From Prochlorococcus marinus bv. HNLC2 (lineage in GTDB: Bacteria > Cyanobacteriota > Cyanobacteriia > PCC-6307 > Cyanobiaceae): 64,000 bases of DNA. The notes below the pieces were generated by a model, which made no database searches, was not told the DNA's origin, and saw nothing but the letters and a program-made list of their open reading frames with translations. Made by a program: the position numbers and the translations under genes. Positions 1-64,000 of the stretch are shown piece after piece. Numbering within the stretch: the first letter of the stretch is position 1; each line of letters starts with the position of its first letter. The DNA lies in assembly GCA_000218745.1 (NCBI GenBank), contig GL947595.1:1019082-1083081 (forward strand), in the 5' to 3' direction.

Positions 1-300
1 TTGAGTGGGAATAGTTCAAGAGTAAAAACCATGTCATAGTTTAGACAAAGGCTCACCCGAAGACTACTCGTTTTTTAATATTACCTATTTGCAATGGTTT
101 TTAGCATATAAGTTATCCTCAGGTTTCCTTCAGATAAAAATTCTTTTCTCTATAGAGAAATCGTAGAGTCTTAAATTTCTCTAAATTTTGGTTTTCAAGA
201 TTTTAAATTTATCTATACTCCTGGTAATGAGGTAGTTCTGATTCTTCTGGAGGAAAATAGTTATTGAAAGATTTATGGAACTTGCAAAGGTGAAATTTAA
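1..300. other. Non-coding AT-rich left edge
   Basis: No convincing gene is visible on either strand. The stretch contains a 16-bp perfect palindrome at 145-160 and a purine-rich AAAGGTGA a few bases before the ATG at 301, which probably serves as ribosome binding site for the next gene. The upstream neighbour lies outside the window, so part of this may be its 3' flank or a promoter. Confidence 0.5.
145..160. repeat. 16-bp perfect palindrome
   Basis: TTTCTCTATAGAGAAA reads identically on both strands. It lies about 140 bp upstream of the gene at 301. It could be a dimeric regulator site or a short hairpin. No regulator can be assigned from sequence. Confidence 0.45.
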
Positions 301-1011
301 ATGAGTGCAATTCCAAAAGAGTTATTCGGATTAAGAGTGGAGGTTCTTCGATCCAGAAGAAAAACTTCAGTACTTTATATAGTTGGCGATGAACTACAGA
401 TAAGAGTTCCAAATAAAGTAAGAGATAGAAAAATAGTTGAAATTCTTGAAACGAAAGAAAGATGGATTAGAAATAAAGCAATTCAATTACAAAGTCAACC
501 AATATCTAAAGAAAGAGAATTTATTAGTGGCGAATCTTTTGCTCTTTTTGGTAAGAATTTAAAGTTAAAAGTTTTAGAGGGAGGGAGAGTTGGAACTAAA
601 TTAGATGGTGATTATCTTTTGACGAATGTAAGAGCATCAGAGATTGAAGATGTAAGAAAATTTAGAATTAAAACTTATATCGAAAAATGGTATATCCAAG
701 AAGCATATAAAAGATTAGAAGAGAAAGTTATTAGGTATTCAGAAATTATTAAAGTATCTCCAAGAGAAATGAAAGTCAGAAACTACAAAACCAGATGGGG
801 TTCTTGTGATAAGAAAGGAAGATTAACTTTTAACTTTCATCTAATAAAAGCACCACATTCGATTGTTGATTATGTAGTTGTACATGAACTTTGTCATATG
901 CTTCAACCAAATCATTCAAAATTCTTTTGGAATGAAGTAGCAAAATATGACCCTTTATTTAAAGAGCATAAGAAATGGTTGAAATTGAATGGTGCAGAAT
1001 TAATTAGATAA
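301..1011 (+). CDS. YgjP/WLM-type metal-dependent hydrolase (DUF45)
   Basis: A 236-residue protein of the YgjP-like (DUF45, SprT-related) zinc metallopeptidase-like family. The C-terminal third carries the signature VVHELCHM, whose HExxH-type spacing (H-E-L-C-H) provides two metal-binding histidines and the catalytic glutamate. NHSKFFW follows, typical of the family's third ligand region. Just before it, RWGSCDKKGRLTFN is the other conserved block of the family. Length is usual. The ATG at 301 has a purine-rich ribosome binding site and no better upstream start. The biological substrate of this family is unsettled; in other bacteria members sit beside restriction genes, but here no such neighbours are seen. 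Confidence 0.85.
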   Translation: MSAIPKELFGLRVEVLRSRRKTSVLYIVGDELQIRVPNKVRDRKIVEILETKERWIRNKAIQLQSQPISKEREFISGESFALFGKNLKLKVLEGGRVGTKLDGDYLLTNVRASEIEDVRKFRIKTYIEKWYIQEAYKRLEEKVIRYSEIIKVSPREMKVRNYKTRWGSCDKKGRLTFNFHLIKAPHSIVDYVVVHELCHMLQPNHSKFFWNEVAKYDPLFKEHKKWLKLNGAELIR

Positions 1012-1063
1012 AGAGAAGGAAAGTTAAAGAAGATTTCTTTCCAGAATTTACCTAAAAATAAAT

Positions 1064-1087
1064 AAGAGGGCATTTGTTTGCCCTCTT
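1064..1087 (+). terminator. Hairpin after the YgjP-like gene
   Basis: A 9-bp perfect stem (AAGAGGGCA / TGCCCTCTT) with a 6-base loop starts 53 bases past the stop at 1011. The following bases (CGAGTC) are not a T-run, so it is either a weak intrinsic terminator or an RNA-stabilising hairpin. Confidence 0.45.
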
Positions 1088-1232
1088 CGAGTCTTGAACT
1101 TCTTTTTCCTAAATGTTTGAAGTTCCTTTGACTCCTGAATTATTTTTACTCCTACTGAATGGGAAAAGATAGTCGTGACAACCACAAAGCACTAATACTC
1201 GGGTAATAATACTCTATTAATTTCAAGTTTAA

Positions 1233-1264
1233 TAGGAGGACAATATAGATATAGATCTAGGAGG
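1233..1264 (+). promoter_or_regulatory. Duplicated strong Shine-Dalgarno (TAGGAGG x2)
   Basis: TAGGAGG occurs at 1233-1239 and again at 1258-1264. The second copy ends 4 bases before the ATG at 1269 and fixes that start. Most genes in this window have weak or no Shine-Dalgarno, so a near-perfect one is unusual here. The first copy has no start codon at suitable distance. An ATAGAT repeat lies between them. Confidence 0.6.
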
Positions 1265-1268
1265 TCTT

Positions 1269-1451
1269 ATGAAACTATTCAATCAATTCAATGTTCTTCC
1301 AAGATACTTAACTGCGTTTAACTATGCAGGATTAAAAGTTAACGAAACTCCAAAAGAACTTGAAAAATGTACTCCTGAATTTCAAAACTTTTGGGAGAAG
1401 GAATGTAGAGAACATCCAACAAATCAAAATTGTTTAATTTATTGTGACTGA
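1269..1451 (+). CDS. 60-residue protein with CP12-like C-terminus
   Basis: A small soluble 60-residue protein with four cysteines (34, 46, 55, 59). The tail has ECREHPTNQNCLIY, a Cys-x8-Cys followed by x2-Tyr. This is the layout of the C-terminal disulphide loop of CP12, the redox linker that joins GAPDH and phosphoribulokinase in the Calvin cycle; a typical CP12 tail reads CDENPEADECRxY. The N-terminal CP12 loop and the AWDxVEEL core are missing, and the first 30 residues are unlike CP12. The start is set by the very strong ribosome binding site. The gene stands alone between weakly conserved neighbours. The CP12 link is inference from motif spacing; it could be an unrelated cysteine-rich peptide. 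Confidence 0.6.
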   Translation: MKLFNQFNVLPRYLTAFNYAGLKVNETPKELEKCTPEFQNFWEKECREHPTNQNCLIYCD

Positions 1452-1550
1452 ATTATTAATTCTTAGTGTTTGTTAAATTAATTTACTCTAAGAAAGATGA
1501 TTTATTTGGGTTTTATTCCAGAAAATCATTCATAAAAGGTACTTAAATAC

Positions 1551-1604
1551 TCCTGCTATGATTATGTTTTTATTTGTAACTATTGATAGTAATTAATAGC
1601 GGGA
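1551..1604. repeat. Inverted repeat with nested hairpin
   Basis: TCCTGCTAT at 1551-1559 pairs with ATAGCGGGA at 1596-1604 (nine pairs including one G-U), and the loop holds a second small stem ACTA/TAGT at 1579-1590. It sits between convergent genes, so it may be a terminator or a small structured RNA. There is no clear T-run. Confidence 0.35.
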
Positions 1605-1638
1605 TTTAATTATTTGTAGAAGTTTAAGAATTTAATTT

Positions 1639-1905
1639 TTACTCTATTAGATTTGATTGCTTCATACAGGAAATTAATCTTTTTTGAGCAGTTTCCTCAA
1701 ATCCCATTTTAAAGAATTTAAAATACTCGCTTTTTTCTTTACAAACTTCTTCTTTTTGTTTATATAAAATCTTTTTTTCTAAGAACTCAAGTCTTGCATT
1801 TTTTCTGTTTTCAAGAAGATCTAATGTATGAGGTATGCTATTGAGCACAAATCCAATACAAAAAAAATAAATAACTGTTTTATAGTTTTTTTTAAACAAA
1901 TTCAT
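1639..1905 (-). CDS. Hypothetical small single-pass membrane protein
   Basis: An 88-residue protein I do not recognise. Residues about 9-27 form one hydrophobic segment (YFFCIGFVLNSIP) after a Lys-rich N-terminus, so the N-terminus probably stays cytoplasmic. The rest is charged and helical (LEFLEKKILYKQKEE) with two cysteines. Codon use is AT-rich like its surroundings. The lack of a strong ribosome binding site and the isolated position keep confidence moderate. Confidence 0.5.
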   Translation of the reverse strand: MNLFKKNYKTVIYFFCIGFVLNSIPHTLDLLENRKNARLEFLEKKILYKQKEEVCKEKSEYFKFFKMGFEETAQKRLISCMKQSNLIE

Positions 1906-2108
1906 ATCTTATTTATTTCATATTTAGAGAATAAAGTTTTAAAAATTTATAGTTAAAGTCTAAGTTATTCCTTAAAAAATTCAATTTATTATTGATTATT
2001 TTTGAAAAATGGAGGTAATTTTGAAGAAAAGTGATGAAATTTTTAATTCAAAAGACTTTATTTTTTATTAATTAATTATTAGTAGGCAAATTTTAATTCT
2101 AAAGTAGG

Positions 2109-2300
2109 ATGGTTTTGAATAAAAAATTAAAAATGAACTTTAAAGAAAGAGGAATAACAGTTGGCGATTTATTGATTTTTATAATAGTTGTTTTAATTTC
2201 TTTTTTTTCTATTTCTAAAATTAGAAATGATAATAGTCAGAAATCATTAAGCTATTTTTTTATGAATAATTATCATGATGTGCAAAATAGAGATATTTAA
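2109..2300 (+). CDS. Hypothetical small membrane protein, pilin-like N-terminus
   Basis: A 63-residue protein with one hydrophobic helix at residues about 17-34. The stretch KERGITVGDLLIFIIVVLI resembles a type IV prepilin cleavage site: charged leader, glycine, then hydrophobic residues with an acidic residue at +5 (here Asp instead of the usual Glu). The body after the helix is only about 28 residues, too short for a normal pilin. It could equally be an ordinary single-pass membrane peptide. No pilus genes are nearby. Confidence 0.45.
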   Translation: MVLNKKLKMNFKERGITVGDLLIFIIVVLISFFSISKIRNDNSQKSLSYFFMNNYHDVQNRDI

Positions 2301-2363
2301 TTTAATTTTGAAAGTTAGGAATTAATCCTTGATACTGATTTATGCTGTTAAGTTTTATAAGTT

Positions 2364-3080
2364 ATGAGTAGGTTTATAAAATTAAGTAGATCTACTGTTG
2401 AAAGATATATTCAATGCCAAAGATGTTGTTATTTAGAGAAAAATCATAATATTAGGCCGCCCTCTTTACCTTTCACATTGAATATTGCTGTAGATAATTT
2501 ATGTAAAAATGAGTTTGATTTTTATCGTGAAAAACAAGAACCACATCCTTTGTTTAAAAAGCATCAAATAGATGCGGTTCCTTTTAAACATGATCATATC
2601 GATATTTGGAGAAATAATTTTCAAGGACTGAGATATAAATCCTTAGATTATAACTATGATTTTGGTGGTGCAATTGATGATGTTTGGCAAAACAGAAGTG
2701 GAGAATTAATAGTTGCAGATGTTAAAGCTACATCTAGAAATGAATTTAATTGGTTGGAAACTTTTCAAAAATATGACTATCCAAAAGCTTATAAAAGGCA
2801 GCTTGAAATGTATCAATGGCTTTTAAGAAAAAAAGGATTTAAAGTATCTAACGAAGCTTATTTGCTTTACTTTAATGGTAAAAAGAATGAAAAATTTTTT
2901 AATAATACACTTCAATTTGATACTCATTTGATTAAATTAGATTGCTCATCTGAATGGGTCGAGCAAGCTATTCTTGATACTGTAAATTTATTAAGATCAA
3001 GTACGTTTCCAAAGCCATCGACAAAATGTGATTTTTGTAATTACATTAAGAAAAGATGGAATTTAGCTAAAAATACCTGA
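2364..3080 (+). CDS. PD-(D/E)XK nuclease, Cas4/RecB-like
   Basis: A 238-residue protein. The middle shows the PD-(D/E)XK core as GAIDDVW then a strand and VADVKAT, giving acidic Asp, Asp and catalytic Lys. QLEMYQWLL follows, the helix QxxxY motif typical of RecB/Cas4-type nucleases. Cysteines at the N-terminus (CQRCC, about 18-22) and C-terminus (CDFC, about 224-227) are arranged like the four Fe-S ligands of Cas4 and AddB. No CRISPR array, Cas1/Cas2 or helicase lies nearby, so it is probably a stand-alone repair or DNA-processing nuclease. Activity and cluster are inference from motifs. Confidence 0.7.
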   Translation: MSRFIKLSRSTVERYIQCQRCCYLEKNHNIRPPSLPFTLNIAVDNLCKNEFDFYREKQEPHPLFKKHQIDAVPFKHDHIDIWRNNFQGLRYKSLDYNYDFGGAIDDVWQNRSGELIVADVKATSRNEFNWLETFQKYDYPKAYKRQLEMYQWLLRKKGFKVSNEAYLLYFNGKKNEKFFNNTLQFDTHLIKLDCSSEWVEQAILDTVNLLRSSTFPKPSTKCDFCNYIKKRWNLAKNT

Positions 3081-3144
3081 TATTAATTTTTGTTGACCTG
3101 GTAATTAAATAAATCGAAGCTAATCTTAAAAGGAACTATAACCA

Positions 3145-3759
3145 ATGATTTTGGCTTTTTTACAAACAAAAGATAATAAATTAAGCAATAAATTACAAAA
3201 GGATATTATCAAAATTGGTGGTAAGACAATTTTTCTTAATCCATTTTTATATTGGAGGAGAATTGATCAGAATACAAATAGATGGCTTAGAGAGCCTGGT
3301 CAAATTGCAGAATTGCAAATAAAAACTAATAGAAATAGATTTTATCCAGAAGCGGATTGGGAGTCTTTAAATAATGATCAAAAAGCTCTTAAGGATGGAA
3401 CTATTGAAATGTTTTTAAAAACATTAGAGTTGATTTCTACTTTTCATCCTGATTTAAATTCTGGACAACTTTTAGAAGTTGAGAGAAAAATGATAATTAG
3501 TAAAAAATATTCTTTTGAAAAATGGGTACAACAATCTTTTGTAAAAAGAGCTAATGCACAATTAAGAGAAAAAAGAAAATTTGAAAGGATAAAATTTATA
3601 AGTAGATGGAAAGAATGGTTATCTTTAGAAGAAACTCACAAGGCTCTGCTACCGGTTATTATTATGATATTCGTTTCGTCATTTATAGGGTGGTCGGCAG
3701 GTATTTCACAAAATAGCTGCAATCCTTATTTTGAAGACTCTTTGAACAGTAAAATCTAA
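3145..3759 (+). CDS. Conserved hypothetical with C-terminal membrane segment
   Basis: A 204-residue protein I do not recognise. The first 165 residues are soluble and rich in Lys, Arg and Trp (FLYWRRIDQNTNRWL). A single hydrophobic segment at about residues 165-185 (LLPVIIMIFVSSFIGWSAG) would anchor it with a short outside tail. It lies 64 bp after the nuclease gene and directly before 3763, on the same strand, so it may share a transcript with the PBP2 gene. A role near the membrane is an inference only. Confidence 0.6.
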   Translation: MILAFLQTKDNKLSNKLQKDIIKIGGKTIFLNPFLYWRRIDQNTNRWLREPGQIAELQIKTNRNRFYPEADWESLNNDQKALKDGTIEMFLKTLELISTFHPDLNSGQLLEVERKMIISKKYSFEKWVQQSFVKRANAQLREKRKFERIKFISRWKEWLSLEETHKALLPVIIMIFVSSFIGWSAGISQNSCNPYFEDSLNSKI

Positions 3760-3762
3760 AAT

Positions 3763-4071
3763 ATGGCAGATTTTTTTGATAGCTTAAATCAGTTTTTAAA
3801 AAAAGATTTTGTATCTGACTTTAAAAAAATCTTAGAGAATCCTAATAACTTATCAGAAAATATAATCAGTTATTTAAATAAAAATAAAATTGATTTAAAC
3901 AATATTATTGATATGAAAGAAAATGAAAAAACAATAGATTGTGATCCTATTAAAGATGAAAATATAGATATTCAAAATGATAGTAATGATTATGAAAATT
4001 TATTTTTGAGACTTAATAATATTGAAAATACAATGAATGAAATAAAAGAATATCTACAAAAAGATAATTGA
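3763..4071 (+). CDS. Small acidic protein preceding PBP2
   Basis: A 102-residue acidic, Asn/Asp/Glu/Lys-rich protein of unknown function. No membrane segment is seen. The C-terminal LNNIENTMNEIKEYL has heptad-like hydrophobic spacing and may form a coiled coil. It starts 3 bases after the previous stop, and its own stop overlaps the TTG start of PBP2 (shared TTGA at 4068-4071), so the three genes look co-translated. The low-complexity sequence is typical of AT-rich genomes; the tight spacing supports a real gene. Confidence 0.6.
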   Translation: MADFFDSLNQFLKKDFVSDFKKILENPNNLSENIISYLNKNKIDLNNIIDMKENEKTIDCDPIKDENIDIQNDSNDYENLFLRLNNIENTMNEIKEYLQKDN

Positions 4072-5858
4072 TTAATAATAAGTTTAATAAAAAATTTGTA
4101 CGTTTAAATAATCAGCCTTTGATACTGATTTTGTTATCATCGTTGGCTTTTTTATTGATATTATTTAGGCTTATTTATTTACAGGTTTTAAATCACCAAA
4201 AGTATCAAAATATGTCTGATCAAAATAGGATTAGGCTTATTGCTACCGAGCCAATAAGAGGACGCATTATTGATAAAAATGGAGAAGTTCTTGCAAATAG
4301 CAAATTAAATTATTCCTTAGTGGTCAAGCCACAAATTATAAATCAAAAGATTTGGGATTCATATAAATATAAACTTGCTAAATTATTGAACTTAGATGTA
4401 GATAAATTAGACAGCAAATATAATAATTTCAATACTGGTAATCAACGTTTTTCTATAAAATTATCAGATTCTTTATCAATAGAACAGCTTATTCGATTTA
4501 AAGAAAACGAAAGAGATTTTAAAGGTATAGAAATTGCTGAGAAAGTTATTAGAAATTATCCATATAAGACATTAGCTGCTCATGCTCTTGGTTATACGTC
4601 CCCAGTAACTGAATTAGAATTTAAAATTTTATCAAAAAAAGGTTACCGATTAAATGATTTGATAGGAAGAACTGGCGTTGAGCATGCTTATGAAGATTAT
4701 TTGCGAGGTCAATGGGGTGGTGAGATGATAGAAGTTGATGCGGCAGGTAATTATCAAAAGTCTTTAGGTGTAAAACCATCCAAAAAGGGAAGGGATGTTA
4801 AATTAACAATTGATTTAAAGTTACAGCAAGTCGCCGAGGAAGTTCTTCTTGATAAAAAAGGTGGAGCTTTGATAGCAATGGATCCAAGAGATGGAGCCAT
4901 AAGAGCCATTGCAAGTAAACCTACATTTGATCTGAATTTTTTTTCCAGAGAATTTAAACCTGAAAAAGAATATAATGAATTGTTTTTTTCTGAAAAGAAA
5001 CCTTTATTCAATAGAGCTTTAAATGCATATGATCCAGGAAGTGTATGGAAAATTGTAACTGCTTTAGCAGGCTTAGAGTCAGGAAAGTTTCCTGCAGATA
5101 TATTGCTAGAGACCAAACCTTGCATTACATATGGGAGTCAATGCTTTCGTGAACATAATGATCTTGGATTTGGTTTTATTGGATATGAAGATGCACTAAG
5201 AGTTTCTAGTAATACATTTTTTTATCAAGTTGGCTATGGAGTTGGAGTAGATGAGATTTATAAAATTTCTAAAAAACTTGGATTTTCTCAGTTATCAGGT
5301 ATTGAATTATCTGAACAAGAGAATAGAGGTCTCATAGCAAATAGTGAATGGGCTAAATCTGGTAGAGGTTGGGGCGACCCTGGAACAACTCCATGGATTC
5401 CAGAAGATATAGCGAGTATGTCTATTGGACAATTTGTAGTTCAAGTAACACCTATACAATTAGCAAAAGCTTATGCTGCAATTGCTAATGGAGGTTATTT
5501 AGTAAAACCTCATTTATCAAAACTACATGTTTCTGGGGATGATATTAAAAGAAAAAAAATTGAAATAAATCCAAAAAATATTATTACTATTCAAAATGGC
5601 TTGAAAAAAGTTGTTCAATCTGGCACAGGTGTTGCTATAAACTATGGCACTATTAATCTACCTCCTGTATCCGGTAAAACAGGTACTGCTGAAGATGGAA
5701 CTGGAGGTGCAGACCATGCATGGTTTGTTTGTTATTCTCCTTCAGAAAATAGTGAATTAGTTGTCGTGGCATTCGCAGAAAATACGCCAGGAGGTGGATC
5801 AGTTCATGCTCTGCCCATGGCAAGAAAAATTTTAGAGGCGTGGCATGGAAATAATTAG
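4068..5858 (+). CDS. mrdA: Penicillin-binding protein 2 (transpeptidase)
   Basis: A 596-residue class B penicillin-binding protein that cross-links peptidoglycan during cell elongation. Residues about 18-40 are an uncleaved membrane anchor (LILILLSSLAFLLILF). The PBP dimerisation domain follows (EPIRGRIIDKNGEVLA). The transpeptidase motifs are all present: SVWK with nucleophile Ser325 and Lys328, SSN at 380-382, and KTGT at 537-540. The start is TTG at 4068, overlapping the upstream stop in TTGA, which suggests translational coupling; the length fits the family. Family assignment is secure. PBP2 rather than PBP3/FtsI is likely because the N-terminal block and GxxGVEHAYEDYLRG segment are PBP2-like. 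Confidence 0.92.
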   Translation: MINNKFNKKFVRLNNQPLILILLSSLAFLLILFRLIYLQVLNHQKYQNMSDQNRIRLIATEPIRGRIIDKNGEVLANSKLNYSLVVKPQIINQKIWDSYKYKLAKLLNLDVDKLDSKYNNFNTGNQRFSIKLSDSLSIEQLIRFKENERDFKGIEIAEKVIRNYPYKTLAAHALGYTSPVTELEFKILSKKGYRLNDLIGRTGVEHAYEDYLRGQWGGEMIEVDAAGNYQKSLGVKPSKKGRDVKLTIDLKLQQVAEEVLLDKKGGALIAMDPRDGAIRAIASKPTFDLNFFSREFKPEKEYNELFFSEKKPLFNRALNAYDPGSVWKIVTALAGLESGKFPADILLETKPCITYGSQCFREHNDLGFGFIGYEDALRVSSNTFFYQVGYGVGVDEIYKISKKLGFSQLSGIELSEQENRGLIANSEWAKSGRGWGDPGTTPWIPEDIASMSIGQFVVQVTPIQLAKAYAAIANGGYLVKPHLSKLHVSGDDIKRKKIEINPKNIITIQNGLKKVVQSGTGVAINYGTINLPPVSGKTGTAEDGTGGADHAWFVCYSPSENSELVVVAFAENTPGGGSVHALPMARKILEAWHGNN

Positions 5859-5862
5859 TTTA

Positions 5863-6393
5863 TTATTTATTCAAATCAAGTCTTTTCATTTGAATTAGTC
5901 TTTGAATTATGTCTTCTATGGTTTTTTCTTCTGCAGGTTTGTTGTAGTTGGCTGATAAGTGTCTGCCAACTACTTGAGCACCCAGATGTGCTAATTGCAT
6001 TCTCAAAGAGGTTATTAATTCGATACCAGGTCCTCCGGAGAAGGTCGCGATTGCAATAGGTTGCCCATTAAAAAGATTTCTGAAGTCATCTCCTGAAATA
6101 GATAACCATGCAATAAGATTTGAAAGTATTGGAGGGATAGATCCATTATATTCAGGTGCACAAATAATCCATTTGTCAATTGCAAATAATTTTTCTTTTA
6201 TTAAATTAACTACATCAGGTATATCCTTATTTGAGTGAATTCTTGGGTTATATAAGGGTATATCTAATGTAGTTAAATCTAAAATCTCAGAAGATATATT
6301 TAATTCTTGACTTTTTTTTTGAAAATCATTTGAAAGTTCTAGGTTCTTTCCATTACTTGCAGAAATAATAATAAGGTTTGAGTCGTTTCCCAT
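5863..6393 (-). CDS. NADPH-dependent FMN reductase family protein
   Basis: A 176-residue flavodoxin-fold protein of the NADPH-dependent FMN reductase family (ChrR/YieF-like quinone or flavin reductases). The N-terminal strand and phosphate loop read IIISASNGKNLE. The family signature appears as APEYNGSIPPILSNLIAWL, which binds FMN, and AIATFSGGPG follows. It lies 17 bp downstream of flv1 on the same strand, so it may be co-transcribed with the flavodiiron genes and could work with them in electron disposal. That link is inference. The true electron acceptor is unknown. Confidence 0.85.
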   Translation of the reverse strand: MGNDSNLIIISASNGKNLELSNDFQKKSQELNISSEILDLTTLDIPLYNPRIHSNKDIPDVVNLIKEKLFAIDKWIICAPEYNGSIPPILSNLIAWLSISGDDFRNLFNGQPIAIATFSGGPGIELITSLRMQLAHLGAQVVGRHLSANYNKPAEEKTIEDIIQRLIQMKRLDLNK

Positions 6394-6409
6394 TGTTTAA
6401 AAATTAGAA

Positions 6410-8179
6410 TTAATAATTTGAACCACTTTTACGATGATGCACAGCAGTTAAATCATCTTTATTGAGTACATTTCCATAGTTTACCTCAGCATAAATAACC
6501 CAATGATCTCCGCATTCCATTCTCTCTTTTACTGAGGCATCTAACCAAGCTAATGCATCAGGAATAATTATTTGTCCATTGGGCGTTTCTTCTGTTTCTA
6601 AGCCTGAGAATCTATCTTCGCCTGGAGCAAAGGGTTTAGAGAATCTCTTTAAAGGTTCTTTTAAATTATTAGAATTTAATATGTTAAGAGCAAATGAGTC
6701 ACCTTTTTGAAGAATTGATTCAACTGCTCTGTCTTTCGCAACAGAGATGCTTAATCCCGGAGGCGAGAAGCTTGCTTGACTTACCCAAGAAGCAAGCATG
6801 GCGCTTCTGATATTATTTTCTCCTTTACCTTTGGAAGCTGTTAACACACATAATGAACCGACAACTCTGCCTAAGGCTTGAAGGGTCGGGTTCGTTTTGC
6901 TTGATATCATACCAGTATCAGATTTACGTGTTTTTTGTCTTGATTTTTTAAGTATCTTTCTGCCAAAATGTGTCCCAATTTCTTCAATTTCCTTTATTTT
7001 TGGCTTATTAGGACTAAATTTTATTCTGATTGGTTCAAAACTAAAAGTAAAACCTCCATCTTTTAGTTTTGATTCAAGTAAATCAATAGCTTCTCCACTC
7101 CAGCCAAAACTGCCAAATACTCCTATAGGTTTTTCTCTATCTCCTTCTGATAATATGCTCCCAAGTGCGCTAACTATTGGAGTTGGAGCATGGCCTCCTA
7201 GAGTAGGAGTGCCTAAAAGATATCCATCTGCTTTTTGTATAGATTTGATTAATTCCTCGTTAGAGGTGAATTCACAATTAATACTTTCTACTTCAACTGA
7301 TGTTGAGGTGACTCCTTTAGCTAAAGCATCTCCTATTGAGGCTGTATTTCCATATGCACTAGCATAAATCAATACAATTTTTGGTTTATTAGTTGATAAG
7401 CTTTCTCCCCATCGAATGTAATCATTTATAAAACTTTTAAGACTATACTCAATAGCAGGTCCATGTAATGGAGCAATAATCTTAATATCAAATTCAGATA
7501 TTTTTTCTGCCAGAGAAGTTATTTGAGAAGACATTGGAGTCATTAAACAATTGTAAAAATGTTTTCTATCTTCCTCTGTGGATAGTCTATTGCTCTCCGA
7601 CCACTCATCGCAGGCTAAATGACATGAAAATAATTTCTCACTAAAAAGTATTCCAGAAGTCTCTTCATAGACAATTAATCCTCCAGGCCATCGAGCGGTT
7701 GGTGCAGGTATTAAATGAAAAATATTATTCTTGAAAACTAATTTTATCTCTTTCTTGATTAAATTGATTTGAGGAAGTTTTACTTCTAAATAATCATTTT
7801 TGCCTGGTTTTTTTTGGTCCCATAATTCGCAAATCAACTTTTTTCCAGGTATTGAACATGTAATTGTTAGATCTGTAAAATTATTTGCTGTGTTTTTTAT
7901 AGTTTCAACTATTTTTGGGCTTATATGTCCAGTTATGATATTTAATTTTTTTAGATTAAATTCTTCAAAGTAATAATTTAATTTTTGTATAAAATTTGCA
8001 GCATAGGTGATTTCTGGCGGATGAATTATCGTTAATAAATCATCTTCAATAAAAATAAAAGTATTAAAAGAAGTACCCTTTTCCAAATTAAATTCTAATT
8101 CAAATTTTTCTTTTTTTATATCAAGAAATCTTATGCAATTTAAATTAGGACTTATATTAAAATCTAGTAATTTTTGCAT
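6410..8179 (-). CDS. flv1: Flavodiiron protein Flv1 type
   Basis: A 589-residue A-type cyanobacterial flavodiiron protein with three domains: metallo-beta-lactamase-like (about 1-255), flavodoxin (about 266-405, VLIYASAYGNTASIG) and a C-terminal flavin reductase (about 430-589). With Flv3 it reduces O2 to water using electrons from photosystem I. The diiron ligand motif HxExDH is replaced here by HISPKI (His85), so canonical iron ligands are missing, which is the known mark of Flv1/Flv4. The N-terminal domain also starts unusually short. It lies 44 bp downstream of flv3 in the same direction. Flv1 rather than Flv4 is chosen because the partner is Flv3-like and no flv2-flv4 operon is present. 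Confidence 0.88.
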   Translation of the reverse strand: MQKLLDFNISPNLNCIRFLDIKKEKFELEFNLEKGTSFNTFIFIEDDLLTIIHPPEITYAANFIQKLNYYFEEFNLKKLNIITGHISPKIVETIKNTANNFTDLTITCSIPGKKLICELWDQKKPGKNDYLEVKLPQINLIKKEIKLVFKNNIFHLIPAPTARWPGGLIVYEETSGILFSEKLFSCHLACDEWSESNRLSTEEDRKHFYNCLMTPMSSQITSLAEKISEFDIKIIAPLHGPAIEYSLKSFINDYIRWGESLSTNKPKIVLIYASAYGNTASIGDALAKGVTSTSVEVESINCEFTSNEELIKSIQKADGYLLGTPTLGGHAPTPIVSALGSILSEGDREKPIGVFGSFGWSGEAIDLLESKLKDGGFTFSFEPIRIKFSPNKPKIKEIEEIGTHFGRKILKKSRQKTRKSDTGMISSKTNPTLQALGRVVGSLCVLTASKGKGENNIRSAMLASWVSQASFSPPGLSISVAKDRAVESILQKGDSFALNILNSNNLKEPLKRFSKPFAPGEDRFSGLETEETPNGQIIIPDALAWLDASVKERMECGDHWVIYAEVNYGNVLNKDDLTAVHHRKSGSNY

Positions 8180-8223
8180 CTATTAACTTATTAGTCATTA
8201 TTTTTACTAATTAATTACAAATT

Positions 8224-10000
8224 TTAATAGTGGTTTGCTACTTTCCTATGGTGAACAGCAGTCTTACAAGATAGATCTGACACATTCCCATTCTCAACGA
8301 CACCATAAATGATCCAGTGATCAGGAGTTTCGAGTCTCGAAATTACTTTGCAATCAAGAAAAGCTAGTGCATCAGATAATACAGGACCACCTTTTGCAAG
8401 ATCCTTAATAATATCTACATCAGCAAATCTATCTGCGCCAGGAGCAAATCTTTTTAAGAAATGCCTAAACATTTTTTGAAAATTATCTTCTCTTAAGATA
8501 TTTACTACAAAAGTTTTATTTACTTGCATAAATGATTCGATTGCCCTGTCTTTCGCAACGGCAACGGTTATACCTGGTGGGGAAAAGCTTGCTTGGCTGA
8601 CCCAGCTAGCAACCATAGCACTTTGCCTGAAAGTTGAATCTGAACCTTCACTAGCAGTAACCACATATAGACCTCCGCTTAATCTTCCTAAAGCTTTATC
8701 TAAATTTGAATCAAGATTTTTAATCGATGCAATATTTTTCTTTTTATTAATAAGCTGGCCTAAGTCAGTCCCTGCTTCTTCGAATCTTTGGTAGATAATA
8801 GGATTTGGAGACTCTTTTACTCTTAGAGGACTTAATGCTTCTTTTTGTTTTAATTCTCTTAATTTATTAGCCAATGAATCGATGGGTTCATCATTCCCGC
8901 CAAATGAATCGTATGTTGCTGTAAATTGTTTTGGTTTTAGTGCTGCGAATAGAGTTCCTATTGACTCCTGTAAATCGACATCAGAATTAATTGGCCAAGT
9001 CGGTATAACTACAGCTTTCGCTTCTGTAATTAAGGCAGTTAATTCTTGTTGATCAGAAGATCTTAGATCAATTAATTGCACCTGCGCATCAGCTTTACCA
9101 ATGCCATGAGAAAGTGCTTGACTTAAACGATCACAAAAACCGTAATCACTTATATAACACACTGCTACGTATTCATTACCTTTGTTTTTATTATTACTCC
9201 ACTCAGAATATTTATTTTTCCAAAACTCTACGTGATTTTGAAGAATTGGGCCATGACCGACTGCAATAGAGTTCAACAGAGGGAAGCTTATCGATTTTTT
9301 TTATTGCCTGAATGACACTACGAGCATTTGGACCCATTAAACAATCGTAATAGAAGCGAAAGTCTTTAAAAATTTCTTTTTGATTCGAGTCAAATAAATC
9401 ATTTGAGCAATAATGTAAACCGAAAGCATCACAGGTATATAAAACTTTAGTACCGTGATCAAAAGAAAAAATTGTATCAGGCCAGTGAAGATTGGGAGCG
9501 CTAATAAATTCAATATTATGATTGATCCCACTTTCACTATTTGTCCCAAGATCTAAGAATTCACCACTTTTAACTTCTAGACGTTTGAAGGGTCTGTGTA
9601 TTTGATCTTCAATGAATTTGAGTGCAATTTTTGATCCGACTATAGTAATTTCAGGATTAAGATCTAATAAGTCAGAAATTAAACCTGAGTGATCAGGCTC
9701 TGTATGACTAGAAATTAAATAACTAATTTCTTTAGGGTTGACTTGCTGAATTAAGTTATCTAGCCACAAACTCTCAAATTTAGAGTGTGATGTGTCTATG
9801 ACTGCGATCTTTTTTCCTTTAATAATAAAACTATTATAAGTAGTCCCATTTCTGAGGCCGAACTCAATATCAAATCTACTTCTATCCCAATCTAGTGATC
9901 TTATGGCAATTGAATCTTCTGCAAAATTTCTACATTGAACGGATAGTTTTTGTTCAACGTGAGATATGTCAGAAGTATTGGTTTTTGTAGAAGATACCAT
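8224..10000 (-). pseudogene. flv3: Flavodiiron protein Flv3 type, one frameshift
   Basis: Together the two frames encode about 590 residues. The N-terminal part (9212-10000) has the intact diiron motif SSHTEPDHSG (His99, Glu101, Asp103, His104), and the C-terminal part (8224-9276) has the flavodoxin domain (VAVCYISDYGFCDRL) and flavin reductase domain (VASWVSQASFSPPG). This is the catalytic, canonical-ligand partner of Flv1 in photosynthetic O2 reduction. A single frameshift near 9260-9275 breaks the frame inside the linker after the lactamase domain; the SIAVGHGPIL block resumes in the new frame. All domains are otherwise intact, so a base-call error is more likely than loss of function. Confidence 0.85.
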
Positions 10001-10120
10001 AATACAAAAAACTTTATTTATTAACTTTAGTTCAGTAGAATATAGTTTCGCGTGATTTTTGTCGTGAAATTAAGGAAATTGTGTATTTCTTAATCATTTA
10101 GTTCACAACTTATTCTAGAA

Positions 10121-12781
10121 ATGGCATCTACAATCAATGAATTTCCTTCAACTGGAGACGAAATTAGAAAATCATTTTTAGATTTTTATGAAAGGAAAGC
10201 TCATAAAGTTATTCCAAGCTCATCATTAATACCGGAAGATCCAACAGTTCTACTAACCATAGCAGGAATGTTACCCTTTAAATCAGTTTTTTTAGGGCTA
10301 AAAGAGCGACCTTCAGAGAGAGCAACATCAAGTCAAAAATGTATTAGAACAAACGATATTGAGAATGTAGGAATAACTGCACGACATCATACTTTCTTTG
10401 AAATGTTAGGAAATTTTTCGTTTGGCGATTATTTCAAAGAGGATGCTATCAAATGGGCTTGGGAACTAGTAACTAATGTTTATAACTTAGACCCAAAAAA
10501 TATTGTGGTAAGTATCTACTATAAGGATGAAGAATCTAAGGCAATCTGGGAAAAGGTAGTAGGAGTTGAGACAAGTAGAATAATTAAGTTAGATGAAAAA
10601 GATAATTTTTGGTCTTCAGGTCCAACAGGACCATGTGGGCCATGTTCAGAACTTTATTATGATTTTCATCCTGAAAGAGGAACAAATAATATCGATTTAG
10701 AGGATGATGATCGATTTATAGAATTTTATAACTTGGTTTTTATGCAACATAATCGAGATATAAATGGAAATTTAACAGATCTAGCATCTAAGAATATAGA
10801 TACTGGAATGGGACTAGAGAGAATGGCGCAAATACTTCAAAATAAAAAAAATAATTATGAGACTGATTTAATCTTTCCAATCATAAAAAAAGCTTCTGAA
10901 ATAGCAAATATTGATTATCAAACTTCTACGGATAGTAAAAAAACATCTTTAAAGATACTTGGAGATCATACCAGAGCAGTAATTCATTTAATTTCTGATG
11001 GTGTAGTAGCTAGTAATCTTGGTAGAGGATATGTTTTGCGCAGATTACTTAGGAGAATGATACGACATGGAAGATTATTGGGGGTTAGAAAGAACTTTTT
11101 AATGGAATTAGCTGAAGTTGGGATTCAAATGATGAAGGAAACTTATCCGGAGTTAGATATTAATGCTGATCGGATTTTGAAAGATATTGATATTGAAGAA
11201 TTAAGATTTCTTGAAACTCTAGAACGAGGCGAAAAATTAATAAATGAATTTTTAATCTCAGGAGAAAAAATCATGTCTGGATTGAAAGCATTTGAACTTT
11301 ATGACACTTATGGATTTCCTTTAGAGCTTACCAAAGAGATATTAGAGGAAAATAATATTCAAATTGATTTACAAGGATTTGAAAAAGAAATGGATTCTCA
11401 AAGAGAAAGGGCTAAAGCTTCTTCTCAAAACATTGATTTAACTCTTAAAGGATCTATTGAAAGAGATATTGAGTTATTTGATAAGACGATTTTTAATGGC
11501 TATCAATCACTGAATTCTCTTGGGAAAATACTAGGAATCTTTATAGATTCTAATTCTGTTACTAATGCATCGGAAGGACAATATGTTCAAATGATCTTGG
11601 ACCAAACATCTTTTTACGGAGAGTCGGGTGGACAGGTTGGTGATGTAGGAGTAATAATTTCTGATAATGCGGAAATATTGATTGATAAAGTTATTCGTAA
11701 AAAAGGTGTATTTCTACATTGTGGAAAAGTATTGAAAGGAGTGATTTCTTTAAATCAGTCAGTTGAGACAAAAGTGGATAAGTTCAACAGAGCAAAAGCG
11801 GAAGCAAATCATACAGCAACGCATTTACTTCAATCGGCTTTAAAGATAATCGTAGATAAAAGCGTAAGTCAAAGGGGGTCATTAGTCGCTTTTAATAAAT
11901 TGAGATTTGACTTTAATGCTTCTCAACCCGTATCTACAGTTCAAATAGCTGAAGTTGAAACTCTTGTGAATAAATGGATAATGGAGAATCATCCTGTCGT
12001 TGTAAAAAGTATGCAAAAAGATGATGCTTTAGAAGCAGGAGCATTAGCTATGTTTGGAGAAAAATATGGGGATATAGTCAGAGTTGTAGATATGCCAGGT
12101 GTCTCTATGGAGCTTTGTGGCGGTACGCATGTTCAAGAGAACATCAGAATTAGGCTGTTTCAAGATTATTTCTGAGGTTGGTATTTCTTCTGGAATTAGG
12201 CGGATAGAGGCGCTATCTGGTCAATCAGTATTAAATTTTTTGAGTGAAAGAAGTTTACTCGTTAATCAACTTAGTGAATTATTAAAATCCAATCCTAAAC
12301 AGTTATTTGAAAGAGTTAATATACTTCAATCTGAGCTTATTATTAAAAATAAAGAAATTAAAAAAATAAAAGAAGAGTTAGCATCTTATAAATATTCTTC
12401 CCTTTTGAATTCTGTAGAAAAGTTTGGACAGTGTTCAATTTTAGTGAGTGAATTAAATGATCTAGAAGGGAATTTGATGCAAACTTCAGCTTTAAATTTA
12501 ACTTCTAAATTAGGAGATAATTCAGTTGTTATTCTGGGAGGAGTTCCAGATAAATCAAATAAAAAATTATTATTTGTGATTTCATTAGGATCAATATTAG
12601 TAAGTAATGGCTTGCATGCAGGTAAATTAATTAATAAAATTGCAGGATATGCTCTGGAGGAGGAGGAGGCAAAGCAAATTTTGCTCAGGCAGGAGCAAAT
12701 AATACTGAGAAGTTAAATGATGCATTAAATTTTGCGAAGGGATTTTTAAGAAGTGAATTAAATAATTATTTGGATAAATAA
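10121..12781 (+). pseudogene. alaS: Alanyl-tRNA synthetase, two frameshifts
   Basis: The gene charges tRNA-Ala. The span encodes about 886 residues, the normal AlaS size. Frame one (10121-12175) holds the class II catalytic core ([30 protein letters not shown]) and the editing domain with HTATHLLQ and CGGTH-type metal ligands. After a frameshift near 12140-12170 the reading continues (12099-12716), with the C-terminal oligomerisation and tRNA-binding domain. A second shift near 12655, in GGAGGAGGAGG, restores a [12 protein letters not shown] tail and an end at TAA 12779-12781. AlaS is essential, so these shifts are most probably sequence errors. Its 3' end overlaps the 3' end of speA. Confidence 0.92.
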
Positions 12782-14709
12782 GTACTTTCTCTTAGGCTTG
12801 ATTCAAATTGTGTAATTAATTTTTTTGACTCAGCAATAGTTATCTTTTTATTGTTTATTGCTGTTTCACATTTTAATCTTATTCTTTCAAGTAAATCATC
12901 AACATTATAATCAAATACTTTTAATATCTCAGCTTTGCTATCCTCTTTAATCATATTTGTGATTTTGTAGTCTTCAGAGCTAGTAATGTCTATATGAATA
13001 ATATTTGTGTTACCAAATAAATTATGTAAATTACCCAAAGGCTCTTGATATGCGCCTGATAGAAAAATGCCAATAAAATAATCTTCATCTTTATTGAATC
13101 TGTGAAGATGTAATAATGATTTACTATTACCTTTATCAATAAAATTATTTAATTTTCCATCAGAATCACATGTTAAATCTGCAAAACTTGCTTCTAAAGC
13201 TGGTTTTTCAGAATGTCTATGTATTGGAATTATTGGAAAAATTTGATTAATTGCCCAGGTATCGGGAATAGATTTAAACACAGAGAAATTGGCATAATAA
13301 ATTGATGCAAGAATTGATTTAATATCTGATAAATCTGAGTGAATGATATTTTTATATTCGATAATTTTTGTAATTTCTTTTGCACATTTCCATACTATTT
13401 TTTCAACATGCGCTCTTTCTGTGAGATTCATATATCCCAATCTAAATGAAGATAATGAATCATCCTTGAATTTTTTTGTATCATTCCAGAGCTCAATTAT
13501 TTTTGACAAGTTGTCATCATCTATATTTAGAGATTTTATTTGATTTAGTGTATCGAGAAGATTTTTGATTATTAATGAATTACTATTCTCACCTTTGATA
13601 TTTATTTCGTAATTCTCATTATTTGTTCCTAGAACATTAAAAATTAATACTGAGCAATGACTTGCAATTGACCTCCCGCTTTCTGAGATTATTATTGGGT
13701 GATCAACATTATTTTGATCACAGTAATCCTTTAATGTAGCAACAACATCATTGGCATAATTTTGTAAAGAGTAATTAGTTGAATTACTTGTGGGTGTTTT
13801 ACTACCATCGTAATCAATACCTAATCCACCTCCTACATCAATGTATTTCATATGTGCACCAAGTTTGTTTAGTTCAACAAAGATCTGACTAGCCTCTTGT
13901 AAAGCATTTTTTATGATCTTAATATCACTAATCTGACTTCCTATGTGAAAGTGCAGCAAATTTAATTCATCAAGTAGTTGCGAATCTCTTAATTCTTCAA
14001 CTGTTGTCATAATTTCTGGAATTGATAATCCAAATTTTGATTTATCTCCAACTGATTTTCCCCATCTACCGCTACTTTTACTAGAGAGTTTGGTTCGTAT
14101 ACCAATTATTGGTTTAGAGCCTAGCTTTTTAACTGAATCAATTATTCTTTTTACATCATCTCTTTGTTCAATTACTATTACTGGTCTTTTGCCTAACTTC
14201 CTAGCTAAAATGGCCATCTCAATATAATTTTTGTCTTTATATCCATTGCAAATTAAGAATGCTCTTTCATTTTTTAAAAGGGATAGTGCGATAAGTAATT
14301 CTGATTTACTTCCAACTTCTAATCCAAAATCCCACTCAGATCCATACTCGATAATTTTCTCAAGCATAGTTTTTTGTTGATTACATTTAATTGGGAATAC
14401 TCCTTGATATCTATTTTTATATGAATAAAATTTAATTGCATTAATAAAAGAATTATTTAATTCAGAAATCCTATCTTTTAAAACATCATTAAATCTTAAA
14501 ATCAACGGAGGTTTAATATCTCTATTTTGTATTTCTTCAACTAATTTAAAAAGATCGATCGACTTCTTATCGTTTGTATTATTTGATATAGCGATATTAC
14601 CTTTTTTATTTATAAAAAAATATTTATCTCCCCATTTGTCAATTTCATAAGTGCGAATACTATCAGAAATTGACCATTTTGTATTGGATGTATTTTCTTG
14701 ATTAAACAA
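12766..14709 (-). CDS. speA: Biosynthetic arginine decarboxylase
   Basis: A 647-residue fold-III PLP enzyme that converts arginine to agmatine, the first step of polyamine synthesis. The PLP-lysine region reads [10 protein letters not shown] near residue 100; HFHIGSQ and [13 protein letters not shown] are the phosphate- and substrate-binding blocks; CDSDGKL carries the Cys-Asp active-site pair near the C-terminus. Length fits SpeA. The ATG at 14709 faces ndk across a 111-bp gap that must hold two divergent promoters. The gene is intact although its neighbour alaS is frameshifted. Confidence 0.95.
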
Positions 14710-14820
14710 AGCAGTTATAGTTTGAAATAAAAAAAATGATCTTAGATTCAGTCATTTAATAGTTTAATGATTTGTTCTTAAGATGCTACTTTAAATAAAG
14801 GATATTCATAAAGATTTTAA

Positions 14821-15276
14821 ATGACTGAACGAACTTTTATTGCAATTAAACCTGATGGTGTTCAACGAGGTTTGATATCTGAAATTATTGGCAGATTTGA
14901 AAGAAAAGGTTTTAAATTAGTTGGTTTGAAACAATTAATCCCATCAAAAGAACTTGCACAAAAACATTATGGGGTTCATAAAGATAGGCCTTTTTTTGGA
15001 GATTTAGTTGAATTTATTTCCAGTGGACCAGTAATTGCGATGGTTTGGGAGGGAGAAGGCGTTATTTTGAATGCAAGAAAATTAATTGGTGCAACTAAAC
15101 CTCTTGAAGCTGAACCAGGAACTATTAGAGGAGACCTAGCTATTGATATTGGCAGGAATATAATCCATGGGTCAGATGGATCTGAAACTGCAGCATTTGA
15201 AATCAATCTATGGTTTGAAGATTCTGAGATTAATGAGTGGAAGACCTCAGATTATAAATGGAGAGTAGAATCCTAA
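14821..15276 (+). CDS. ndk: Nucleoside diphosphate kinase
   Basis: A 151-residue enzyme that moves the gamma phosphate between nucleoside triphosphates and diphosphates. The start [16 protein letters not shown], the NxIHGSDG motif with the phosphorylated histidine ([10 protein letters not shown]) and the C-terminal W are all present. Length and fold motifs are fully typical, and the frame is intact. Its stop is next to the 3' end of thiO on the other strand. Confidence 0.97.
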
Positions 15277-16388
15277 TCAGTTTTCTTTAAACCTTGCATA
15301 ATTAAATTTCTCAAGAAATATATTTTCTTTATCATTTAACTTGCATTTAGTTATAACCTTATAAATTAATTTACTTGTTATGGCTGAGAATAAAACACCA
15401 TTTCTATAATGTCCTACTGCTAAAAAGAGATTTTTGAGATGTGTTTTTCCAATAATTGGTTTAAGGTCTGGTGTTGCAGGTCTAAATCCCCACCAGTGCT
15501 CCATATGAGGCCATGTCACTGCTTCTGGGAATAATGATTTAATTCCATCTTGGAGAGTTTTTATACCCTGAGGAGTATTTCCAGTGTTAAAGCCGGCATT
15601 GTTTCTACTGTTGCTCCTACAATTACTAATCCATCATCGCGAGGAACCATATAAGTTTTAGGTCCGAAAAGTACCCTATTTATTCTATTAATTGGTCCTT
15701 GAATAGAGAGCATTTGACCTTTAATTGGATAGATAGGTAGATCAGTCATGAGTTGTCTGCTCCAGGCTCCGCAACATATGATGGCTTTTTCATAGAAAAT
15801 AGATTTGATTTCTCCAAAAGCATTTAAGATTTGGACACCTTTAAATTTATTGTTTTCATAAATTAATTTTGTAGCATTAGTGCCCTCTTGAAATTGCACT
15901 CCATGAAATGTACATGCTTTTTCAAGTGCACGCATTAATCTTCTACGATTATCGATTTGTCCATCTTGTTTGAAAAGTAATCCGTGTTTCCATTTCGCAT
16001 CAAGCCCATATATTTGTTCCTCGAGTTCCTCTCTATTTAAATATTTGCCATATTTGTAAGTAGGGAATTTTTCTAAGTCTTTTATCTCCTCAAATGGAAC
16101 AACTATTCCACAGTTTTTTAATCCACAACTGATCTCGCTATCAATTTCTATTTCTTTAATCCATTGTGGGATTAAATTTTGACTTTCTTGGCCGAAACTA
16201 AGTAATTCATCGCTAAGCCCTTCTGCGTGAGCAGCAAGCATTCCTGCTGCAACAAAACCAGCTGCCTCGGATCTCTGTTTACTTAATACTTCAACATGGA
16301 AATTTTTTTTAGCGAATTCATATGCAAGAGATAAGCCTATTAAACCTCCGCCAATAATTAAAATTGATTCTTTTTTATCAGAATTCAT
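15277..16388 (-). pseudogene. thiO: ThiO/DadA-type FAD-dependent oxidoreductase, one frameshift
   Basis: The span encodes about 370 residues of the DAO family, most like glycine oxidase ThiO, which supplies the iminoglycine for thiazole in thiamine synthesis. The N-terminal FAD-binding motif is IIGGGLIGLSLAYEFA. YPIKGQMLSI and VPRDDGLVIVGATVE are conserved DAO blocks. After VGATVE the frame shifts near 15590; the next frame reads NAGFNTGNTPQG and continues to TWPHMEHWWGFRPATPD, the C-terminal FAD motif. One base change in a short A-run would repair it, so an error is likely. Substrate is assigned by family only; it could be another amino-acid oxidase. Confidence 0.82.
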
Positions 16389-16469
16389 ATAATTTTTCTT
16401 GATTTATATAAGTTTGATACTTTTTTTACTTTATATTTCATATTATTTAAAGAAGGTAACTATTAGTAA

Positions 16470-17942
16470 ATGAAGAATCTTGAAGCTTGGGAAGCTGTAA
16501 TTGGTCTAGAGACTCATGTACAGCTTAATACTAAAAGTAAAATATTTACATCTGCTTCAACAGCTTTTGGTGATGATCCGAATACTCATATTGATCCAGT
16601 TGTATGTGGTTTACCAGGAACATTACCTGTCTTAAATGAAAAAGTATTGGAATACGCTGTTAAGACTTCTTTAGCGCTAAATTTAAATGTTGCTGAGCAT
16701 TGTAAATTTGATAGAAAACAATACTTTTATCCTGACTTGCCTAAAAATTATCAAATTTCTCAATTTGATGAACCTATAGCAGAGGATGGTTGGTTAGAAG
16801 TCGAAATTTCAGAAAAAGGCAAAGATTCTTATATTAAAAAAATAGGAATCGAGAGATTACATATGGAGGAAGACGCTGGCAAATTAGTACACGCCGGTAG
16901 TGATCGTTTAGATGGTTCAAAATATTCCTTAGTAGACTATAACCGTGCGGGGATTGCACTGGTTGAGATAGTCAGCAAGCCTGATATTAGGACAGGAAGA
17001 GAGGCCTCTGAATATGCTTCAGAGATAAGAAGAACGGTGAGATATCTTGGAGTTTCTGATGGGAATATGCAAGAAGGATCTTTGAGGTGTGATGTAAACA
17101 TTTCTGTACGTAGAGGACCAGAAGCTCCTTTTGGCACGAAAGTTGAAATTAAAAATATGAATTCATTTTCTGCTATTCAAAAGGCTTGTGAATATGAAAT
17201 CAAAAGACAAATAAATGTTTACGAAGAAGGAGGTGAAATTTATCAAGAGACCCGATTATGGGATGAATCAAAGCAAACAACAAAAAGTATGAGGCTTAAA
17301 GAAGGAAGTAGTGATTATAGATATTTCCCAGATCCTGATTTAGGTCCAATTGAACTTTCTAAAAATCGTATTGCTGAGTGGATGCAAGAACTACCAGAAT
17401 TACCTTATAAAAAAAGGCATAAATATGTTAATGAATTTGGCTTGTCTGCATATGATGCAAGAATTCTTTCTGATGAAATTTATATGGCTACATTTTTTGA
17501 AGAAACGGTTAAGTATGGTGCAGATCCTAAAATCGCTTCAAACTGGATTACTAGCGATATTTCCGGCTACTTGAAAGCAAATAAGCAAGCTTTTAATTCA
17601 ATTAAGATGACATCAAAAAATCTTGCAGAGATGATTAGTTTAATTTCTAATAATACTATCAGCGGTAAAATTGCAAAAGATATCTTGCCAGAAATCATAG
17701 AAACAAATATTTCTCCCAAAAAATTAGTAGATCAAAAAGGGTTGGCAATGATTAGTGACTCCTCCAGTTTGGAAATCATAGTAGATGAATTAATTAAAAA
17801 TCATCCTGAAGAAGTAAAAGCTTATAAAAACGGCAAAACTAAATTACTTGGATTTTTTGTTGGACAGTTAATGAAACAGACAAAAGGCAAAGCTGATCCT
17901 AAACTTGCAAATAGAATTATTTCGTCAAAGTTAAATAGCTAA
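16470..17942 (+). CDS. gatB: Aspartyl/glutamyl-tRNA amidotransferase subunit B
   Basis: A 490-residue subunit of GatCAB, which converts Glu-tRNA-Gln (and Asp-tRNA-Asn) to the correct amide form. The N-terminus WEAVIGLETHVQLNTKSKIF, the DLPKNYQISQFD block and the LVEIVSKPD-RTG block are signatures of GatB. The C-terminal YqeY-like tail (about 400-490) ends with GQLMKQTKGKADPKLAN. The gene is intact and of normal length. Its stop overlaps the coaE stop on the other strand. GatA and GatC are not in the window. Confidence 0.96.
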   Translation: MKNLEAWEAVIGLETHVQLNTKSKIFTSASTAFGDDPNTHIDPVVCGLPGTLPVLNEKVLEYAVKTSLALNLNVAEHCKFDRKQYFYPDLPKNYQISQFDEPIAEDGWLEVEISEKGKDSYIKKIGIERLHMEEDAGKLVHAGSDRLDGSKYSLVDYNRAGIALVEIVSKPDIRTGREASEYASEIRRTVRYLGVSDGNMQEGSLRCDVNISVRRGPEAPFGTKVEIKNMNSFSAIQKACEYEIKRQINVYEEGGEIYQETRLWDESKQTTKSMRLKEGSSDYRYFPDPDLGPIELSKNRIAEWMQELPELPYKKRHKYVNEFGLSAYDARILSDEIYMATFFEETVKYGADPKIASNWITSDISGYLKANKQAFNSIKMTSKNLAEMISLISNNTISGKIAKDILPEIIETNISPKKLVDQKGLAMISDSSSLEIIVDELIKNHPEEVKAYKNGKTKLLGFFVGQLMKQTKGKADPKLANRIISSKLNS

Positions 17943-18543
17943 ATTAACTGATTAATTTTTGTTTTCCAAGTCTGATTATCCTCATCGCTACTAATCACTA
18001 CATCTGATAGTTTTTCTTTATCAATATCATTGGATTGTGAATCTATAATTCTCTAGCCTCTTCCTCTGATATTTTATCTCTATTCATTACTCTCTTTAAT
18101 TGTGTGTTCTTAGAACATTTAATAAACCATATTTCTGTACATAGATCTGTAAAGTTTGCCTCAAAAAGTAATGGAATTTCTAAAATTAAACATTTATTAT
18201 TCATTTTTATAACATTTATTTTTCATTCTCTCTTTCACTAAAGGATGAATTATATTTTCTAACCAAATTTTTTCAGTTGGCTTTTTAAAAATAATTTCTT
18301 TTAGTAGTTTGGTCTTAATTTCTTTTGTGGGAGATGAAAAATCTATAATTCTATTCCGAAATGTTTAATAATTTTTTTATATGATTTTGTTTCTGAAAGT
18401 AAAAATTGCTTAGCAATTTCATCTGCATTAATAATTTCAATTTTTTTAAAATTTGAAATATAGTTAGCAATTGTTGTTTTACCAGAAGCTATTCCACCTG
18501 TAATACCAATCCTTCTTTGTTTATGTTCTAGATTGCTAATCAT
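17939..18543 (-). pseudogene. coaE: Dephospho-CoA kinase, several frameshifts
   Basis: CoaE phosphorylates dephospho-CoA in the last step of CoA synthesis. The N-terminal 66 residues (18343-18543) carry the P-loop GITGGIASGKTT and the INADEIA block. Beyond a frameshift after HFGIEL, other frames give IIDFSSPTKEIKTKLLK, then LILEIPLLFEA, the conserved CoaE lid region, then RVMNRDKISEEEA and an end at KTKINQLI. At least three shifts (near 18350, 18210 and 18050) are needed. The enzyme is essential, so error is likely, but this is among the most damaged genes in the window. Confidence 0.8.
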
Positions 18544-18607
18544 AAATTCCTGAATATAGTTTTTGTAAAAGAAAATGAAGAATGGCTACTATAAAATTAT
18601 ATTGGTA

Positions 18608-19851
18608 ATGGAGAAAAATTTAACTTGGCTTGGACTTTTATAAATGATTCTGAAAAAATACCTGATAGCTTTTTATTCTCAGGAATATCAGCAGGATTAA
18701 AAGTTTCTAATGAAAAAAGATCTCGCATTAATTTTAGCTCCTCCTAATAGCATTTTTACTGGTTTTTTTACAAATTCAGTTGTTAGAGCTTCTTGCGTAG
18801 ACATTTGTATAAATCGTCTTCAAGAATCTTTTGGTTTTGTTAGAGCAATATTGATAAATTCGGGACAAGCAAATGCTTGTACCGGTGATAAAGGTCTTAT
18901 TGATTCATTAGCTGCTACAAAAGAAGTTGGAGATATTTTAGGTATACCTGATAATCAAATACTAATTTGCTCTACTGGAGTTATTGGTGAATATATTCCT
19001 ATGAAATGTCTTATAAATAAATTACCTTTATTAGTTAAGAATTTGGATGAGAGGAATTTTAAAGATGCGTCTGAGGCTATTTTAACTACTGATTTAGTCC
19101 CCAAAAGTTTCATTATTGAAAGATATATTGCTGGGAGAAGAATAAGGATTGCAGGTTTTGCAAAAGGGTCAGGAATGATTTATCCAAATATGGCTACAAT
19201 GCTTGCTTTTATTATTTGTGATGTTGGTATTGAGAAGAAGATTTGGGATGCGAATGATAAAGGATGCACTTCGGTCTTCATTTAATTCAATTTCTGTTGA
19301 TGGAGAAACAAGTACTAATGATTCTTTTATTGCTATTAACTCAGGTGAACCTAATAGAAAAACAATATTTACCTATTATTCATGAAGGTATTGATATGGT
19401 TTGTAAGAAATTAGCTAAATCAATTGCTAGAGATGGCGAAGGTGCGAATTGTTTAATTGAAGTAATAGTGGAGAATGCAAAAAATGAATCTGATGCATTA
19501 AAAATTGCTAAATCTATTTCTAATTCGATGCTTGTTAAAACAGCAATACATGGCTGCGATCCAAACTGGGGAAGAATTATTGGGGCTGCTGGAAATACTG
19601 GGGTTCAATTCAAACTTGATGATGTTGATTTATTTATAGGCGAATTTCAGATTTTAAGAAAAGGCAAGTTGATGCTTTTTGATAAAGAAAAGGTGGGCAG
19701 CTATATAAGAAGCAAAATGAATGGAGATTATTTAGTAAATGATATTGTTCGAATTATACTCAACTTAAACCAAGGAAAAAGTAAAAGCATCGCATGGGGT
19801 TGTGATTTATCTAAGAAATATGTTGAGATAAATAGCGAATATACAACTTAA
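18608..19851 (+). pseudogene. argJ: Glutamate N-acetyltransferase, multiple frameshifts
   Basis: ArgJ makes N-acetylglutamate and recycles acetyl groups in arginine synthesis. Recognisable blocks occur in order in changing frames: FINDSEKIPDSFLFSGISAG from about 18640, LALILAPPNSIFTGFFTNSV, the INSGQANACTG region, GSGMIYPNMATMLAF around the self-cleavage Thr (normally KGSGMIxPNMATML), then SSFNSISVDGETSTNDSF and DPNWGRIIGAAGN near the end. Shifts fall near 18630, 18712 (an A6 run), 19258 and 19350. Without them the product would be about 413 residues, the usual ArgJ size. The gene is biosynthetically important, so sequencing errors are the simplest cause. Confidence 0.87.
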
Positions 19852-19896
19852 TGATAAATTCTTTATGTTTTTAATTTAATACGAGTAAATTATTTT

Positions 19897-20166
19897 TTAA
19901 ATCTTCAAAAAATCTAGAGGAATTATTTTATTTATATCAAGAAATAATATAGTTCCAGCTCCAATCAGTGCTCCAAAAAAACCAGTCAAAAAATAAGTCG
20001 ATAAATTCAAACCGCTTAAAGAATGCTCAATAGAGTTTCTTTTTGGCGCTTTATCAACAATTTTTAAGCGCTGATTGGCATTTGGTTGTTTGAGCTGTTG
20101 GTGTCGGATGAGGGCTTCGAAATCAGGCATGAGATTTGAGATGCGATAGAACAATAAGCAGACCAA
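19897..20166 (-). CDS. Membrane-anchored tail, probably frameshifted end of ParA-like gene
   Basis: This 89-residue frame overlaps the 3' end of the ParA-like gene by about 100 bases. Its readable part starts at NLMPDFEALIRHQQ, followed by a basic stretch and one hydrophobic helix (YFLTGFFGALIGAGTILFL). The ParA frame runs into a low-complexity Ser/Asn tail exactly where this frame begins to look protein-like, and both share the SQIS/ISNL junction. I infer a single ParA-like protein of about 280 residues with a C-terminal membrane anchor, split by a frameshift near 20125. A separate small membrane gene starting at the internal ATG (MPDFEAL) is the alternative. Confidence 0.5.
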   Translation of the reverse strand: MVCLLFYRISNLMPDFEALIRHQQLKQPNANQRLKIVDKAPKRNSIEHSLSGLNLSTYFLTGFFGALIGAGTILFLDINKIIPLDFLKI

Positions 20167-20735
20167 CCCGTCATTCTACGAGGGTCTGATCTGCCTAAAT
20201 CATCTACTGCCTCATAAACTGCATTGCCAGATGCTTCAGCCTTATCGAATGCTGATAATAACGGTATAAATCCATCAAAAACTTCTAATCCGAATTTTAA
20301 AAGAGCTGCTCGAGCTTGAAAGGCGGCCTTTTGCTTTCTTGAATCTACTTTTACGATAAGAACAGCATGCTTGACTTTTTGACTATTTAAGAGGCTTGCA
20401 AGTTCAACTGTTAATTCTACGGATCTTGCTTTTGGAGTTGTAGGAATTATTACAAGATCTGATCCATAAGCTAAATGTTTTAATTCTTCTTCATCACTAC
20501 TCGCTTGACCATCTGTAATTACTATTTCGGCATCTCTAGTGCCTTTCGCTGCAGAACTTACAGGGAAAACAGGAAAAGGAATATTCCCCCTCGAACTATA
20601 TGCTAACGCTGAACGATTCTTATCTGCATCTACAATACATACTTTTTTCCCTTGAGTATGCCAAACACTTGCAAGATGAATGCTTGTACAAGTTTTAGCT
20701 ACTCCGCCTTTTTGACCACAAACTGTAATGAACAA
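20064..20735 (-). CDS. ParA/MinD-like ATPase
   Basis: A 223-residue P-loop ATPase of the ParA family. The N-terminus has the deviant Walker A CGQKGGVAKTCTSIHLA with its signature lysine, followed by CIVDADKNRSA (Walker A' Asp). DLVIIPTTPKARSVEL is the Walker B-side block. Such ATPases position chromosomes or protein complexes on nucleoid or membrane. No ParB or parS-like site is recognisable here. The C-terminal 18 residues (after SQIS) look like out-of-frame sequence; the neighbouring frame at 19897-20166 probably supplies the real end. A 12-bp palindrome lies about 26 bp upstream of the start. Confidence 0.75.
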   Translation of the reverse strand: MFITVCGQKGGVAKTCTSIHLASVWHTQGKKVCIVDADKNRSALAYSSRGNIPFPVFPVSSAAKGTRDAEIVITDGQASSDEEELKHLAYGSDLVIIPTTPKARSVELTVELASLLNSQKVKHAVLIVKVDSRKQKAAFQARAALLKFGLEVFDGFIPLLSAFDKAEASGNAVYEAVDDLGRSDPRRMTGWSAYCSIASQISCLISKPSSDTNSSNNQMPISA

Positions 20736-20760
20736 TTTTTTTTATATTTTTCCTACTTTG

Positions 20761-20772
20761 GAGAATATTCTC
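20761..20772. promoter_or_regulatory. Palindrome between parA-like gene and aldo/keto reductase
   Basis: GAGAATATTCTC is a perfect 12-bp palindrome 26 bp upstream of the ParA-like start. Its symmetry suits a dimeric regulator, but it matches no cyanobacterial motif I can name with confidence. Confidence 0.35.
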
Positions 20773-20817
20773 TCTTGTGTCAAGAGGAAAAGGATAAAAA
20801 TAAAAAAAAGTCAAATT

Positions 20818-20846
20818 TCTAGAAGAATGATTTATATCATTCTAGA
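20818..20846. repeat. Imperfect inverted repeat upstream of aldo/keto reductase
   Basis: TCTAGA-AGA-ATGAT pairs with ATCATTCTAGA across a TTAT loop, with a three-base bulge. It ends 29 bases before the GTG start at 20876. It may be an operator or a leader hairpin. Confidence 0.35.
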
Positions 20847-20875
20847 ATTAGATAAACTATGTAACATAATAATTA

Positions 20876-21835
20876 GTGAAAAAAAAGATTGGTTTAGGTA
20901 CTTGGGCTTGGGGAAATGAATTATTTTGGAAATATAATCAAAATTCTGATAAAGAATTGCGAGATACTTTGCAAGAAGCAATCAAAAGAGGTTTTTCAAT
21001 AATTGATACAGCTGATTCCTATGGGACTGGTAAATTCAGTGGTAGAAGTGAGCAATTATTAGGTAATTTCTTGAGTGAAATTCCAAAATCTCAAAAAAGA
21101 AAGATTCAAATTGCAACAAAATTAGCTCCTTATCCTTGGAGGATTGGAAAGAAAGGATTTATTAAGCCTTTTTTCAGTAGCTTAGAAAGATTACAAAACG
21201 AATTAGATATTGTTCAACTTCATTGGTCAACAGCTAAATATAATCCCTTACAAGAAGTGCAACTACTTGAAAATTTATCTGATTTAATTAATGAGGGTTA
21301 TCATTTTAAGATTGGTTTATCTAATGTAGGCCCAAAAAGACTGCAAAAACTTATTCAATTTTTAGGAACTAAAAATAAAGTTATCAGCTATGTTCAGGTT
21401 CAGTTTTCGTTGCTAAGTCCAGATATTAAAAAACAAAGAATACTTAAGAGAGTTTGCGAACAGAATAATATTAAATTTATTGCTTATAGTCCATTGTCTT
21501 TTGGGATACTTTGTCAGGATCCAAGTTTTATTAATAAAACTAAAAAATCTTTTTTAAGAAATTCAATTTTTAAAGCATATGATCATTCCACTTTAGAATT
21601 AAGGGAAACTATTAAGAAGATTGCTAAATCGAGGTCTGTTTCGATGGCTCAAGTTGCAGTAAACTGGTGTTCTTATCAAGGAGCTATTCCATTAGTTGGT
21701 TTGAGAAGAAAATCTCATGTAGTTGATATTGCTCAAGTATTAAAGTGGGATTTAAATAAAGATGAATATGAAAGATTAGAAGATTCGGCGAAGAATTGTA
21801 AGAAATTACCTGGAAATCCGTTTAGCAGTAATTAA
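20876..21835 (+). CDS. Aldo/keto reductase
   Basis: A 319-residue TIM-barrel oxidoreductase of the AKR superfamily, using NADPH. IGLGTWAWGNELF starts the first strand; IIDTADSYGTG provides the catalytic Asp and Tyr; KIQIATKLAPYPW carries the catalytic Lys; LDIVQLHWS the conserved His; and the C-terminal IPLVGLRRKSHV region binds the cofactor. The start is GTG at 20876, preceded by weak ribosome binding sequence. The physiological substrate is unknown; cyanobacterial members of this group are usually annotated as general reductases. Confidence 0.9.
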   Translation: MKKKIGLGTWAWGNELFWKYNQNSDKELRDTLQEAIKRGFSIIDTADSYGTGKFSGRSEQLLGNFLSEIPKSQKRKIQIATKLAPYPWRIGKKGFIKPFFSSLERLQNELDIVQLHWSTAKYNPLQEVQLLENLSDLINEGYHFKIGLSNVGPKRLQKLIQFLGTKNKVISYVQVQFSLLSPDIKKQRILKRVCEQNNIKFIAYSPLSFGILCQDPSFINKTKKSFLRNSIFKAYDHSTLELRETIKKIAKSRSVSMAQVAVNWCSYQGAIPLVGLRRKSHVVDIAQVLKWDLNKDEYERLEDSAKNCKKLPGNPFSSN

Positions 21836-21847
21836 TTCTTATAAGAA

Positions 21848-21988
21848 TTATTTCGCAGAGATATTATTTTTTGCATTTTTTACAGGAATATTGTTCCAAA
21901 GCTCAGAAGGAAATTTTTCTCCAGTGAATCTTAGTATCTTAGGATTGAAATTAACTAATATATCATTAATATTTTTGCTTGAAATCAT
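21848..21988 (-). other. Short reading frame, possibly remnant of a larger gene
   Basis: A 46-residue frame starts at ATG 21986-21988 and runs through FNPKILRFTGEKFPSELWN. Immediately upstream, in a different frame, SILFEFPYGIKKFKLE reads like its continuation, up to about 22100, with no good start codon. Either a frameshifted small conserved gene or a remnant lies here. Confidence 0.35.
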
Positions 21989-22136
21989 TCTAATTTAAAT
22001 TTTTTAATACCATAAGGGAATTCAAAGAGAATGCTCTCAGTATTTATACCTATATGTTTACATAAAAAATTATTATTACATAAGTTTGCAGCAATAATTA
22101 CATATTAAAAAAAATTTTTTACTCTAAAAATAAAAT

Positions 22137-22166
22137 AAAAAAAGAAGGAGCCCTTCCAGGCTCCTT
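22137..22166 (-). terminator. Intrinsic terminator of tmRNA
   Basis: On the minus strand an 8-bp perfect stem AAGGAGCC/GGCTCCTT (22145-22166) with a 6-base loop is followed by a T-rich run. It ends the ssrA transcript and is the clearest intrinsic terminator in the window. Confidence 0.85.
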
Positions 22167-22420
22167 GAGTCATTTGGTTGATAAGGCTGACTTAACCCCA
22201 TCTCCTAGTTATCAAGCAGCAACTGGTGCTGTTTGACGGGAGAAACTAACGATTTTGTTAGCGTTTATGTGTTTGCTCTAACCGAGCAGGCTTCAGTCAT
22301 CTTCCTTATACCCCGTCGAAACCATTACAACCCCTTGAGTGGAGCTGAGCGGAATCGAACCGCTGTCCGAAATATCGGTTGAGATCACCTAGTCCAGATG
22401 GACATTTATATTCTGACAGG
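22145..22420 (-). ncRNA. ssrA: Two-piece (permuted) tmRNA
   Basis: tmRNA frees stalled ribosomes and tags the incomplete protein. On the minus strand the acceptor piece comes first (about 22420 to 22340): it has a T-arm with GGTTCGATTCC and ends CAGCTCC plus discriminator A. Only five bases (CTCAA, 22335-22339) separate it from the coding piece, which begins GGGGTTG at 22334 and runs to the terminator. GGGGTTG and CAGCTCC pair as the 7-bp acceptor stem, proving the permutation. CCA is not encoded and must be added. This circular permutation is known in the Prochlorococcus and marine Synechococcus group. The 5' end of the acceptor piece is approximate. Confidence 0.93.
22212..22262 (-). other. 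tmRNA proteolysis tag frame
   Basis: The resume codon GCT at 22262-22260 starts the tag ANKIVSFSRQTAPVAA, followed by TGA and TAA. The end with hydrophobic VAA fits recognition by ClpXP-type proteases. Confidence 0.93.
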
Positions 22421-22478
22421 CAAAATAAATAATGGATAGTTATTTGACTATTTTTCAAAAATGTTTTGAATTATTTTT

Positions 22479-23600
22479 ATGAATATAATTGCTTCATCCC
22501 CAGAAGGTTTAGAAAAAGTTTTAGCTGAAGAAATTAGTAATTATGGTGGAAATAATATTCTATTTCAAAAAGATGCGTATCTTTTCGATGTAATCATGAG
22601 ACTTTTTATAGATTACATTTTTTTTCTAAAATTGCTTTTCGTTTTTATAGGCAAATTTCAAGTTTTCAATGTTTTGATAAAAGTTCTTTATATGAAGGAG
22701 TGCAGTCTTCATTTGATTGGTTGAAATGGATACCAATTGATAAGACTTTTTGTGTTTATGTAACGGGGAAAAATACTAATTTAAGGCACTCTCATTTCAC
22801 TGCTTTGCAGGTTAAAAATGCAATAGTAGATTTGCAAAAAGCCACTTTTGGTGAACGATCAAATATTTGTATTAATAACCCTTATTTGATTATTCATTTA
22901 CATATGTATGACAATCAAGCAGTTTTAAGTTTGCAAAGTACAGTTGAGAGTTTACATAAAAGGGGGTATAGGCCATCTCTGGGTAAGGCTCCGTTAAAAG
23001 AAAATTTAGCTGCAGGATTAATCAAAATAACTGAGTGGGATGGCTCAATACCTTTGGTTGATTTAATGTGTGGTTCAGGTACTTTTCTAATTGAAGGTGT
23101 ATCTAATGCTTTAAATATTCCTTGTATTAAAAAAAATTATCTTTTTAAAAATTGGCTTGATTTTAATAAAAATATTTATAATAAAGAAATTTCAAAAATA
23201 CAAAATAATTCTTTTAGAAAACAAAATTTTTCAAAAGTAATTGGCTGTGAGATTGATAGAGAAGTCTTTCTTCAAGCTAAAAATAATATTTCACTTATCA
23301 GGTTTTTCTCAATATATAGAAATCTATAATAAAGATTTTTCTAATTTTCAATTAGATAGTAAACCAGGAATAATTGTTTGCAATCCTCCTTACGGTAAAA
23401 AACTCGGTGAAGAAAAAGATCTTGTTGAATTATATTTAAAAATTGGAACATATTTGAAAAATAATCTTTCAGGATGGGAATTTTGGTTGCTAAGCGGTAA
23501 TCCATCATTAACAAAGTATTTAAAAATGAAAGCCAGTCTTAAAATCCCTGTCAGTAATGGAGGTATAGATTGTAGATGGATAAAGTATCTTATAAGATAA
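22479..23600 (+). pseudogene. THUMP-domain RNA methyltransferase (RlmL/YcbY N-part type), two frameshifts
   Basis: The span encodes about 370 residues of the THUMP plus Rossmann methyltransferase family that makes N2-methylguanosine in 23S rRNA or tRNA. ASSPEGLEKVLAEEI begins the ferredoxin-like domain; a frameshift near 22575 moves the reading to another frame (HFFSKIAFRFYR onward) that joins SSFDWLKWIPID. The SAM motif is LVDLMCGSGTFLIEG. A second shift near 23300 precedes the catalytic NPPYGKKLG. The last domain block ends normally at TAA. Both shifts leave conserved blocks intact, so the gene is probably functional in the organism. Confidence 0.83.
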
Positions 23601-23601
23601 A

Positions 23602-23988
23602 TTATTTTTTTCCTAAAACAGCCTTTGTAGTTTTTCCTAAACCTTCTATTGTTTGAGGTAAATAAGGACCTTTAGCTAATTTGCCTCCTAGTTTTAAACT
23701 TAAGCCTGCAAGGAAAAGATCAATAAATAGAATTATTAATAAATTATATTCTATTTTCCAATTATTAATTTTTTCTAAAAATAAATAACCTATTAAGTGA
23801 ATGATAATAAGAACAATAAATAATAATATTGCTCCAATTGCTATAAATATACTTCCGCTTATTAATCTTCTTTTTTCTCTATCAACTTCTTGTAAGGCAA
23901 TTCTTACATGCAGATCCATTACAGAGCTTGCTATTGCCGATAGTCTTGAGGCTGTATTTGTAAAACTTTTATTTTTTGATTTATCCAT
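23602..23988 (-). CDS. Phage-holin-superfamily-like membrane protein
   Basis: A 128-residue protein with two hydrophobic segments (about 46-68, SIFIAIGAILLFIVLIIIHLIGYLF, and 83-101). A soluble N-terminal region with a helical LHVRIALQEVDREKRRL block precedes them. The layout matches the cyanobacterial 'phage holin family' (Phage_holin_3_6 type) proteins that are cellular, not viral. It lies directly downstream of 23989-24450 on the same strand with no gap, so the two probably work together at the membrane. Function is unknown. The family label is by overall pattern only. Confidence 0.6.
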   Translation of the reverse strand: MDKSKNKSFTNTASRLSAIASSVMDLHVRIALQEVDREKRRLISGSIFIAIGAILLFIVLIIIHLIGYLFLEKINNWKIEYNLLIILFIDLFLAGLSLKLGGKLAKGPYLPQTIEGLGKTTKAVLGKK

Positions 23989-24450
23989 TTATTTTTTTCC
24001 TGCTCCAATAATAGAACCAATTAATAGACCTATTCCTGCTGCAATGGCTATTGATAAAATTGGTTTTTTTCTTATTGGCCCTTCAATTTTTGGTCTTAAA
24101 GTCTGGTTTAATTCATCTAGTAATTCTTCTAATTGAGTTTCGATTGGTTCAAGATGATCTGCAATTTCCCAGTTATTAGATTGTATTGAATCAATAATTT
24201 CAAATAATTGATCTTTGATTCCTTCGGATGATTTTCCTGTATGTTTCGAAATAACTTTTGCTAAGTCATCAATACTACCCTTTGTTTTTTCAATAGTTTG
24301 TTGTGCAATATTTGGCCAGCGTTCTTGAATAAGAGGTATAAGCTTATCTAGTTTTTCAAAAAACCACTTATCAGAAATTTCGTCATATTCATGAATGACG
24401 TTCTCACTCTCTACTTCTTGATTGTCTTTTGGAGGATGAAAAGTTTCCAT
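23989..24450 (-). CDS. DUF883/YqjD-like membrane-anchored helical protein
   Basis: A 153-residue protein. A long amphipathic helical region (about 27-125) is followed by a basic motif and a C-terminal hydrophobic helix KKPILSIAIAAGIGLLIGSI with small-residue packing, as in YqjD/ElaB (DUF883) ribosome- or membrane-associated proteins. The gene is the first of a two-gene unit with the holin-like protein. The role is unproven. The start is ATG at 24450, near a purine-rich sequence. Confidence 0.6.
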   Translation of the reverse strand: METFHPPKDNQEVESENVIHEYDEISDKWFFEKLDKLIPLIQERWPNIAQQTIEKTKGSIDDLAKVISKHTGKSSEGIKDQLFEIIDSIQSNNWEIADHLEPIETQLEELLDELNQTLRPKIEGPIRKKPILSIAIAAGIGLLIGSIIGAGKK

Positions 24451-24633
24451 TAATCCACCTCTTTTTATTTTTACCTTAATCCCTTATTCAATAATATCAA
24501 ACCCATATATCAAATTTAGTACATTAATCAATTTAAAACATATAAAAGTTTATTTACATTTTAATTTTCTGTTTTATTTGTGTAATAAGGTGTTGTTATA
24601 TTAATTTTGTTTTATTTAATTAATCCTTTTATC

Positions 24634-24771
24634 ATGGATATTACACTTGCACCAGTTTTATTCGCTTCTAAGACTATTCCAACAAGCTTAGGGCTTATTT
24701 TTGCAGCCCTTGCAGGAGCAGGCAGTTTGCTTTTCATAGCTCTTAGATTTGTTCCAGATTCAGGAGAATAA
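24634..24771 (+). CDS. 45-residue single-pass membrane protein
   Basis: The start at 24634 gives MDITLAPVLFASKTIP, followed by one transmembrane helix LGLIFAALAGAGSLLFIAL and a short tail RFVPDSGE. Size and shape resemble low-molecular-mass photosystem or cytochrome subunits, but I cannot match it to PsbI, K, L, M, N, T, Y, X, PsaI, J, M or PetG, L, M, N. It stands alone, with an AT-rich promoter region before it and another gene 87 bp after. Likely a thylakoid or plasma membrane peptide; unknown. Confidence 0.65.
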   Translation: MDITLAPVLFASKTIPTSLGLIFAALAGAGSLLFIALRFVPDSGE

Positions 24772-24857
24772 TTAAATTTTCAGACACCAGCTATTCGTTA
24801 TTTCAAAAATAAAAATTGATAAAAATATAAATATTCTTTTCAAGTTTTTTCTTAAAG

Positions 24858-25151
24858 ATGAATAAATGGGTTCTTTTGCAACATAAAATTGATAAACCAG
24901 ATTGCGATGACAATCACTATGATTTTCTTGTTGAAAACGGTAAAGATTGCTTAACTTGGAAAATATTTGAAATTCCTCAAATTAACGGTCCTTCAATTGA
25001 AATTATAAAACAAGTAAATCATAGATTAATTTGGCTATATCGTGAAAAATATACCTTATCAAATGAGAGAGGACAGGTTCAAAGAAAAGATTATGGTATT
25101 TACTATATAGTTGGAGGTTTTTTAGATGAAGACGACTTTTCTTTAGATTGA
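24858..25151 (+). CDS. Stand-alone LigD phosphoesterase-like domain (PE, LigD_N)
   Basis: A 97-residue protein. The order of short motifs (QHKI, HYDFLVE, LTWKI, HRLIWLYRE, then RGQVQRKDYG) follows the LigD N-terminal 3'-phosphoesterase family, seen in other bacteria as HxxxHxDFxLE, L.TW, HRL.Y..YE and G.GTV.RWD.G. The His at the start of HYDF and the HRL His correspond to conserved catalytic or metal-binding positions. In full LigD this domain trims 3' ends in end joining. Here it stands alone beside smc; a repair role is inference. I am moderately sure of the family. Confidence 0.55.
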   Translation: MNKWVLLQHKIDKPDCDDNHYDFLVENGKDCLTWKIFEIPQINGPSIEIIKQVNHRLIWLYREKYTLSNERGQVQRKDYGIYYIVGGFLDEDDFSLD

Positions 25152-25300
25152 ATGGAAAAATTTTTAATGGAATATTCAAAAAAAAATTTAATTCGTGCCA
25201 ATTAATTTCAGAGATAAATTAAAAATTTACAATATTCTTAATATATCTATTGAGATTTCTCAGAAATTAGCTAATCTTACTTAGCTATTGAGACGTCCGA

Positions 25301-28300
25301 TTGGTATACATCAATCAGGTCGAGTTTGAAAATTTTAAATCTTTTGGAGGAAATATTTCTATTCCTCTTGAAGAAGGTTTTACTGTGGTTACAGGACCTA
25401 ATGGTTCAGGTAAGAGTAATATTCTTGATGGAATACTTTTTTGTTTAGGCTTAGCTAACAGTAGAGGAATGAGGGCCGATAGATTGCCTGATTTAATAAA
25501 TACTTCGAAAGTAAAAGAGGGTAAATCTTCAGAAACTTCAGTTTCAGTGAGATTCAATATTGAAGGTTGGTCTCAAAGAGAAGAAGCTGCAGATTTAGAT
25601 ATTGAAGAGGAGCATTTATCTTTTACTAAAGAACAAAAAGAATGGGTTGTTTCAAGAAAATTAAGACTAATGCCAGGAGGTTCTTATGCCTCAACGTATA
25701 CCTCTGATGGAAAGCCATGTAATTTGCAACAGATTCAAAAACTTTTAAGGGATATAAGGGTAGACCCAGAAGGAAGTAACGTTGTAATGCAAGGTGATGT
25801 AACAAGAATTGTATCTATGAGTAATAGGGAAAGAAGAACACTCATTGATGAACTAGCTGGAGTTGCATTATTTGATACTAGGATTGAACAAACTCACTCT
25901 AAACTTAATGATGTGTATGAAAGGCAAGAAAGATGTGAAATTTTGCAAAACGAATTACAAGCAAATAAATTAAAACTTGAAAAAGAATGCGAAAAAGCAA
26001 AGATATATAAAAAATTAAAACAAAAATGTGGTGAGCTTTCAGAACTAAAAAAAGTTATTTTGTATCAAGATCAAGTTAAAAGAATTGAGGAGATTAGAAA
26101 AAAGGATTTAGATTTAGATGAACAAAAGAAGCAATTAATCTTAAAACAAGAAAATTTATCAAAAGAAATTCAAATTTTGATGAATACACTACAAGTTATA
26201 GATTCTGAGTTAAAAGAAAAAGGCGAAGATAATTTAATTAAAGTTAATTCTGATATTGGAGGAATTAACACGAGCTTAAGAGAATTAGAAAGATTATCTT
26301 CCATAAATAAAAATGAAGGCCAAAAATTAAAAGATAGTAGAGATATGATTGCAATATCCAAAAAAAATTTAGAGATTGAAAAGAATCAATTAGATTCATT
26401 TGATGAGACTGCATTATTTAACTTAGAAAAAGAAATAAAAAGCTTATCTGATACTCATAAATTATCTAGACAAAAACTTTCAAAAGCTGCTGACCAGTCA
26501 GGAGAATTGTCTAAGAAAAATCAACAAATCAATAGTGAAATTGAAAGCCTTCAAAATCTGATTGAACCATTGAATTCAAAAAAAAGAAATCTTGAAGAAG
26601 AGATGATTGAAAATAATATTCAAAGAGATGAAATTTCTTCTCAGATAGAATCACTATCAGAAGATAAAAAAACTATTTTTAATTTGGAAACTAATCATCA
26701 ATTAATGATTAATGAAAAGAAAAAACACTTAACTACGATTCAATCAAAAATTAATGATTTACAAACTGATATTACATTATTGTCTAAAACAATTACTAGG
26801 GTCAGCGAAGAAAGATTAAAATTAGAAAAAGATTTGTCTAGATTTGAAAGTCGAAAAGAGGCATTGAATGAGACTAGAGGTTCATACTCATTAAGGATTC
26901 TTCTTGAATCTGGATTAGAAGGTATTCATGGTTATGTTGCTCAATTAGGAGAGGTGAATGAAAAGTATAGGTATGCACTGGAAATCGCTGCAGGAAATCG
27001 ATTAGGCCAGATCGTTGTAGATAATGATTCTGTAGCAGCAAAAGCTATTGATATTCTTAAAAGGAAAAAAGCGGGAAGATTAACTTTTTTACCTCTCAAT
27101 AGGATTAAAAATTATTCAAAAAATCAGTAATCACTCGTGTTTGGCAAAATGATCACATTGGTTATATAGATAAAGCTATAAATTTACTTAAATTTGATGA
27201 AGTTTATCATGATGTTTTTAAATATGTATTTGGAGAGACCCAGGTCTTTTCTGATTTAACTTCAGCAAAATCTATAAAGTTAAAAAATAGAATAGTAACT
27301 CTTCATGGTGAACTTCTTGAGAGTAGTGGTGCTATTACTGGTGGAAGTAAGCTAAATAGAGATTTAGCTTATAAATTTGGCTCTAATAATGAAATTGATG
27401 AAGTAAGTCCAATAAAGCAAAGGTTATTAACAATTAATGATTCGATTAATACCGCAAATAGCGAGTTATCAAAAAAAAATATTAAATTAGAAAATCTAAT
27501 TAAAGACTATAGACAATTTAATGATGAGTTAGTAGCAATAACCAAGGAAAAAGATCTTAACAAAGCTCTTTAAAGAATGTTGCAGAAAAGATCGTTTTAA
27601 ATTCTAATAGATTAGGGAAACTTAATGATCAAAATAATTTATTAAAAATAAATTTAAAGAAAATTATAAATATATTTTTGCCTCAACAAAAAAAATTGGA
27701 TAATTTAAAAAGTTCTCTTAAAGAAAATTATAAACAAAATCCAAATGAATCAATTTCAAATATAAATAAAGATTTTGAAGGAGTTGATATTGAACTTGAA
27801 AAACTTATGAAACATAGGAATAACATATTAGAGCAAAGAAATCAGACAGAGCTAAATAAAGAAAGAATTTTAAATGAGCAAAAACTTATATCTGTTAAAG
27901 AAAAGAATCTTGATGAATCTATAAAAAAATTGGCTAAATCACATTCTGAATGGATCCTTAAAAGAAATGATTTACAAAAAGACCTAGCAAGTCTTGAGAA
28001 AAAGAAAAAAATTCTTGAAAAAGACTTAGGTGTTTTACGTAGGAAAAGAGATGAATTAAATTCAAAGATTTCAAATAAAAGACAAGAATGTAATGAAGTA
28101 GAACTCAAAATAGATTATTTAAATCGCGATAAACATGCACTTTCTGAAGAAAAAAGAATAGAGAGTATTAAGCTAGATGAATATCATAAGGAACTACCAA
28201 ATCCTCTTCCTGATTTTGGTGAATATGCGAATAAAGATATCAATTACTTTCACTCTGAAATTTCATCTTTAAATTCAAAATTAGAAAGTTTAGAACCTGT

Positions 28301-28883
28301 TAATATGCTTGCGCTAGATGAGTTAGAAGAGTTAGAAGAGCGATTAAATGCTTTAGTTGAAAGACTCACTATTTTATCCAATGAGCGATCAGAATTGCTT
28401 TTAAGAATTGAGACTGTTTCAACAATGCGCCAGGAAGCATTTATGGAGGCGTTTTCAGAAGTAGATAAACATTTTAGAGAAATTTTTGCATTACTATCTG
28501 ATGGTGATGGATTTCTTCAGTTGGAGAATAACAAGATGCCTCTAGAGGGGGGGTTGACTTTAGTTGCTCATCCTAAAGGTAAAAATGTCAGGAGATTAGC
28601 TTCAATGTCAGGAGGAGAAAAGTCTTTGACAGCATTAAGTTTTTTATTTGCTCTCCAAAAATATAAACCATCGCCTTTCTATGCTTTAGATGAAGTTGAT
28701 AGTTTCTTAGATGGCATAAATGTAGAAAGATTATCAAAATTAATATCATCTCAGTCATCAAATGCACAGTTTATAGTTGTAAGTCACCGCAGACCTATGA
28801 TTAGCGCATCCATGAGAACTATTGGAGTTGCACAAGCAAGAGGTGCTCATACACAGGTGATAGGTCTTCCAAATGCTGCATAA
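25301..28883 (+). pseudogene. smc: Chromosome segregation protein SMC, two frameshifts
   Basis: The span encodes about 1194 residues, the usual SMC length. The N-terminal head has Walker A VVTGPNGSGKSNILDGILF; long coiled coils surround a hinge (about 520-680, GIHGYVAQLGEVNEKYRYALE); and the C-terminal head has [19 protein letters not shown] and the Walker [11 protein letters not shown]. The frame changes near 27120 in an A-rich run (GKIDK hinge part follows as VWQNDHIGYIDKAINLL) and again near 27570. The start is TTG at 25301. SMC compacts and separates the chromosome; it would be badly truncated if the shifts were real. The intact C-terminus argues for sequence error. Confidence 0.92.
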
Positions 28884-28928
28884 CAACACAAACCTCAAAT
28901 TTTACTCCAGAATGTGTAATATTATTTT

Positions 28929-29933
28929 ATGAGTTTGTCTAATTCTTCATCAAAAAATGATCCATTAAAGTCAATCCCCAGTGATCGACTATGGTTAAGA
29001 TCTGAATTAATGGGTACACAAGTAATTACTACTGATACAGGTAGGAGACTTGGGGTTGTGGGAGAAGTAGTTGTGGATATAGATAGAAGAGAAGTCATAG
29101 CCTTAGGTTTAAGAGATAATCCTCTTACTAGGTTTCTCCCAGGCCTCCCAAGATGGATGCCTCTGGAAAGTATAAAACAAGTTGGAGATGTAATTTTAGT
29201 TGATTCTTTAGATTCATTAAGTGATAATTTTTCTCCTGATAGATATGGGAAGGTAATAAACTGTCAAGTTATAACTGAGTCAGGACAGCTGCTGGGTAGA
29301 GTACTTGGTTTTTCTTTCGATATTGAAACAGGAGAATTAATTTCTTTGGTTACTGGAGCCATAGGTGTCCCTTTGCTTGGAGAAGGCGTTTTAAGTACTT
29401 GGGAGATCCCTGTAGATGAAATTGTTAGCAGTGGCACAGATAGAATAATTGTATATGAAGGTGCCGAAGAGAAATTAAATCAATTAAGTAGCGGTTTGCT
29501 AGAAAAATTGGGAGTAGGCGGATCATCTTGGGATAATCGAGAATATACAAAATTCTCTTCCAATTTAGTTCCCGTAGAAAATCAGTTGCTTTCTGGAGTA
29601 GATACTAATCAAGAAACTCTGCTTTTAGAGGAATCACGAGAAGAAGAATTTATTGATGAGAATGAAATCGATGATGAGCTTGAATATGTTGCATTAGATG
29701 ATTCTCAAGATAACTCAACAGTTAAAAAGCAACTTTATTTAGATAATGATTATTCTCAAGAAAATAATTTTGATAATGATTCTATTCAGCCTCAAAGAAT
29801 TACAAAAAAATCATCAAATAAACGTCCTGTTGAGACATCAAATGAAACTCTTGATATTGAACCTATAGATCAACAAGATCTCCTGATTGATCAAAAGGTC
29901 TCTAATCCTGTTGATATTGATGATCCTTGGTGA
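28929..29933 (+). CDS. PRC-barrel domain protein
   Basis: A 334-residue cyanobacterial protein with two PRC-barrel-like segments, about 24-95 (MGTQVITTDTGRRLGVVGEV) and 106-180 (INCQVITESGQLLGRVLGF). Between and after are acidic and Asn/Gln-rich linkers; the C-terminal third (about 235-334) is disordered-looking and acidic. PRC barrels occur in the photosynthetic reaction-centre H subunit and in RNA-processing proteins such as RimM; the cellular role here is not known. It follows smc by 46 bp, same strand, and may be co-transcribed. Confidence 0.75.
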   Translation: MSLSNSSSKNDPLKSIPSDRLWLRSELMGTQVITTDTGRRLGVVGEVVVDIDRREVIALGLRDNPLTRFLPGLPRWMPLESIKQVGDVILVDSLDSLSDNFSPDRYGKVINCQVITESGQLLGRVLGFSFDIETGELISLVTGAIGVPLLGEGVLSTWEIPVDEIVSSGTDRIIVYEGAEEKLNQLSSGLLEKLGVGGSSWDNREYTKFSSNLVPVENQLLSGVDTNQETLLLEESREEEFIDENEIDDELEYVALDDSQDNSTVKKQLYLDNDYSQENNFDNDSIQPQRITKKSSNKRPVETSNETLDIEPIDQQDLLIDQKVSNPVDIDDPW

Positions 29934-29938
29934 TTAAT

Positions 29939-31201
29939 TTAATTACTTATTGAATCGATTATTAATCTCGTTAATTTTTGAACAGCTCCTAAACTTCCGC
30001 GCTCTTTCTTTAAATTTCGTCTTTGATCTTGTAAAAGATTTGAATTACTAAGTAAGTATATTGCTTCATCAGCAATTTCTTTTGGTTGTATTTCTCCAAT
30101 TCTTTCTGGAACTATAAGTCTTTTGGCTTTGATATTTGGCCATGCAAAAAATTGTTTATTATTTAGATACCAATTTTTTACGCACGTTGAAATAATTTTA
30201 TTAATTATTGGTATTTTTCCAATAATTCCAAATATGCCATCCCATGAATTCATTAGATTTAAATGTTGTGTTGGAAGGACTACAATCATAGGAAGGTTGA
30301 TCGCAGCTAATTCTGCGGTATTCGCTCCCACTGTTGTTATTGCTAGCTCGCATTGTCTTAATATTTGATTCGAAGGACTACTTGAAATTAAATAAATTTT
30401 TGTATTATTTTCGGTCTGTAGTTCATAATGAAAGATAGATTCTTCTAATTTTTTAATATATTTAATTTTCGAAGAATAATTTCTTGCTAATGGATTTTTA
30501 TTGCTCTGATAATATAAAAAATCTTTTATATTTGTCGTTGGAGCAATAGGAATCATCAATTTAATATCACTGCTACTTGATGAAATATGATCAGCCATTT
30601 CTAGGAAAAATGGTATACCAATAGATAATTTAGTTTTTTTTGAGCCAGGTAAAATTGCTATCCATCTTTCATTTTTCATTTCAAAAGTATATTTACCTTC
30701 ATGGTTTATATCGGCCATTAAATCGCCCACTATTCTGCATTTTTTTTGATATTTGAACGGTAATCTTTGTTTTACTTTTTCATTCATTGCCGCAATAGAT
30801 GAATTCCATCTAGGCCATCTCGCTTCCCACTCTGCATATGTAATACATTTATATCCAAGCCTTTTCGCTAGTAAAACGCTCCATAATTGATCGCCTCCAA
30901 GAAATACTACTATTCCACTATCTGGCCATTTTATGAAGGAAGAAGGGTTAATTAATAATTGCCAAAACTTTTTTGCAGGAGTAACAAGATCTAAGTCTGG
31001 CCATTTTTTAGCTATTTCATATTCATTGCCATTTGCATTTGGACAAGGAACAAGAATTAATCTCAGGTGAAAATCAATGTGTCTTTTGGATTTTAAAGTT
31101 AGTATTTCTTTTTTTAAATTATTTATAACTGGCTTTACCCAAGTAGTTAATTCTCCAGGTCCATTTGAGATAATAACCACTGCAACTGATTTTTTTTTCA
31201 T
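29939..31201 (-). CDS. LpxB-related glycosyltransferase-like protein
   Basis: A 420-residue protein related to lipid-A-disaccharide synthase, a cyanobacterial family usually described as 'lipid-A-disaccharide synthase-related'. VVIISNGPGELTTWVKP at the N-terminus corresponds to the LpxB GExSGD-like start, and LPGSKKTKL plus ITTVGANTAELAAINLPM form GT-B donor-binding blocks. The start is placed at ATG 31201 because the longer frame upstream runs into the tRNA-Leu gene. In cyanobacteria lacking lipid A of the normal type its product is unknown. A real LpxB role cannot be claimed. Confidence 0.75.
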   Translation of the reverse strand: MKKKSVAVVIISNGPGELTTWVKPVINNLKKEILTLKSKRHIDFHLRLILVPCPNANGNEYEIAKKWPDLDLVTPAKKFWQLLINPSSFIKWPDSGIVVFLGGDQLWSVLLAKRLGYKCITYAEWEARWPRWNSSIAAMNEKVKQRLPFKYQKKCRIVGDLMADINHEGKYTFEMKNERWIAILPGSKKTKLSIGIPFFLEMADHISSSSSDIKLMIPIAPTTNIKDFLYYQSNKNPLARNYSSKIKYIKKLEESIFHYELQTENNTKIYLISSSPSNQILRQCELAITTVGANTAELAAINLPMIVVLPTQHLNLMNSWDGIFGIIGKIPIINKIISTCVKNWYLNNKQFFAWPNIKAKRLIVPERIGEIQPKEIADEAIYLLSNSNLLQDQRRNLKKERGSLGAVQKLTRLIIDSISN

Positions 31202-31229
31202 TGCAGTCAACCAAAGTAATTTATGAAGT

Positions 31230-31310
31230 GCGGACGGCGAGACTTGAACTCGCAAGGCCTAAGCCACACGCTCCTTAGACGTGCGCGTCTACCAATTCCG
31301 CCACATCCGC
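31230..31310 (-). tRNA. tRNA-Leu, anticodon AAG
   Basis: An 81-base type II tRNA on the minus strand. The acceptor stem GCGGATG pairs with CGTCCGC; the D arm GCGGAATTGGTAGACGC and T arm with GTTCAAG are standard for leucine tRNA. The anticodon stem is CACGT/GCGTG (closed by a T-G wobble) around the loop CTAAGGA, so positions 34-36 read AAG. The variable arm is long, as expected for leucine. CCA is not encoded. A34 in leucine tRNA is uncommon in bacteria; it needs deamination to inosine to read CUC or CUA. Identity as leucine is firm, the A34 reading is from the sequence as given. Confidence 0.9.
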
Positions 31311-31545
31311 CTGCAAGGCTTTATTAATTGTTTTCAAAAGCCATATATATTCTACAGGAAATGATGCATTGTAAATAATTGACTTTTAATAAATAATTTT
31401 TGTAATTCTTTTCTATTGCATTAAGGATGATAATTAACCATATAAACGTTTTAGGTTGTATTCTTATTCAAGAACCAATCAAATTAAATTTAAATTTCAT
31501 GTGTCATTTTTATAAATTTTTTATTTTAAATTAATTTCTTTAATA

Positions 31546-32895
31546 ATGGTCCAAAAAGTTTTAATCGCTAATCGTGGAGAAATCGCTTTACGAATTATCA
31601 GAAGTTGTAGAGAACTTGGTATTGCTACTGTAGCTGTGTACAGCACAGTAGATAAAAATGCTTTACATGTGCAATTAGCTGATGAAGCAGTTTGCGTAGG
31701 AGATTCATTGAGTAATAAGAGTTATTTAAATATTCCAAATATTCTTGCTGCAGCCACTTCAAGAGGGGTTGATGCAATTCATCCTGGTTATGGTTTTCTT
31801 GCAGAAAATGATAAATTTGCTGAAATGTGTAATGATCATGGAATTATTTTTATAGGCCCATCGCCAAATTCGATTAGGTTAATGGGAGATAAATCAACGG
31901 CAAAGGAGACAATGGATGGTGTCGGGGTGCCCACTGTGCCAGGGAGCAAAGGTTTACTGGTGAGTATTGATAAGGCATTTAAATTGGCAGATCAAATGGG
32001 GTATCCTGTAATTATTAAAGCTACTGCGGGTGGTGGTGGAAGGGGTATGAGACTTGTTGAGAAAGCTGATACCTTAGAAAAAATGTTTAAAGCTGCTCAA
32101 GGTGAAGCAGAAGCTGCTTTTGGTAATGATGGACTTTATATGGAAAAATTTATTAAAAAACCTCGTCATGTAGAGGTTCAAATCTTAGCTGATAAGTCTG
32201 GTAATGTAATTCATCTAGGAGAAAGAGACTGTTCTGTTCAAAGAAGACATCAGAAATTGCTTGAGGAATCACCCAGTCCAGCTATTAATAAAGAATTAAG
32301 GGAGAAGATGGGTAATGCTGCTATAGCTGCTGCCAAAAGTATTAATTATGAAGGTGCTGGAACGGTTGAGTTTTTAGTAGATGAAAATGAAAAATTTTAC
32401 TTTATGGAGATGAATACTAGGATTCAAGTTGAACATCCAGTCACAGAAATGGTAACTGGTGTTGATCTTATAGCTGAGCAAATTAAAATTGCTGCTGGTC
32501 AAAATTTGGAATTTAATCAAGAACAGATTCAATTAAATGGACACGCTATCGAATGTCGAATTAATGCTGAAGATCCAACTCATAATTTCAGGCCATCTCC
32601 TGGAAGAATAACAGGATGGTTGCCTCCCGGAGGGCCAGGAGTAAGAGTAGATAGTCATGTTTATACTGGCTATGAAATACCTCCTTTTTATGATTCTTTA
32701 ATCGGTAAGCTTATAGTGTGGGGCAAAGATAGAAATACAGCAATAAAAAGAATGAACAGAGCTTTAAATGAATGTGCTGTGACTGGAATACCTACTACAA
32801 TAAATTTTCATTTAAATTTGCTTGAAAAACAAAAATTTAAAGAAGGAAAAATTCATACTAAGTATGTAGAAGAAGAATTGCTTCCTAATTTCTAG
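31546..32895 (+). CDS. accC: Acetyl-CoA carboxylase, biotin carboxylase subunit
   Basis: A 449-residue ATP-dependent enzyme that carboxylates biotin on AccB, the first committed step of fatty acid synthesis. [16 protein letters not shown] starts the pre-ATP-grasp domain; [15 protein letters not shown] is the glycine-rich ATP loop; [15 protein letters not shown] holds the metal-binding residues; and [14 protein letters not shown] is the carboxylase C-domain motif. The frame is intact and of normal length, and the start is ATG at 31546 after an AT-rich upstream region of about 230 bp. Confidence 0.97.
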
Positions 32896-32905
32896 ATATT
32901 GTTTA

Positions 32906-33220
32906 TTAATTTAAATTAGCTTTTAATATTAATTTAATAATACCTTGCTGCCCTACAAGTATTTCGCGCATAAGACTTATGATTCCAATCCATATAACTG
33001 GGGTTACATCAACTCCTCCAATTGGAGGTACGATTTTTTTTGTGAACTTCAGAATTGAACTTGTAGGTAAAAGAACAATTATCCATAATCCTTTGGAAGC
33101 ATCAATCTTTGGATACCAAGACATAATTAGCCTTATGAGGAAAGCCAAAGTAAGCAAGGATAACGATAGTCCTAAAGTAATATCCAAAAAAGTTAAAAAT
33201 TTTGTTTGCAATGAGATCAC
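32906..33220 (-). CDS. YggT family membrane protein
   Basis: A 104-residue two-segment YggT (YlmG) type protein. The hydrophobic segments lie at about 10-32 and 72-95; the family signature appears as SWYPKIDASKGLW in the loop, followed by LPTSSILKFTKKIVPPIGGVDVTPVIW. YlmG/YggT proteins affect nucleoid or thylakoid organisation and septum positioning in cyanobacteria and plastids. It ends 10 bp past accC on the opposite strand, so the genes converge. Confidence 0.85.
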   Translation of the reverse strand: MISLQTKFLTFLDITLGLSLSLLTLAFLIRLIMSWYPKIDASKGLWIIVLLPTSSILKFTKKIVPPIGGVDVTPVIWIGIISLMREILVGQQGIIKLILKANLN

Positions 33221-33304
33221 AATTCTTTAAAGCATCTTAATAAATATCCCATAAGTACGGATTATATTCTTATTATTAATTGAGAATTTAATTTTTGAAA
33301 ACAA

Positions 33305-33493
33305 GTGATTCAAATTTCTCAACTAATTTTATCAGCAAATTTTTCTCCAGAAGTTTCTAATAACTCAGCAGTTGGAATGATAGGTAGTTTTATCGCAGCT
33401 GCATTAATAATTGTTGTTCCTGCAACAGCCTTTTTGATAACAGTTAGTCAAAATGATAAATTAGATGCTGAGAGAGCAGGCAAAAGACGCTAG
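33305..33493 (+). CDS. psbX: Photosystem II protein PsbX
   Basis: A 62-residue protein with a single transmembrane helix at about 28-48 ([24 protein letters not shown]). The IVVPxTAxLxxVSQxD pattern is characteristic of PsbX, a low-mass photosystem II subunit near cytochrome b559 and the QB site. The N-terminal 25 residues are a longer extension than in other cyanobacteria. The start is GTG at 33305. The stop is followed by an AT-rich stretch and the ycf66 gene 76 bp later. Confidence 0.88.
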
Positions 33494-33569
33494 TTTTTAT
33501 AAAAATATTACGTAAAATAGATATATAGAGAGTTTTAAAGCTCTTTCAATTTTTTATGGGAGAAAAATT

Positions 33570-34502
33570 GTGGTCAATGCTAGTCTCAATTGGGCAAGTA
33601 TTGTTGGTATAGTCCTCGCGGTTTGCGGGGGAGGACTTTATTTTTTAAGGTCTTTTAAACCTGCATTAGCTCGTGATTATGATGTTTTTTTCGCCGCTAT
33701 TGGCCTTTTGTGTGGAGGAATTTTATTTTTCCAAGGATGGAGGCTGGATCCAATTCTTCAATTCGGTCAATTTCTTCTTGCAGGCACTACTGTATTTTTT
33801 GCTTATGAGAGCGTTAGATTAAGAGGGATAGCAACGGATCAGGCCAGAAGAAGCTCTTTCTTTGAAGATGACCAAGTTCCAAATATTCCAAGAAATTCTT
33901 CAAGAAATAGATGGGAGGAAGATTATGAACAGTTTGATGAACCTGATAGACCCTCAAGAAGGTTTAGACCACAAGATATTGATCAGGAAGATGATGATTT
34001 TGGTGAGGAGAGGACTCGCTCCCGAAGAGTTTCTAGAGCTATCCCAGAGTCTGCTGTGAGCAGAAGGCGTTCAAATGACATAAGTGAAAATGAGTATAAT
34101 CGTGAATTTTCTTCGAGAAGGCGTTTTAAAGCTGATGAAGATCAGGGATCAAGGAGGAATAATTTTGGTGATAGAAGAAGTATCAGAAATGAAGTTAAAA
34201 GAGGGTCTAGGCCATCTCCTAATAAAAATGCCTCTATACAAGCACCTGAAGATTCCCTTCCTGATTTATCCTCCAGCACATCTAAAACTCAGAGAGTAAG
34301 AGGAACTATAAGAACGCAAACCTTGAAAAATAAGGTAGAGGATGCATCTTTTACTCAAAAAAACAGTAATTTGAATCAATCAAAGCAAGTACGTAGAACA
34401 GCAAATAATCCAAAATCAAATAATAGGAACCAAGCAGGAAGATATAACGTAGGCTCTAAAAAAGACAAGCCAAGGGATAATAGTTCAAGATTTGATGATT
34501 AA
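33570..34502 (+). CDS. ycf66: Ycf66 family protein
   Basis: A 310-residue protein with a conserved N-terminal membrane domain: two or three hydrophobic segments within residues 1-85 (IVGIVLAVCGGGLYFLRSF, VFFAAIGLLCGGILFF, then a third helix). The rest is very basic and disordered, dominated by Arg, Ser and Asp (RSRRVSRAIPESAVSRRRS). Ycf66 is conserved in cyanobacteria and chloroplasts but its function is unknown. The start GTG at 33570 has weak ribosome binding context. It sits between psbX and hli genes, consistent with thylakoid location. Confidence 0.85.
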   Translation: MVNASLNWASIVGIVLAVCGGGLYFLRSFKPALARDYDVFFAAIGLLCGGILFFQGWRLDPILQFGQFLLAGTTVFFAYESVRLRGIATDQARRSSFFEDDQVPNIPRNSSRNRWEEDYEQFDEPDRPSRRFRPQDIDQEDDDFGEERTRSRRVSRAIPESAVSRRRSNDISENEYNREFSSRRRFKADEDQGSRRNNFGDRRSIRNEVKRGSRPSPNKNASIQAPEDSLPDLSSSTSKTQRVRGTIRTQTLKNKVEDASFTQKNSNLNQSKQVRRTANNPKSNNRNQAGRYNVGSKKDKPRDNSSRFDD

Positions 34503-34754
34503 TTAGTTTAGAATTCCTGCCCAAGAAAAGAATGATTTTTTACTTAATATTTCAATTATTAATATTGAAAGAAGACCTATCATGGCAAATCTGCCATTAG
34601 TAATTTCGGAGTATCTATTCCACCCAAAATTATAATCATTTGATGGATCGTAATCTTTATTTAAATCTACAGTGCTTTTATTTGTAGTAAGATCTCCTTC
34701 ATTTTCATTTTCAAGATTAATCATAGAGGATTCATTATTATCGCTTAAGGACAT
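34503..34754 (-). CDS. hli: High-light-inducible protein
   Basis: An 83-residue Hli/CAB-like protein with one transmembrane helix. The chlorophyll-binding motif is SEITNGRFAMIG (ExxNGRxAMxG) followed by LLSILIIEILS. The N-terminal half is soluble and acidic. Hli proteins bind chlorophyll and carotenoids, and dissipate excess energy or protect newly made photosystem proteins. It converges on ycf66 with no gap and is the first of two such genes in the window. Confidence 0.9.
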   Translation of the reverse strand: MSLSDNNESSMINLENENEGDLTTNKSTVDLNKDYDPSNDYNFGWNRYSEITNGRFAMIGLLSILIIEILSKKSFFSWAGILN

Positions 34755-34763
34755 AATTATAAG

Positions 34764-36746
34764 TTAGTTATTAAAATTATAGTTTTCAGCGGTTAATAAT
34801 TTCCAGTTTCCGTTACCGCTTAGTTCTAATATATTTTGGTGAAAGTCTTTAAGACTTGGTCTATGACCAACGCTGATCATTGATAAATCTCTTTTTTTGA
34901 GCAAATTATATAGTTTTTTTTCGGTTTCTATATCTAGAGCACTTGTAGCTTCATCAAGGACTGCAAATCTTGGTGAATTCAGTAACAACCTTGCAAATGC
35001 TAATCTTTGCTGTTCGCCTAGTGAAAGAATTCTTGGCCAATCCTGTTTAACATCTAAATTAGGATATCGAGTTGATAATGATGATAAATTTACTTCATTA
35101 AGAACAGATAACAAATGGTCATCACTAAACTTATCAACTTCTGTTGGGTAACATAATTGCTCTCTTAATGACCCAAGAATCATATAAGGTTTTTGAGGAA
35201 TAAAGAGTAAATCTCCAGTTTTTGGTTTTTCTATATGGCCAGTTTCTGGTTCCCATAAACCACTAATCATTCTAAGTAATGAGGTTTTCCCGCATCCAGA
35301 TGGACCTACAACTAATAATGATTCATTAGTATCTATGCTTAGACTTAAGTCTTTAATTATGGTTTTATTTGATCCCGGAGGAGAAAGATCAGCATTTTTT
35401 ATTAAAATTGAAGAATAATTAGTCGTTATATTTTGATTTTCATTAGGTTTTTCTTGACTAATGGATTCAACCTTTGATTGGAAGCCTTCAAGTCTACCAA
35501 TGCCTGCAGTGAATTTTGCAAGTTCTTCGATTTGATTCACTATAAAGAACAAAGAACCTTCAACCATACTAAATGCAAAACTAGCTTGTATAAATCTTCC
35601 ATAATCAATGTCACCATTAAAATATGGGATTGCCATAATTAGATATGGGAAAAAATTCCCTGCATAATTAATAGATCTCCTCATTACATCTATAATCACC
35701 CTCCAAATTATTAGAAGATTAAAATTCCTAACTACTTCACCTAATCTTCTTTCGGTTTCTGATCTTTCAGGATTCTCGCCTGAGTAAAAAGCGATTGATT
35801 CTGCATTATCTCGAATATGAACAAGTCCGTATCGAAAATCCGCTTCATATCTAAGTTGATCAAAATCTATTTTTACAAGGTTCTTTCCAGCAATAAGTAA
35901 TATCGTGGTAGCGAATGCTGCGTATCCAAATAATGAAAAGGTTAAAGTTCTACTAATGCTCCATAAAATTAAAATATTCAATGAAAATGTTAAGAGGGCA
36001 TCAAAAACTCCTAAAGTGAAAGTTAAACTTTGGCCAGTAAATGCTCTTGTGTCATCTGTAATTCTTTGATCAGGATTATCCACATCAGTTTGTTCTTCAT
36101 CATTAGGATTTAACTGATAATATGCTTTATTAGTCATGTAATCTTTTACAAGACTTTTAGAAAGCCATTCTCTCCAAATAATTCCTAATTTATAAGTAAA
36201 AAATATTTGAGAAACTCTTATTGGAAGGGCTATTGCAAAGCAACAAGCATATATTCCAAGAATTCTGTAAAAACCATCTTCTTGCTTCTCAACAAGTGCA
36301 TTAGTTAAATCTCTTGCAATGAATCCTATTCCAGCATTAATTCCATTTACAGCTAATAACATCAAAACAATGACTCCTAAAAAGAGCCAATGCAGCCATC
36401 TTTTATTTTTTAATTGTTTTCTTAAACTAAAAAAACTTGCTGATCCAATGAGAAAAAGACCTGAAAAAAGTAAACCCCAGGAACTTGACCATATTGTATT
36501 AATTGTTTTTACTACTCCACCAAAATATTTCTCTAAGAGGATTGGTTGGATACTTTCTAAAAAACTAATTAAGCCTGTCAGTGAAACTAGGACTATTCCT
36601 CCAACAATAAAAAGTAGTGATAATAAAAGCCAAACAAACTGTATACCTGTACATTGATCAATAGGGAGAAAAAAAGGTTGAGATAATTTTCTTAATTTCT
36701 GTATTTGATAAAAAAACTTGGATTTATTTCTAAATGTAGTTGTCAT
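34764..36746 (-). CDS. ABC transporter, fused permease-ATPase (SbmA/YddA type)
   Basis: A 660-residue fused exporter-type ABC protein. The N-terminal half (about 1-400) has six hydrophobic segments and the family block QTDVDNPDQRITDDTRAF, typical of SbmA/BacA-YddA and of the human ABCD group. The C-terminal half is the ATPase: VVGPSGCGKTSLLRMISGLW (Walker A), SLGEQQRLAFARLLL (signature) and FAVLDEATSALD (Walker B). It is probably homodimeric. The substrate is unknown; vitamin B12-like or peptide transport is seen in relatives. It lies 10 bp from hli. Confidence 0.88.
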   Translation of the reverse strand: MTTTFRNKSKFFYQIQKLRKLSQPFFLPIDQCTGIQFVWLLLSLLFIVGGIVLVSLTGLISFLESIQPILLEKYFGGVVKTINTIWSSSWGLLFSGLFLIGSASFFSLRKQLKNKRWLHWLFLGVIVLMLLAVNGINAGIGFIARDLTNALVEKQEDGFYRILGIYACCFAIALPIRVSQIFFTYKLGIIWREWLSKSLVKDYMTNKAYYQLNPNDEEQTDVDNPDQRITDDTRAFTGQSLTFTLGVFDALLTFSLNILILWSISRTLTFSLFGYAAFATTILLIAGKNLVKIDFDQLRYEADFRYGLVHIRDNAESIAFYSGENPERSETERRLGEVVRNFNLLIIWRVIIDVMRRSINYAGNFFPYLIMAIPYFNGDIDYGRFIQASFAFSMVEGSLFFIVNQIEELAKFTAGIGRLEGFQSKVESISQEKPNENQNITTNYSSILIKNADLSPPGSNKTIIKDLSLSIDTNESLLVVGPSGCGKTSLLRMISGLWEPETGHIEKPKTGDLLFIPQKPYMILGSLREQLCYPTEVDKFSDDHLLSVLNEVNLSSLSTRYPNLDVKQDWPRILSLGEQQRLAFARLLLNSPRFAVLDEATSALDIETEKKLYNLLKKRDLSMISVGHRPSLKDFHQNILELSGNGNWKLLTAENYNFNN

Positions 36747-36784
36747 TAATATTAATCTTATTTAATGGCTTTATTATAAGGTAA

Positions 36785-37075
36785 TTAATTTAAAGATTGA
36801 CCTAATCCCATCATTGATAGTGCCCAGCTTGGTAGATTTAGGTAATTTATCAACTTTAGATCAAATTGATGTACTTGTATAAAAGTTATGTCTAAAGCCC
36901 ACCAGATTAAGAAAGGAAGGTTAAAGAGAATCTGTAATTGCCATTTATAAGTGATAACTTTCCAGATTTTGTTTAAAGTTGATTTTTGATTTTCATCAAG
37001 TTCTTCCCAATTTTTATTAATCTGATAAAAAAGATTTTTTGATTTTTTTGAATTTAGTGAATTAGGTGTATCCAT
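36785..37075 (-). CDS. Hypothetical membrane protein
   Basis: A 96-residue protein I do not recognise. A soluble, charged N-terminal half (KNWEELDENQKSTLNKIW) is followed by one hydrophobic segment QILFNLPFLIWWALDITF and a second shorter one. It lies between the HIT protein and the ABC transporter on the same strand, 50-odd and 38 bases from each. It may be part of the same transcript. No function can be assigned. Confidence 0.6.
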   Translation of the reverse strand: MDTPNSLNSKKSKNLFYQINKNWEELDENQKSTLNKIWKVITYKWQLQILFNLPFLIWWALDITFIQVHQFDLKLINYLNLPSWALSMMGLGQSLN

Positions 37076-37125
37076 TATTTTTGTTATTTATATACTTATA
37101 GCTTAGATTTTTGTTTAACGAGAGT

Positions 37126-37467
37126 TTAACCTGGAGGCCATTTCATTGGTCTACCAGCAAGAAAATGAATATGTAGATGAAATACAGTTTGACCAGATTC
37201 AGCACCATTATTAATTACAGTTCTCCAGTTTTCAAGATTTTTGGAAATTGCAATTTTTTTGCCAACTAAAAGTAAATGTCCTAATAAATTTTTGTCTTCA
37301 TCTTCACAACTTAATAAATTAATAATTGGCTTCTTGGGTATAACTAAAAAATGAATAGGTGCTTGAGCTGCAATATCATTAAATGCAATGCAATATTCAT
37401 CTTCATATAATTTATCGCAGGGTATCTCTCCTTCGATAATTTTTGAAAAAATTGTTGTGTCCGCCAT
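37126..37467 (-). CDS. HIT family nucleotide hydrolase
   Basis: A 113-residue HIT (Hint type) protein. FSKIIEGEIPCDKLYEDEYCIAF is a typical N-terminus, and the catalytic triad motif HLHIHFLAG (HxHxH) lies near the C-terminus. Such proteins hydrolyse nucleoside phosphoramidates. Length is usual; the start at ATG 37467 is 15 bases after the def stop at 37483 on the same strand, so def and this gene may be co-transcribed. Confidence 0.93.
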   Translation of the reverse strand: MADTTIFSKIIEGEIPCDKLYEDEYCIAFNDIAAQAPIHFLVIPKKPIINLLSCEDEDKNLLGHLLLVGKKIAISKNLENWRTVINNGAESGQTVFHLHIHFLAGRPMKWPPG

Positions 37468-37482
37468 ATTGAATTAACCCTT

Positions 37483-38091
37483 TTATTTGTTAATTGGAAA
37501 AACATCATCAATATTGTATCCTTCCTTAGATAATTCTTTTTTTAGTTCTTCATTAGAAGTAACTCTATCTAAAAATAATATTCCCCTTAGATGATCTACT
37601 TCATGTTGAATACATCTTGCTAATAAACCATCAGCATTCATCTTTCTTGGTCTACCCATTTCATCACGGAATTTTAATTTTATTGTTGATGGCCGAACGA
37701 CATTTAAATATATCCCTGGAATACTTAAGCAGCCTTCTTCATATGAGTTTAAAGTAGATCCAAAAGCTGTGATTTCTGGATTAATAAGAATTAGTGGTTC
37801 TGCTGCTGAGTCTTCAAAATTTATATCAATAACAAGTAACTCTTTGCTAATTCCAACCTGAGGAGCAGCCAACCCAATTCCTTTGGCAGCGTACATGCTC
37901 TGCAGCATATCTTTAGCTAAATCTCTTGTATCAATATCTACTTTGCTAATTCGTTTTGCATTAGTTCTGAGTGTTTTGCTGCCTAATTTAAATATTTCTA
38001 AAGGTGGATTTTCAATTACTTCTTTGCTTACTTTTAAATTAGAAACATCACTTCTAGTCTTTCTTGCTAATTTTGAAAAATGATTTGGCAC
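37483..38091 (-). CDS. def: Peptide deformylase
   Basis: A 202-residue metalloenzyme that removes the formyl group from new proteins. The three family motifs are present: GIGLAAPQVG (GxGLAAxQ), YEEGCLSIPG (metal Cys) and QHEVDHLRG (HExxH with metal histidines and catalytic Glu). An N-terminal extension of about 35 residues precedes the core. The frame is intact. Confidence 0.96.
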   Translation of the reverse strand: MPNHFSKLARKTRSDVSNLKVSKEVIENPPLEIFKLGSKTLRTNAKRISKVDIDTRDLAKDMLQSMYAAKGIGLAAPQVGISKELLVIDINFEDSAAEPLILINPEITAFGSTLNSYEEGCLSIPGIYLNVVRPSTIKLKFRDEMGRPRKMNADGLLARCIQHEVDHLRGILFLDRVTSNEELKKELSKEGYNIDDVFPINK

Positions 38092-38170
38092 TTTTGAATT
38101 ACAAATTAAATTTATAGTTAGACTATAAAAATAGTAACATTTATTTGAAACTTTAATTGCAATAAGCTAA

Positions 38171-40096
38171 ATGATTAACCATAAAGAATTAAATGTAAAA
38201 AGTGTTTATAAAGATAAAAAATTCTTTAGTGAAACTAATATTATTGAAGATTTAATTTTTTGGAAAGAAAGATTAAATATTGCTGGAAAAAAAAATAATG
38301 CAATATTTACAAGACCAATAAATAATCCTAATTCAGTAACTCAAAATTTAACTGGTGATCAATTCTCAATAACAAGTCTTTTTCATGGTTATGGAGGTCA
38401 ATCATATAAATGCATTAAATCTAATAATCAACTTTTGATTGTTTGGATAGACCAAATATCAAAATCTATTTGGATTAATAGTTTTAAATTTATAAACTCG
38501 GAAGATTATAAGGATCATTCTCCTTATTTAATAAGTAATGATCAGCCTAGAAAGTTAACTAAATCTATTACTGGAAATTTTGATGCTAGCTTTGTATTGA
38601 TTGAGGATAAAACTTTATTTGGATTAATTGAAATTCATAATGTAGATTACTTATTTAAAGTTGATATTTTTAAAGAGGAACAAGATTTAATTTTTCTTAA
38701 AAAATTTAATAACTTTGCAGGATCATTATCATCAAATATAAGTGAAAACTTACTTTCATGGATAGAGTGGGATTTTCCATTTATGCCATGGGAAAATAAT
38801 AATCTTTTTTTTGCTGAACTAGATAATAATTGTGAATTAGAAAATTCTATAAAATTAGATAAAGAGATAATAAGTAATTGTGAAAAGATTTCTTTTTTTC
38901 AACCTTATTGGATTAGTGATAATTTATTAGTATGCTCAGAGGATAGTTCAGGTTGGTGGAATTTAATATTTTTTGAGGTAAATGATTTGAACAATATACA
39001 TATTAGGAAAAGGATAAGTAAGGAATTTTTTGAATATGGTTTACCTCAATGGGTATCAGGAATATCATTATTTTCAGGATTAAAAGATAATTTTTACTGT
39101 TTAGCTAAGCATAAAGATAATTGGATATTAGAAAATTATCAAAACTTGCATTTTGTTAGAAAGATAGATTTACCTTATACAACTTTAAGTGATTTAAAAT
39201 CGTACGCTAGTAATTTAATATTGAAAGCATCTAATCAAGTTTGCGAAGAAAAATTAATTGAATTAGAAATAAAATCTTTGCATAAAATTCAAATTAAGCA
39301 AAATAAAATTAAGCCTTTAGAGTCAATATCGCAAGCTGAGTCAATTTGGTTTGAGGGATTTGATAAAAGGAAAACTCATGCATGGATTTATAAACCTACT
39401 AATTCATATTTTCAAAAACCGCCTTTAATGGTTAAAGCCCATAGTGGGCCAACAGGTTATTTTAACGGATCACTTAATCCGGAAGTTCAGTTTTGGACGT
39501 CTAGAGGATGGTGCGTTGCAGAGGTCAATTATGGAGGCTCTTCATCTTTTGGTAAAGAATATCGAAATCGGTTGAATGGGAACTGGGGAATAGTTGATTC
39601 TATGGATTGTAGGGCTCTAGTTAAAATTTTAATTTCTGAAGAATTGGTTGATAAAACTAAAGTTGTTGCATTAGGTAATAGTGCCGGGGGATTAACTGTA
39701 TTTAATGCACTTTGTGGAGATACACTTTTTAAAGCCGCAATTTGTAAATATCCGGTTTTAGATTTGAATCAAATGCATTTTCATACACATAGATTTGAAA
39801 AAGATTATTTAAATTCACTTATAGGAAATTTTGAAGATAATAAAGATCAATATTTTGATAGATCTCCAATCAATAAAATTAAACAGATTTGTCAGCCTGT
39901 TTTAATTTTTCATGGTAAAAAGGATTTTGTAATTGACTATAGGATTTCTTATGAATTTCATGAAAAACTTTTGAATAATAATATTTATTCAGAAATTCAC
40001 CTTTATCAAGAAGAAGGACATGGTTTTAAAGATTTGAAAAATAAGATAAATTGTTTGAATATATCAGAAAAATTTTTGAAGAAAATTTTCAATTAG
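38171..40096 (+). CDS. S9 family prolyl oligopeptidase-like hydrolase
   Basis: A 641-residue protein. The N-terminal two thirds form the beta-propeller that gates substrate entry. The C-terminal alpha/beta hydrolase has the nucleophile elbow GNSAGGLT (GxSxGG), the Asp near KDFVIDY and the His in EEGHGF. MVKAHSGPTGYF begins the catalytic domain. It resembles cyanobacterial dipeptidyl or acylaminoacyl peptidases. It converges with sufS, with 4 bp of overlap. Confidence 0.9.
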   Translation: MINHKELNVKSVYKDKKFFSETNIIEDLIFWKERLNIAGKKNNAIFTRPINNPNSVTQNLTGDQFSITSLFHGYGGQSYKCIKSNNQLLIVWIDQISKSIWINSFKFINSEDYKDHSPYLISNDQPRKLTKSITGNFDASFVLIEDKTLFGLIEIHNVDYLFKVDIFKEEQDLIFLKKFNNFAGSLSSNISENLLSWIEWDFPFMPWENNNLFFAELDNNCELENSIKLDKEIISNCEKISFFQPYWISDNLLVCSEDSSGWWNLIFFEVNDLNNIHIRKRISKEFFEYGLPQWVSGISLFSGLKDNFYCLAKHKDNWILENYQNLHFVRKIDLPYTTLSDLKSYASNLILKASNQVCEEKLIELEIKSLHKIQIKQNKIKPLESISQAESIWFEGFDKRKTHAWIYKPTNSYFQKPPLMVKAHSGPTGYFNGSLNPEVQFWTSRGWCVAEVNYGGSSSFGKEYRNRLNGNWGIVDSMDCRALVKILISEELVDKTKVVALGNSAGGLTVFNALCGDTLFKAAICKYPVLDLNQMHFHTHRFEKDYLNSLIGNFEDNKDQYFDRSPINKIKQICQPVLIFHGKKDFVIDYRISYEFHEKLLNNNIYSEIHLYQEEGHGFKDLKNKINCLNISEKFLKKIFN

Positions 40097-41346
40097 GAGT
40101 TTATTCTCAAAAAATTAATTGTTTCTTTAAGTTTAATAATAAAAGTATCTATATCTTCTTTTGTAGTTGTAAAGTTCATACTTACTCTTGCTGTAGATTT
40201 TATTCCGAGATGTCTATGAAGGGGTTGACAACAATGATGTCCGCTCCTTATACACACTCCTTTAGAATCAAGTATTTCTGCAATATCATTTGAGTGTATG
40301 TTATCAACATAAAAAGCTGCTAAAGAGGCTCTGTTTTGATCATTAGTTGGAGATGGACCTATAATATGCAAGTTTTCGATATTGCTCAAATGATTAAATA
40401 AATATTGAGTTATTTTTTTTTCATAGTTATTGATATTATTTAATCCAATATTTTTTATATATTTCAGTGCTTCTGCCAACCCAATCGCTTCAGCAATTGC
40501 TGGAGTACCCGCTTCAAATTTATGTGGTAATTCAGCCCAGGTACTTTTTTCTTCAAAAACATCTTCAATCATTTCTCCTCCACCTAGAAAAGGGGGGATC
40601 TCATTAAGTATTTTCTCTCTGGACCATAAAAATCCTATTCCAGTTGGGCCACATAATTTATGGCCTGAACCGGCAAGGAAATCAATATTCAATTCTTGAA
40701 CATCAACTTTAATATGAGCCAAGCTTTGGCAAGCATCTAAAAGGACTAATGCCCCATTTTCTTTAGCTAGTTTTGTTATCTCTTTAATTGGATTACAGCA
40801 CCCTAAAGTATTACTTATATGTACTAAGCTTACTAACTTTGTTTTTTTATTAATCTTAGATTTAAGGTCTTCCATATCTAGTTCACCCTCATTATTAATT
40901 CCGACATATTTAATTTTGCATTTATTTTTTGTTGCTATTAATTGCCAAGGTACGATATTACTATGATGTTCCATAAGGGTTAATAAAATTTCGTCATTTT
41001 CCTTTAAGTAAAATTCTCCCCATGATCTAGCTGCGATATTAATCGCTTCTGTTGCGTTTCTCGTAAATATGATTTCTTTATCTGAGTATGCATTGATATA
41101 TTTATTTATCTGGTGTCGTGCTTTTTCAAACTCATCGGTTGCTTTCGCGCTAAGTTGATGAGCTCCTCTATGAACGTTTGCGTTAAAATTTTTATAGTAT
41201 TCATTTAATTTATCTAAAACTTGTATTGGTTTTTGAGTGGTAGCAGCATGATCAAGATAAATTATTTGTTTATTACCACTATCATGATTAGCTAAAAGAG
41301 GGAAATCTTTTTTCTCGTGAACGTTATAAATTTGAAAGGTTTTCAT
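40093..41346 (-). CDS. sufS: Cysteine desulfurase SufS
   Basis: A 417-residue class V aminotransferase-fold enzyme that takes sulphur from cysteine for Fe-S assembly. The PLP-binding lysine lies in GSGHKLCGPTG, and the catalytic cysteine in RSGHHCCQPLHR near residue 370. YLDHAATTQKP is the family N-terminus. It is the last gene of the suf operon; its ATG overlaps the sufD stop by one base (TAATG). SufS rather than IscS is supported by the operon and by a short C-terminal loop. Confidence 0.96.
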   Translation of the reverse strand: MKTFQIYNVHEKKDFPLLANHDSGNKQIIYLDHAATTQKPIQVLDKLNEYYKNFNANVHRGAHQLSAKATDEFEKARHQINKYINAYSDKEIIFTRNATEAINIAARSWGEFYLKENDEILLTLMEHHSNIVPWQLIATKNKCKIKYVGINNEGELDMEDLKSKINKKTKLVSLVHISNTLGCCNPIKEITKLAKENGALVLLDACQSLAHIKVDVQELNIDFLAGSGHKLCGPTGIGFLWSREKILNEIPPFLGGGEMIEDVFEEKSTWAELPHKFEAGTPAIAEAIGLAEALKYIKNIGLNNINNYEKKITQYLFNHLSNIENLHIIGPSPTNDQNRASLAAFYVDNIHSNDIAEILDSKGVCIRSGHHCCQPLHRHLGIKSTARVSMNFTTTKEDIDTFIIKLKETINFLRINS

Positions 41347-42569
41347 TATTTATTGTTTAGTAGCAGAGCTAGTAAATCCCATCTTTCTTTAGAAATTGGT
41401 AGAAATGAGATTATTTCTTGATAATAAGATCTTAATTGTAGTTTACTTGCTTGCTCTAATGTGAGACCTCTTGATCTCATATAAAAAAGTTCATTCTCAT
41501 TTAGTTGAGAGATAGTAGCACCATGCATGCACTTTACATCGTCTGCAATGATTTCTAGTTGAGGTTTTGTATCAATCTTTGCGTAATTAGATAAAAGTAA
41601 ATTTCTGCTAAGTTGAGAAGCATCAGTTTTTTGAGCAATGCGTGGAACAACTATTAATCCTTCAAAAACAGAATGAGATCTATCTCTAGCTAAAGATTTA
41701 TTTAGTTGGTCTAGAAATCCATTAGGTCCATTAAAAGCAATTTTTGCATATGTAGAAATTTGTTCATTATCTTGGGTTATTTGCATTCCTTTGATATTAG
41801 TTTTTGCATTACCTTCAATTTGATTTATATTTATCTCTAATCTTGCAAAATCAAATTTAAATTGTAATGATCCCAAATTATATACACTATTTTTATTTTG
41901 AAATACATTTAAAGAATTAATTAAATGTGATTTATATTTTCCATAAGATACTATTCCGTGATTAACTTGTGAATCTTCTCCTAGATACAAATAGGAAGAA
42001 TTTGATAAGGAACAATTATCATCACCTAAGTTTATTTGCGAAATCTCAACCTCTGTATTCTTTTCAATATTAAGAATTAATGTTCTTGAATTAAAAAGAT
42101 TATTTTTGGAATTAGTAATTATTTCTAAATGAGGTAAATTTCTGCCTGATATATTAAGACCGCAAATATTTTTTTCATTTGTCAAAAGATGATTTAGTAA
42201 AGCACTCCAGTTTTGAGTTGTATCAGATTCAAGAAGTTTGTGTTGTATTAAGTTAAGAATTTTTTGGTCATCTAATTCTTTTATTTCCCATTCTTGTTCT
42301 TTGATATTTATTTTCTTATTATCTCCAATTATCAGTCTTATTACATTTTGTGATTCATTTTCATAAGGAATATTGGGTTTATAAAAATCATGATTTAATT
42401 TATAGTCTAAAAATCTAGCTAATTTAGATTTATTTGCCATTCTCCAGATCTCACTTTTATGATTAGGAAGGGGGTTGATTTGTAATTTATCCAGACATAT
42501 TTTTTGTAGCATAGATCCACTAGCGGATTTATTTATTCTGTTTTTACTTATCTCTTCAATAATTTGCAT
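41346..42569 (-). CDS. sufD: Fe-S assembly scaffold subunit SufD
   Basis: A 407-residue SufD. The C-terminal beta-helix carries the conserved KCMHGATISQLNENELFYMRSRGL block, with a Cys and His, and the segment SRNLLLSNYAKIDTKPQLEI is the other signature. SufD binds SufB and SufC in the SufBC2D scaffold, where it helps iron entry. The N-terminal half is poorly conserved, as usual. It lies 6 bp downstream of sufC. Confidence 0.94.
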   Translation of the reverse strand: MQIIEEISKNRINKSASGSMLQKICLDKLQINPLPNHKSEIWRMANKSKLARFLDYKLNHDFYKPNIPYENESQNVIRLIIGDNKKINIKEQEWEIKELDDQKILNLIQHKLLESDTTQNWSALLNHLLTNEKNICGLNISGRNLPHLEIITNSKNNLFNSRTLILNIEKNTEVEISQINLGDDNCSLSNSSYLYLGEDSQVNHGIVSYGKYKSHLINSLNVFQNKNSVYNLGSLQFKFDFARLEININQIEGNAKTNIKGMQITQDNEQISTYAKIAFNGPNGFLDQLNKSLARDRSHSVFEGLIVVPRIAQKTDASQLSRNLLLSNYAKIDTKPQLEIIADDVKCMHGATISQLNENELFYMRSRGLTLEQASKLQLRSYYQEIISFLPISKERWDLLALLLNNK

Positions 42570-42574
42570 TTAAA

Positions 42575-43363
42575 TTAAGTTTTATCTATAAACTTATCAG
42601 TCCATTCATAGCCATTTTTTTCAAGTTCTAAAGCAAGTTCACTATTACCAGTTTTTATTATTTTTCCATTTGCCATTACATGAACAAAATCAGGTTTAAT
42701 TTCATCCAGTAAACGTTGATAATGCGTTATTAGAATTATGCCAGAATTTTCATTTGCTATTTTTTTGATCCCAGATGCAACAATTCTTAGTGCATCAATA
42801 TCTAGCCCAGAATCTGTTTCATCAAGGATTGCTATCTCAGGCTCTAAAAGTGCCATTTGTAGTATTTCATTTCTTTTCTTTTCACCACCTGAGAAGCCCT
42901 GATTGATACTTCTATTTAGGAAGGTAGGTTCCATTTTTACAATCTCTAATTTTTCTTTAACTAAATCTTCGAACTCAAATGTATCTAATTCTTCTTTTTT
43001 GAGAAATTTTCTCCTAGCGTTTGTAGCAACTCTAAGAAATTCTAAATTACTGACTCCAGGAATTTCTATTGGATATTGAAATCCTAGAAAAATTCCAGAT
43101 TGAGCTCGCTCCTCAGGTTCTAAGGGTTCAATATCAGTACCCGAAAGTTTTATATTGCCACCTGTGATTTCATAAGATGGATGCCCAGCAATTATTTTTG
43201 AGAGAGTGCTTTTTCCGCAACCATTCCTGCCCATAATGGCATGAATTTCTCCTGGATTAATCGTTATATTTACACCTTTTAAAATAGTAAGATTCTCTGT
43301 TGATGCAAAAAGATCATGTATTTCTAATAGTGGTTTTTTAGTTTCTTTTTTGCTTTTCATCAA
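42575..43363 (-). CDS. sufC: Fe-S assembly ATPase SufC
   Basis: A 262-residue ABC-type ATPase subunit of the SufBC2D scaffold. Walker A is [17 protein letters not shown], the signature is [13 protein letters not shown], and Walker B is [12 protein letters not shown]-like ([11 protein letters not shown]), followed by HYQRLLD with the switch His. The SufC-specific DSGLD replaces the transporter form DExTSALD. Frame intact, in the middle of the suf operon. Confidence 0.96.
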
Positions 43364-43384
43364 ACTTGATTAAATAAAAATGAA

Positions 43385-44827
43385 TTAGCCTACAGATCCT
43401 TCTAGTTTTAAAGAGAGTAACTTGTCCGCTTCGGCAGCAAATTCCATAGGTAGTTGATTAAACACATCTCTGCAAAAACCACTTACCATCATTGAAACCG
43501 CTTCTTCAAATTCTATACCTCTGCTTTGTAAATAAAATAATTGATCTTCAGAGATTCTACACGTGCTTGCTTCATGTTCAACCTCTGAGTTTGATTGTTG
43601 CGATTGAATATAAGGAAACGTATTAGCTGCAGCTTTGTCCCCAATTAACATTGAATCACATTGACTATAATTCCTAGCCCCTTTTGCTTTTGAACCTATT
43701 TTTACTAGTCCTCTATAACTGTTAGAAGATTTGCCAGCGCTAATCCCTTTACTTACGATTGTTGATTTAGTTTTTGGACCTATATGAATCATTTTTGTAC
43801 CCGTATCAGCTTGCTGAAGATTATTTGTTAAAGCTACAGAATAAAATTCTCCCACCGATTCTTCTCCAAGTAGTATACAGCTAGGGTATTTCCAGGTAAT
43901 AGCTGATCCAGTTTCAACTTGAGACCAACTTATTTTACTTCTTTTGCCAATACATTTTCCTCTTTTAGTGACAAAATTAAAAATACCTCCAACACCTTGT
44001 TCATTGCCCGCATACCAGTTCTGAACAGTTGAATATTTAATTGAGGCATCGTCAAGTGCAATTAATTCAACAACTGCAGCATGAAGAGTGTTCGTATCAA
44101 ACATTGGAGCTGTGCAGCCTTCTAGGTAACTCACAGAGCTTGCTTCTTCTGCAATTATTAGCGTTCTTTCGAATTGGCCTGAATCTCCACTATTAATTCG
44201 AAAGTAGGAAGATAAATCCATTGGACAAGTAACATTTTTAGGTATGTAAACAAATGATCCATCACTAAATACTGCAGAGTTTAAAGCTGCAAAATAATTA
44301 TCTGAAGCTGGTATGACGGAACCTAAATACTTTTCTATTAAGTCAGAATGGTCTTTAATAGCTTCGCTTATAGAGCAGAATATAACCCCATGCTCTGCAA
44401 GTTGCTCCTTGAACGTTGTCGCTATTGAAACACTATCGAAAACCGCATCAACTGCAACATTTGTAAGTCTCTTTTGTTCTGTTAAAGGGATACCTAGTTT
44501 GTCAAAAGTTTCTAATAATTTTGGATCAACTTCATCTAAACTAGTAATTTTTTCTTGTTGTTTGGGAGCTGAGTAATAAATTATATCTTGATAATCAATA
44601 GCTTCATAACCTAAATCTGCCCAATCTGGCTCTTCCATTGTTTGCCATTTCTTAAAAGCATTTAATCTAAAATTTAGTAAGTACTCAGGCTCGTTTTTTT
44701 TTGATGAAATCAAACGGATAATATCTTCGTTTATTCCTTTTGAGATTTTCTCACTTTCTATTTCGGTTACGAAACCATATTTGTAAGGTTCAGATACGAT
44801 ATTATCTACTAAGTTGTCGTTTACCAT
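43385..44827 (-). CDS. sufB: Fe-S assembly scaffold subunit SufB
   Basis: A 480-residue SufB, the main site of Fe-S cluster assembly. [16 protein letters not shown] is the C-terminal signature; [19 protein letters not shown] precedes it; and [17 protein letters not shown] lies in the beta-helix. SufB is the first gene of the operon sufBCDS. In cyanobacteria this operon is the main Fe-S system, needed for photosystem I and ferredoxin. Sixteen or more conserved blocks fit, and the frame is intact. Confidence 0.97.
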
Positions 44828-44924
44828 AGTTTGTGAAGGAATTTATTTCGATTGGTCTTCATTTATACTTTAACTAAAGATATACAAAATTTTGAACTTT
44901 TTTAAATCCCTTTAAATTAATTTA

Positions 44925-45281
44925 ATGTCTGAGCAATTTAATTCTTTTACTAGTCCAATTGAAAAGGAAGTCGTTGAGCAGATTGAGCAACTTAATCTCT
45001 CAACTATTCAGAAGCTTCACCTTAAATTACTTTCTCATTGCTTAGGAATTTTTAGAGTAATTTCTACTCAAAGTAAGGTTGATTTTCCTACTGAAAAGCT
45101 TTTGCGGGACTGGTGCGTAAAAGAATCACAAAAATTAGAAGATAAGGAATTTTCTAAGTTGTTGTATAAACAAATGGATGCTGCAGGGCAAAAAATATTA
45201 GATTATTCCCAAAAGATCGAGAAACGACCCCTTGAATTAACCCTAGAAGACCTTATTAAACTAACTTCTGCAGAAGCTTAA
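44925..45281 (+). CDS. Conserved hypothetical divergent from suf operon
   Basis: A 118-residue protein of unknown function, all helical, with no membrane segment and no clear helix-turn-helix. It starts 97 bp from sufB, facing away from it. In other cyanobacteria this position often holds the SufR repressor, but this protein is too short and lacks the Cys cluster of SufR. A role in Fe-S metabolism is a guess based only on neighbourhood. Confidence 0.6.
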   Translation: MSEQFNSFTSPIEKEVVEQIEQLNLSTIQKLHLKLLSHCLGIFRVISTQSKVDFPTEKLLRDWCVKESQKLEDKEFSKLLYKQMDAAGQKILDYSQKIEKRPLELTLEDLIKLTSAEA

Positions 45282-45471
45282 ATAAATATAAAAAACATGA
45301 TCCCGAAGAAAAAATATACTTATTAAAAAGTCTGGTTTTTGTGGTAATAAAATTTAAAATTGAAAAAAATATCTTTGATATCTAGGTTTTCAGAAATTCT
45401 TTTAAAAACAAGTCATAGTATGTGTTTATATGGAATTGATATCTTTTGCAAATATGAAAATTAGTCAGTAG

Positions 45472-46653
45472 ATGCTGACGACAGAGCAAAATATCACGCA
45501 GTTAGGCAAAAAAAAGAACATACTGATCCCAAACAAAAACGGAGATTTTAAAGTGGTTGAAGGGATCAAAAATAAGGAAGAATTAACCCGCCTCACCCTT
45601 AGACAGTTACGTCAAATAGCAAGTAAATTATCAGTACCTTTATATAGTCGTAAAACTAAAGCGGTTTTAATAGATTTAATTATTACTTATCAAAATAAAA
45701 ATTCCTTTGGAGATAAAGATAATCAAGAAAATAACTCAAAGGTTGAAAGAAATGGAGATAGTTCAAAACAAGCTTTAGTAGAAACCCAAACAAATCTTGT
45801 TTTTCTTCCTAGAGATCCAGAATGGGCATATGTTTTTTGGCAAATATCTGAAACTGATAGAAATAAGGCTCAATCATTAGGTGCTAATAAGCTTTGTTTG
45901 AGGCTGTATGATGTAACCGGCTCACATGAAGGCCAATTTAATCAAGGTACTCTACGTGAAATAGCTGTTGATAGTTTTAGCACAGAATGGTATTTACCAA
46001 TCCCAGTGCCTGACAGAGATTATAAAGTGGAATTGGGTTACCGGTATGGTTTTAGTTGGATGTCTTTGGCTTTTTCATCTGCTAGCCATGTTCCAAATGC
46101 ACAGCCATCAGAGCAGATTCTAGATAAATTTGTACCATTCAATTTAGATTCACCTGCTGAAACTAATTCAGCTATTATCACTTCTAATGAAAGTGAGGCA
46201 AGTGGTTTACACGAGAGGTTATATCATGCAGCGACTACTTTCTCTAAGCGTAGTAGAGTCGGCTCTGAAGAATTCATGGAGAACGATTCGAATACTGATT
46301 TAAAAGGAATTAATAATGATTCTGGTGCTGGTATATGGTCTTCAGGTGTAAATGAGTCTGGGGCAGGCTTATCTAATAGATCTTTTTGGCTTGTTGCTGA
46401 TGCTGAACTAATTGTTTATGGTGCAACTGATCCAACAGCAAATCTAACTATTGGAGGTGAAAAAGTACCTTTAGCTTCTGATGGTACTTTTCGATTGCAG
46501 GTACCATTTAGAGATGGCTCTCAGAATTATGATATTAAAGCAATTGATGCAAGCGGTAATCAAGAAAGATCCATCACTATGAAATTTGATAGAACTACTC
46601 CTCTAGACAATACAAATCAAAAGCAAAATATGGAGAAAGAATGGTTTGAATAA
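45472..46653 (+). CDS. DUF4912 / Rho-N-like domain protein
   Basis: A 393-residue protein. Residues 37-68 resemble a Rho termination factor N-terminal (SAP-like) domain: LTRLTLRQLRQIASKLSVP, with KTKAVLIDLI. The middle (about 100-210) is the DUF4912 domain, LPRDPEWAYVFWQISETD and YRYGFSWMSLAFSS. The final 100 residues hold a second folded block (FWLVADAELIVYGATDPTANL) resembling a surface or beta-sandwich fold. The start is ATG at 45472. Function is unknown. It may bind nucleic acid through the N-terminal domain. Confidence 0.75.
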   Translation: MLTTEQNITQLGKKKNILIPNKNGDFKVVEGIKNKEELTRLTLRQLRQIASKLSVPLYSRKTKAVLIDLIITYQNKNSFGDKDNQENNSKVERNGDSSKQALVETQTNLVFLPRDPEWAYVFWQISETDRNKAQSLGANKLCLRLYDVTGSHEGQFNQGTLREIAVDSFSTEWYLPIPVPDRDYKVELGYRYGFSWMSLAFSSASHVPNAQPSEQILDKFVPFNLDSPAETNSAIITSNESEASGLHERLYHAATTFSKRSRVGSEEFMENDSNTDLKGINNDSGAGIWSSGVNESGAGLSNRSFWLVADAELIVYGATDPTANLTIGGEKVPLASDGTFRLQVPFRDGSQNYDIKAIDASGNQERSITMKFDRTTPLDNTNQKQNMEKEWFE

Positions 46654-46656
46654 TTA

Positions 46657-46830
46657 ATGATGCGAAAAAATTTTGTTGCCTTTACACCTATATTTGGGGC
46701 TATCACTTTTCCATTAGTTGTACCCTTAACAATTTCTAAATTTGGTGTCAATTATGGAATTATAATTGCTCTTTTAATTTCATCTTTGTGGTTTATCGCT
46801 ATGTTAAGAACCTCTGAAATGCCCCATTAA
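46657..46830 (+). CDS. 57-residue two-helix membrane protein
   Basis: Starts at ATG 46657 (a second ATG follows at once), three bases after the upstream stop at 46653. Two hydrophobic segments, TPIFGAITFPLVVPLTI and IIIALLISSLWFIAML, flank a short loop. It is too short for standard gene calling but has intact codons and tight spacing with the upstream gene. Function is unknown; probably co-transcribed with the DUF4912 protein. Confidence 0.6.
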   Translation: MMRKNFVAFTPIFGAITFPLVVPLTISKFGVNYGIIIALLISSLWFIAMLRTSEMPH

Positions 46831-46864
46831 ATTAGTTATATTTTTTTAGTTATTGTTTTAAATT

Positions 46865-48502
46865 ATGTCTGATATTAAAGAAATTTATATTAAAGAACCC
46901 TTTAAGGATCAAAAACCTGGAACTTCCGGTTTGAGAAAAAGTACAATTGAATTTCAACAAGATAATTATTTAGAAATTTTTATTGAATCGATACTGAGAA
47001 CTTTAGATTTTAATCAAAACAATAGCTTAATAATTGGTGGAGATGGAAGATATGGAAATGAGGAAGCAATAATCAAAATTATTCAAATATGCATAGCACA
47101 TAAAGTTAAAAAAATTATCATCCCTGTTAATGGAATTTTATCAACTCCAGCCGCATCAAATCTGATAAGAAAAAAGAATGCTTTTGCGGGAATTATTTTG
47201 TCAGCTAGTCATAATCCAGGTGGTATAAATGGTGATTTTGGTGTCAAAGTTAATATTGCTAATGGTGGCCCAGCGCCTGAAAAATTCACTGATAAAGTCT
47301 TCAAATGTAGTCAGATGTTAACGAACTACAAATTTTATGATGCTAAAATTCCAGATTTTAATAAAGTTGGATTTTTTCAAATTAAAGATACTACTGTAGA
47401 AGTTATTGATGGTGTAGATGATTATGTAGATTTAATGGAACATATTTTTGACTTAGATCAAATTGCGGATTTTTTAAAAAAGGATTTTTCAATTGTTTTT
47501 GATGCAATGAATGCTGTAACTGGGCCATATGCAAAAAGAATTTTTATTGAAAAGATGGGTTTATCAAAAGATTGTGTTTTAAATGGGTTGCCTTTGAAAG
47601 ATTTTGGTAATTTACATCCTGATCCTAATCTTACTTATGCAAATCAATTAGCGGATTTGCTTCTAAATAAACAATCATATTGTTTTGGGGCTGCTTGTGA
47701 TGGAGATGGAGATAGAAATATGATCTTAGGAAAAGGTTGTTTTATAAATCCAAGTGATAGCTTGGCTATATTGACTGCTAATACCAAATTTGTTCCAGGT
47801 TATAAGGATGGTATCTCTGGAGTTGCAAGATCGATGCCAACTAGCATGGCTGTTGATTCTGTTGCAAAAAAGATTAATATTCCTTGTTACGAAACCCCAA
47901 CAGGTTGGAAATTTTTTGGAAATTTGCTTGATTCAAATATGATTACAATTTGCGGTGAGGAGAGTTTTGGTACAGGAAGTGACCATATTAGGGAAAAGGA
48001 TGGTTTATGGGCTGTTCTATTCTGGTTGCAAATTTTGGCTTGTAGAAAATGTTCAGTAAGTGAGTTAATTCATAATCATTGGAATCATTTTGGAAGAAAC
48101 TACTATACAAGACATGATTATGAAGCAATACCAAAAGATGTAGCGACTCAAATATATCAAAATCTTGAGAATTTATTACCTCAATTAAAAAATAATAAAT
48201 TTGCAAACAGTCTTGTTCTGAATGCCGATAACTTTACTTATACCGATCCAGTAGATAACTCTATAAGCAAAAATCAAGGTCTTAGGATAATTCTTGAAAA
48301 TAACTCAAGGATAATTTTACGTTTATCAGGAACTGGAACTAAGGGGTCTACACTTAGAATTTATTTTGAAAAATATAGTCAAACGAATGAGAACCTTAAT
48401 TTGAATCCGCAAGTAGCTTTGTGCGAATTAATTAAAAGTTTAGATGACTTATTAAATATTTCTAAGCTTACAAAAATGGATCAGCCGACTGTGATTACAT
48501 AA
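46865..48502 (+). CDS. pgm: Phosphoglucomutase
   Basis: A 545-residue enzyme that interconverts glucose-1-phosphate and glucose-6-phosphate, linking glycogen and central metabolism. The active-site serine is in ILSASHNPGG, the metal-binding loop is DGDGDRNM, the sugar loop is CGEESFGTGSDH and the phosphate loop is RLSGTGTKGSTL. All four domains are present, and the frame is intact. Confidence 0.96.
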   Translation: MSDIKEIYIKEPFKDQKPGTSGLRKSTIEFQQDNYLEIFIESILRTLDFNQNNSLIIGGDGRYGNEEAIIKIIQICIAHKVKKIIIPVNGILSTPAASNLIRKKNAFAGIILSASHNPGGINGDFGVKVNIANGGPAPEKFTDKVFKCSQMLTNYKFYDAKIPDFNKVGFFQIKDTTVEVIDGVDDYVDLMEHIFDLDQIADFLKKDFSIVFDAMNAVTGPYAKRIFIEKMGLSKDCVLNGLPLKDFGNLHPDPNLTYANQLADLLLNKQSYCFGAACDGDGDRNMILGKGCFINPSDSLAILTANTKFVPGYKDGISGVARSMPTSMAVDSVAKKINIPCYETPTGWKFFGNLLDSNMITICGEESFGTGSDHIREKDGLWAVLFWLQILACRKCSVSELIHNHWNHFGRNYYTRHDYEAIPKDVATQIYQNLENLLPQLKNNKFANSLVLNADNFTYTDPVDNSISKNQGLRIILENNSRIILRLSGTGTKGSTLRIYFEKYSQTNENLNLNPQVALCELIKSLDDLLNISKLTKMDQPTVIT

Positions 48503-48519
48503 TTTAAAAATCTTTTTGT

Positions 48520-49785
48520 ATGCAATCTGAAAGCCTTTTTAATATAAACCAGGATAAAAATTTTCAGTCTCCTCTCGCGGATAGATTGAGACCGAAATCA
48601 TTAGATGAATTTTATGGACAGCATAATATTCTTGATCAAAACTCTATATTACGTAATGCGATTTTAAATGACAAATTAGGAAATACAATCTTTTCCGGCC
48701 CACCTGGCGTAGGTAAAACAACTTTGATTGAAATTATATCTGCTCATACAAGAGCAACATTGATAAAATTAAATGCTGTTTTATCTGGTGTAAAAGAACT
48801 TAGAAATCAAATTTTACTAGCTGAAGAACGTTGGATTAAATCAAATAGGAAAACTATATTATTTATTGATGAAGTTCATAGATTTACTGCAATACAGCAA
48901 GATGCCTTATTACCCTCTATAGAAAACGGAACTATCATTTTTATTGGTGCAACAACTGAAAATCCCTCATATGCAGTAAATAAAGCACTTTTGAGTAGAT
49001 CAAGAGTTTTTAAATTATTACCATTAAGCGAAAGTGATCTTAAAAAAATAATTGATAAGGTCATTAATCATTATTTAAATATTGAAGATCAAAAAATTGT
49101 CAATATTACGCAAGAAGCTCTAGATCATCTAATAAACTTTTCTAGCGGAGATGCTAGAAATCTCATTAATGCATTGGAATTAGCTATTGATACCACTCCC
49201 GCGAATGAAGAAAAAATAATTAATATAAATCTTTCAGTAGCTCAAGATTCAATCCAAAATAAGAATATTATTTATGATAAATATGGTCAAAATCATTTTG
49301 ATATTATAAGCGCATTTATTAAATCTATAAGAGGTTCTGATCCTGATGCAACGCTTTATTGGCTTGCAAATATGATTGAAGCTGGGGAAGATCCAAAATA
49401 TATTTTTCGTAGATTATATATCTCAGCAAGTGAAGATATTGGCTTGGCAGATCCTAATGCAATAGTTATTGTAAATTCTTGTTATGAGGCTTTTGAAAAA
49501 GTTGGATATCCTGAAGGTTCATATTTTTTGTCACATGCAGCACTCTTTTTAGCAAATTCTCCTAAGAGCGATAGTACTAAATATATATTTAATGCAATTG
49601 AAAAAGTAAGATCAAATAAATTATCATTAGTACCTGATCATTTAAAGTACAATTCAAAAACTTATAAAAATCCACATCACTATCCAAGAAATGAGTTAGT
49701 ACAAGAATATATGCCAAATAATCTTATTAACTATAAAATCTGGCATTCAAAAAAAAGTGGATGGGAGAATAAAAACACTAATTAA
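48520..49785 (+). CDS. rarA: RarA/MgsA-type AAA+ ATPase
   Basis: A 421-residue AAA+ replication-associated ATPase. Walker A is SGPPGVGKTTLIEII, Walker B is ILFIDEVHRF, and sensor regions follow (GATTENPSYAVNKALLSR). RLRPKSLDEFYGQHNIL is a typical N-terminus. The C-terminal domain has the MIEAGEDPKYIFRRL block and a PNNLINYKIW-like end. RarA acts at stalled forks. It starts 17 bp after pgm. Confidence 0.93.
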   Translation: MQSESLFNINQDKNFQSPLADRLRPKSLDEFYGQHNILDQNSILRNAILNDKLGNTIFSGPPGVGKTTLIEIISAHTRATLIKLNAVLSGVKELRNQILLAEERWIKSNRKTILFIDEVHRFTAIQQDALLPSIENGTIIFIGATTENPSYAVNKALLSRSRVFKLLPLSESDLKKIIDKVINHYLNIEDQKIVNITQEALDHLINFSSGDARNLINALELAIDTTPANEEKIININLSVAQDSIQNKNIIYDKYGQNHFDIISAFIKSIRGSDPDATLYWLANMIEAGEDPKYIFRRLYISASEDIGLADPNAIVIVNSCYEAFEKVGYPEGSYFLSHAALFLANSPKSDSTKYIFNAIEKVRSNKLSLVPDHLKYNSKTYKNPHHYPRNELVQEYMPNNLINYKIWHSKKSGWENKNTN

Positions 49786-49789
49786 AATT

Positions 49790-50446
49790 TTATTTAATAT
49801 GTCCGATATTATTGCAAATAATATTATTTGAGGAATATAGATCATTTTGAGAGGCTATTGAAATTGTCCACTTTAAGAATGAAAATTGATTCAAATTAAC
49901 TGTTAATTTTTTCTTAATATGATATAAATTTTTTTTGTAGTTTTTATACTGCCAATATTTAATATCTTTTGATAATTTTCCGCTATCCCATTTGATGGCT
50001 GCTTCAATAGCACTCCACTGTTTTAAGATATAATATTTATTTAATTCAGAATTATTAATAATTTTTTGATAAAAGTATTTTTGTGCGAGCCCTTTATAAT
50101 TGAAATTTCTATCAGAGTATTCGATATCAATTCCAATTCTTTCTTTATTCCAGCAAATAATACAAGCATCTTGACAATGACTCATGCTTACATATCCCAT
50201 TCCTTTAGGGAGAGTGGGAGGTTCTCCTGGATTGGCCCTTAAAGGGATTTCTAATGGGTTTAAATCAAAAAGTTTTGATAATGCGTCTCTAATATAAAAT
50301 CTACTCTCTAAAAAAACCTTTGCTCTTGATGAAGATAAATTTGAGGCAATATTAATTTCTTTTGGACTTGAAACATGTGTTACGTTTCCCATCTTATACA
50401 ACCAAATTTTTGGTAGTCTATTTGGATAGGCTTCAGTTATTTTCAA
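49790..50446 (-). CDS. 4'-phosphopantetheinyl transferase (Sfp type)
   Basis: A protein of up to 218 residues that attaches phosphopantetheine from CoA to carrier proteins. The Mg-binding motif is IGIDIEY (GIDxE) and the second family motif is WSAIEAAIKWDSGKL (WxxxEAxxK). MSHCQDA (SHxxxxA) is the substrate motif. The start is uncertain: TTG at 50446 overlaps the bcp start on the other strand, while ATG at 50392 would trim 18 residues. LPKIWLYKM near the start fits the family, which slightly favours the longer form. Confidence 0.85.
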   Translation of the reverse strand: MKITEAYPNRLPKIWLYKMGNVTHVSSPKEINIASNLSSSRAKVFLESRFYIRDALSKLFDLNPLEIPLRANPGEPPTLPKGMGYVSMSHCQDACIICWNKERIGIDIEYSDRNFNYKGLAQKYFYQKIINNSELNKYYILKQWSAIEAAIKWDSGKLSKDIKYWQYKNYKKNLYHIKKKLTVNLNQFSFLKWTISIASQNDLYSSNNIICNNIGHIK

Positions 50447-50913
50447 TGGCTCTTAAAATTGGCGATAAAGCACCTGAATTTACTTTAAAAGATTCTTTTG
50501 ATAATGAAATCTCTTTAAGTGATTTTAAAGGTAAAAAAGTAATAATATATTTTTATCCGAAAGATAATACACCTGGTTGCACTAAGGAGGCATGCAACTT
50601 TAAAGAGAATTGGGATGTTTTTCAAAAAAATAATATTATAGTACTTGGAATAAGTAAAGATAATTCTGCTTCTCATCAAAAATTTATAGAAAAATTTGAT
50701 CTCCCATTTATACTTTTGACTGATCCTGTACCATGTCAAGTTGCTGCTAAGTATGATAGTTATGGATTAAAGAAATTCATGGGTAAAGAATATATGGGTA
50801 TGATTAGGAATACATTTTTAATTAATTCGCAAGGTAATATTGAAAAAATTTATTCAAAAGTAAAAGCAGCAATTATGGCTGATCATGTAATTAATGATTT
50901 AAAATTATCTTAG
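50446..50913 (+). CDS. bcp: Peroxiredoxin Bcp/PrxQ type
   Basis: A 155-residue thiol peroxidase that reduces H2O2 and alkyl peroxides with thioredoxin. The active-site loop TPGCTKEACNF holds the peroxidatic Cys45 and a resolving Cys50 four residues later, as in PrxQ. KIGDKAPEFTL is the usual start, so the ATG at 50446 is used rather than a further upstream one. It is divergent from the Sfp-type gene, with overlapping starts or nearly so. Confidence 0.95.
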   Translation: MALKIGDKAPEFTLKDSFDNEISLSDFKGKKVIIYFYPKDNTPGCTKEACNFKENWDVFQKNNIIVLGISKDNSASHQKFIEKFDLPFILLTDPVPCQVAAKYDSYGLKKFMGKEYMGMIRNTFLINSQGNIEKIYSKVKAAIMADHVINDLKLS

Positions 50914-50920
50914 AACTTTA

Positions 50921-51643
50921 TTAAATTATATTTGCTTGTTTTCTTGAAAATATCATTCCATACATAACTAAATTGGGTTCGATTATGATATTTTTGATTT
51001 TTTTTCTTATTGTTTCTCCAATAAATTTGGCATCACCTCCACAAATAATTAATACATCTTGTTTTGGATTAAATGATAATTTAATAGCTCCAAATATTGA
51101 ATTGTAAACTCCTCTCAACATTGCTTTAACTGTATTTGTTTCAAAGTTATTACTAGGAATAAATATATTTTTAGGAAATGTAAGATTTTTAGTGTTTTCA
51201 TCCATAGACTTTAATTGCGTAGTAAACCCAGGCAACAATTGTCCGCCTATCAGATTTCCTTTATTATCAATCTTTGTTATTGATACCGTTGTTCCTAAAT
51301 CTACTATTAAGATATTTTTTTTATATTTATTTCTGATTATTTTATGAGCGGCAAAACAAGCTAATGCCCTATCAATTCCTATATGATCAGGCATATTTTT
51401 CAAAGTAAAGTTGTTAATACTTATTTCATTGTTTTTTAATAATTTGCTTGTTGGATATTTCCCTACTGAGGCCCAAATTAATTTTTTAAAATTAATATTT
51501 TCAGGAAATCTTTGATCAAATAATGTATGAAAAAATTCGTATGAATTATCTTTTCTTAATGCCCAATGTAATCGAGAATTGCCGATAAGGAGGTAATCAA
51601 AATCCAGTTTATCAGAATCACTAAATTTGATAGTCATTAACAT
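50921..51643 (-). CDS. coaX: Pantothenate kinase type III
   Basis: A 240-residue type III pantothenate kinase, first step of CoA synthesis. DYLLIGNSRLHWAL corresponds to the DxGNT-like N-terminal phosphate loop, although the usual Asp-x-Gly-Asn-Thr is altered here. GIDRALACFAA is the conserved GxDR motif; ILIVDLGTTVSI and GGQLLPGF complete the ASKHA fold. It overlaps the cysH end by 23 bases, with start ATG at 51643 or at 51637. With coaE and the Sfp-type gene, CoA use is well represented. Confidence 0.88.
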   Translation of the reverse strand: MLMTIKFSDSDKLDFDYLLIGNSRLHWALRKDNSYEFFHTLFDQRFPENINFKKLIWASVGKYPTSKLLKNNEISINNFTLKNMPDHIGIDRALACFAAHKIIRNKYKKNILIVDLGTTVSITKIDNKGNLIGGQLLPGFTTQLKSMDENTKNLTFPKNIFIPSNNFETNTVKAMLRGVYNSIFGAIKLSFNPKQDVLIICGGDAKFIGETIRKKIKNIIIEPNLVMYGMIFSRKQANII

Positions 51644-52352
51644 GGAGGCCGCATTCTTGTTTTATACCCCCAAAACGAGTGGCTCTACCTTTTGTGCTTT
51701 CTGTTTCAGCAGAGCTTGAATGCCAATCGCCAATACTTGAGTAGCCCTTAGCAAATAGTGGATGTTGTGGGAGTTTATTCTCTTCCATATAATAAAAAAT
51801 TTCTTTTTGAGTCCATCCTAAAATTGGTCGTAAGGAAAGTCGATCTCTTATTGATTCAATAAATTTCATCTTGCTCCGATTTTCAGTTTGTTGTGATCTC
51901 ACTCCACTGACCCAGCAACTTATTGAATATTTCTTTAAAGCCTCTTCTAAAGGTTCAACCTTTCTTATTTGATGGTATTTATTAATATCTTCTTCATTAT
52001 TACTCTCCCATAATTTACCGTACATTGCCTCCATATAAGCAGGAGAAATTTTACTTTGCAGAATATCAATATTTAAAGATAATTGATTAATAAGCATATT
52101 TGCATATAAGTAAGTTTCTTTAGGTAAGTATCCTGTATCTATCCAAAATATTTTTACTTTATTTTTTAATGATGAACTTTGGATTAAATGTAATAAGACT
52201 GAAGATTGAATGCCAAAACTTGTTGTAAAAGCAAGATTATTTCCAAATTTATCAAAGCCCCATTCAAGGACTTCCAGAGCGCTTAAATTTATAAGCTCTG
52301 TATTTAGTTCTTTCAAATTATATTTAGTTTTATTTGCAGTTTTGGTATCCAT
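51621..52352 (-). CDS. cysH: Phosphoadenylyl-sulfate reductase
   Basis: A 243-residue PAPS reductase that forms sulphite from PAPS with thioredoxin. TTSFGIQSSVLLHLI is the PP-loop motif, FWIDTGYLPKETY is a core block, and the catalytic Cys is in KQECGLHV at the C-terminus. Only that catalytic Cys motif is present and the CC/CxxC Fe-S ligands are absent, which marks a PAPS-type rather than APS-type reductase. It precedes coaX by a 23-base overlap. Confidence 0.93.
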   Translation of the reverse strand: MDTKTANKTKYNLKELNTELINLSALEVLEWGFDKFGNNLAFTTSFGIQSSVLLHLIQSSSLKNKVKIFWIDTGYLPKETYLYANMLINQLSLNIDILQSKISPAYMEAMYGKLWESNNEEDINKYHQIRKVEPLEEALKKYSISCWVSGVRSQQTENRSKMKFIESIRDRLSLRPILGWTQKEIFYYMEENKLPQHPLFAKGYSSIGDWHSSSAETESTKGRATRFGGIKQECGLHVNDYQI

Positions 52353-52448
52353 ATTCCGATAGATTTTTTAATTTGTAGTTAATCACACTCGAATTGAAAA
52401 ATATTCGTTTAATTTAATAATACATTCTTGTTTATTTATATTTCTTAA

Positions 52449-53630
52449 ATGAATAATATAAAAAAACTAATAGTAATAGTTGGAAGTGGTTTTGCAGGAA
52501 TTAATGCTGCAATTCAATTAAGAAAGATTAATTCTAATTTATCAATACTTGTCATAGATTCAAAGTCTCAATTTGAATTTAAGCCTTTATTGTATGAAGT
52601 TTTTAGCGATGAAATTCAATCATGGGAAGTCATTCCAAGTTTTGATACTATTTTTGCTAATTCTGGAATAACTTTTTTAAGAAATACTGTCAAATTAATT
52701 GATTTGGATGAAAAGTTTTTAATTTTAAAAGATGACTTTAAAGTCGAGTTTCAGTATTTAATTTTATCTACAGGTTCTTCCCCAAACGATTTTTCAATTA
52801 AAGGAGTAAAAGAGTATGCGTATTTTTTTAACACTAATAAAGATCAGCGAAAATTAAAAAATCGTTTGAAACAACCGTTATTAAAAAATAATTGTAAAAA
52901 AATATTTATTATAGGAGCAGGTCCTTCCGGTGTTGAACTTGCATGTAAAATAAATGATTTGTATAAAACAAAATTCGAAATTAATATTGTGGAGAGAACG
53001 GCTGAGATATTGAATAATAATAAAATTTTTAATAAAGAAGAGGCTCAAAAAACCATTAAAGCTAAGAATATTAATTTGTTAACAAATTCTTCAGTTATTG
53101 AAATTAGAGATAAAGAAATTTTAATTACTAATAAATCTGATCAAGTTGATCAATTCCCATATTTTGCAATTATTTGGACAGCAGGCATAAAACCAAATTT
53201 ACCAGAATTTGTTCAAAAAATTCAAAAAACTAATAATAGGATTTTAATAAATAATAAGCTTCAATTACCCTGTTACCCAAATGTTTTTGCACTTGGAGAT
53301 ATTTCTATTATTGAAGGAAAAACTAATTTGCCTATTACAGCCCAAGTCGCAATGCAACAAGGATTGCATGCTGCTCTTAATTTAAATTTGCTGCTACAGA
53401 AAGAGAATCCAATACCTTTTCAATTTAAAGATAATGGAGAAATGATTAGTTTAGGTATAGGTGAAGCTTCAATATCAGGTCTTGGATTAACTTTATCAGG
53501 TAAATTTGCATTTGATCTAAGAAGAATAATTTACGCTTCTAAAATGCCAAAAATTGATAAAAGTATTAAATCTGCGGCCTCATGGTTTTTAGGAAAGAAA
53601 TCAATTATTAATCAATTTATCAATAGATAA
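52449..53630 (+). CDS. Type II NADH dehydrogenase (NDH-2)
   Basis: A 393-residue two-dinucleotide-binding flavoprotein. IVGSGFAGINAAIQL binds FAD and IIGAGPSGVELACKI binds NAD(P)H; FALGDISII near residue 290 is the FAD-tail block. NDH-2 passes electrons from NADH to quinone without pumping protons and may set the redox state of the plastoquinone pool. Length and frame are normal. It is divergent from cysH. A close sulfide-quinone reductase-like function cannot be excluded. Confidence 0.88.
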   Translation: MNNIKKLIVIVGSGFAGINAAIQLRKINSNLSILVIDSKSQFEFKPLLYEVFSDEIQSWEVIPSFDTIFANSGITFLRNTVKLIDLDEKFLILKDDFKVEFQYLILSTGSSPNDFSIKGVKEYAYFFNTNKDQRKLKNRLKQPLLKNNCKKIFIIGAGPSGVELACKINDLYKTKFEINIVERTAEILNNNKIFNKEEAQKTIKAKNINLLTNSSVIEIRDKEILITNKSDQVDQFPYFAIIWTAGIKPNLPEFVQKIQKTNNRILINNKLQLPCYPNVFALGDISIIEGKTNLPITAQVAMQQGLHAALNLNLLLQKENPIPFQFKDNGEMISLGIGEASISGLGLTLSGKFAFDLRRIIYASKMPKIDKSIKSAASWFLGKKSIINQFINR

Positions 53631-53687
53631 AAAACTGTAAAATTTTTTTGCTCACTTTAAAGCTATATTTAGTTAAATGTATTAAAT

Positions 53688-55496
53688 ATGAGTCTAATTG
53701 CTTTTTTCAGCGAAAACTATGATGCCTTGATCACGGTATTAGTTTTATCTTTATCTATATTTTTATTTATAAGAAATACAATTGTTCCTGAATTAACAGG
53801 ATTATTAACTGTTGCAATTTTTATTGTAACGGGAGTTCTTACTCCACAAAAAGCATTATCTGGATTTGGAAGCCCCTCTTTAATAACGCTAATGGGCTTA
53901 TTCTCAATTTCGTCAGCATTAGTTAAGAGCGGATCTCTTGATAGGGTAAGGGAACTTTTAGCTTCTGAAAGTATTAAGACTTCGAAGCGATTTATTACAC
54001 TATTGGCTTTTGTAGTAGCGCCTATCTCAGGAATAGTACCAAATACTCCTCTTGTTGCTTCTCTTTTGCCACTGGTAGAGGGATGGTGTATCAAAAGGAA
54101 TATTGCACCCTCCAAAGTTCTTTTACCTTTATCTTTTGCAGTATTGCTGGGTGGAACTATTACCCTTTTGGGAAGTTCAGTAAATCTTCTTGTTAGTGAT
54201 ATTAGTGAGCAATTAGGTTATGGATCTCTTGAATTATTTAGTGTTACTGCAATAGGAGTTCCAGTTTGGTTGATAGGTACTACTTATTTGGTACTTGTTT
54301 CTGATAAATTGCTTCCTGATAGAGGTTTTAGTAATGCTTTATCAAATAATATTAATTTAAATAATTATTGTACTGAAGTAACTATTCCACAGGATTCTAA
54401 ATTAGTTGGACAATCACTACGCAATAGCAGACTTCAGAGGAGATTTGATGTAGATGTTATTCAATTGCAAAGGAATGGCAAAACAATTCTTCCTCCTCTG
54501 GCTGATAGAAAGATTGAGCCTGATGATAGATTATTAATTAGAGTCACGCGATCAGATTTATTAAGATTAGAACAAGAGCGAACAATATTATTAGCAGAAA
54601 AGATAGGCTCCTATAAAAATAATATTTTTATTAACTCTTCTGAAGGGACAAAGACTTTTGAATCATTACTTCCAGCAGGCTCAACTCTTGCTGGTGCGAG
54701 TTTAAGAGAATTGAGATTTAGGCAGAGATATAATGCTACGGTTTTAGCCTTAAGAAGAGGTCAGCAAACTATTCAAGAAAGGTTAGGTCAATGTATTCTG
54801 CGAGCTGGAGATGTTTTGCTTATCCAAGCACCTTTGGATTCAATTAGGGGTTTGCAATCTAGCAATGATTTACTTGTTTTAGACCAGGTAGAAGATGATT
54901 TACCTGTTTTGCGTAAAAAACCGATAGCCATTGCTATTGCTTTGTTTATGATTATTTTGCCTTCTGTAACAAATATTCCACTTGTAGGATCAGTGCTTTT
55001 GGCAGTAATTGCAATGGTTATTTTTGGATGTTTGCGTCCATCAGAAATCAAGAGATCTATAAGATTAGATGTGCTTTTATTATTGGGATCTTTGTCAAGC
55101 TTTAGCGTGGCCATACAAAGTTCAGGTTTGGCAGATTTAATTGTTGTACATTTAAAGTTTTTATTAGATGGACTTCCAATATACTTTGCATTGTTTGTTA
55201 TATTTTTATTCACTGTGTTCATTACGCAATTTATTAGTAATGCTGCTTCAGTAGCCTTGATTTTGCCGGTAGCTATTCAATTTGCTTCAACCCTAGAGAT
55301 AGCGCCTAATGCGATAATTCTTCTTGTGTTATTTGCTGCAAGTCAATCCTATTTAACTCCTATGGGTTATCAAACAAATCTAATGGTTTATGGTCCGGGA
55401 AGATATAAATTCTTTGATATTGCAAAATACGGGGTAGGATTAACTATTATAATGTCAGTATTTATACCATTCTTAATAATTTTAAATTTCAAGTAA
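53688..55496 (+). CDS. SLC13/DASS-type anion carrier with TrkA-C domains
   Basis: A 602-residue membrane protein. Two blocks of hydrophobic segments (about 9-210 and 410-600) surround a cytoplasmic middle with two TrkA-C (RCK_C) domains, about 225-300 and 315-390 (LVGQSLRNSRLQRRFDVDVIQLQRNGK, ASLRELRFRQRYNATVLALRRG). This arrangement is that of the cyanobacterial sodium/sulfate or SAC1-like carriers (COG0471). Substrate is unknown: sulphate, dicarboxylate or a sensing role are all possible. It lies 1 bp before ktrB and may be co-translated with it. Confidence 0.85.
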   Translation: MSLIAFFSENYDALITVLVLSLSIFLFIRNTIVPELTGLLTVAIFIVTGVLTPQKALSGFGSPSLITLMGLFSISSALVKSGSLDRVRELLASESIKTSKRFITLLAFVVAPISGIVPNTPLVASLLPLVEGWCIKRNIAPSKVLLPLSFAVLLGGTITLLGSSVNLLVSDISEQLGYGSLELFSVTAIGVPVWLIGTTYLVLVSDKLLPDRGFSNALSNNINLNNYCTEVTIPQDSKLVGQSLRNSRLQRRFDVDVIQLQRNGKTILPPLADRKIEPDDRLLIRVTRSDLLRLEQERTILLAEKIGSYKNNIFINSSEGTKTFESLLPAGSTLAGASLRELRFRQRYNATVLALRRGQQTIQERLGQCILRAGDVLLIQAPLDSIRGLQSSNDLLVLDQVEDDLPVLRKKPIAIAIALFMIILPSVTNIPLVGSVLLAVIAMVIFGCLRPSEIKRSIRLDVLLLLGSLSSFSVAIQSSGLADLIVVHLKFLLDGLPIYFALFVIFLFTVFITQFISNAASVALILPVAIQFASTLEIAPNAIILLVLFAASQSYLTPMGYQTNLMVYGPGRYKFFDIAKYGVGLTIIMSVFIPFLIILNFK

Positions 55497-55497
55497 A

Positions 55498-56919
55498 TTG
55501 CTATCTGTTAATAAAGTGGATTTTAATCATTCTGTTTATAAGCTTAAAGACTTTTATAGAAAGTTAACTGTTCCACAATTTACTATTGTTACTGGATTAA
55601 TAGTAATTTTTCTAGGAACATTAGTATTAAGTACTCCTTTTTGTTCTTCTCAAAATGTGGGACTTTGGGAAGCTTTTTTTACTTCTACTTCGGCTATTAC
55701 CGTAACTGGTCTTACAGTAATTGATATAGGCTCAGACCTTACAATTTTTGGGCAAATTATTTTAGCTTTTATGCTTCTTTCTGGAGGTCTTGGCTTAATG
55801 GCAATCACTACTTTTTTGCAGGGATTTGTAGTGAAAGGAGCAAAGTTAAGGACCAGACTTGATAAAGGAAAAACTCTTGATGAGTTTGGAGTTGGGGGTA
55901 TTGGTAGGACTTTTCAAAGTATTGCAATAACAGCTGCAAGTATTATTTCTTTAGGAGCATTTATTTTATACTTTTTTGGTTTTATCAATATTAATAATCC
56001 TTGGGAAAGATTGTGGGTCTCAATATTCCATAGCATTTCGGCTTATAATAATGCAGGGTTTTCTATATGGAATACAAGTATTTATGAATATAGAACAAAT
56101 TTTGTAGTAAATTTCGTTTTTATAGTTTTAATTGTGCTCGGTGGTCTTGGGTGGAGAGTAATTGATGATATTTGGACACATAGGAATAATTTAAGATATA
56201 AAAAACTTACATTACATAGCAAACTTGTAATTAGGACAACTTTGAATCTAATTTTATTTGGATCAATTGGATTTTTAATTACCGAGTCACTACTGAATGG
56301 TCAATTCTTTTCAGATTTAAATTTCTTTGAAAGAATACTTTCGGCTTTATTTGAAACTATTAGTGCTAGGACTGCTGGATTTACTAATTACCCGATCTCT
56401 TTAAATACAATTTCAGATACAGGAATTTTACTCCTGATGACATTAATGTTTATTGGTGCAAGTACAGGAGGCACAGGAGGTGGAATTAAAACAACAACTT
56501 TTATAGCACTTATGGCTGCTACAAGATCAACATTAAGAGGTCAAAAAGATGTAGTTATAAGTAACAGATTAATTTCAGATAAAGTGATTTTAAAAGCTGT
56601 AGGAATAACAGTCGGCTCTCTACTTTTTGTCCTTCTTATGGCAATGCTTTTAAGTACTACAAATACTTTTGTGAATAGAGAAAAATTTACTTTTTTAGAA
56701 ATGCTTTTCACTTGTATTTCTGCTTTTGCAACTGTTGGTTTTGATATAGGGCTAACAAATAAATTAAATCATTTTGGTCAATTAATTCTGATTATTGGTA
56801 TGTTTGTGGGCCGACTTGGTATACTTTTGCTTCTAAGTGCTGTTTGGGAAGCTCTTTATAAGGGTAGAATAAATAAACAAAAGAGAATTGGTTATCCAAA
56901 GGCTGATCTTTATGTTTAG
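55498..56919 (+). CDS. ktrB: Potassium uptake protein KtrB/TrkH type
   Basis: A 473-residue K+ channel-like subunit with about ten hydrophobic segments and four pore loops: STSAITVTGLTVIDIG, NNAGFSIWN, SARTAGFTNYPI and FATVGFDIGL, each with the K+ filter glycine. ASTGGTGGGIKTTT is a characteristic loop in this family. It needs the RCK subunit encoded next (KtrA). The start is TTG at 55498, one base after the previous stop, so coupling is likely. Confidence 0.92.
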   Translation: MLSVNKVDFNHSVYKLKDFYRKLTVPQFTIVTGLIVIFLGTLVLSTPFCSSQNVGLWEAFFTSTSAITVTGLTVIDIGSDLTIFGQIILAFMLLSGGLGLMAITTFLQGFVVKGAKLRTRLDKGKTLDEFGVGGIGRTFQSIAITAASIISLGAFILYFFGFININNPWERLWVSIFHSISAYNNAGFSIWNTSIYEYRTNFVVNFVFIVLIVLGGLGWRVIDDIWTHRNNLRYKKLTLHSKLVIRTTLNLILFGSIGFLITESLLNGQFFSDLNFFERILSALFETISARTAGFTNYPISLNTISDTGILLLMTLMFIGASTGGTGGGIKTTTFIALMAATRSTLRGQKDVVISNRLISDKVILKAVGITVGSLLFVLLMAMLLSTTNTFVNREKFTFLEMLFTCISAFATVGFDIGLTNKLNHFGQLILIIGMFVGRLGILLLLSAVWEALYKGRINKQKRIGYPKADLYV

Positions 56920-56937
56920 CATTTACTGATTTTTATT

Positions 56938-57642
56938 ATGGCTGATTGGTGGCAATGGTCCCCTCAAAAAGGGAAAGAAGATCTTACATTTGCAGTAGTT
57001 GGTGTTGGAAGGTTTGGTACTGCGGTGTGCAGGGAACTTATAAGCAATGGTGCTGATGTCTTGGCAGCTGACTACTCAGAAAAAGCTATTGATGACTTAA
57101 GGCAATTAGAACCCTCTATAGAGGCTAGAGTCGTAGATTGCACCGATGAAGAGTCAATGAGAGAATCTGGAATATTGGAAATGAATACACTGGTGGTAGG
57201 TATAAGCGAACCTATTGAGGCAAGTATTACTACCACTCTCATTGCTAAAGATAGTGAAGGTACACAAGTTAAAAGAGTGATTGCTCGAGCAACTAGCGAT
57301 CTCCATGAAAAAATGCTTCTTAGGGTTGGTGCTGATAAAGTCGTCTTCCCCTCAAGGATGCAAGGTGAAAGACTAGGCTTGGAACTCGTAAGACCAAATT
57401 TGATTGAAAGACTTGAATTAGATAATCAAACAGGTATAGATGAAATTACTGTGCCTGAAGATTTCATTGGAAGATCACTCAGAGATTTAAATCTTAGAAA
57501 AAACTACTTAGTCAATGTTTTAGCAGCAGGACCTGCTGAGCAGCTAACAGTAAATCCTCCTGCAAAATATATCTTAGAGAGAGGTAATGTTTTAGTCGTT
57601 ATGGGTTCTATGGAGGATTTACAAAGATTACCACAAAAATAA
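56938..57642 (+). CDS. ktrA: Potassium uptake regulator KtrA
   Basis: A 234-residue RCK protein: an N-terminal NAD/ATP-binding Rossmann domain (FAVVGVGRFGTAVCRELISNG, DVLAADYSEKAID) and a C-terminal TrkA-C domain (about 160-234, FIGRSLRDLNLRKNYLVNVLA). It gates KtrB in response to nucleotides. It ends the three-gene ion transport block. Confidence 0.92.
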   Translation: MADWWQWSPQKGKEDLTFAVVGVGRFGTAVCRELISNGADVLAADYSEKAIDDLRQLEPSIEARVVDCTDEESMRESGILEMNTLVVGISEPIEASITTTLIAKDSEGTQVKRVIARATSDLHEKMLLRVGADKVVFPSRMQGERLGLELVRPNLIERLELDNQTGIDEITVPEDFIGRSLRDLNLRKNYLVNVLAAGPAEQLTVNPPAKYILERGNVLVVMGSMEDLQRLPQK

Positions 57643-57643
57643 G

Positions 57644-57946
57644 TTATTTATCTCTTGTTTGATTGAAGTATCTAATTCTTTTAGGAGCACCTTTAAGTTT
57701 AGGAATACTTTGTTTCTCTAATTTATCTCTAAATTTATCTGTATTTGAGTTCGCGAGAAGTGGTTTACCTTTTAACTCAAGATAGTTCTCTATTCCTTTT
57801 TGAATTAATACTTTTGCCATATTACTTACTGTTCTTGATTCCTCTTCAGCTAGTGATGCAAGTTGATCACAGAGATTCTCGGGTAAGACCACCTGTATTC
57901 GGGGCGATTTCGGCTTTCCGTTTGTTGAATTTTGCCTAGTTGCCAT
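57644..57946 (-). CDS. Ribbon-helix-helix DNA-binding protein (CopG-like)
   Basis: A 100-residue protein. RIQVVLPENLCDQLASLAEE forms the beta-strand plus helix of a ribbon-helix-helix domain, followed by TVSNMAKVLIQKGIENYL, the second helix. The N-terminal SPRIQVVL strand would contact DNA. The C-terminal 45 residues are basic. It lies directly after ktrA on the opposite strand and is divergent from the next gene, which lets it control itself and that gene through inverted repeats at 57977-58013. Confidence 0.75.
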   Translation of the reverse strand: MATRQNSTNGKPKSPRIQVVLPENLCDQLASLAEEESRTVSNMAKVLIQKGIENYLELKGKPLLANSNTDKFRDKLEKQSIPKLKGAPKRIRYFNQTRDK

Positions 57947-57976
57947 GAATAGGACTTCGTAACTGTTACTTATTAG

Positions 57977-58013
57977 TATACACAGTTAGTCAAGGGTAGT
58001 ATCTTTGTGTATA
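57977..58013. promoter_or_regulatory. Inverted repeat operator candidate with -10 box
   Basis: TATACACA (57977-57984) and TGTGTATA (58006-58013) are inverted and 21 bp apart, between the divergent RHH gene and 58061. The second arm overlaps a good -10 hexamer TATAAT (58010-58015) for the rightward gene. RHH proteins usually bind such short palindromic pairs. Confidence 0.5.
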
Positions 58014-58060
58014 ATGTATGTATAGGAATTTAGTCTTTATTATCTTTGAACTAATTGATT

Positions 58061-58393
58061 ATGAAACATTCAGCTAAAGTAAATCCTAAAAGCCGTAGGA
58101 TGGCCAATCAGCGAAAAAAAAGGTTATTAAATATTAATACTGAGAAAAGCAGTGATGTACTTATTTCAGCTGTAGTTAGTCCATATCTATTGACTCATTT
58201 ACATCAAATATTGCAAAAGTCAGAATTTAATGCCAAAAAAGATGGCAGATTATCTCATGCCGCGAATTTTGCTAAATTGAGAAAAGTTTTGTGCCTTGAT
58301 GCTCGCAGTATGGAGGATGCTTCTGCTCAGGAAATCATGGATACCGATAATGATAGTTACACAAATGACAATAATCAACAAAATGTGGCTTAA
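58061..58393 (+). CDS. Conserved hypothetical basic protein
   Basis: A 110-residue soluble protein I do not recognise. It starts SAKVNPKSRRMANQRKKRLL, very basic, then a helical block LLTHLHQILQKSEFN and an acidic tail. ATG at 58061 is preferred over TTG at 58055. The Lys/Arg-rich start may bind nucleic acid, which is inference. It is preceded by the RHH operator candidate and a TATAAT -10 box, and followed 35 bp later by the Nif11-like gene. Confidence 0.6.
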   Translation: MKHSAKVNPKSRRMANQRKKRLLNINTEKSSDVLISAVVSPYLLTHLHQILQKSEFNAKKDGRLSHAANFAKLRKVLCLDARSMEDASAQEIMDTDNDSYTNDNNQQNVA

Positions 58394-58428
58394 AGGAATA
58401 TTGTATTAGTAATAGTAATTAAAAAATT

Positions 58429-58659
58429 ATGACGAAGAATGCAGAAAAATTGTATCAGATTATTGATAAAGATTATGAAAAAAAACAAAGTCTATTTAGG
58501 GTAGCTTTAAATGATCCAAAATCAGCATTAAAAAAAATCTGTGAAATTGGAGATGAACTTAATATTAAAGTTACAGAAGAGGAGGTTATTCAATATTTAA
58601 GTACATTAGACGATGAATTAACCAAATTTTGGTTAGTCAAAGTTAGAGGAGGGTTGTAA
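58429..58659 (+). CDS. Nif11-leader-like small protein
   Basis: A 76-residue helical protein. DPKSALKKICEIGDELNIKVTEEE matches the Nif11-type leader in spacing, and the end STLDDEL plus VRGG parallels the LSDDELxxVAGG end of prochlorosin leader peptides. Unlike them, only one residue (Leu) follows the double glycine, so there is no core peptide to modify. No LanM-like or transporter gene is present here. It could be an ordinary Nif11-domain protein or a coreless leader. The family link is inference from motif pattern. Its 3' end overlaps the small minus-strand gene. Confidence 0.55.
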   Translation: MTKNAEKLYQIIDKDYEKKQSLFRVALNDPKSALKKICEIGDELNIKVTEEEVIQYLSTLDDELTKFWLVKVRGGL

Positions 58660-58803
58660 GATCTTTTCTGATTTAATATCTAATATGGGCTTTGTTCTTT
58701 TTTCGTAACCACCCCCCCCTGCCATCGTCCAAAAAAACCAATAGCTTGGTATTGATAGTCCAGCTGCTATAAATATAGCTACAATTTGTTCTACTCTTTT
58801 CAT
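58633..58803 (-). CDS. 56-residue single-pass membrane protein
   Basis: On the minus strand from ATG 58801-58803: MKRVEQIVAIFIAAGLS with one hydrophobic helix, then IPSYWFFWTMAGGGGYEKR and a short charged tail. The four glycines arise from a C8 run at 58711-58718, a site prone to base-count errors. The last 27 bases overlap the 3' end of the Nif11-like gene. The GGGG and aromatic cluster are typical of small cyanobacterial membrane peptides. Unknown function. Confidence 0.5.
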   Translation of the reverse strand: MKRVEQIVAIFIAAGLSIPSYWFFWTMAGGGGYEKRTKPILDIKSEKILQPSSNFD

Positions 58804-58871
58804 ATCAAGAATTTTACTAATTTTATTTTGGTATTGAAAAAGCTAATATATAAATTGTATTACTTTACGCA

Positions 58872-60486
58872 GTGATTAGATTAGAAGGTATTTCAAAAAT
58901 ATATTCAACAGATATTGTCTTGAAAGAAGTGAATTGGGATATTAAAAGAGGAGAGAAAATAGGTTTAGTTGGTTCTAATGGTTCTGGTAAAACAACACAA
59001 TTAAAAATTTTAACTGGAGATGTAGAACAGACAAGTGGAGAGATTATTAGGGAAGGAAATCCTAAAATTGCATACTTAAAACAAGAATTTGATTTAAATC
59101 AAAATTGTACTTTAAGAGAAGAATTAGAAAATACTTTTACAGAGGTTCATCTTATTAAAAGTAAATTGAAAGAAATAGAAATAAAAATGAAAGAGTACAA
59201 ATTCACTAGATAAATTGGAGAGCTTGGCAAATCAATTAGGAATTTATCAAAGAAAATTTGAAGCACTGGGTGGTTATCAAATGAAATATGATGTTGAAAA
59301 AATTTTACCAAAATTGGGTTTTTCAAACCAAGACGCAAGTACATTAGTTGCTAATTTTTCAGGTGGATGGCAAATGAGAATTGCTTTAGGAAAAATAATG
59401 TTACAGAAGCCAGATTTAATTTTATTGGATGAGCCTACTAACCATTTGGACTTAGAAACCATTCTTTGGCTTGAAAATTATTTAATACCCTTGAAGATAT
59501 CAATCATATTAATAAGTCATGATCGTTATTTTTTGGATAAATTGTGTAATAAAGTTGTCTTTATTGAGAATGGTATATCTCATACTTTTAACGGCAATTA
59601 TTCATTTTTTTTAAAGCAAAAACTAATTAATGATGATATTCAATCTAAAAAATATGAAACTCAACAAAAAGAACTTAAAAGTCAGCAGCAATATATAGAT
59701 AAATTTAGAGCTAGTGCAACTAGAAGTTCCCAAGCTAAAAGTAGAGAGAAACAAATTCAAAAAATAGAGAAAATAGAAAGCCCAGCAAAACAGTTTAAAA
59801 GTCCATCGTTTACATTTTCAGATTGCCCTAGGTCTAGTAAATCTGTTTTAGAAATAAAAGATTTAAGTCATAGTTATGAAGATAATATAATTTTCTTTGA
59901 AACAAACTTAAAAATTTCAGCAGGAGATAAAGTCGGATTGATAGGTCCTAATGGATCTGGCAAATCAACATTATTCAAATTAATTGTCGATCAAATAGCT
60001 CCAGAATTAGGAGAAATCTCTTTAGGTAAAACAAATTTAATGATGCGTTATTATGCTCAAAATCAAGCTGATGCATTGGATTTGGATGACTTGGTTATTG
60101 ATTTATTATATAAAAATGCACCAAATTGGTCTCAACAAAAAGTTAGAACTTATTTAGGTAATTTTGGTTTTTATAAAGATTCAGTATTCAAATTAGTCAG
60201 ACAATTAAGTGGTGGGGAAAAGGCAAGGCTAGCTTTGGCGTTAATAATTATGAGGCCTAGTAATTTTTTACTTCTTGATGAACCAACAAATCATCTAGAT
60301 CTTCAGTCAAAAGAGAATTTAGAAAATGCCCTCTCTTTGTATAAAGGAACTATTTTTTTTATATCTCATGACAGATATTTTATTTCTAAGGTTGCTAATA
60401 AAATAGTCGAAATTAATGACTGTGAATTAAAAGTTTTTAATGGAAATTATGAATATTATTTACGCAAAAAAGAGAAACTAAATTAA
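58872..60486 (+). pseudogene. ABC-F ATPase (EttA/Uup/YdiF type), one frameshift
   Basis: A soluble protein with two ATPase domains and no membrane part, about 538 residues if repaired. Domain 1: IGLVGSNGSGKTTQLKIL and, after the frameshift, FSGGWQMRIALGKIMLQKPDLILLDEPTNHLD. Domain 2: VGLIGPNGSGKSTLFKLI and LSGGEKARLALALIIM with LLLDEPTNHLD. The linker between them is the ribosome-contacting P-site tRNA interaction motif region. The start is GTG at 58872. The frame shifts near 59200-59215, within the arm after the first helices. Family members act on ribosomes in translation. The shift probably is an error because both halves are fully conserved. Confidence 0.88.
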
Positions 60487-60651
60487 TATTAATTAACTTT
60501 TAAATTAAGTATTTATTCTTATTAAGAATATATATAGTGCAAACTTTTATATTTCAAAAACTTTACATTTATATAGGCAAGATCACTCATTTATCTTTAC
60601 AGAATTCTTAGTCTTTGTTTAATCTATTTACTACTAAGTTTATTATTAAAT

Positions 60652-60801
60652 ATGTTTGGAGAAAATGAAGATTTAAAAAATCTAAATGGTTTGTATGTTG
60701 ATCCTGTAGAGCATTATTTTGAGTGTATTTCTTCTTGTGATATTGCAGATGGAAAATGTATATCTAAATGTGTAGAAATACTTCGGGAGCATAATAATTA
60801 A
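60652..60801 (+). CDS. 49-residue cysteine-rich peptide
   Basis: Starts at ATG 60652 and ends at TAA 60799-60801. The sequence has a CISSC and CISKC pair (two Cys-x3-Cys) in an acidic, soluble context: YFECISSCDIADGKCISKCVEI. The arrangement may bind a metal or form two disulphides. It lies in a region without other genes, with no clear ribosome binding site. It ends three bases before the 3' end of the htrA gene on the other strand. Unknown function. Confidence 0.5.
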   Translation: MFGENEDLKNLNGLYVDPVEHYFECISSCDIADGKCISKCVEILREHNN

Positions 60802-60804
60802 ATT

Positions 60805-61962
60805 TTAATTTTTCCCAAGTTCTCTAATATCAACTGGTTTAATATTTAACTTAATTATTTTCGTATTTCTTTTAATAGTAAACTTAGCAGGTTTCTTAAT
60901 ACCATTTTTATTTATTGCATTAATTACATCTGAAGATTTTTTAATATCACTTTGATCAATTTTAATAATTATATCTCCAATTAAAACGCCACTTTTTGCC
61001 GCTGGGCTGTTTGGAACTACGTAGCCTACTTTTACTTTATTTTCGTTTATTGTTGCAGATAGTTCGTTAATTAAACTGATCCCGATCATAGGGTGTGTTA
61101 CTTTACCAGTTTTAATTAATTGTTTTGCAATCTCTTGGGCTTTATTTATTGGAATAGCAAAGCTCAAACCTGCTCCTGGACCTGATCTAATAAGTGTATT
61201 TATGCCAACTACTTCGCCATTCGCATTAAGAAGTGGCCCTCCAGAATTTCCTGGGTTTATAGCAGCATCTGTTTGTATAAGATTAAACCTCTTATCGTAA
61301 ATACCAAGTTGTGAAACATTTCGATTTAGGTTACTAATAATTCCTAATGTGACAGTATTTTCTAAACCAAATGGATTCCCAACGGCAATAGCCCAATCTC
61401 CAACCTTGATTTGGCTAGAATCTCCTAATATCGCTTTTGGCCAAGGACCCTGCCCTAAGAGTTTTACTATAGCTAAATCAGATATTGAATCTTCACCTAT
61501 AACTTGCCCCTTAAATTTTCTTCCATCTGTTAATCCAATTATTATCTTATCTGAGTTGCTAACTACATGTGCATTAGTAATAACCAAGCCATCTGCAAAT
61601 ATAAAGCCACTCCCTTGACTTTGTTCTATCCTGGGTTCCATTTCTTTAGGCAGCCTTAAACCGAAAAATCGTTCAAAATATGGGTCTAATAAGATACTGG
61701 ATTCTTTGGAGATAACTTTTCTTTTAACTAGTCTTTGATTTTCAATCGTTACTACTGATGGACCAGCTTTTTCAATTGCTGATGTTATGAAAGACTTTCT
61801 TATACCTACTATATTTTGATAATTATTATTTGTTTGCGGTAGTGGAGTGGATAAAGCTTTAAATGTAGCAAAATGAGTTCCAAGTGCTATTACAGAGGGT
61901 AAGATTAATTTTTTAGAGAAAATAATATTTTTATTAGAGAAGAAACAATTTGCTAAATTCAT
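60805..61962 (-). CDS. HtrA/DegQ-type serine protease with PDZ domain
   Basis: A 385-residue periplasmic or thylakoid-lumen protease that degrades damaged proteins. The catalytic triad is His132 (ITNAHVV), Asp162 (SDLAIVKL) and Ser240 (NPGNSGGPLL). One PDZ domain lies at about 290-380 (VGYVVPNSPAAKSGVLIGD). The N-terminal 35 residues contain a hydrophobic LILPSVIALGTHF that may be a signal or anchor. Cyanobacterial HtrA, HhoA and HhoB have this one-PDZ form; which one cannot be told from sequence alone. Confidence 0.93.
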   Translation of the reverse strand: MNLANCFFSNKNIIFSKKLILPSVIALGTHFATFKALSTPLPQTNNNYQNIVGIRKSFITSAIEKAGPSVVTIENQRLVKRKVISKESSILLDPYFERFFGLRLPKEMEPRIEQSQGSGFIFADGLVITNAHVVSNSDKIIIGLTDGRKFKGQVIGEDSISDLAIVKLLGQGPWPKAILGDSSQIKVGDWAIAVGNPFGLENTVTLGIISNLNRNVSQLGIYDKRFNLIQTDAAINPGNSGGPLLNANGEVVGINTLIRSGPGAGLSFAIPINKAQEIAKQLIKTGKVTHPMIGISLINELSATINENKVKVGYVVPNSPAAKSGVLIGDIIIKIDQSDIKKSSDVINAINKNGIKKPAKFTIKRNTKIIKLNIKPVDIRELGKN

Positions 61963-62096
61963 TAAAAAAGTAATTCAAATTATTATTAATTTACTTACAT
62001 ATTAATCCAAAATTTATTAATTAAATTTGATCAAATTTTTATATTTTCAGGCTATTATGAGTAAAATAGACTTACATTAAAAAAAAGTATAACTTT

Positions 62097-62354
62097 ATGG
62101 CTATTTTATTTCCGATTGTTTACTCTGCAGCACTAATATTTCTTATTTGGAAGGCGTTTAAAGTGATGTCTACTGGTTGGAGTGTGATTGACAAGAATGA
62201 AGAAAACCCTGTAAATGTGAGATATCCTAATAAGTATACAATTCATCCAGAGTTACTTGATAAATCAGGAAATATTACTGATGAAGAACTTTTAACAGTT
62301 CGTTTTTCTAATGATAGTGATTCAACCATTGAAAAAGGAACTACTTCTGAATAA
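62097..62354 (+). CDS. DUF2973-type small membrane protein
   Basis: An 85-residue protein with one N-terminal hydrophobic helix (residues 3-22, LFPIVYSAALIFLIWKAF), then FKVMSTGWSVI and a conserved soluble segment NVRYPNKYTIHPELLDKSGNITDEELLTVRF. This pattern matches the cyanobacterial DUF2973 family. Function unknown. It is followed 27 bp later by another short conserved gene on the same strand. Confidence 0.75.
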   Translation: MAILFPIVYSAALIFLIWKAFKVMSTGWSVIDKNEENPVNVRYPNKYTIHPELLDKSGNITDEELLTVRFSNDSDSTIEKGTTSE

Positions 62355-62380
62355 AAGTTGCTTACTAAATTAATTATTAA

Positions 62381-62776
62381 TTGGAGATAAAATTGGAACA
62401 GAAAACTAAAATAGTTGCTTCCGTAATTAGATCGCTCAAACTTCCTCCTCGTTTTAGAATTAAGATTTTAAAAGAAGATCCTGTAAGATTAGAGTTAAGC
62501 CTAACTCCCTCTTATGGAAAAAATCCAGTAATTGTTGGGTTAGTTGAATCTTTAGATTTAGTTGCGCGAAGAGATAGAGAAGGCAGAATTCCTAAAGATC
62601 TTCCAGGTACTTGGGATTGGACAGTAAGGCATGGAAAGGTAAGTACTGGAGGTTGGAATCCTTTCCTAAAAGAGGCTTTGCAGACTATGTTTGAGACTGG
62701 TTTACCTGGTATTATTTACGAAGAATTGACGGGCGATGAATATAAACCTGTTGATGGAGTAAGACATATAAAATAA
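62381..62776 (+). CDS. Conserved cyanobacterial hypothetical protein
   Basis: A 131-residue soluble protein with a start at TTG 62381. Conserved-looking blocks are IKILKEDPVRLELSLTPSYGKNPVIVGLVESLDLVARRDREG and TWDWTVRHGKVSTGGWNPFLKEALQTMFETGLPGI. The family is known from cyanobacteria but I cannot name a function. The strong conservation-style WDWTVRHG block suggests a real role. The stop is followed by a hairpin at 62798-62819. Confidence 0.65.
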   Translation: MEIKLEQKTKIVASVIRSLKLPPRFRIKILKEDPVRLELSLTPSYGKNPVIVGLVESLDLVARRDREGRIPKDLPGTWDWTVRHGKVSTGGWNPFLKEALQTMFETGLPGIIYEELTGDEYKPVDGVRHIK

Positions 62777-62797
62777 AACATGAAATAATTTTCATAT

Positions 62798-62819
62798 TTT
62801 TAGCGATAAAACGCTAAAA
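62798..62819 (+). terminator. Hairpin before second hli gene
   Basis: TTTTAGCG (62798-62805) and CGCTAAAA (62812-62819) form an 8-bp stem with a 6-base loop, followed by TATTTTTAA. It most likely ends the gene at 62381, or acts in the hli leader. Confidence 0.55.
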
Positions 62820-62844
62820 TATTTTTAAACATAGTTGATTAATT

Positions 62845-62991
62845 ATGAATGAGGAGAATCAGACCAGATTTGGTTTCGTTAATTTTGCTGAGACATGGAA
62901 TGGTCGTTTAGCAATGATGGGTATATTGATAGGTTTAGGTACAGAGCTTATTACGGGACAAAGTATTTTGAGACAAATTGGAATCGGTTAA
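62845..62991 (+). CDS. hli: Short high-light-inducible protein
   Basis: A 48-residue Hli protein. FAETWNGRLAMMG is the chlorophyll-binding motif (ExxNGRxAM), followed by one helix ILIGLGTELITG and a short tail. This is among the shortest Hli forms and is typical of Prochlorococcus, where many such copies help cells survive light stress. It has a purine-rich upstream sequence and a hairpin 26 bp before its start. Confidence 0.9.
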   Translation: MNEENQTRFGFVNFAETWNGRLAMMGILIGLGTELITGQSILRQIGIG

Positions 62992-63009
62992 ATTATATAA
63001 ATCTTTTAT

Positions 63010-63345
63010 TTAATTAATTTCTTCAGCTTTTACTTCAATTATTTTATTGCTTGCGTCAGATGATAAATCATCATCTTTTTGTATATTTTTTATAGATTTA
63101 TAATCACAGTAAGGACAATTACCATTATTTCCTATAATTGTTGATCCACAATTTTCACATAAGTTAATAGTTGATTTAAGAGAATTTAGACCTAAAAACC
63201 CTATAATTAATATTAAGAGTGGAACTAAGACAATTAATAATAAGATATTTCCAAGTAAGCCTATTAAAAAATTTAATCCAAAAAGTGGAATTATTAATAT
63301 AAAAATCAAGGAATAAGTAATTAATTTATTTTGCATTAATAACAC
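63010..63345 (-). CDS. Small membrane protein with zinc ribbon
   Basis: A protein of up to 111 residues. Two or three hydrophobic segments occupy about residues 8-52 (LIFILIIPLFGLNFLIGLL, ILLLIVLVPLLILIIGFLGL). Then comes CENCGSTIIGNNGNCPYC, a CxxC-x10-CxxC zinc ribbon, and an acidic tail. GTG at 63345 overlaps the stop of the YihY gene in TAGTG; ATG at 63336 is the other choice. It is probably a two-gene unit with the YihY protein. Function unknown. Confidence 0.65.
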   Translation of the reverse strand: MLLMQNKLITYSLIFILIIPLFGLNFLIGLLGNILLLIVLVPLLILIIGFLGLNSLKSTINLCENCGSTIIGNNGNCPYCDYKSIKNIQKDDDLSSDASNKIIEVKAEEIN

Positions 63346-64000
63346 TATCGCATAAATTGTTTTCTATATTTATCTTTTTGTATTTCAACGATAGACATGC
63401 TCGCTATAACTACGCTCCAGCATTGTCCAAAATATAAAATAACTCCTAGTAGCCAAACCCATAAAGTTAGAACTAGGAAGCCTCCTATAAAGCCATAAGC
63501 CTGGAATCTAACACCTAAAGATAGAATACTTTTACTTACAGCTAAGTTTAAAGATGTCAATAGAATTCCAATTAGTATTGACCCTGGGATTAATGGTTTT
63601 AAAGGGACTTTCCTGCTTGGCAATAAAGCTTGCAATAGCAGCGCCATTAAAGAGAATCCAATCATAGGGACTGCGAATTGCCCTACTTGTAATACAGGTA
63701 ATTTTAAAATTACATTCGACAACCAATTACTTGAAGAAGATATTTCTTGAAGAACTGCTCCTGGGATCATTCTTAAATTTGCGCTGATTTGGTCTAAGAC
63801 CATAAGAAAACCTATGAAAAAAACTATTACAAAAGCTTCAACTCTATTTCTTAGAAATTTTGATGCTTGCTCTCTCCAAGGTGAAAAACTTTTTTTAGAG
63901 GGTAGCTCATCCTCCCAAAGGCGGTCAGATCCTCTTTGAAGTGATAGATAAGCATTACCAGCTGTAAAAAGCAAAAACATTGCGCCTAAAATCCCTGCTC
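63345..64000 (-). CDS. YihY/BrkB family membrane protein, start beyond window
   Basis: The reading frame is open to the right edge of the window (AGILGA precedes the first internal Met), so this is the C-terminal 218 residues of a larger protein. Several long hydrophobic segments are visible (FVIVFFIGFLMVLDQI, FAVPMIGFSLMALLLQ, SILIGILLTSLNLAV, FIGGFLVLTLWVWLLGVILYFG). The pattern LWVWLLGVILYFGQCW is characteristic of YihY/BrkB (formerly annotated RNase BN) proteins. Function is unknown. Stop at 63345-63347. Confidence 0.85.
   Translation of the reverse strand, partial: AGILGAMFLLFTAGNAYLSLQRGSDRLWEDELPSKKSFSPWREQASKFLRNRVEAFVIVFFIGFLMVLDQISANLRMIPGAVLQEISSSSNWLSNVILKLPVLQVGQFAVPMIGFSLMALLLQALLPSRKVPLKPLIPGSILIGILLTSLNLAVSKSILSLGVRFQAYGFIGGFLVLTLWVWLLGVILYFGQCWSVVIASMSIVEIQKDKYRKQFMR

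Follow-up and report, generated by a model that had tools for sequence, protein, structure and literature searches.

How a small cyanobacterial genome comes to carry a leucine tRNA with adenosine at the first anticodon position, and which codons such a tRNA would read, are questions raised by a gene of 82 bases, without encoded CCA, in Prochlorococcus marinus bv. HNLC2. In the stretch of 64,000 nucleotides analysed here (the window), the gene occupies positions 31229-31310 of the minus strand, with the anticodon loop CTAAGGA (tRNA positions 32-38) at 31272-31278 and the anticodon AAG at 31274-31276. ARAGORN placed a tRNA-Leu(AAG) on the minus strand at 31228-31310, and the Rfam tRNA model (RF00005) matched 31229-31310 with 51.6 bits (E 3.6e-8). 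The sequence contains the acceptor (GCGGATG/CGTCCGC) and anticodon (CACGT/GCGTG) stems, a loop C32-U-A34-A-G-G-A38 and an A as discriminator, and a Leu-tRNA pattern with AAG found this single match in the window and none in 100 shuffles. The Leu body and the NAG anticodon make it a leucine tRNA, which by locus and body is the ortholog of tRNA-Leu(GAG). For the bare RNA, the fold of lowest predicted energy differs from the cloverleaf, so that the evidence for a tRNA comes from ARAGORN, Rfam and conservation; together with the sequence, these confirm the tRNA-Leu and the loop of the preliminary description; its coordinates (31230-31310, given without a strand) were correct to within one or two bases.

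A sequencing error at A34 was rejected because the AAG pattern recurs in most genomes of the genus (65 of 68) and in part of those sampled from the family (105 of 400), AAG and GAG counts at both levels being undercounts, as this first Leu pattern misses GGTATAC bodies. Moreover, an identical 82-base tRNA occurs in Prochlorococcus sp. W8, the nearest named locus, with an AccC 98.7% identical. Among the genomes missed by the first pattern, five from a group that we call g56 carry AAG and two from group g4 carry GAG. Three drafts of the same genus (G331, G384 and G398, listed as 93-99% complete) showed tRNA-Leu(UAG) only and no CUY-type tRNA-Leu, owing either to assembly gaps or to a real loss.

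The host genome (1.48 Mb in a single contig, listed as 95.87% complete) contains 34 tRNAs according to Rfam. A whole-genome ARAGORN search gave the Leu anticodons UAA, CAA, UAG and AAG, with tRNA-Leu(UAG) as the other CUN reader, together with tRNA-Arg(ACG). Leu GAG and Leu CAG are absent from this list, which may be incomplete, as Arg(UCU) and Ser(UGA), both expected to be required by a cell, are also lacking; a pattern search of the host genome for Leu GAG gave no match. Because no Leu GAG was found, tRNA-Leu(AAG) looks, from the gene set, like the only dedicated CUU/CUC reader of this genome. An earlier suggestion that one tRNA could serve CUU, CUC and CUA is weakened in its last part, as the presence of tRNA-Leu(UAG) makes such a reading of CUA unnecessary. 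The genome also encodes TadA, found as a PF14437 match (E 9.9e-27) at C1:526105-526536 in a 170-aa frame, with the E. coli TadA structure 1z3a as best PDB match and with an NCBIfam TadA score of 114 bits (E 4.8e-33) that lies below the model cut-off of 150 bits. A second PF14437 match in the genome is weak (E 5e-4).

In our opinion, it is highly probable that tRNA-Leu(AAG) works in its inosine form as a dedicated reader of CUU and CUC, and that the usual tRNA-Leu(GAG) gave rise to its gene in place, with positions 32 and 38 changed for TadA. The deaminase, required anyway for tRNA-Arg(ACG), would convert A34 to I34, and the resulting tRNA, presumably charged with leucine, would read CUU, CUC and probably CUA, with tRNA-Leu(UAG) covering CUA and CUG. 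The loop would have passed from UUGAGGG to CUAAGGA and so have come to resemble closely that of tRNA-Arg(ACG), CUACGGA; C32 and A38, the pair contacted by TadA, would have come with A34 because A34 alone would be a poor substrate.

The origin in place can be followed through the neighbourhood of the gene. The tRNA is flanked downstream by an lpxB-like glycosyltransferase gene (29939-31201, minus strand, start ATG at 31201; PF02684, E 1.5e-11), and on its other side by accC, encoding biotin carboxylase (31546-32895, plus strand; PF00289, PF02786, PF02785). Elsewhere in the window, the smc gene (25292-28883, plus strand) is divided into three overlapping frames (25292-27130, 27109-27573 and 27561-28883) by two frame changes, which are either assembly errors or the mark of a broken gene, and an ordinary permuted cyanobacterial tmRNA with the tag ANKIVSFSRQTAPVAA lies at 22121-22429 on the minus strand (RF01851, 290.8 bits). 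Both tRNA neighbours were found in all 108 Cyanobiaceae loci compared, which had been picked for holding a CUY-type tRNA-Leu (L104, with its tRNA cut at a contig end, was excluded); accC is partial in two of them (L043 and L161). The loop occurs in two states, UUGAGGG (55/108) and CUAAGGA (53/108), with no intermediate forms among these loci. A single body is common to 35 GAG loci and reappears, with three loop bases changed, in 26 AAG loci belonging to 16 groups. An origin from tRNA-Leu(UAG) was rejected, as body and locus match those of tRNA-Leu(GAG). Among 400 family genomes none held both the AAG and the GAG tRNA, in a by-eye comparison of pattern tables that variants can escape, and these pattern searches indicate that one form replaces the other; mutual exclusion of A34 and G34 is already in print (PMC8007984, in the text available to us).

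The two states are scattered over a tree of the AccC and LpxB-like proteins (847 columns), a tree of the locus and not of the species, which gave 11 state changes (11-13 in bootstraps), and its well-supported branches force at least six. Positions 32 and 38 changed along with 34 in all six independent AAG/GAG pairs on supported branches (sign test p 0.031). A single AAG clade in the locus tree was rejected (p-AU 3.8e-105), a result also expected if the AAG form, instead of arising by repeated mutation, had a single origin and spread to other picocyanobacteria through transfer or gene conversion of the tRNA itself. We regard such a spread as possible, though somewhat doubtful: it would fit both the identical body of the 26 AAG loci, shared also with 35 GAG loci, and the lack of intermediate loops, but in group g34 the flanks of 8/8 AAG loci are nearest to those of a GAG sister, G301. 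These flanks follow the host lineage right to the boundary of the tRNA, which places the change within the gene and would confine any transferred tract to about 82 bases. Moreover, in group g56 the AAG loop sits in another body, which has a different anticodon stem, and the loops UUAAGGA and UUAAGGG, found in other phyla, make stepwise routes possible.

Pairs at positions 32 and 38 also tune the ribosome binding of anticodons, and the main rival to reading the coupled change as the making of a TadA substrate is that it tunes decoding. A34 would then stay unmodified, the tRNA would mainly read CUU, and CUC would be read poorly or by another tRNA. Other Leu tRNAs have indeed anticodon-typical 32/38 pairs (for example UUCAGGU for CAG, UUUAGGU or CUUAGGA for UAG), AAG with the loop UUAAGGG exists in some lineages, and the E. 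coli TadA does not edit the tRNA-Leu(AAG) of Streptococcus pyogenes (PMC11472039, in its accessible part). We nevertheless consider an unmodified A34 very improbable. The Streptococcus tRNA-Leu(AAG) carries I34 according to the available text of two papers (PMC13249217, PMC11472039), the S. pyogenes TadA edits it, and from mRNAs an expanded motif YUAMGRA was derived (PMC11472039, same part), which CUAAGGA fits. Position 35 alone separates the Leu loop from that of the host tRNA-Arg(ACG), and Arg loops have G37 in 44 of 45 matching cyanobacterial genomes (57 searched with a pattern that fixes C32 and A38). In the consulted portions of further work, TadA contacts the C32-A38 pair (PMC11802342, PMC8216470), and the E. 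coli enzyme no longer edits an AAG tRNA after any of the changes tested at 32, 37 or 38 (PMC11066159). In view of these findings, the coupled 32/34/38 change is most readily understood as the creation of a TadA substrate. Deamination of A34 to inosine, which the preliminary description took as a need, is thus probable in Prochlorococcus by analogy, given the TadA gene, the A34 of the tRNA gene, the fit of the loop to the motif and the Streptococcus precedent.

The same coupling was looked for beyond the family, in samples of related genomes that do not represent independent events. Matches were found in 78 of 146 Cyanobacteriota genomes (73 GAG and 5 AAG, all five in Cyanobiaceae; 68/146 without match), in 50 of 138 Lactobacillales (25 GAG and 25 AAG, of which one has the unusual loop AUAAGGG and is perhaps not a Leu tRNA; 88/138 without match) and in 79 of 144 Verrucomicrobiota (80 matches, 60 GAG and 20 AAG; 65/144 without match). 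None of the 158 GAG loops of the three samples had C32 or A38, and among the 50 AAG matches C32 occurs in 40 and A38 in 46, with a search pattern that excludes C38. In AAG genomes of other groups, a GAG match was found in 0/32.

A scan of public species genomes gave at least 120 stretches, 117 of which were confirmed as tRNA-Leu(AAG); three, all from Bacillota (L247, L273 and L279), were not confirmed and were left out of the loop counts. Among the matches listed, the 117 confirmed loci cover at least 18 named phyla, plus four loci without phylum, although many are metagenome bins whose single phylum labels may be wrong. The notion that A34 leucine tRNAs belong to only a few bacterial groups is not supported in view of this spread, and cyanobacteria and Firmicutes, both named beforehand, are indeed among the carriers. 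The loops of these loci, again among the matches listed, are CUAAGGA (89), UUAAGGA (20), UUAAGGG (7) and UUAAGGU (1). The first two, 109/117, fit YUAMGRA, which speaks against an unmodified A34; the other eight lack A38, which is therefore not obligatory everywhere. The loop UUAAGGG, without A38 and C32, was seen in L171, L175, L223, L224 and L244 and in the Verrucomicrobiota genomes G756, G747 and G816; such tRNAs would go with either an unedited A34 or a differently adapted TadA. Caldisericota, Cryosericum and part of the Verrucomicrobiota are the lineages known here to have this loop.

If the tRNA was reshaped to meet TadA, the enzyme could have changed as well. Among 30 genomes drawn from the two states, a TadA was detected in 27 (25/28 Cyanobiaceae and 2/2 outgroup). 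The three genomes where it was not found, G085 (AAG, 93% complete), G079 (AAG, 64%) and G014 (GAG), are all less than 94% complete, the first two being the only ones among 15 other AAG genomes searched. An alignment of 28 TadA proteins (27 relatives and the host) revealed no residue fixed according to tRNA state. A single variable column had disjoint letters between groups, and as it was picked after the fact it was not used; co-adaptation of TadA is thus unsupported. Adaptation of the enzyme may still be needed, because the E. coli TadA leaves the S. pyogenes tRNA unedited. One TadA site has H in 26 of 26 Cyanobiaceae (L035, L333-L357) and N in two of two other cyanobacteria (L358, L359) and in E. 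coli. From the alignment we infer that it may correspond to a published 32-38 contact, N123 of the Staphylococcus aureus TadA (PMC8216470, available text), and the H-for-N site is a starting point for the idea that the enzyme was already prepared before the switch. A wider proposal, on which we find ourselves evenly divided, is that the bacterial CUY-reading tRNA-Leu alternates between two states, a G34 loop and a loop suited to TadA, with six or more changes within the Cyanobiaceae and separate ones in other phyla. Positions 32, 34 and 38 would move as a unit since TadA reads the 32-38 pair, and the deaminase would be recruited to a second tRNA mainly by reshaping that tRNA, the enzyme family being already permissive.

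The inosine switch could also be driven by, or drive, a leucine recoding that favours CUU and CUC, of the kind that PMC13249217, in its accessible text, proposes for Lactobacillales. Our codon data, which cover the window and 20-kb stretches from 33 genomes and use mechanical ORFs, make this unlikely. The AAG genomes of group g34 are richer in CUU+CUC as a share of CUN (mean 0.554, n=8) than the GAG ones (mean 0.433, n=12), but the highest share of the 20 genomes, 0.598, belongs to the GAG sister G301. Groups g4 (GAG) and g56 (AAG) are nearly alike in leucine codon use, and by eye the differences track base composition. With no step at the GAG/AAG switch, codon recoding there is unsupported, which speaks against simply carrying the recoding idea of PMC13249217 over to these genomes and cautions against assuming that A34 leucine tRNAs drive recoding.

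The Prochlorococcus tRNA-Leu(AAG) itself is already known: a 2026 paper, in its accessible part, lists it from GtRNAdb together with that of Mycoplasma, devoting one sentence to Prochlorococcus, and places almost all bacterial tRNA-Leu(AAG) genes in Bacilli (PMC13249217). With at least 18 named phyla, these tRNAs are not solely a Bacilli feature. For the repeated coupled switch at 32/34/38 and the wide phylum spread, no report was found in the literature searched, which left most subscription papers out of reach.

Three known tRNAs are close to the one described here. The tRNA-Leu(GAG) of other Cyanobiaceae is its ortholog at the same locus, with an identical body in many genomes, and differs in its loop, UUGAGGG, at 32, 34 and 38. 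The tRNA-Arg(ACG), the standard TadA substrate, shares six of seven loop bases with the host tRNA-Leu(AAG), although it is an arginine tRNA with C at position 35. In the tRNA-Leu(IAG) of Lactobacillales (Streptococcus, Oenococcus), A34 likewise replaces GAG and TadA is the enzyme (PMC13249217, PMC11472039, in the parts available), and 20 of 25 AAG matches in that order have the same loop CUAAGGA as Prochlorococcus. Phylum and tRNA body are different, however, and the editing demonstrated there is only probable in Prochlorococcus. Moreover, the Leu and Arg loops of S. pyogenes differ at 35 and 37 (PMC11472039, same parts), whereas those of Prochlorococcus differ at 35 only, and the Cyanobiaceae show no codon-use step, unlike the recoding proposed for Lactobacillales. 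The available text of PMC11472039 raises the question of how a strict TadA comes to accept a second tRNA. The Cyanobiaceae make a direct test of it possible, since sister lineages in this family are distinguished by three bases in the loop of a single tRNA, encoded at the same locus.
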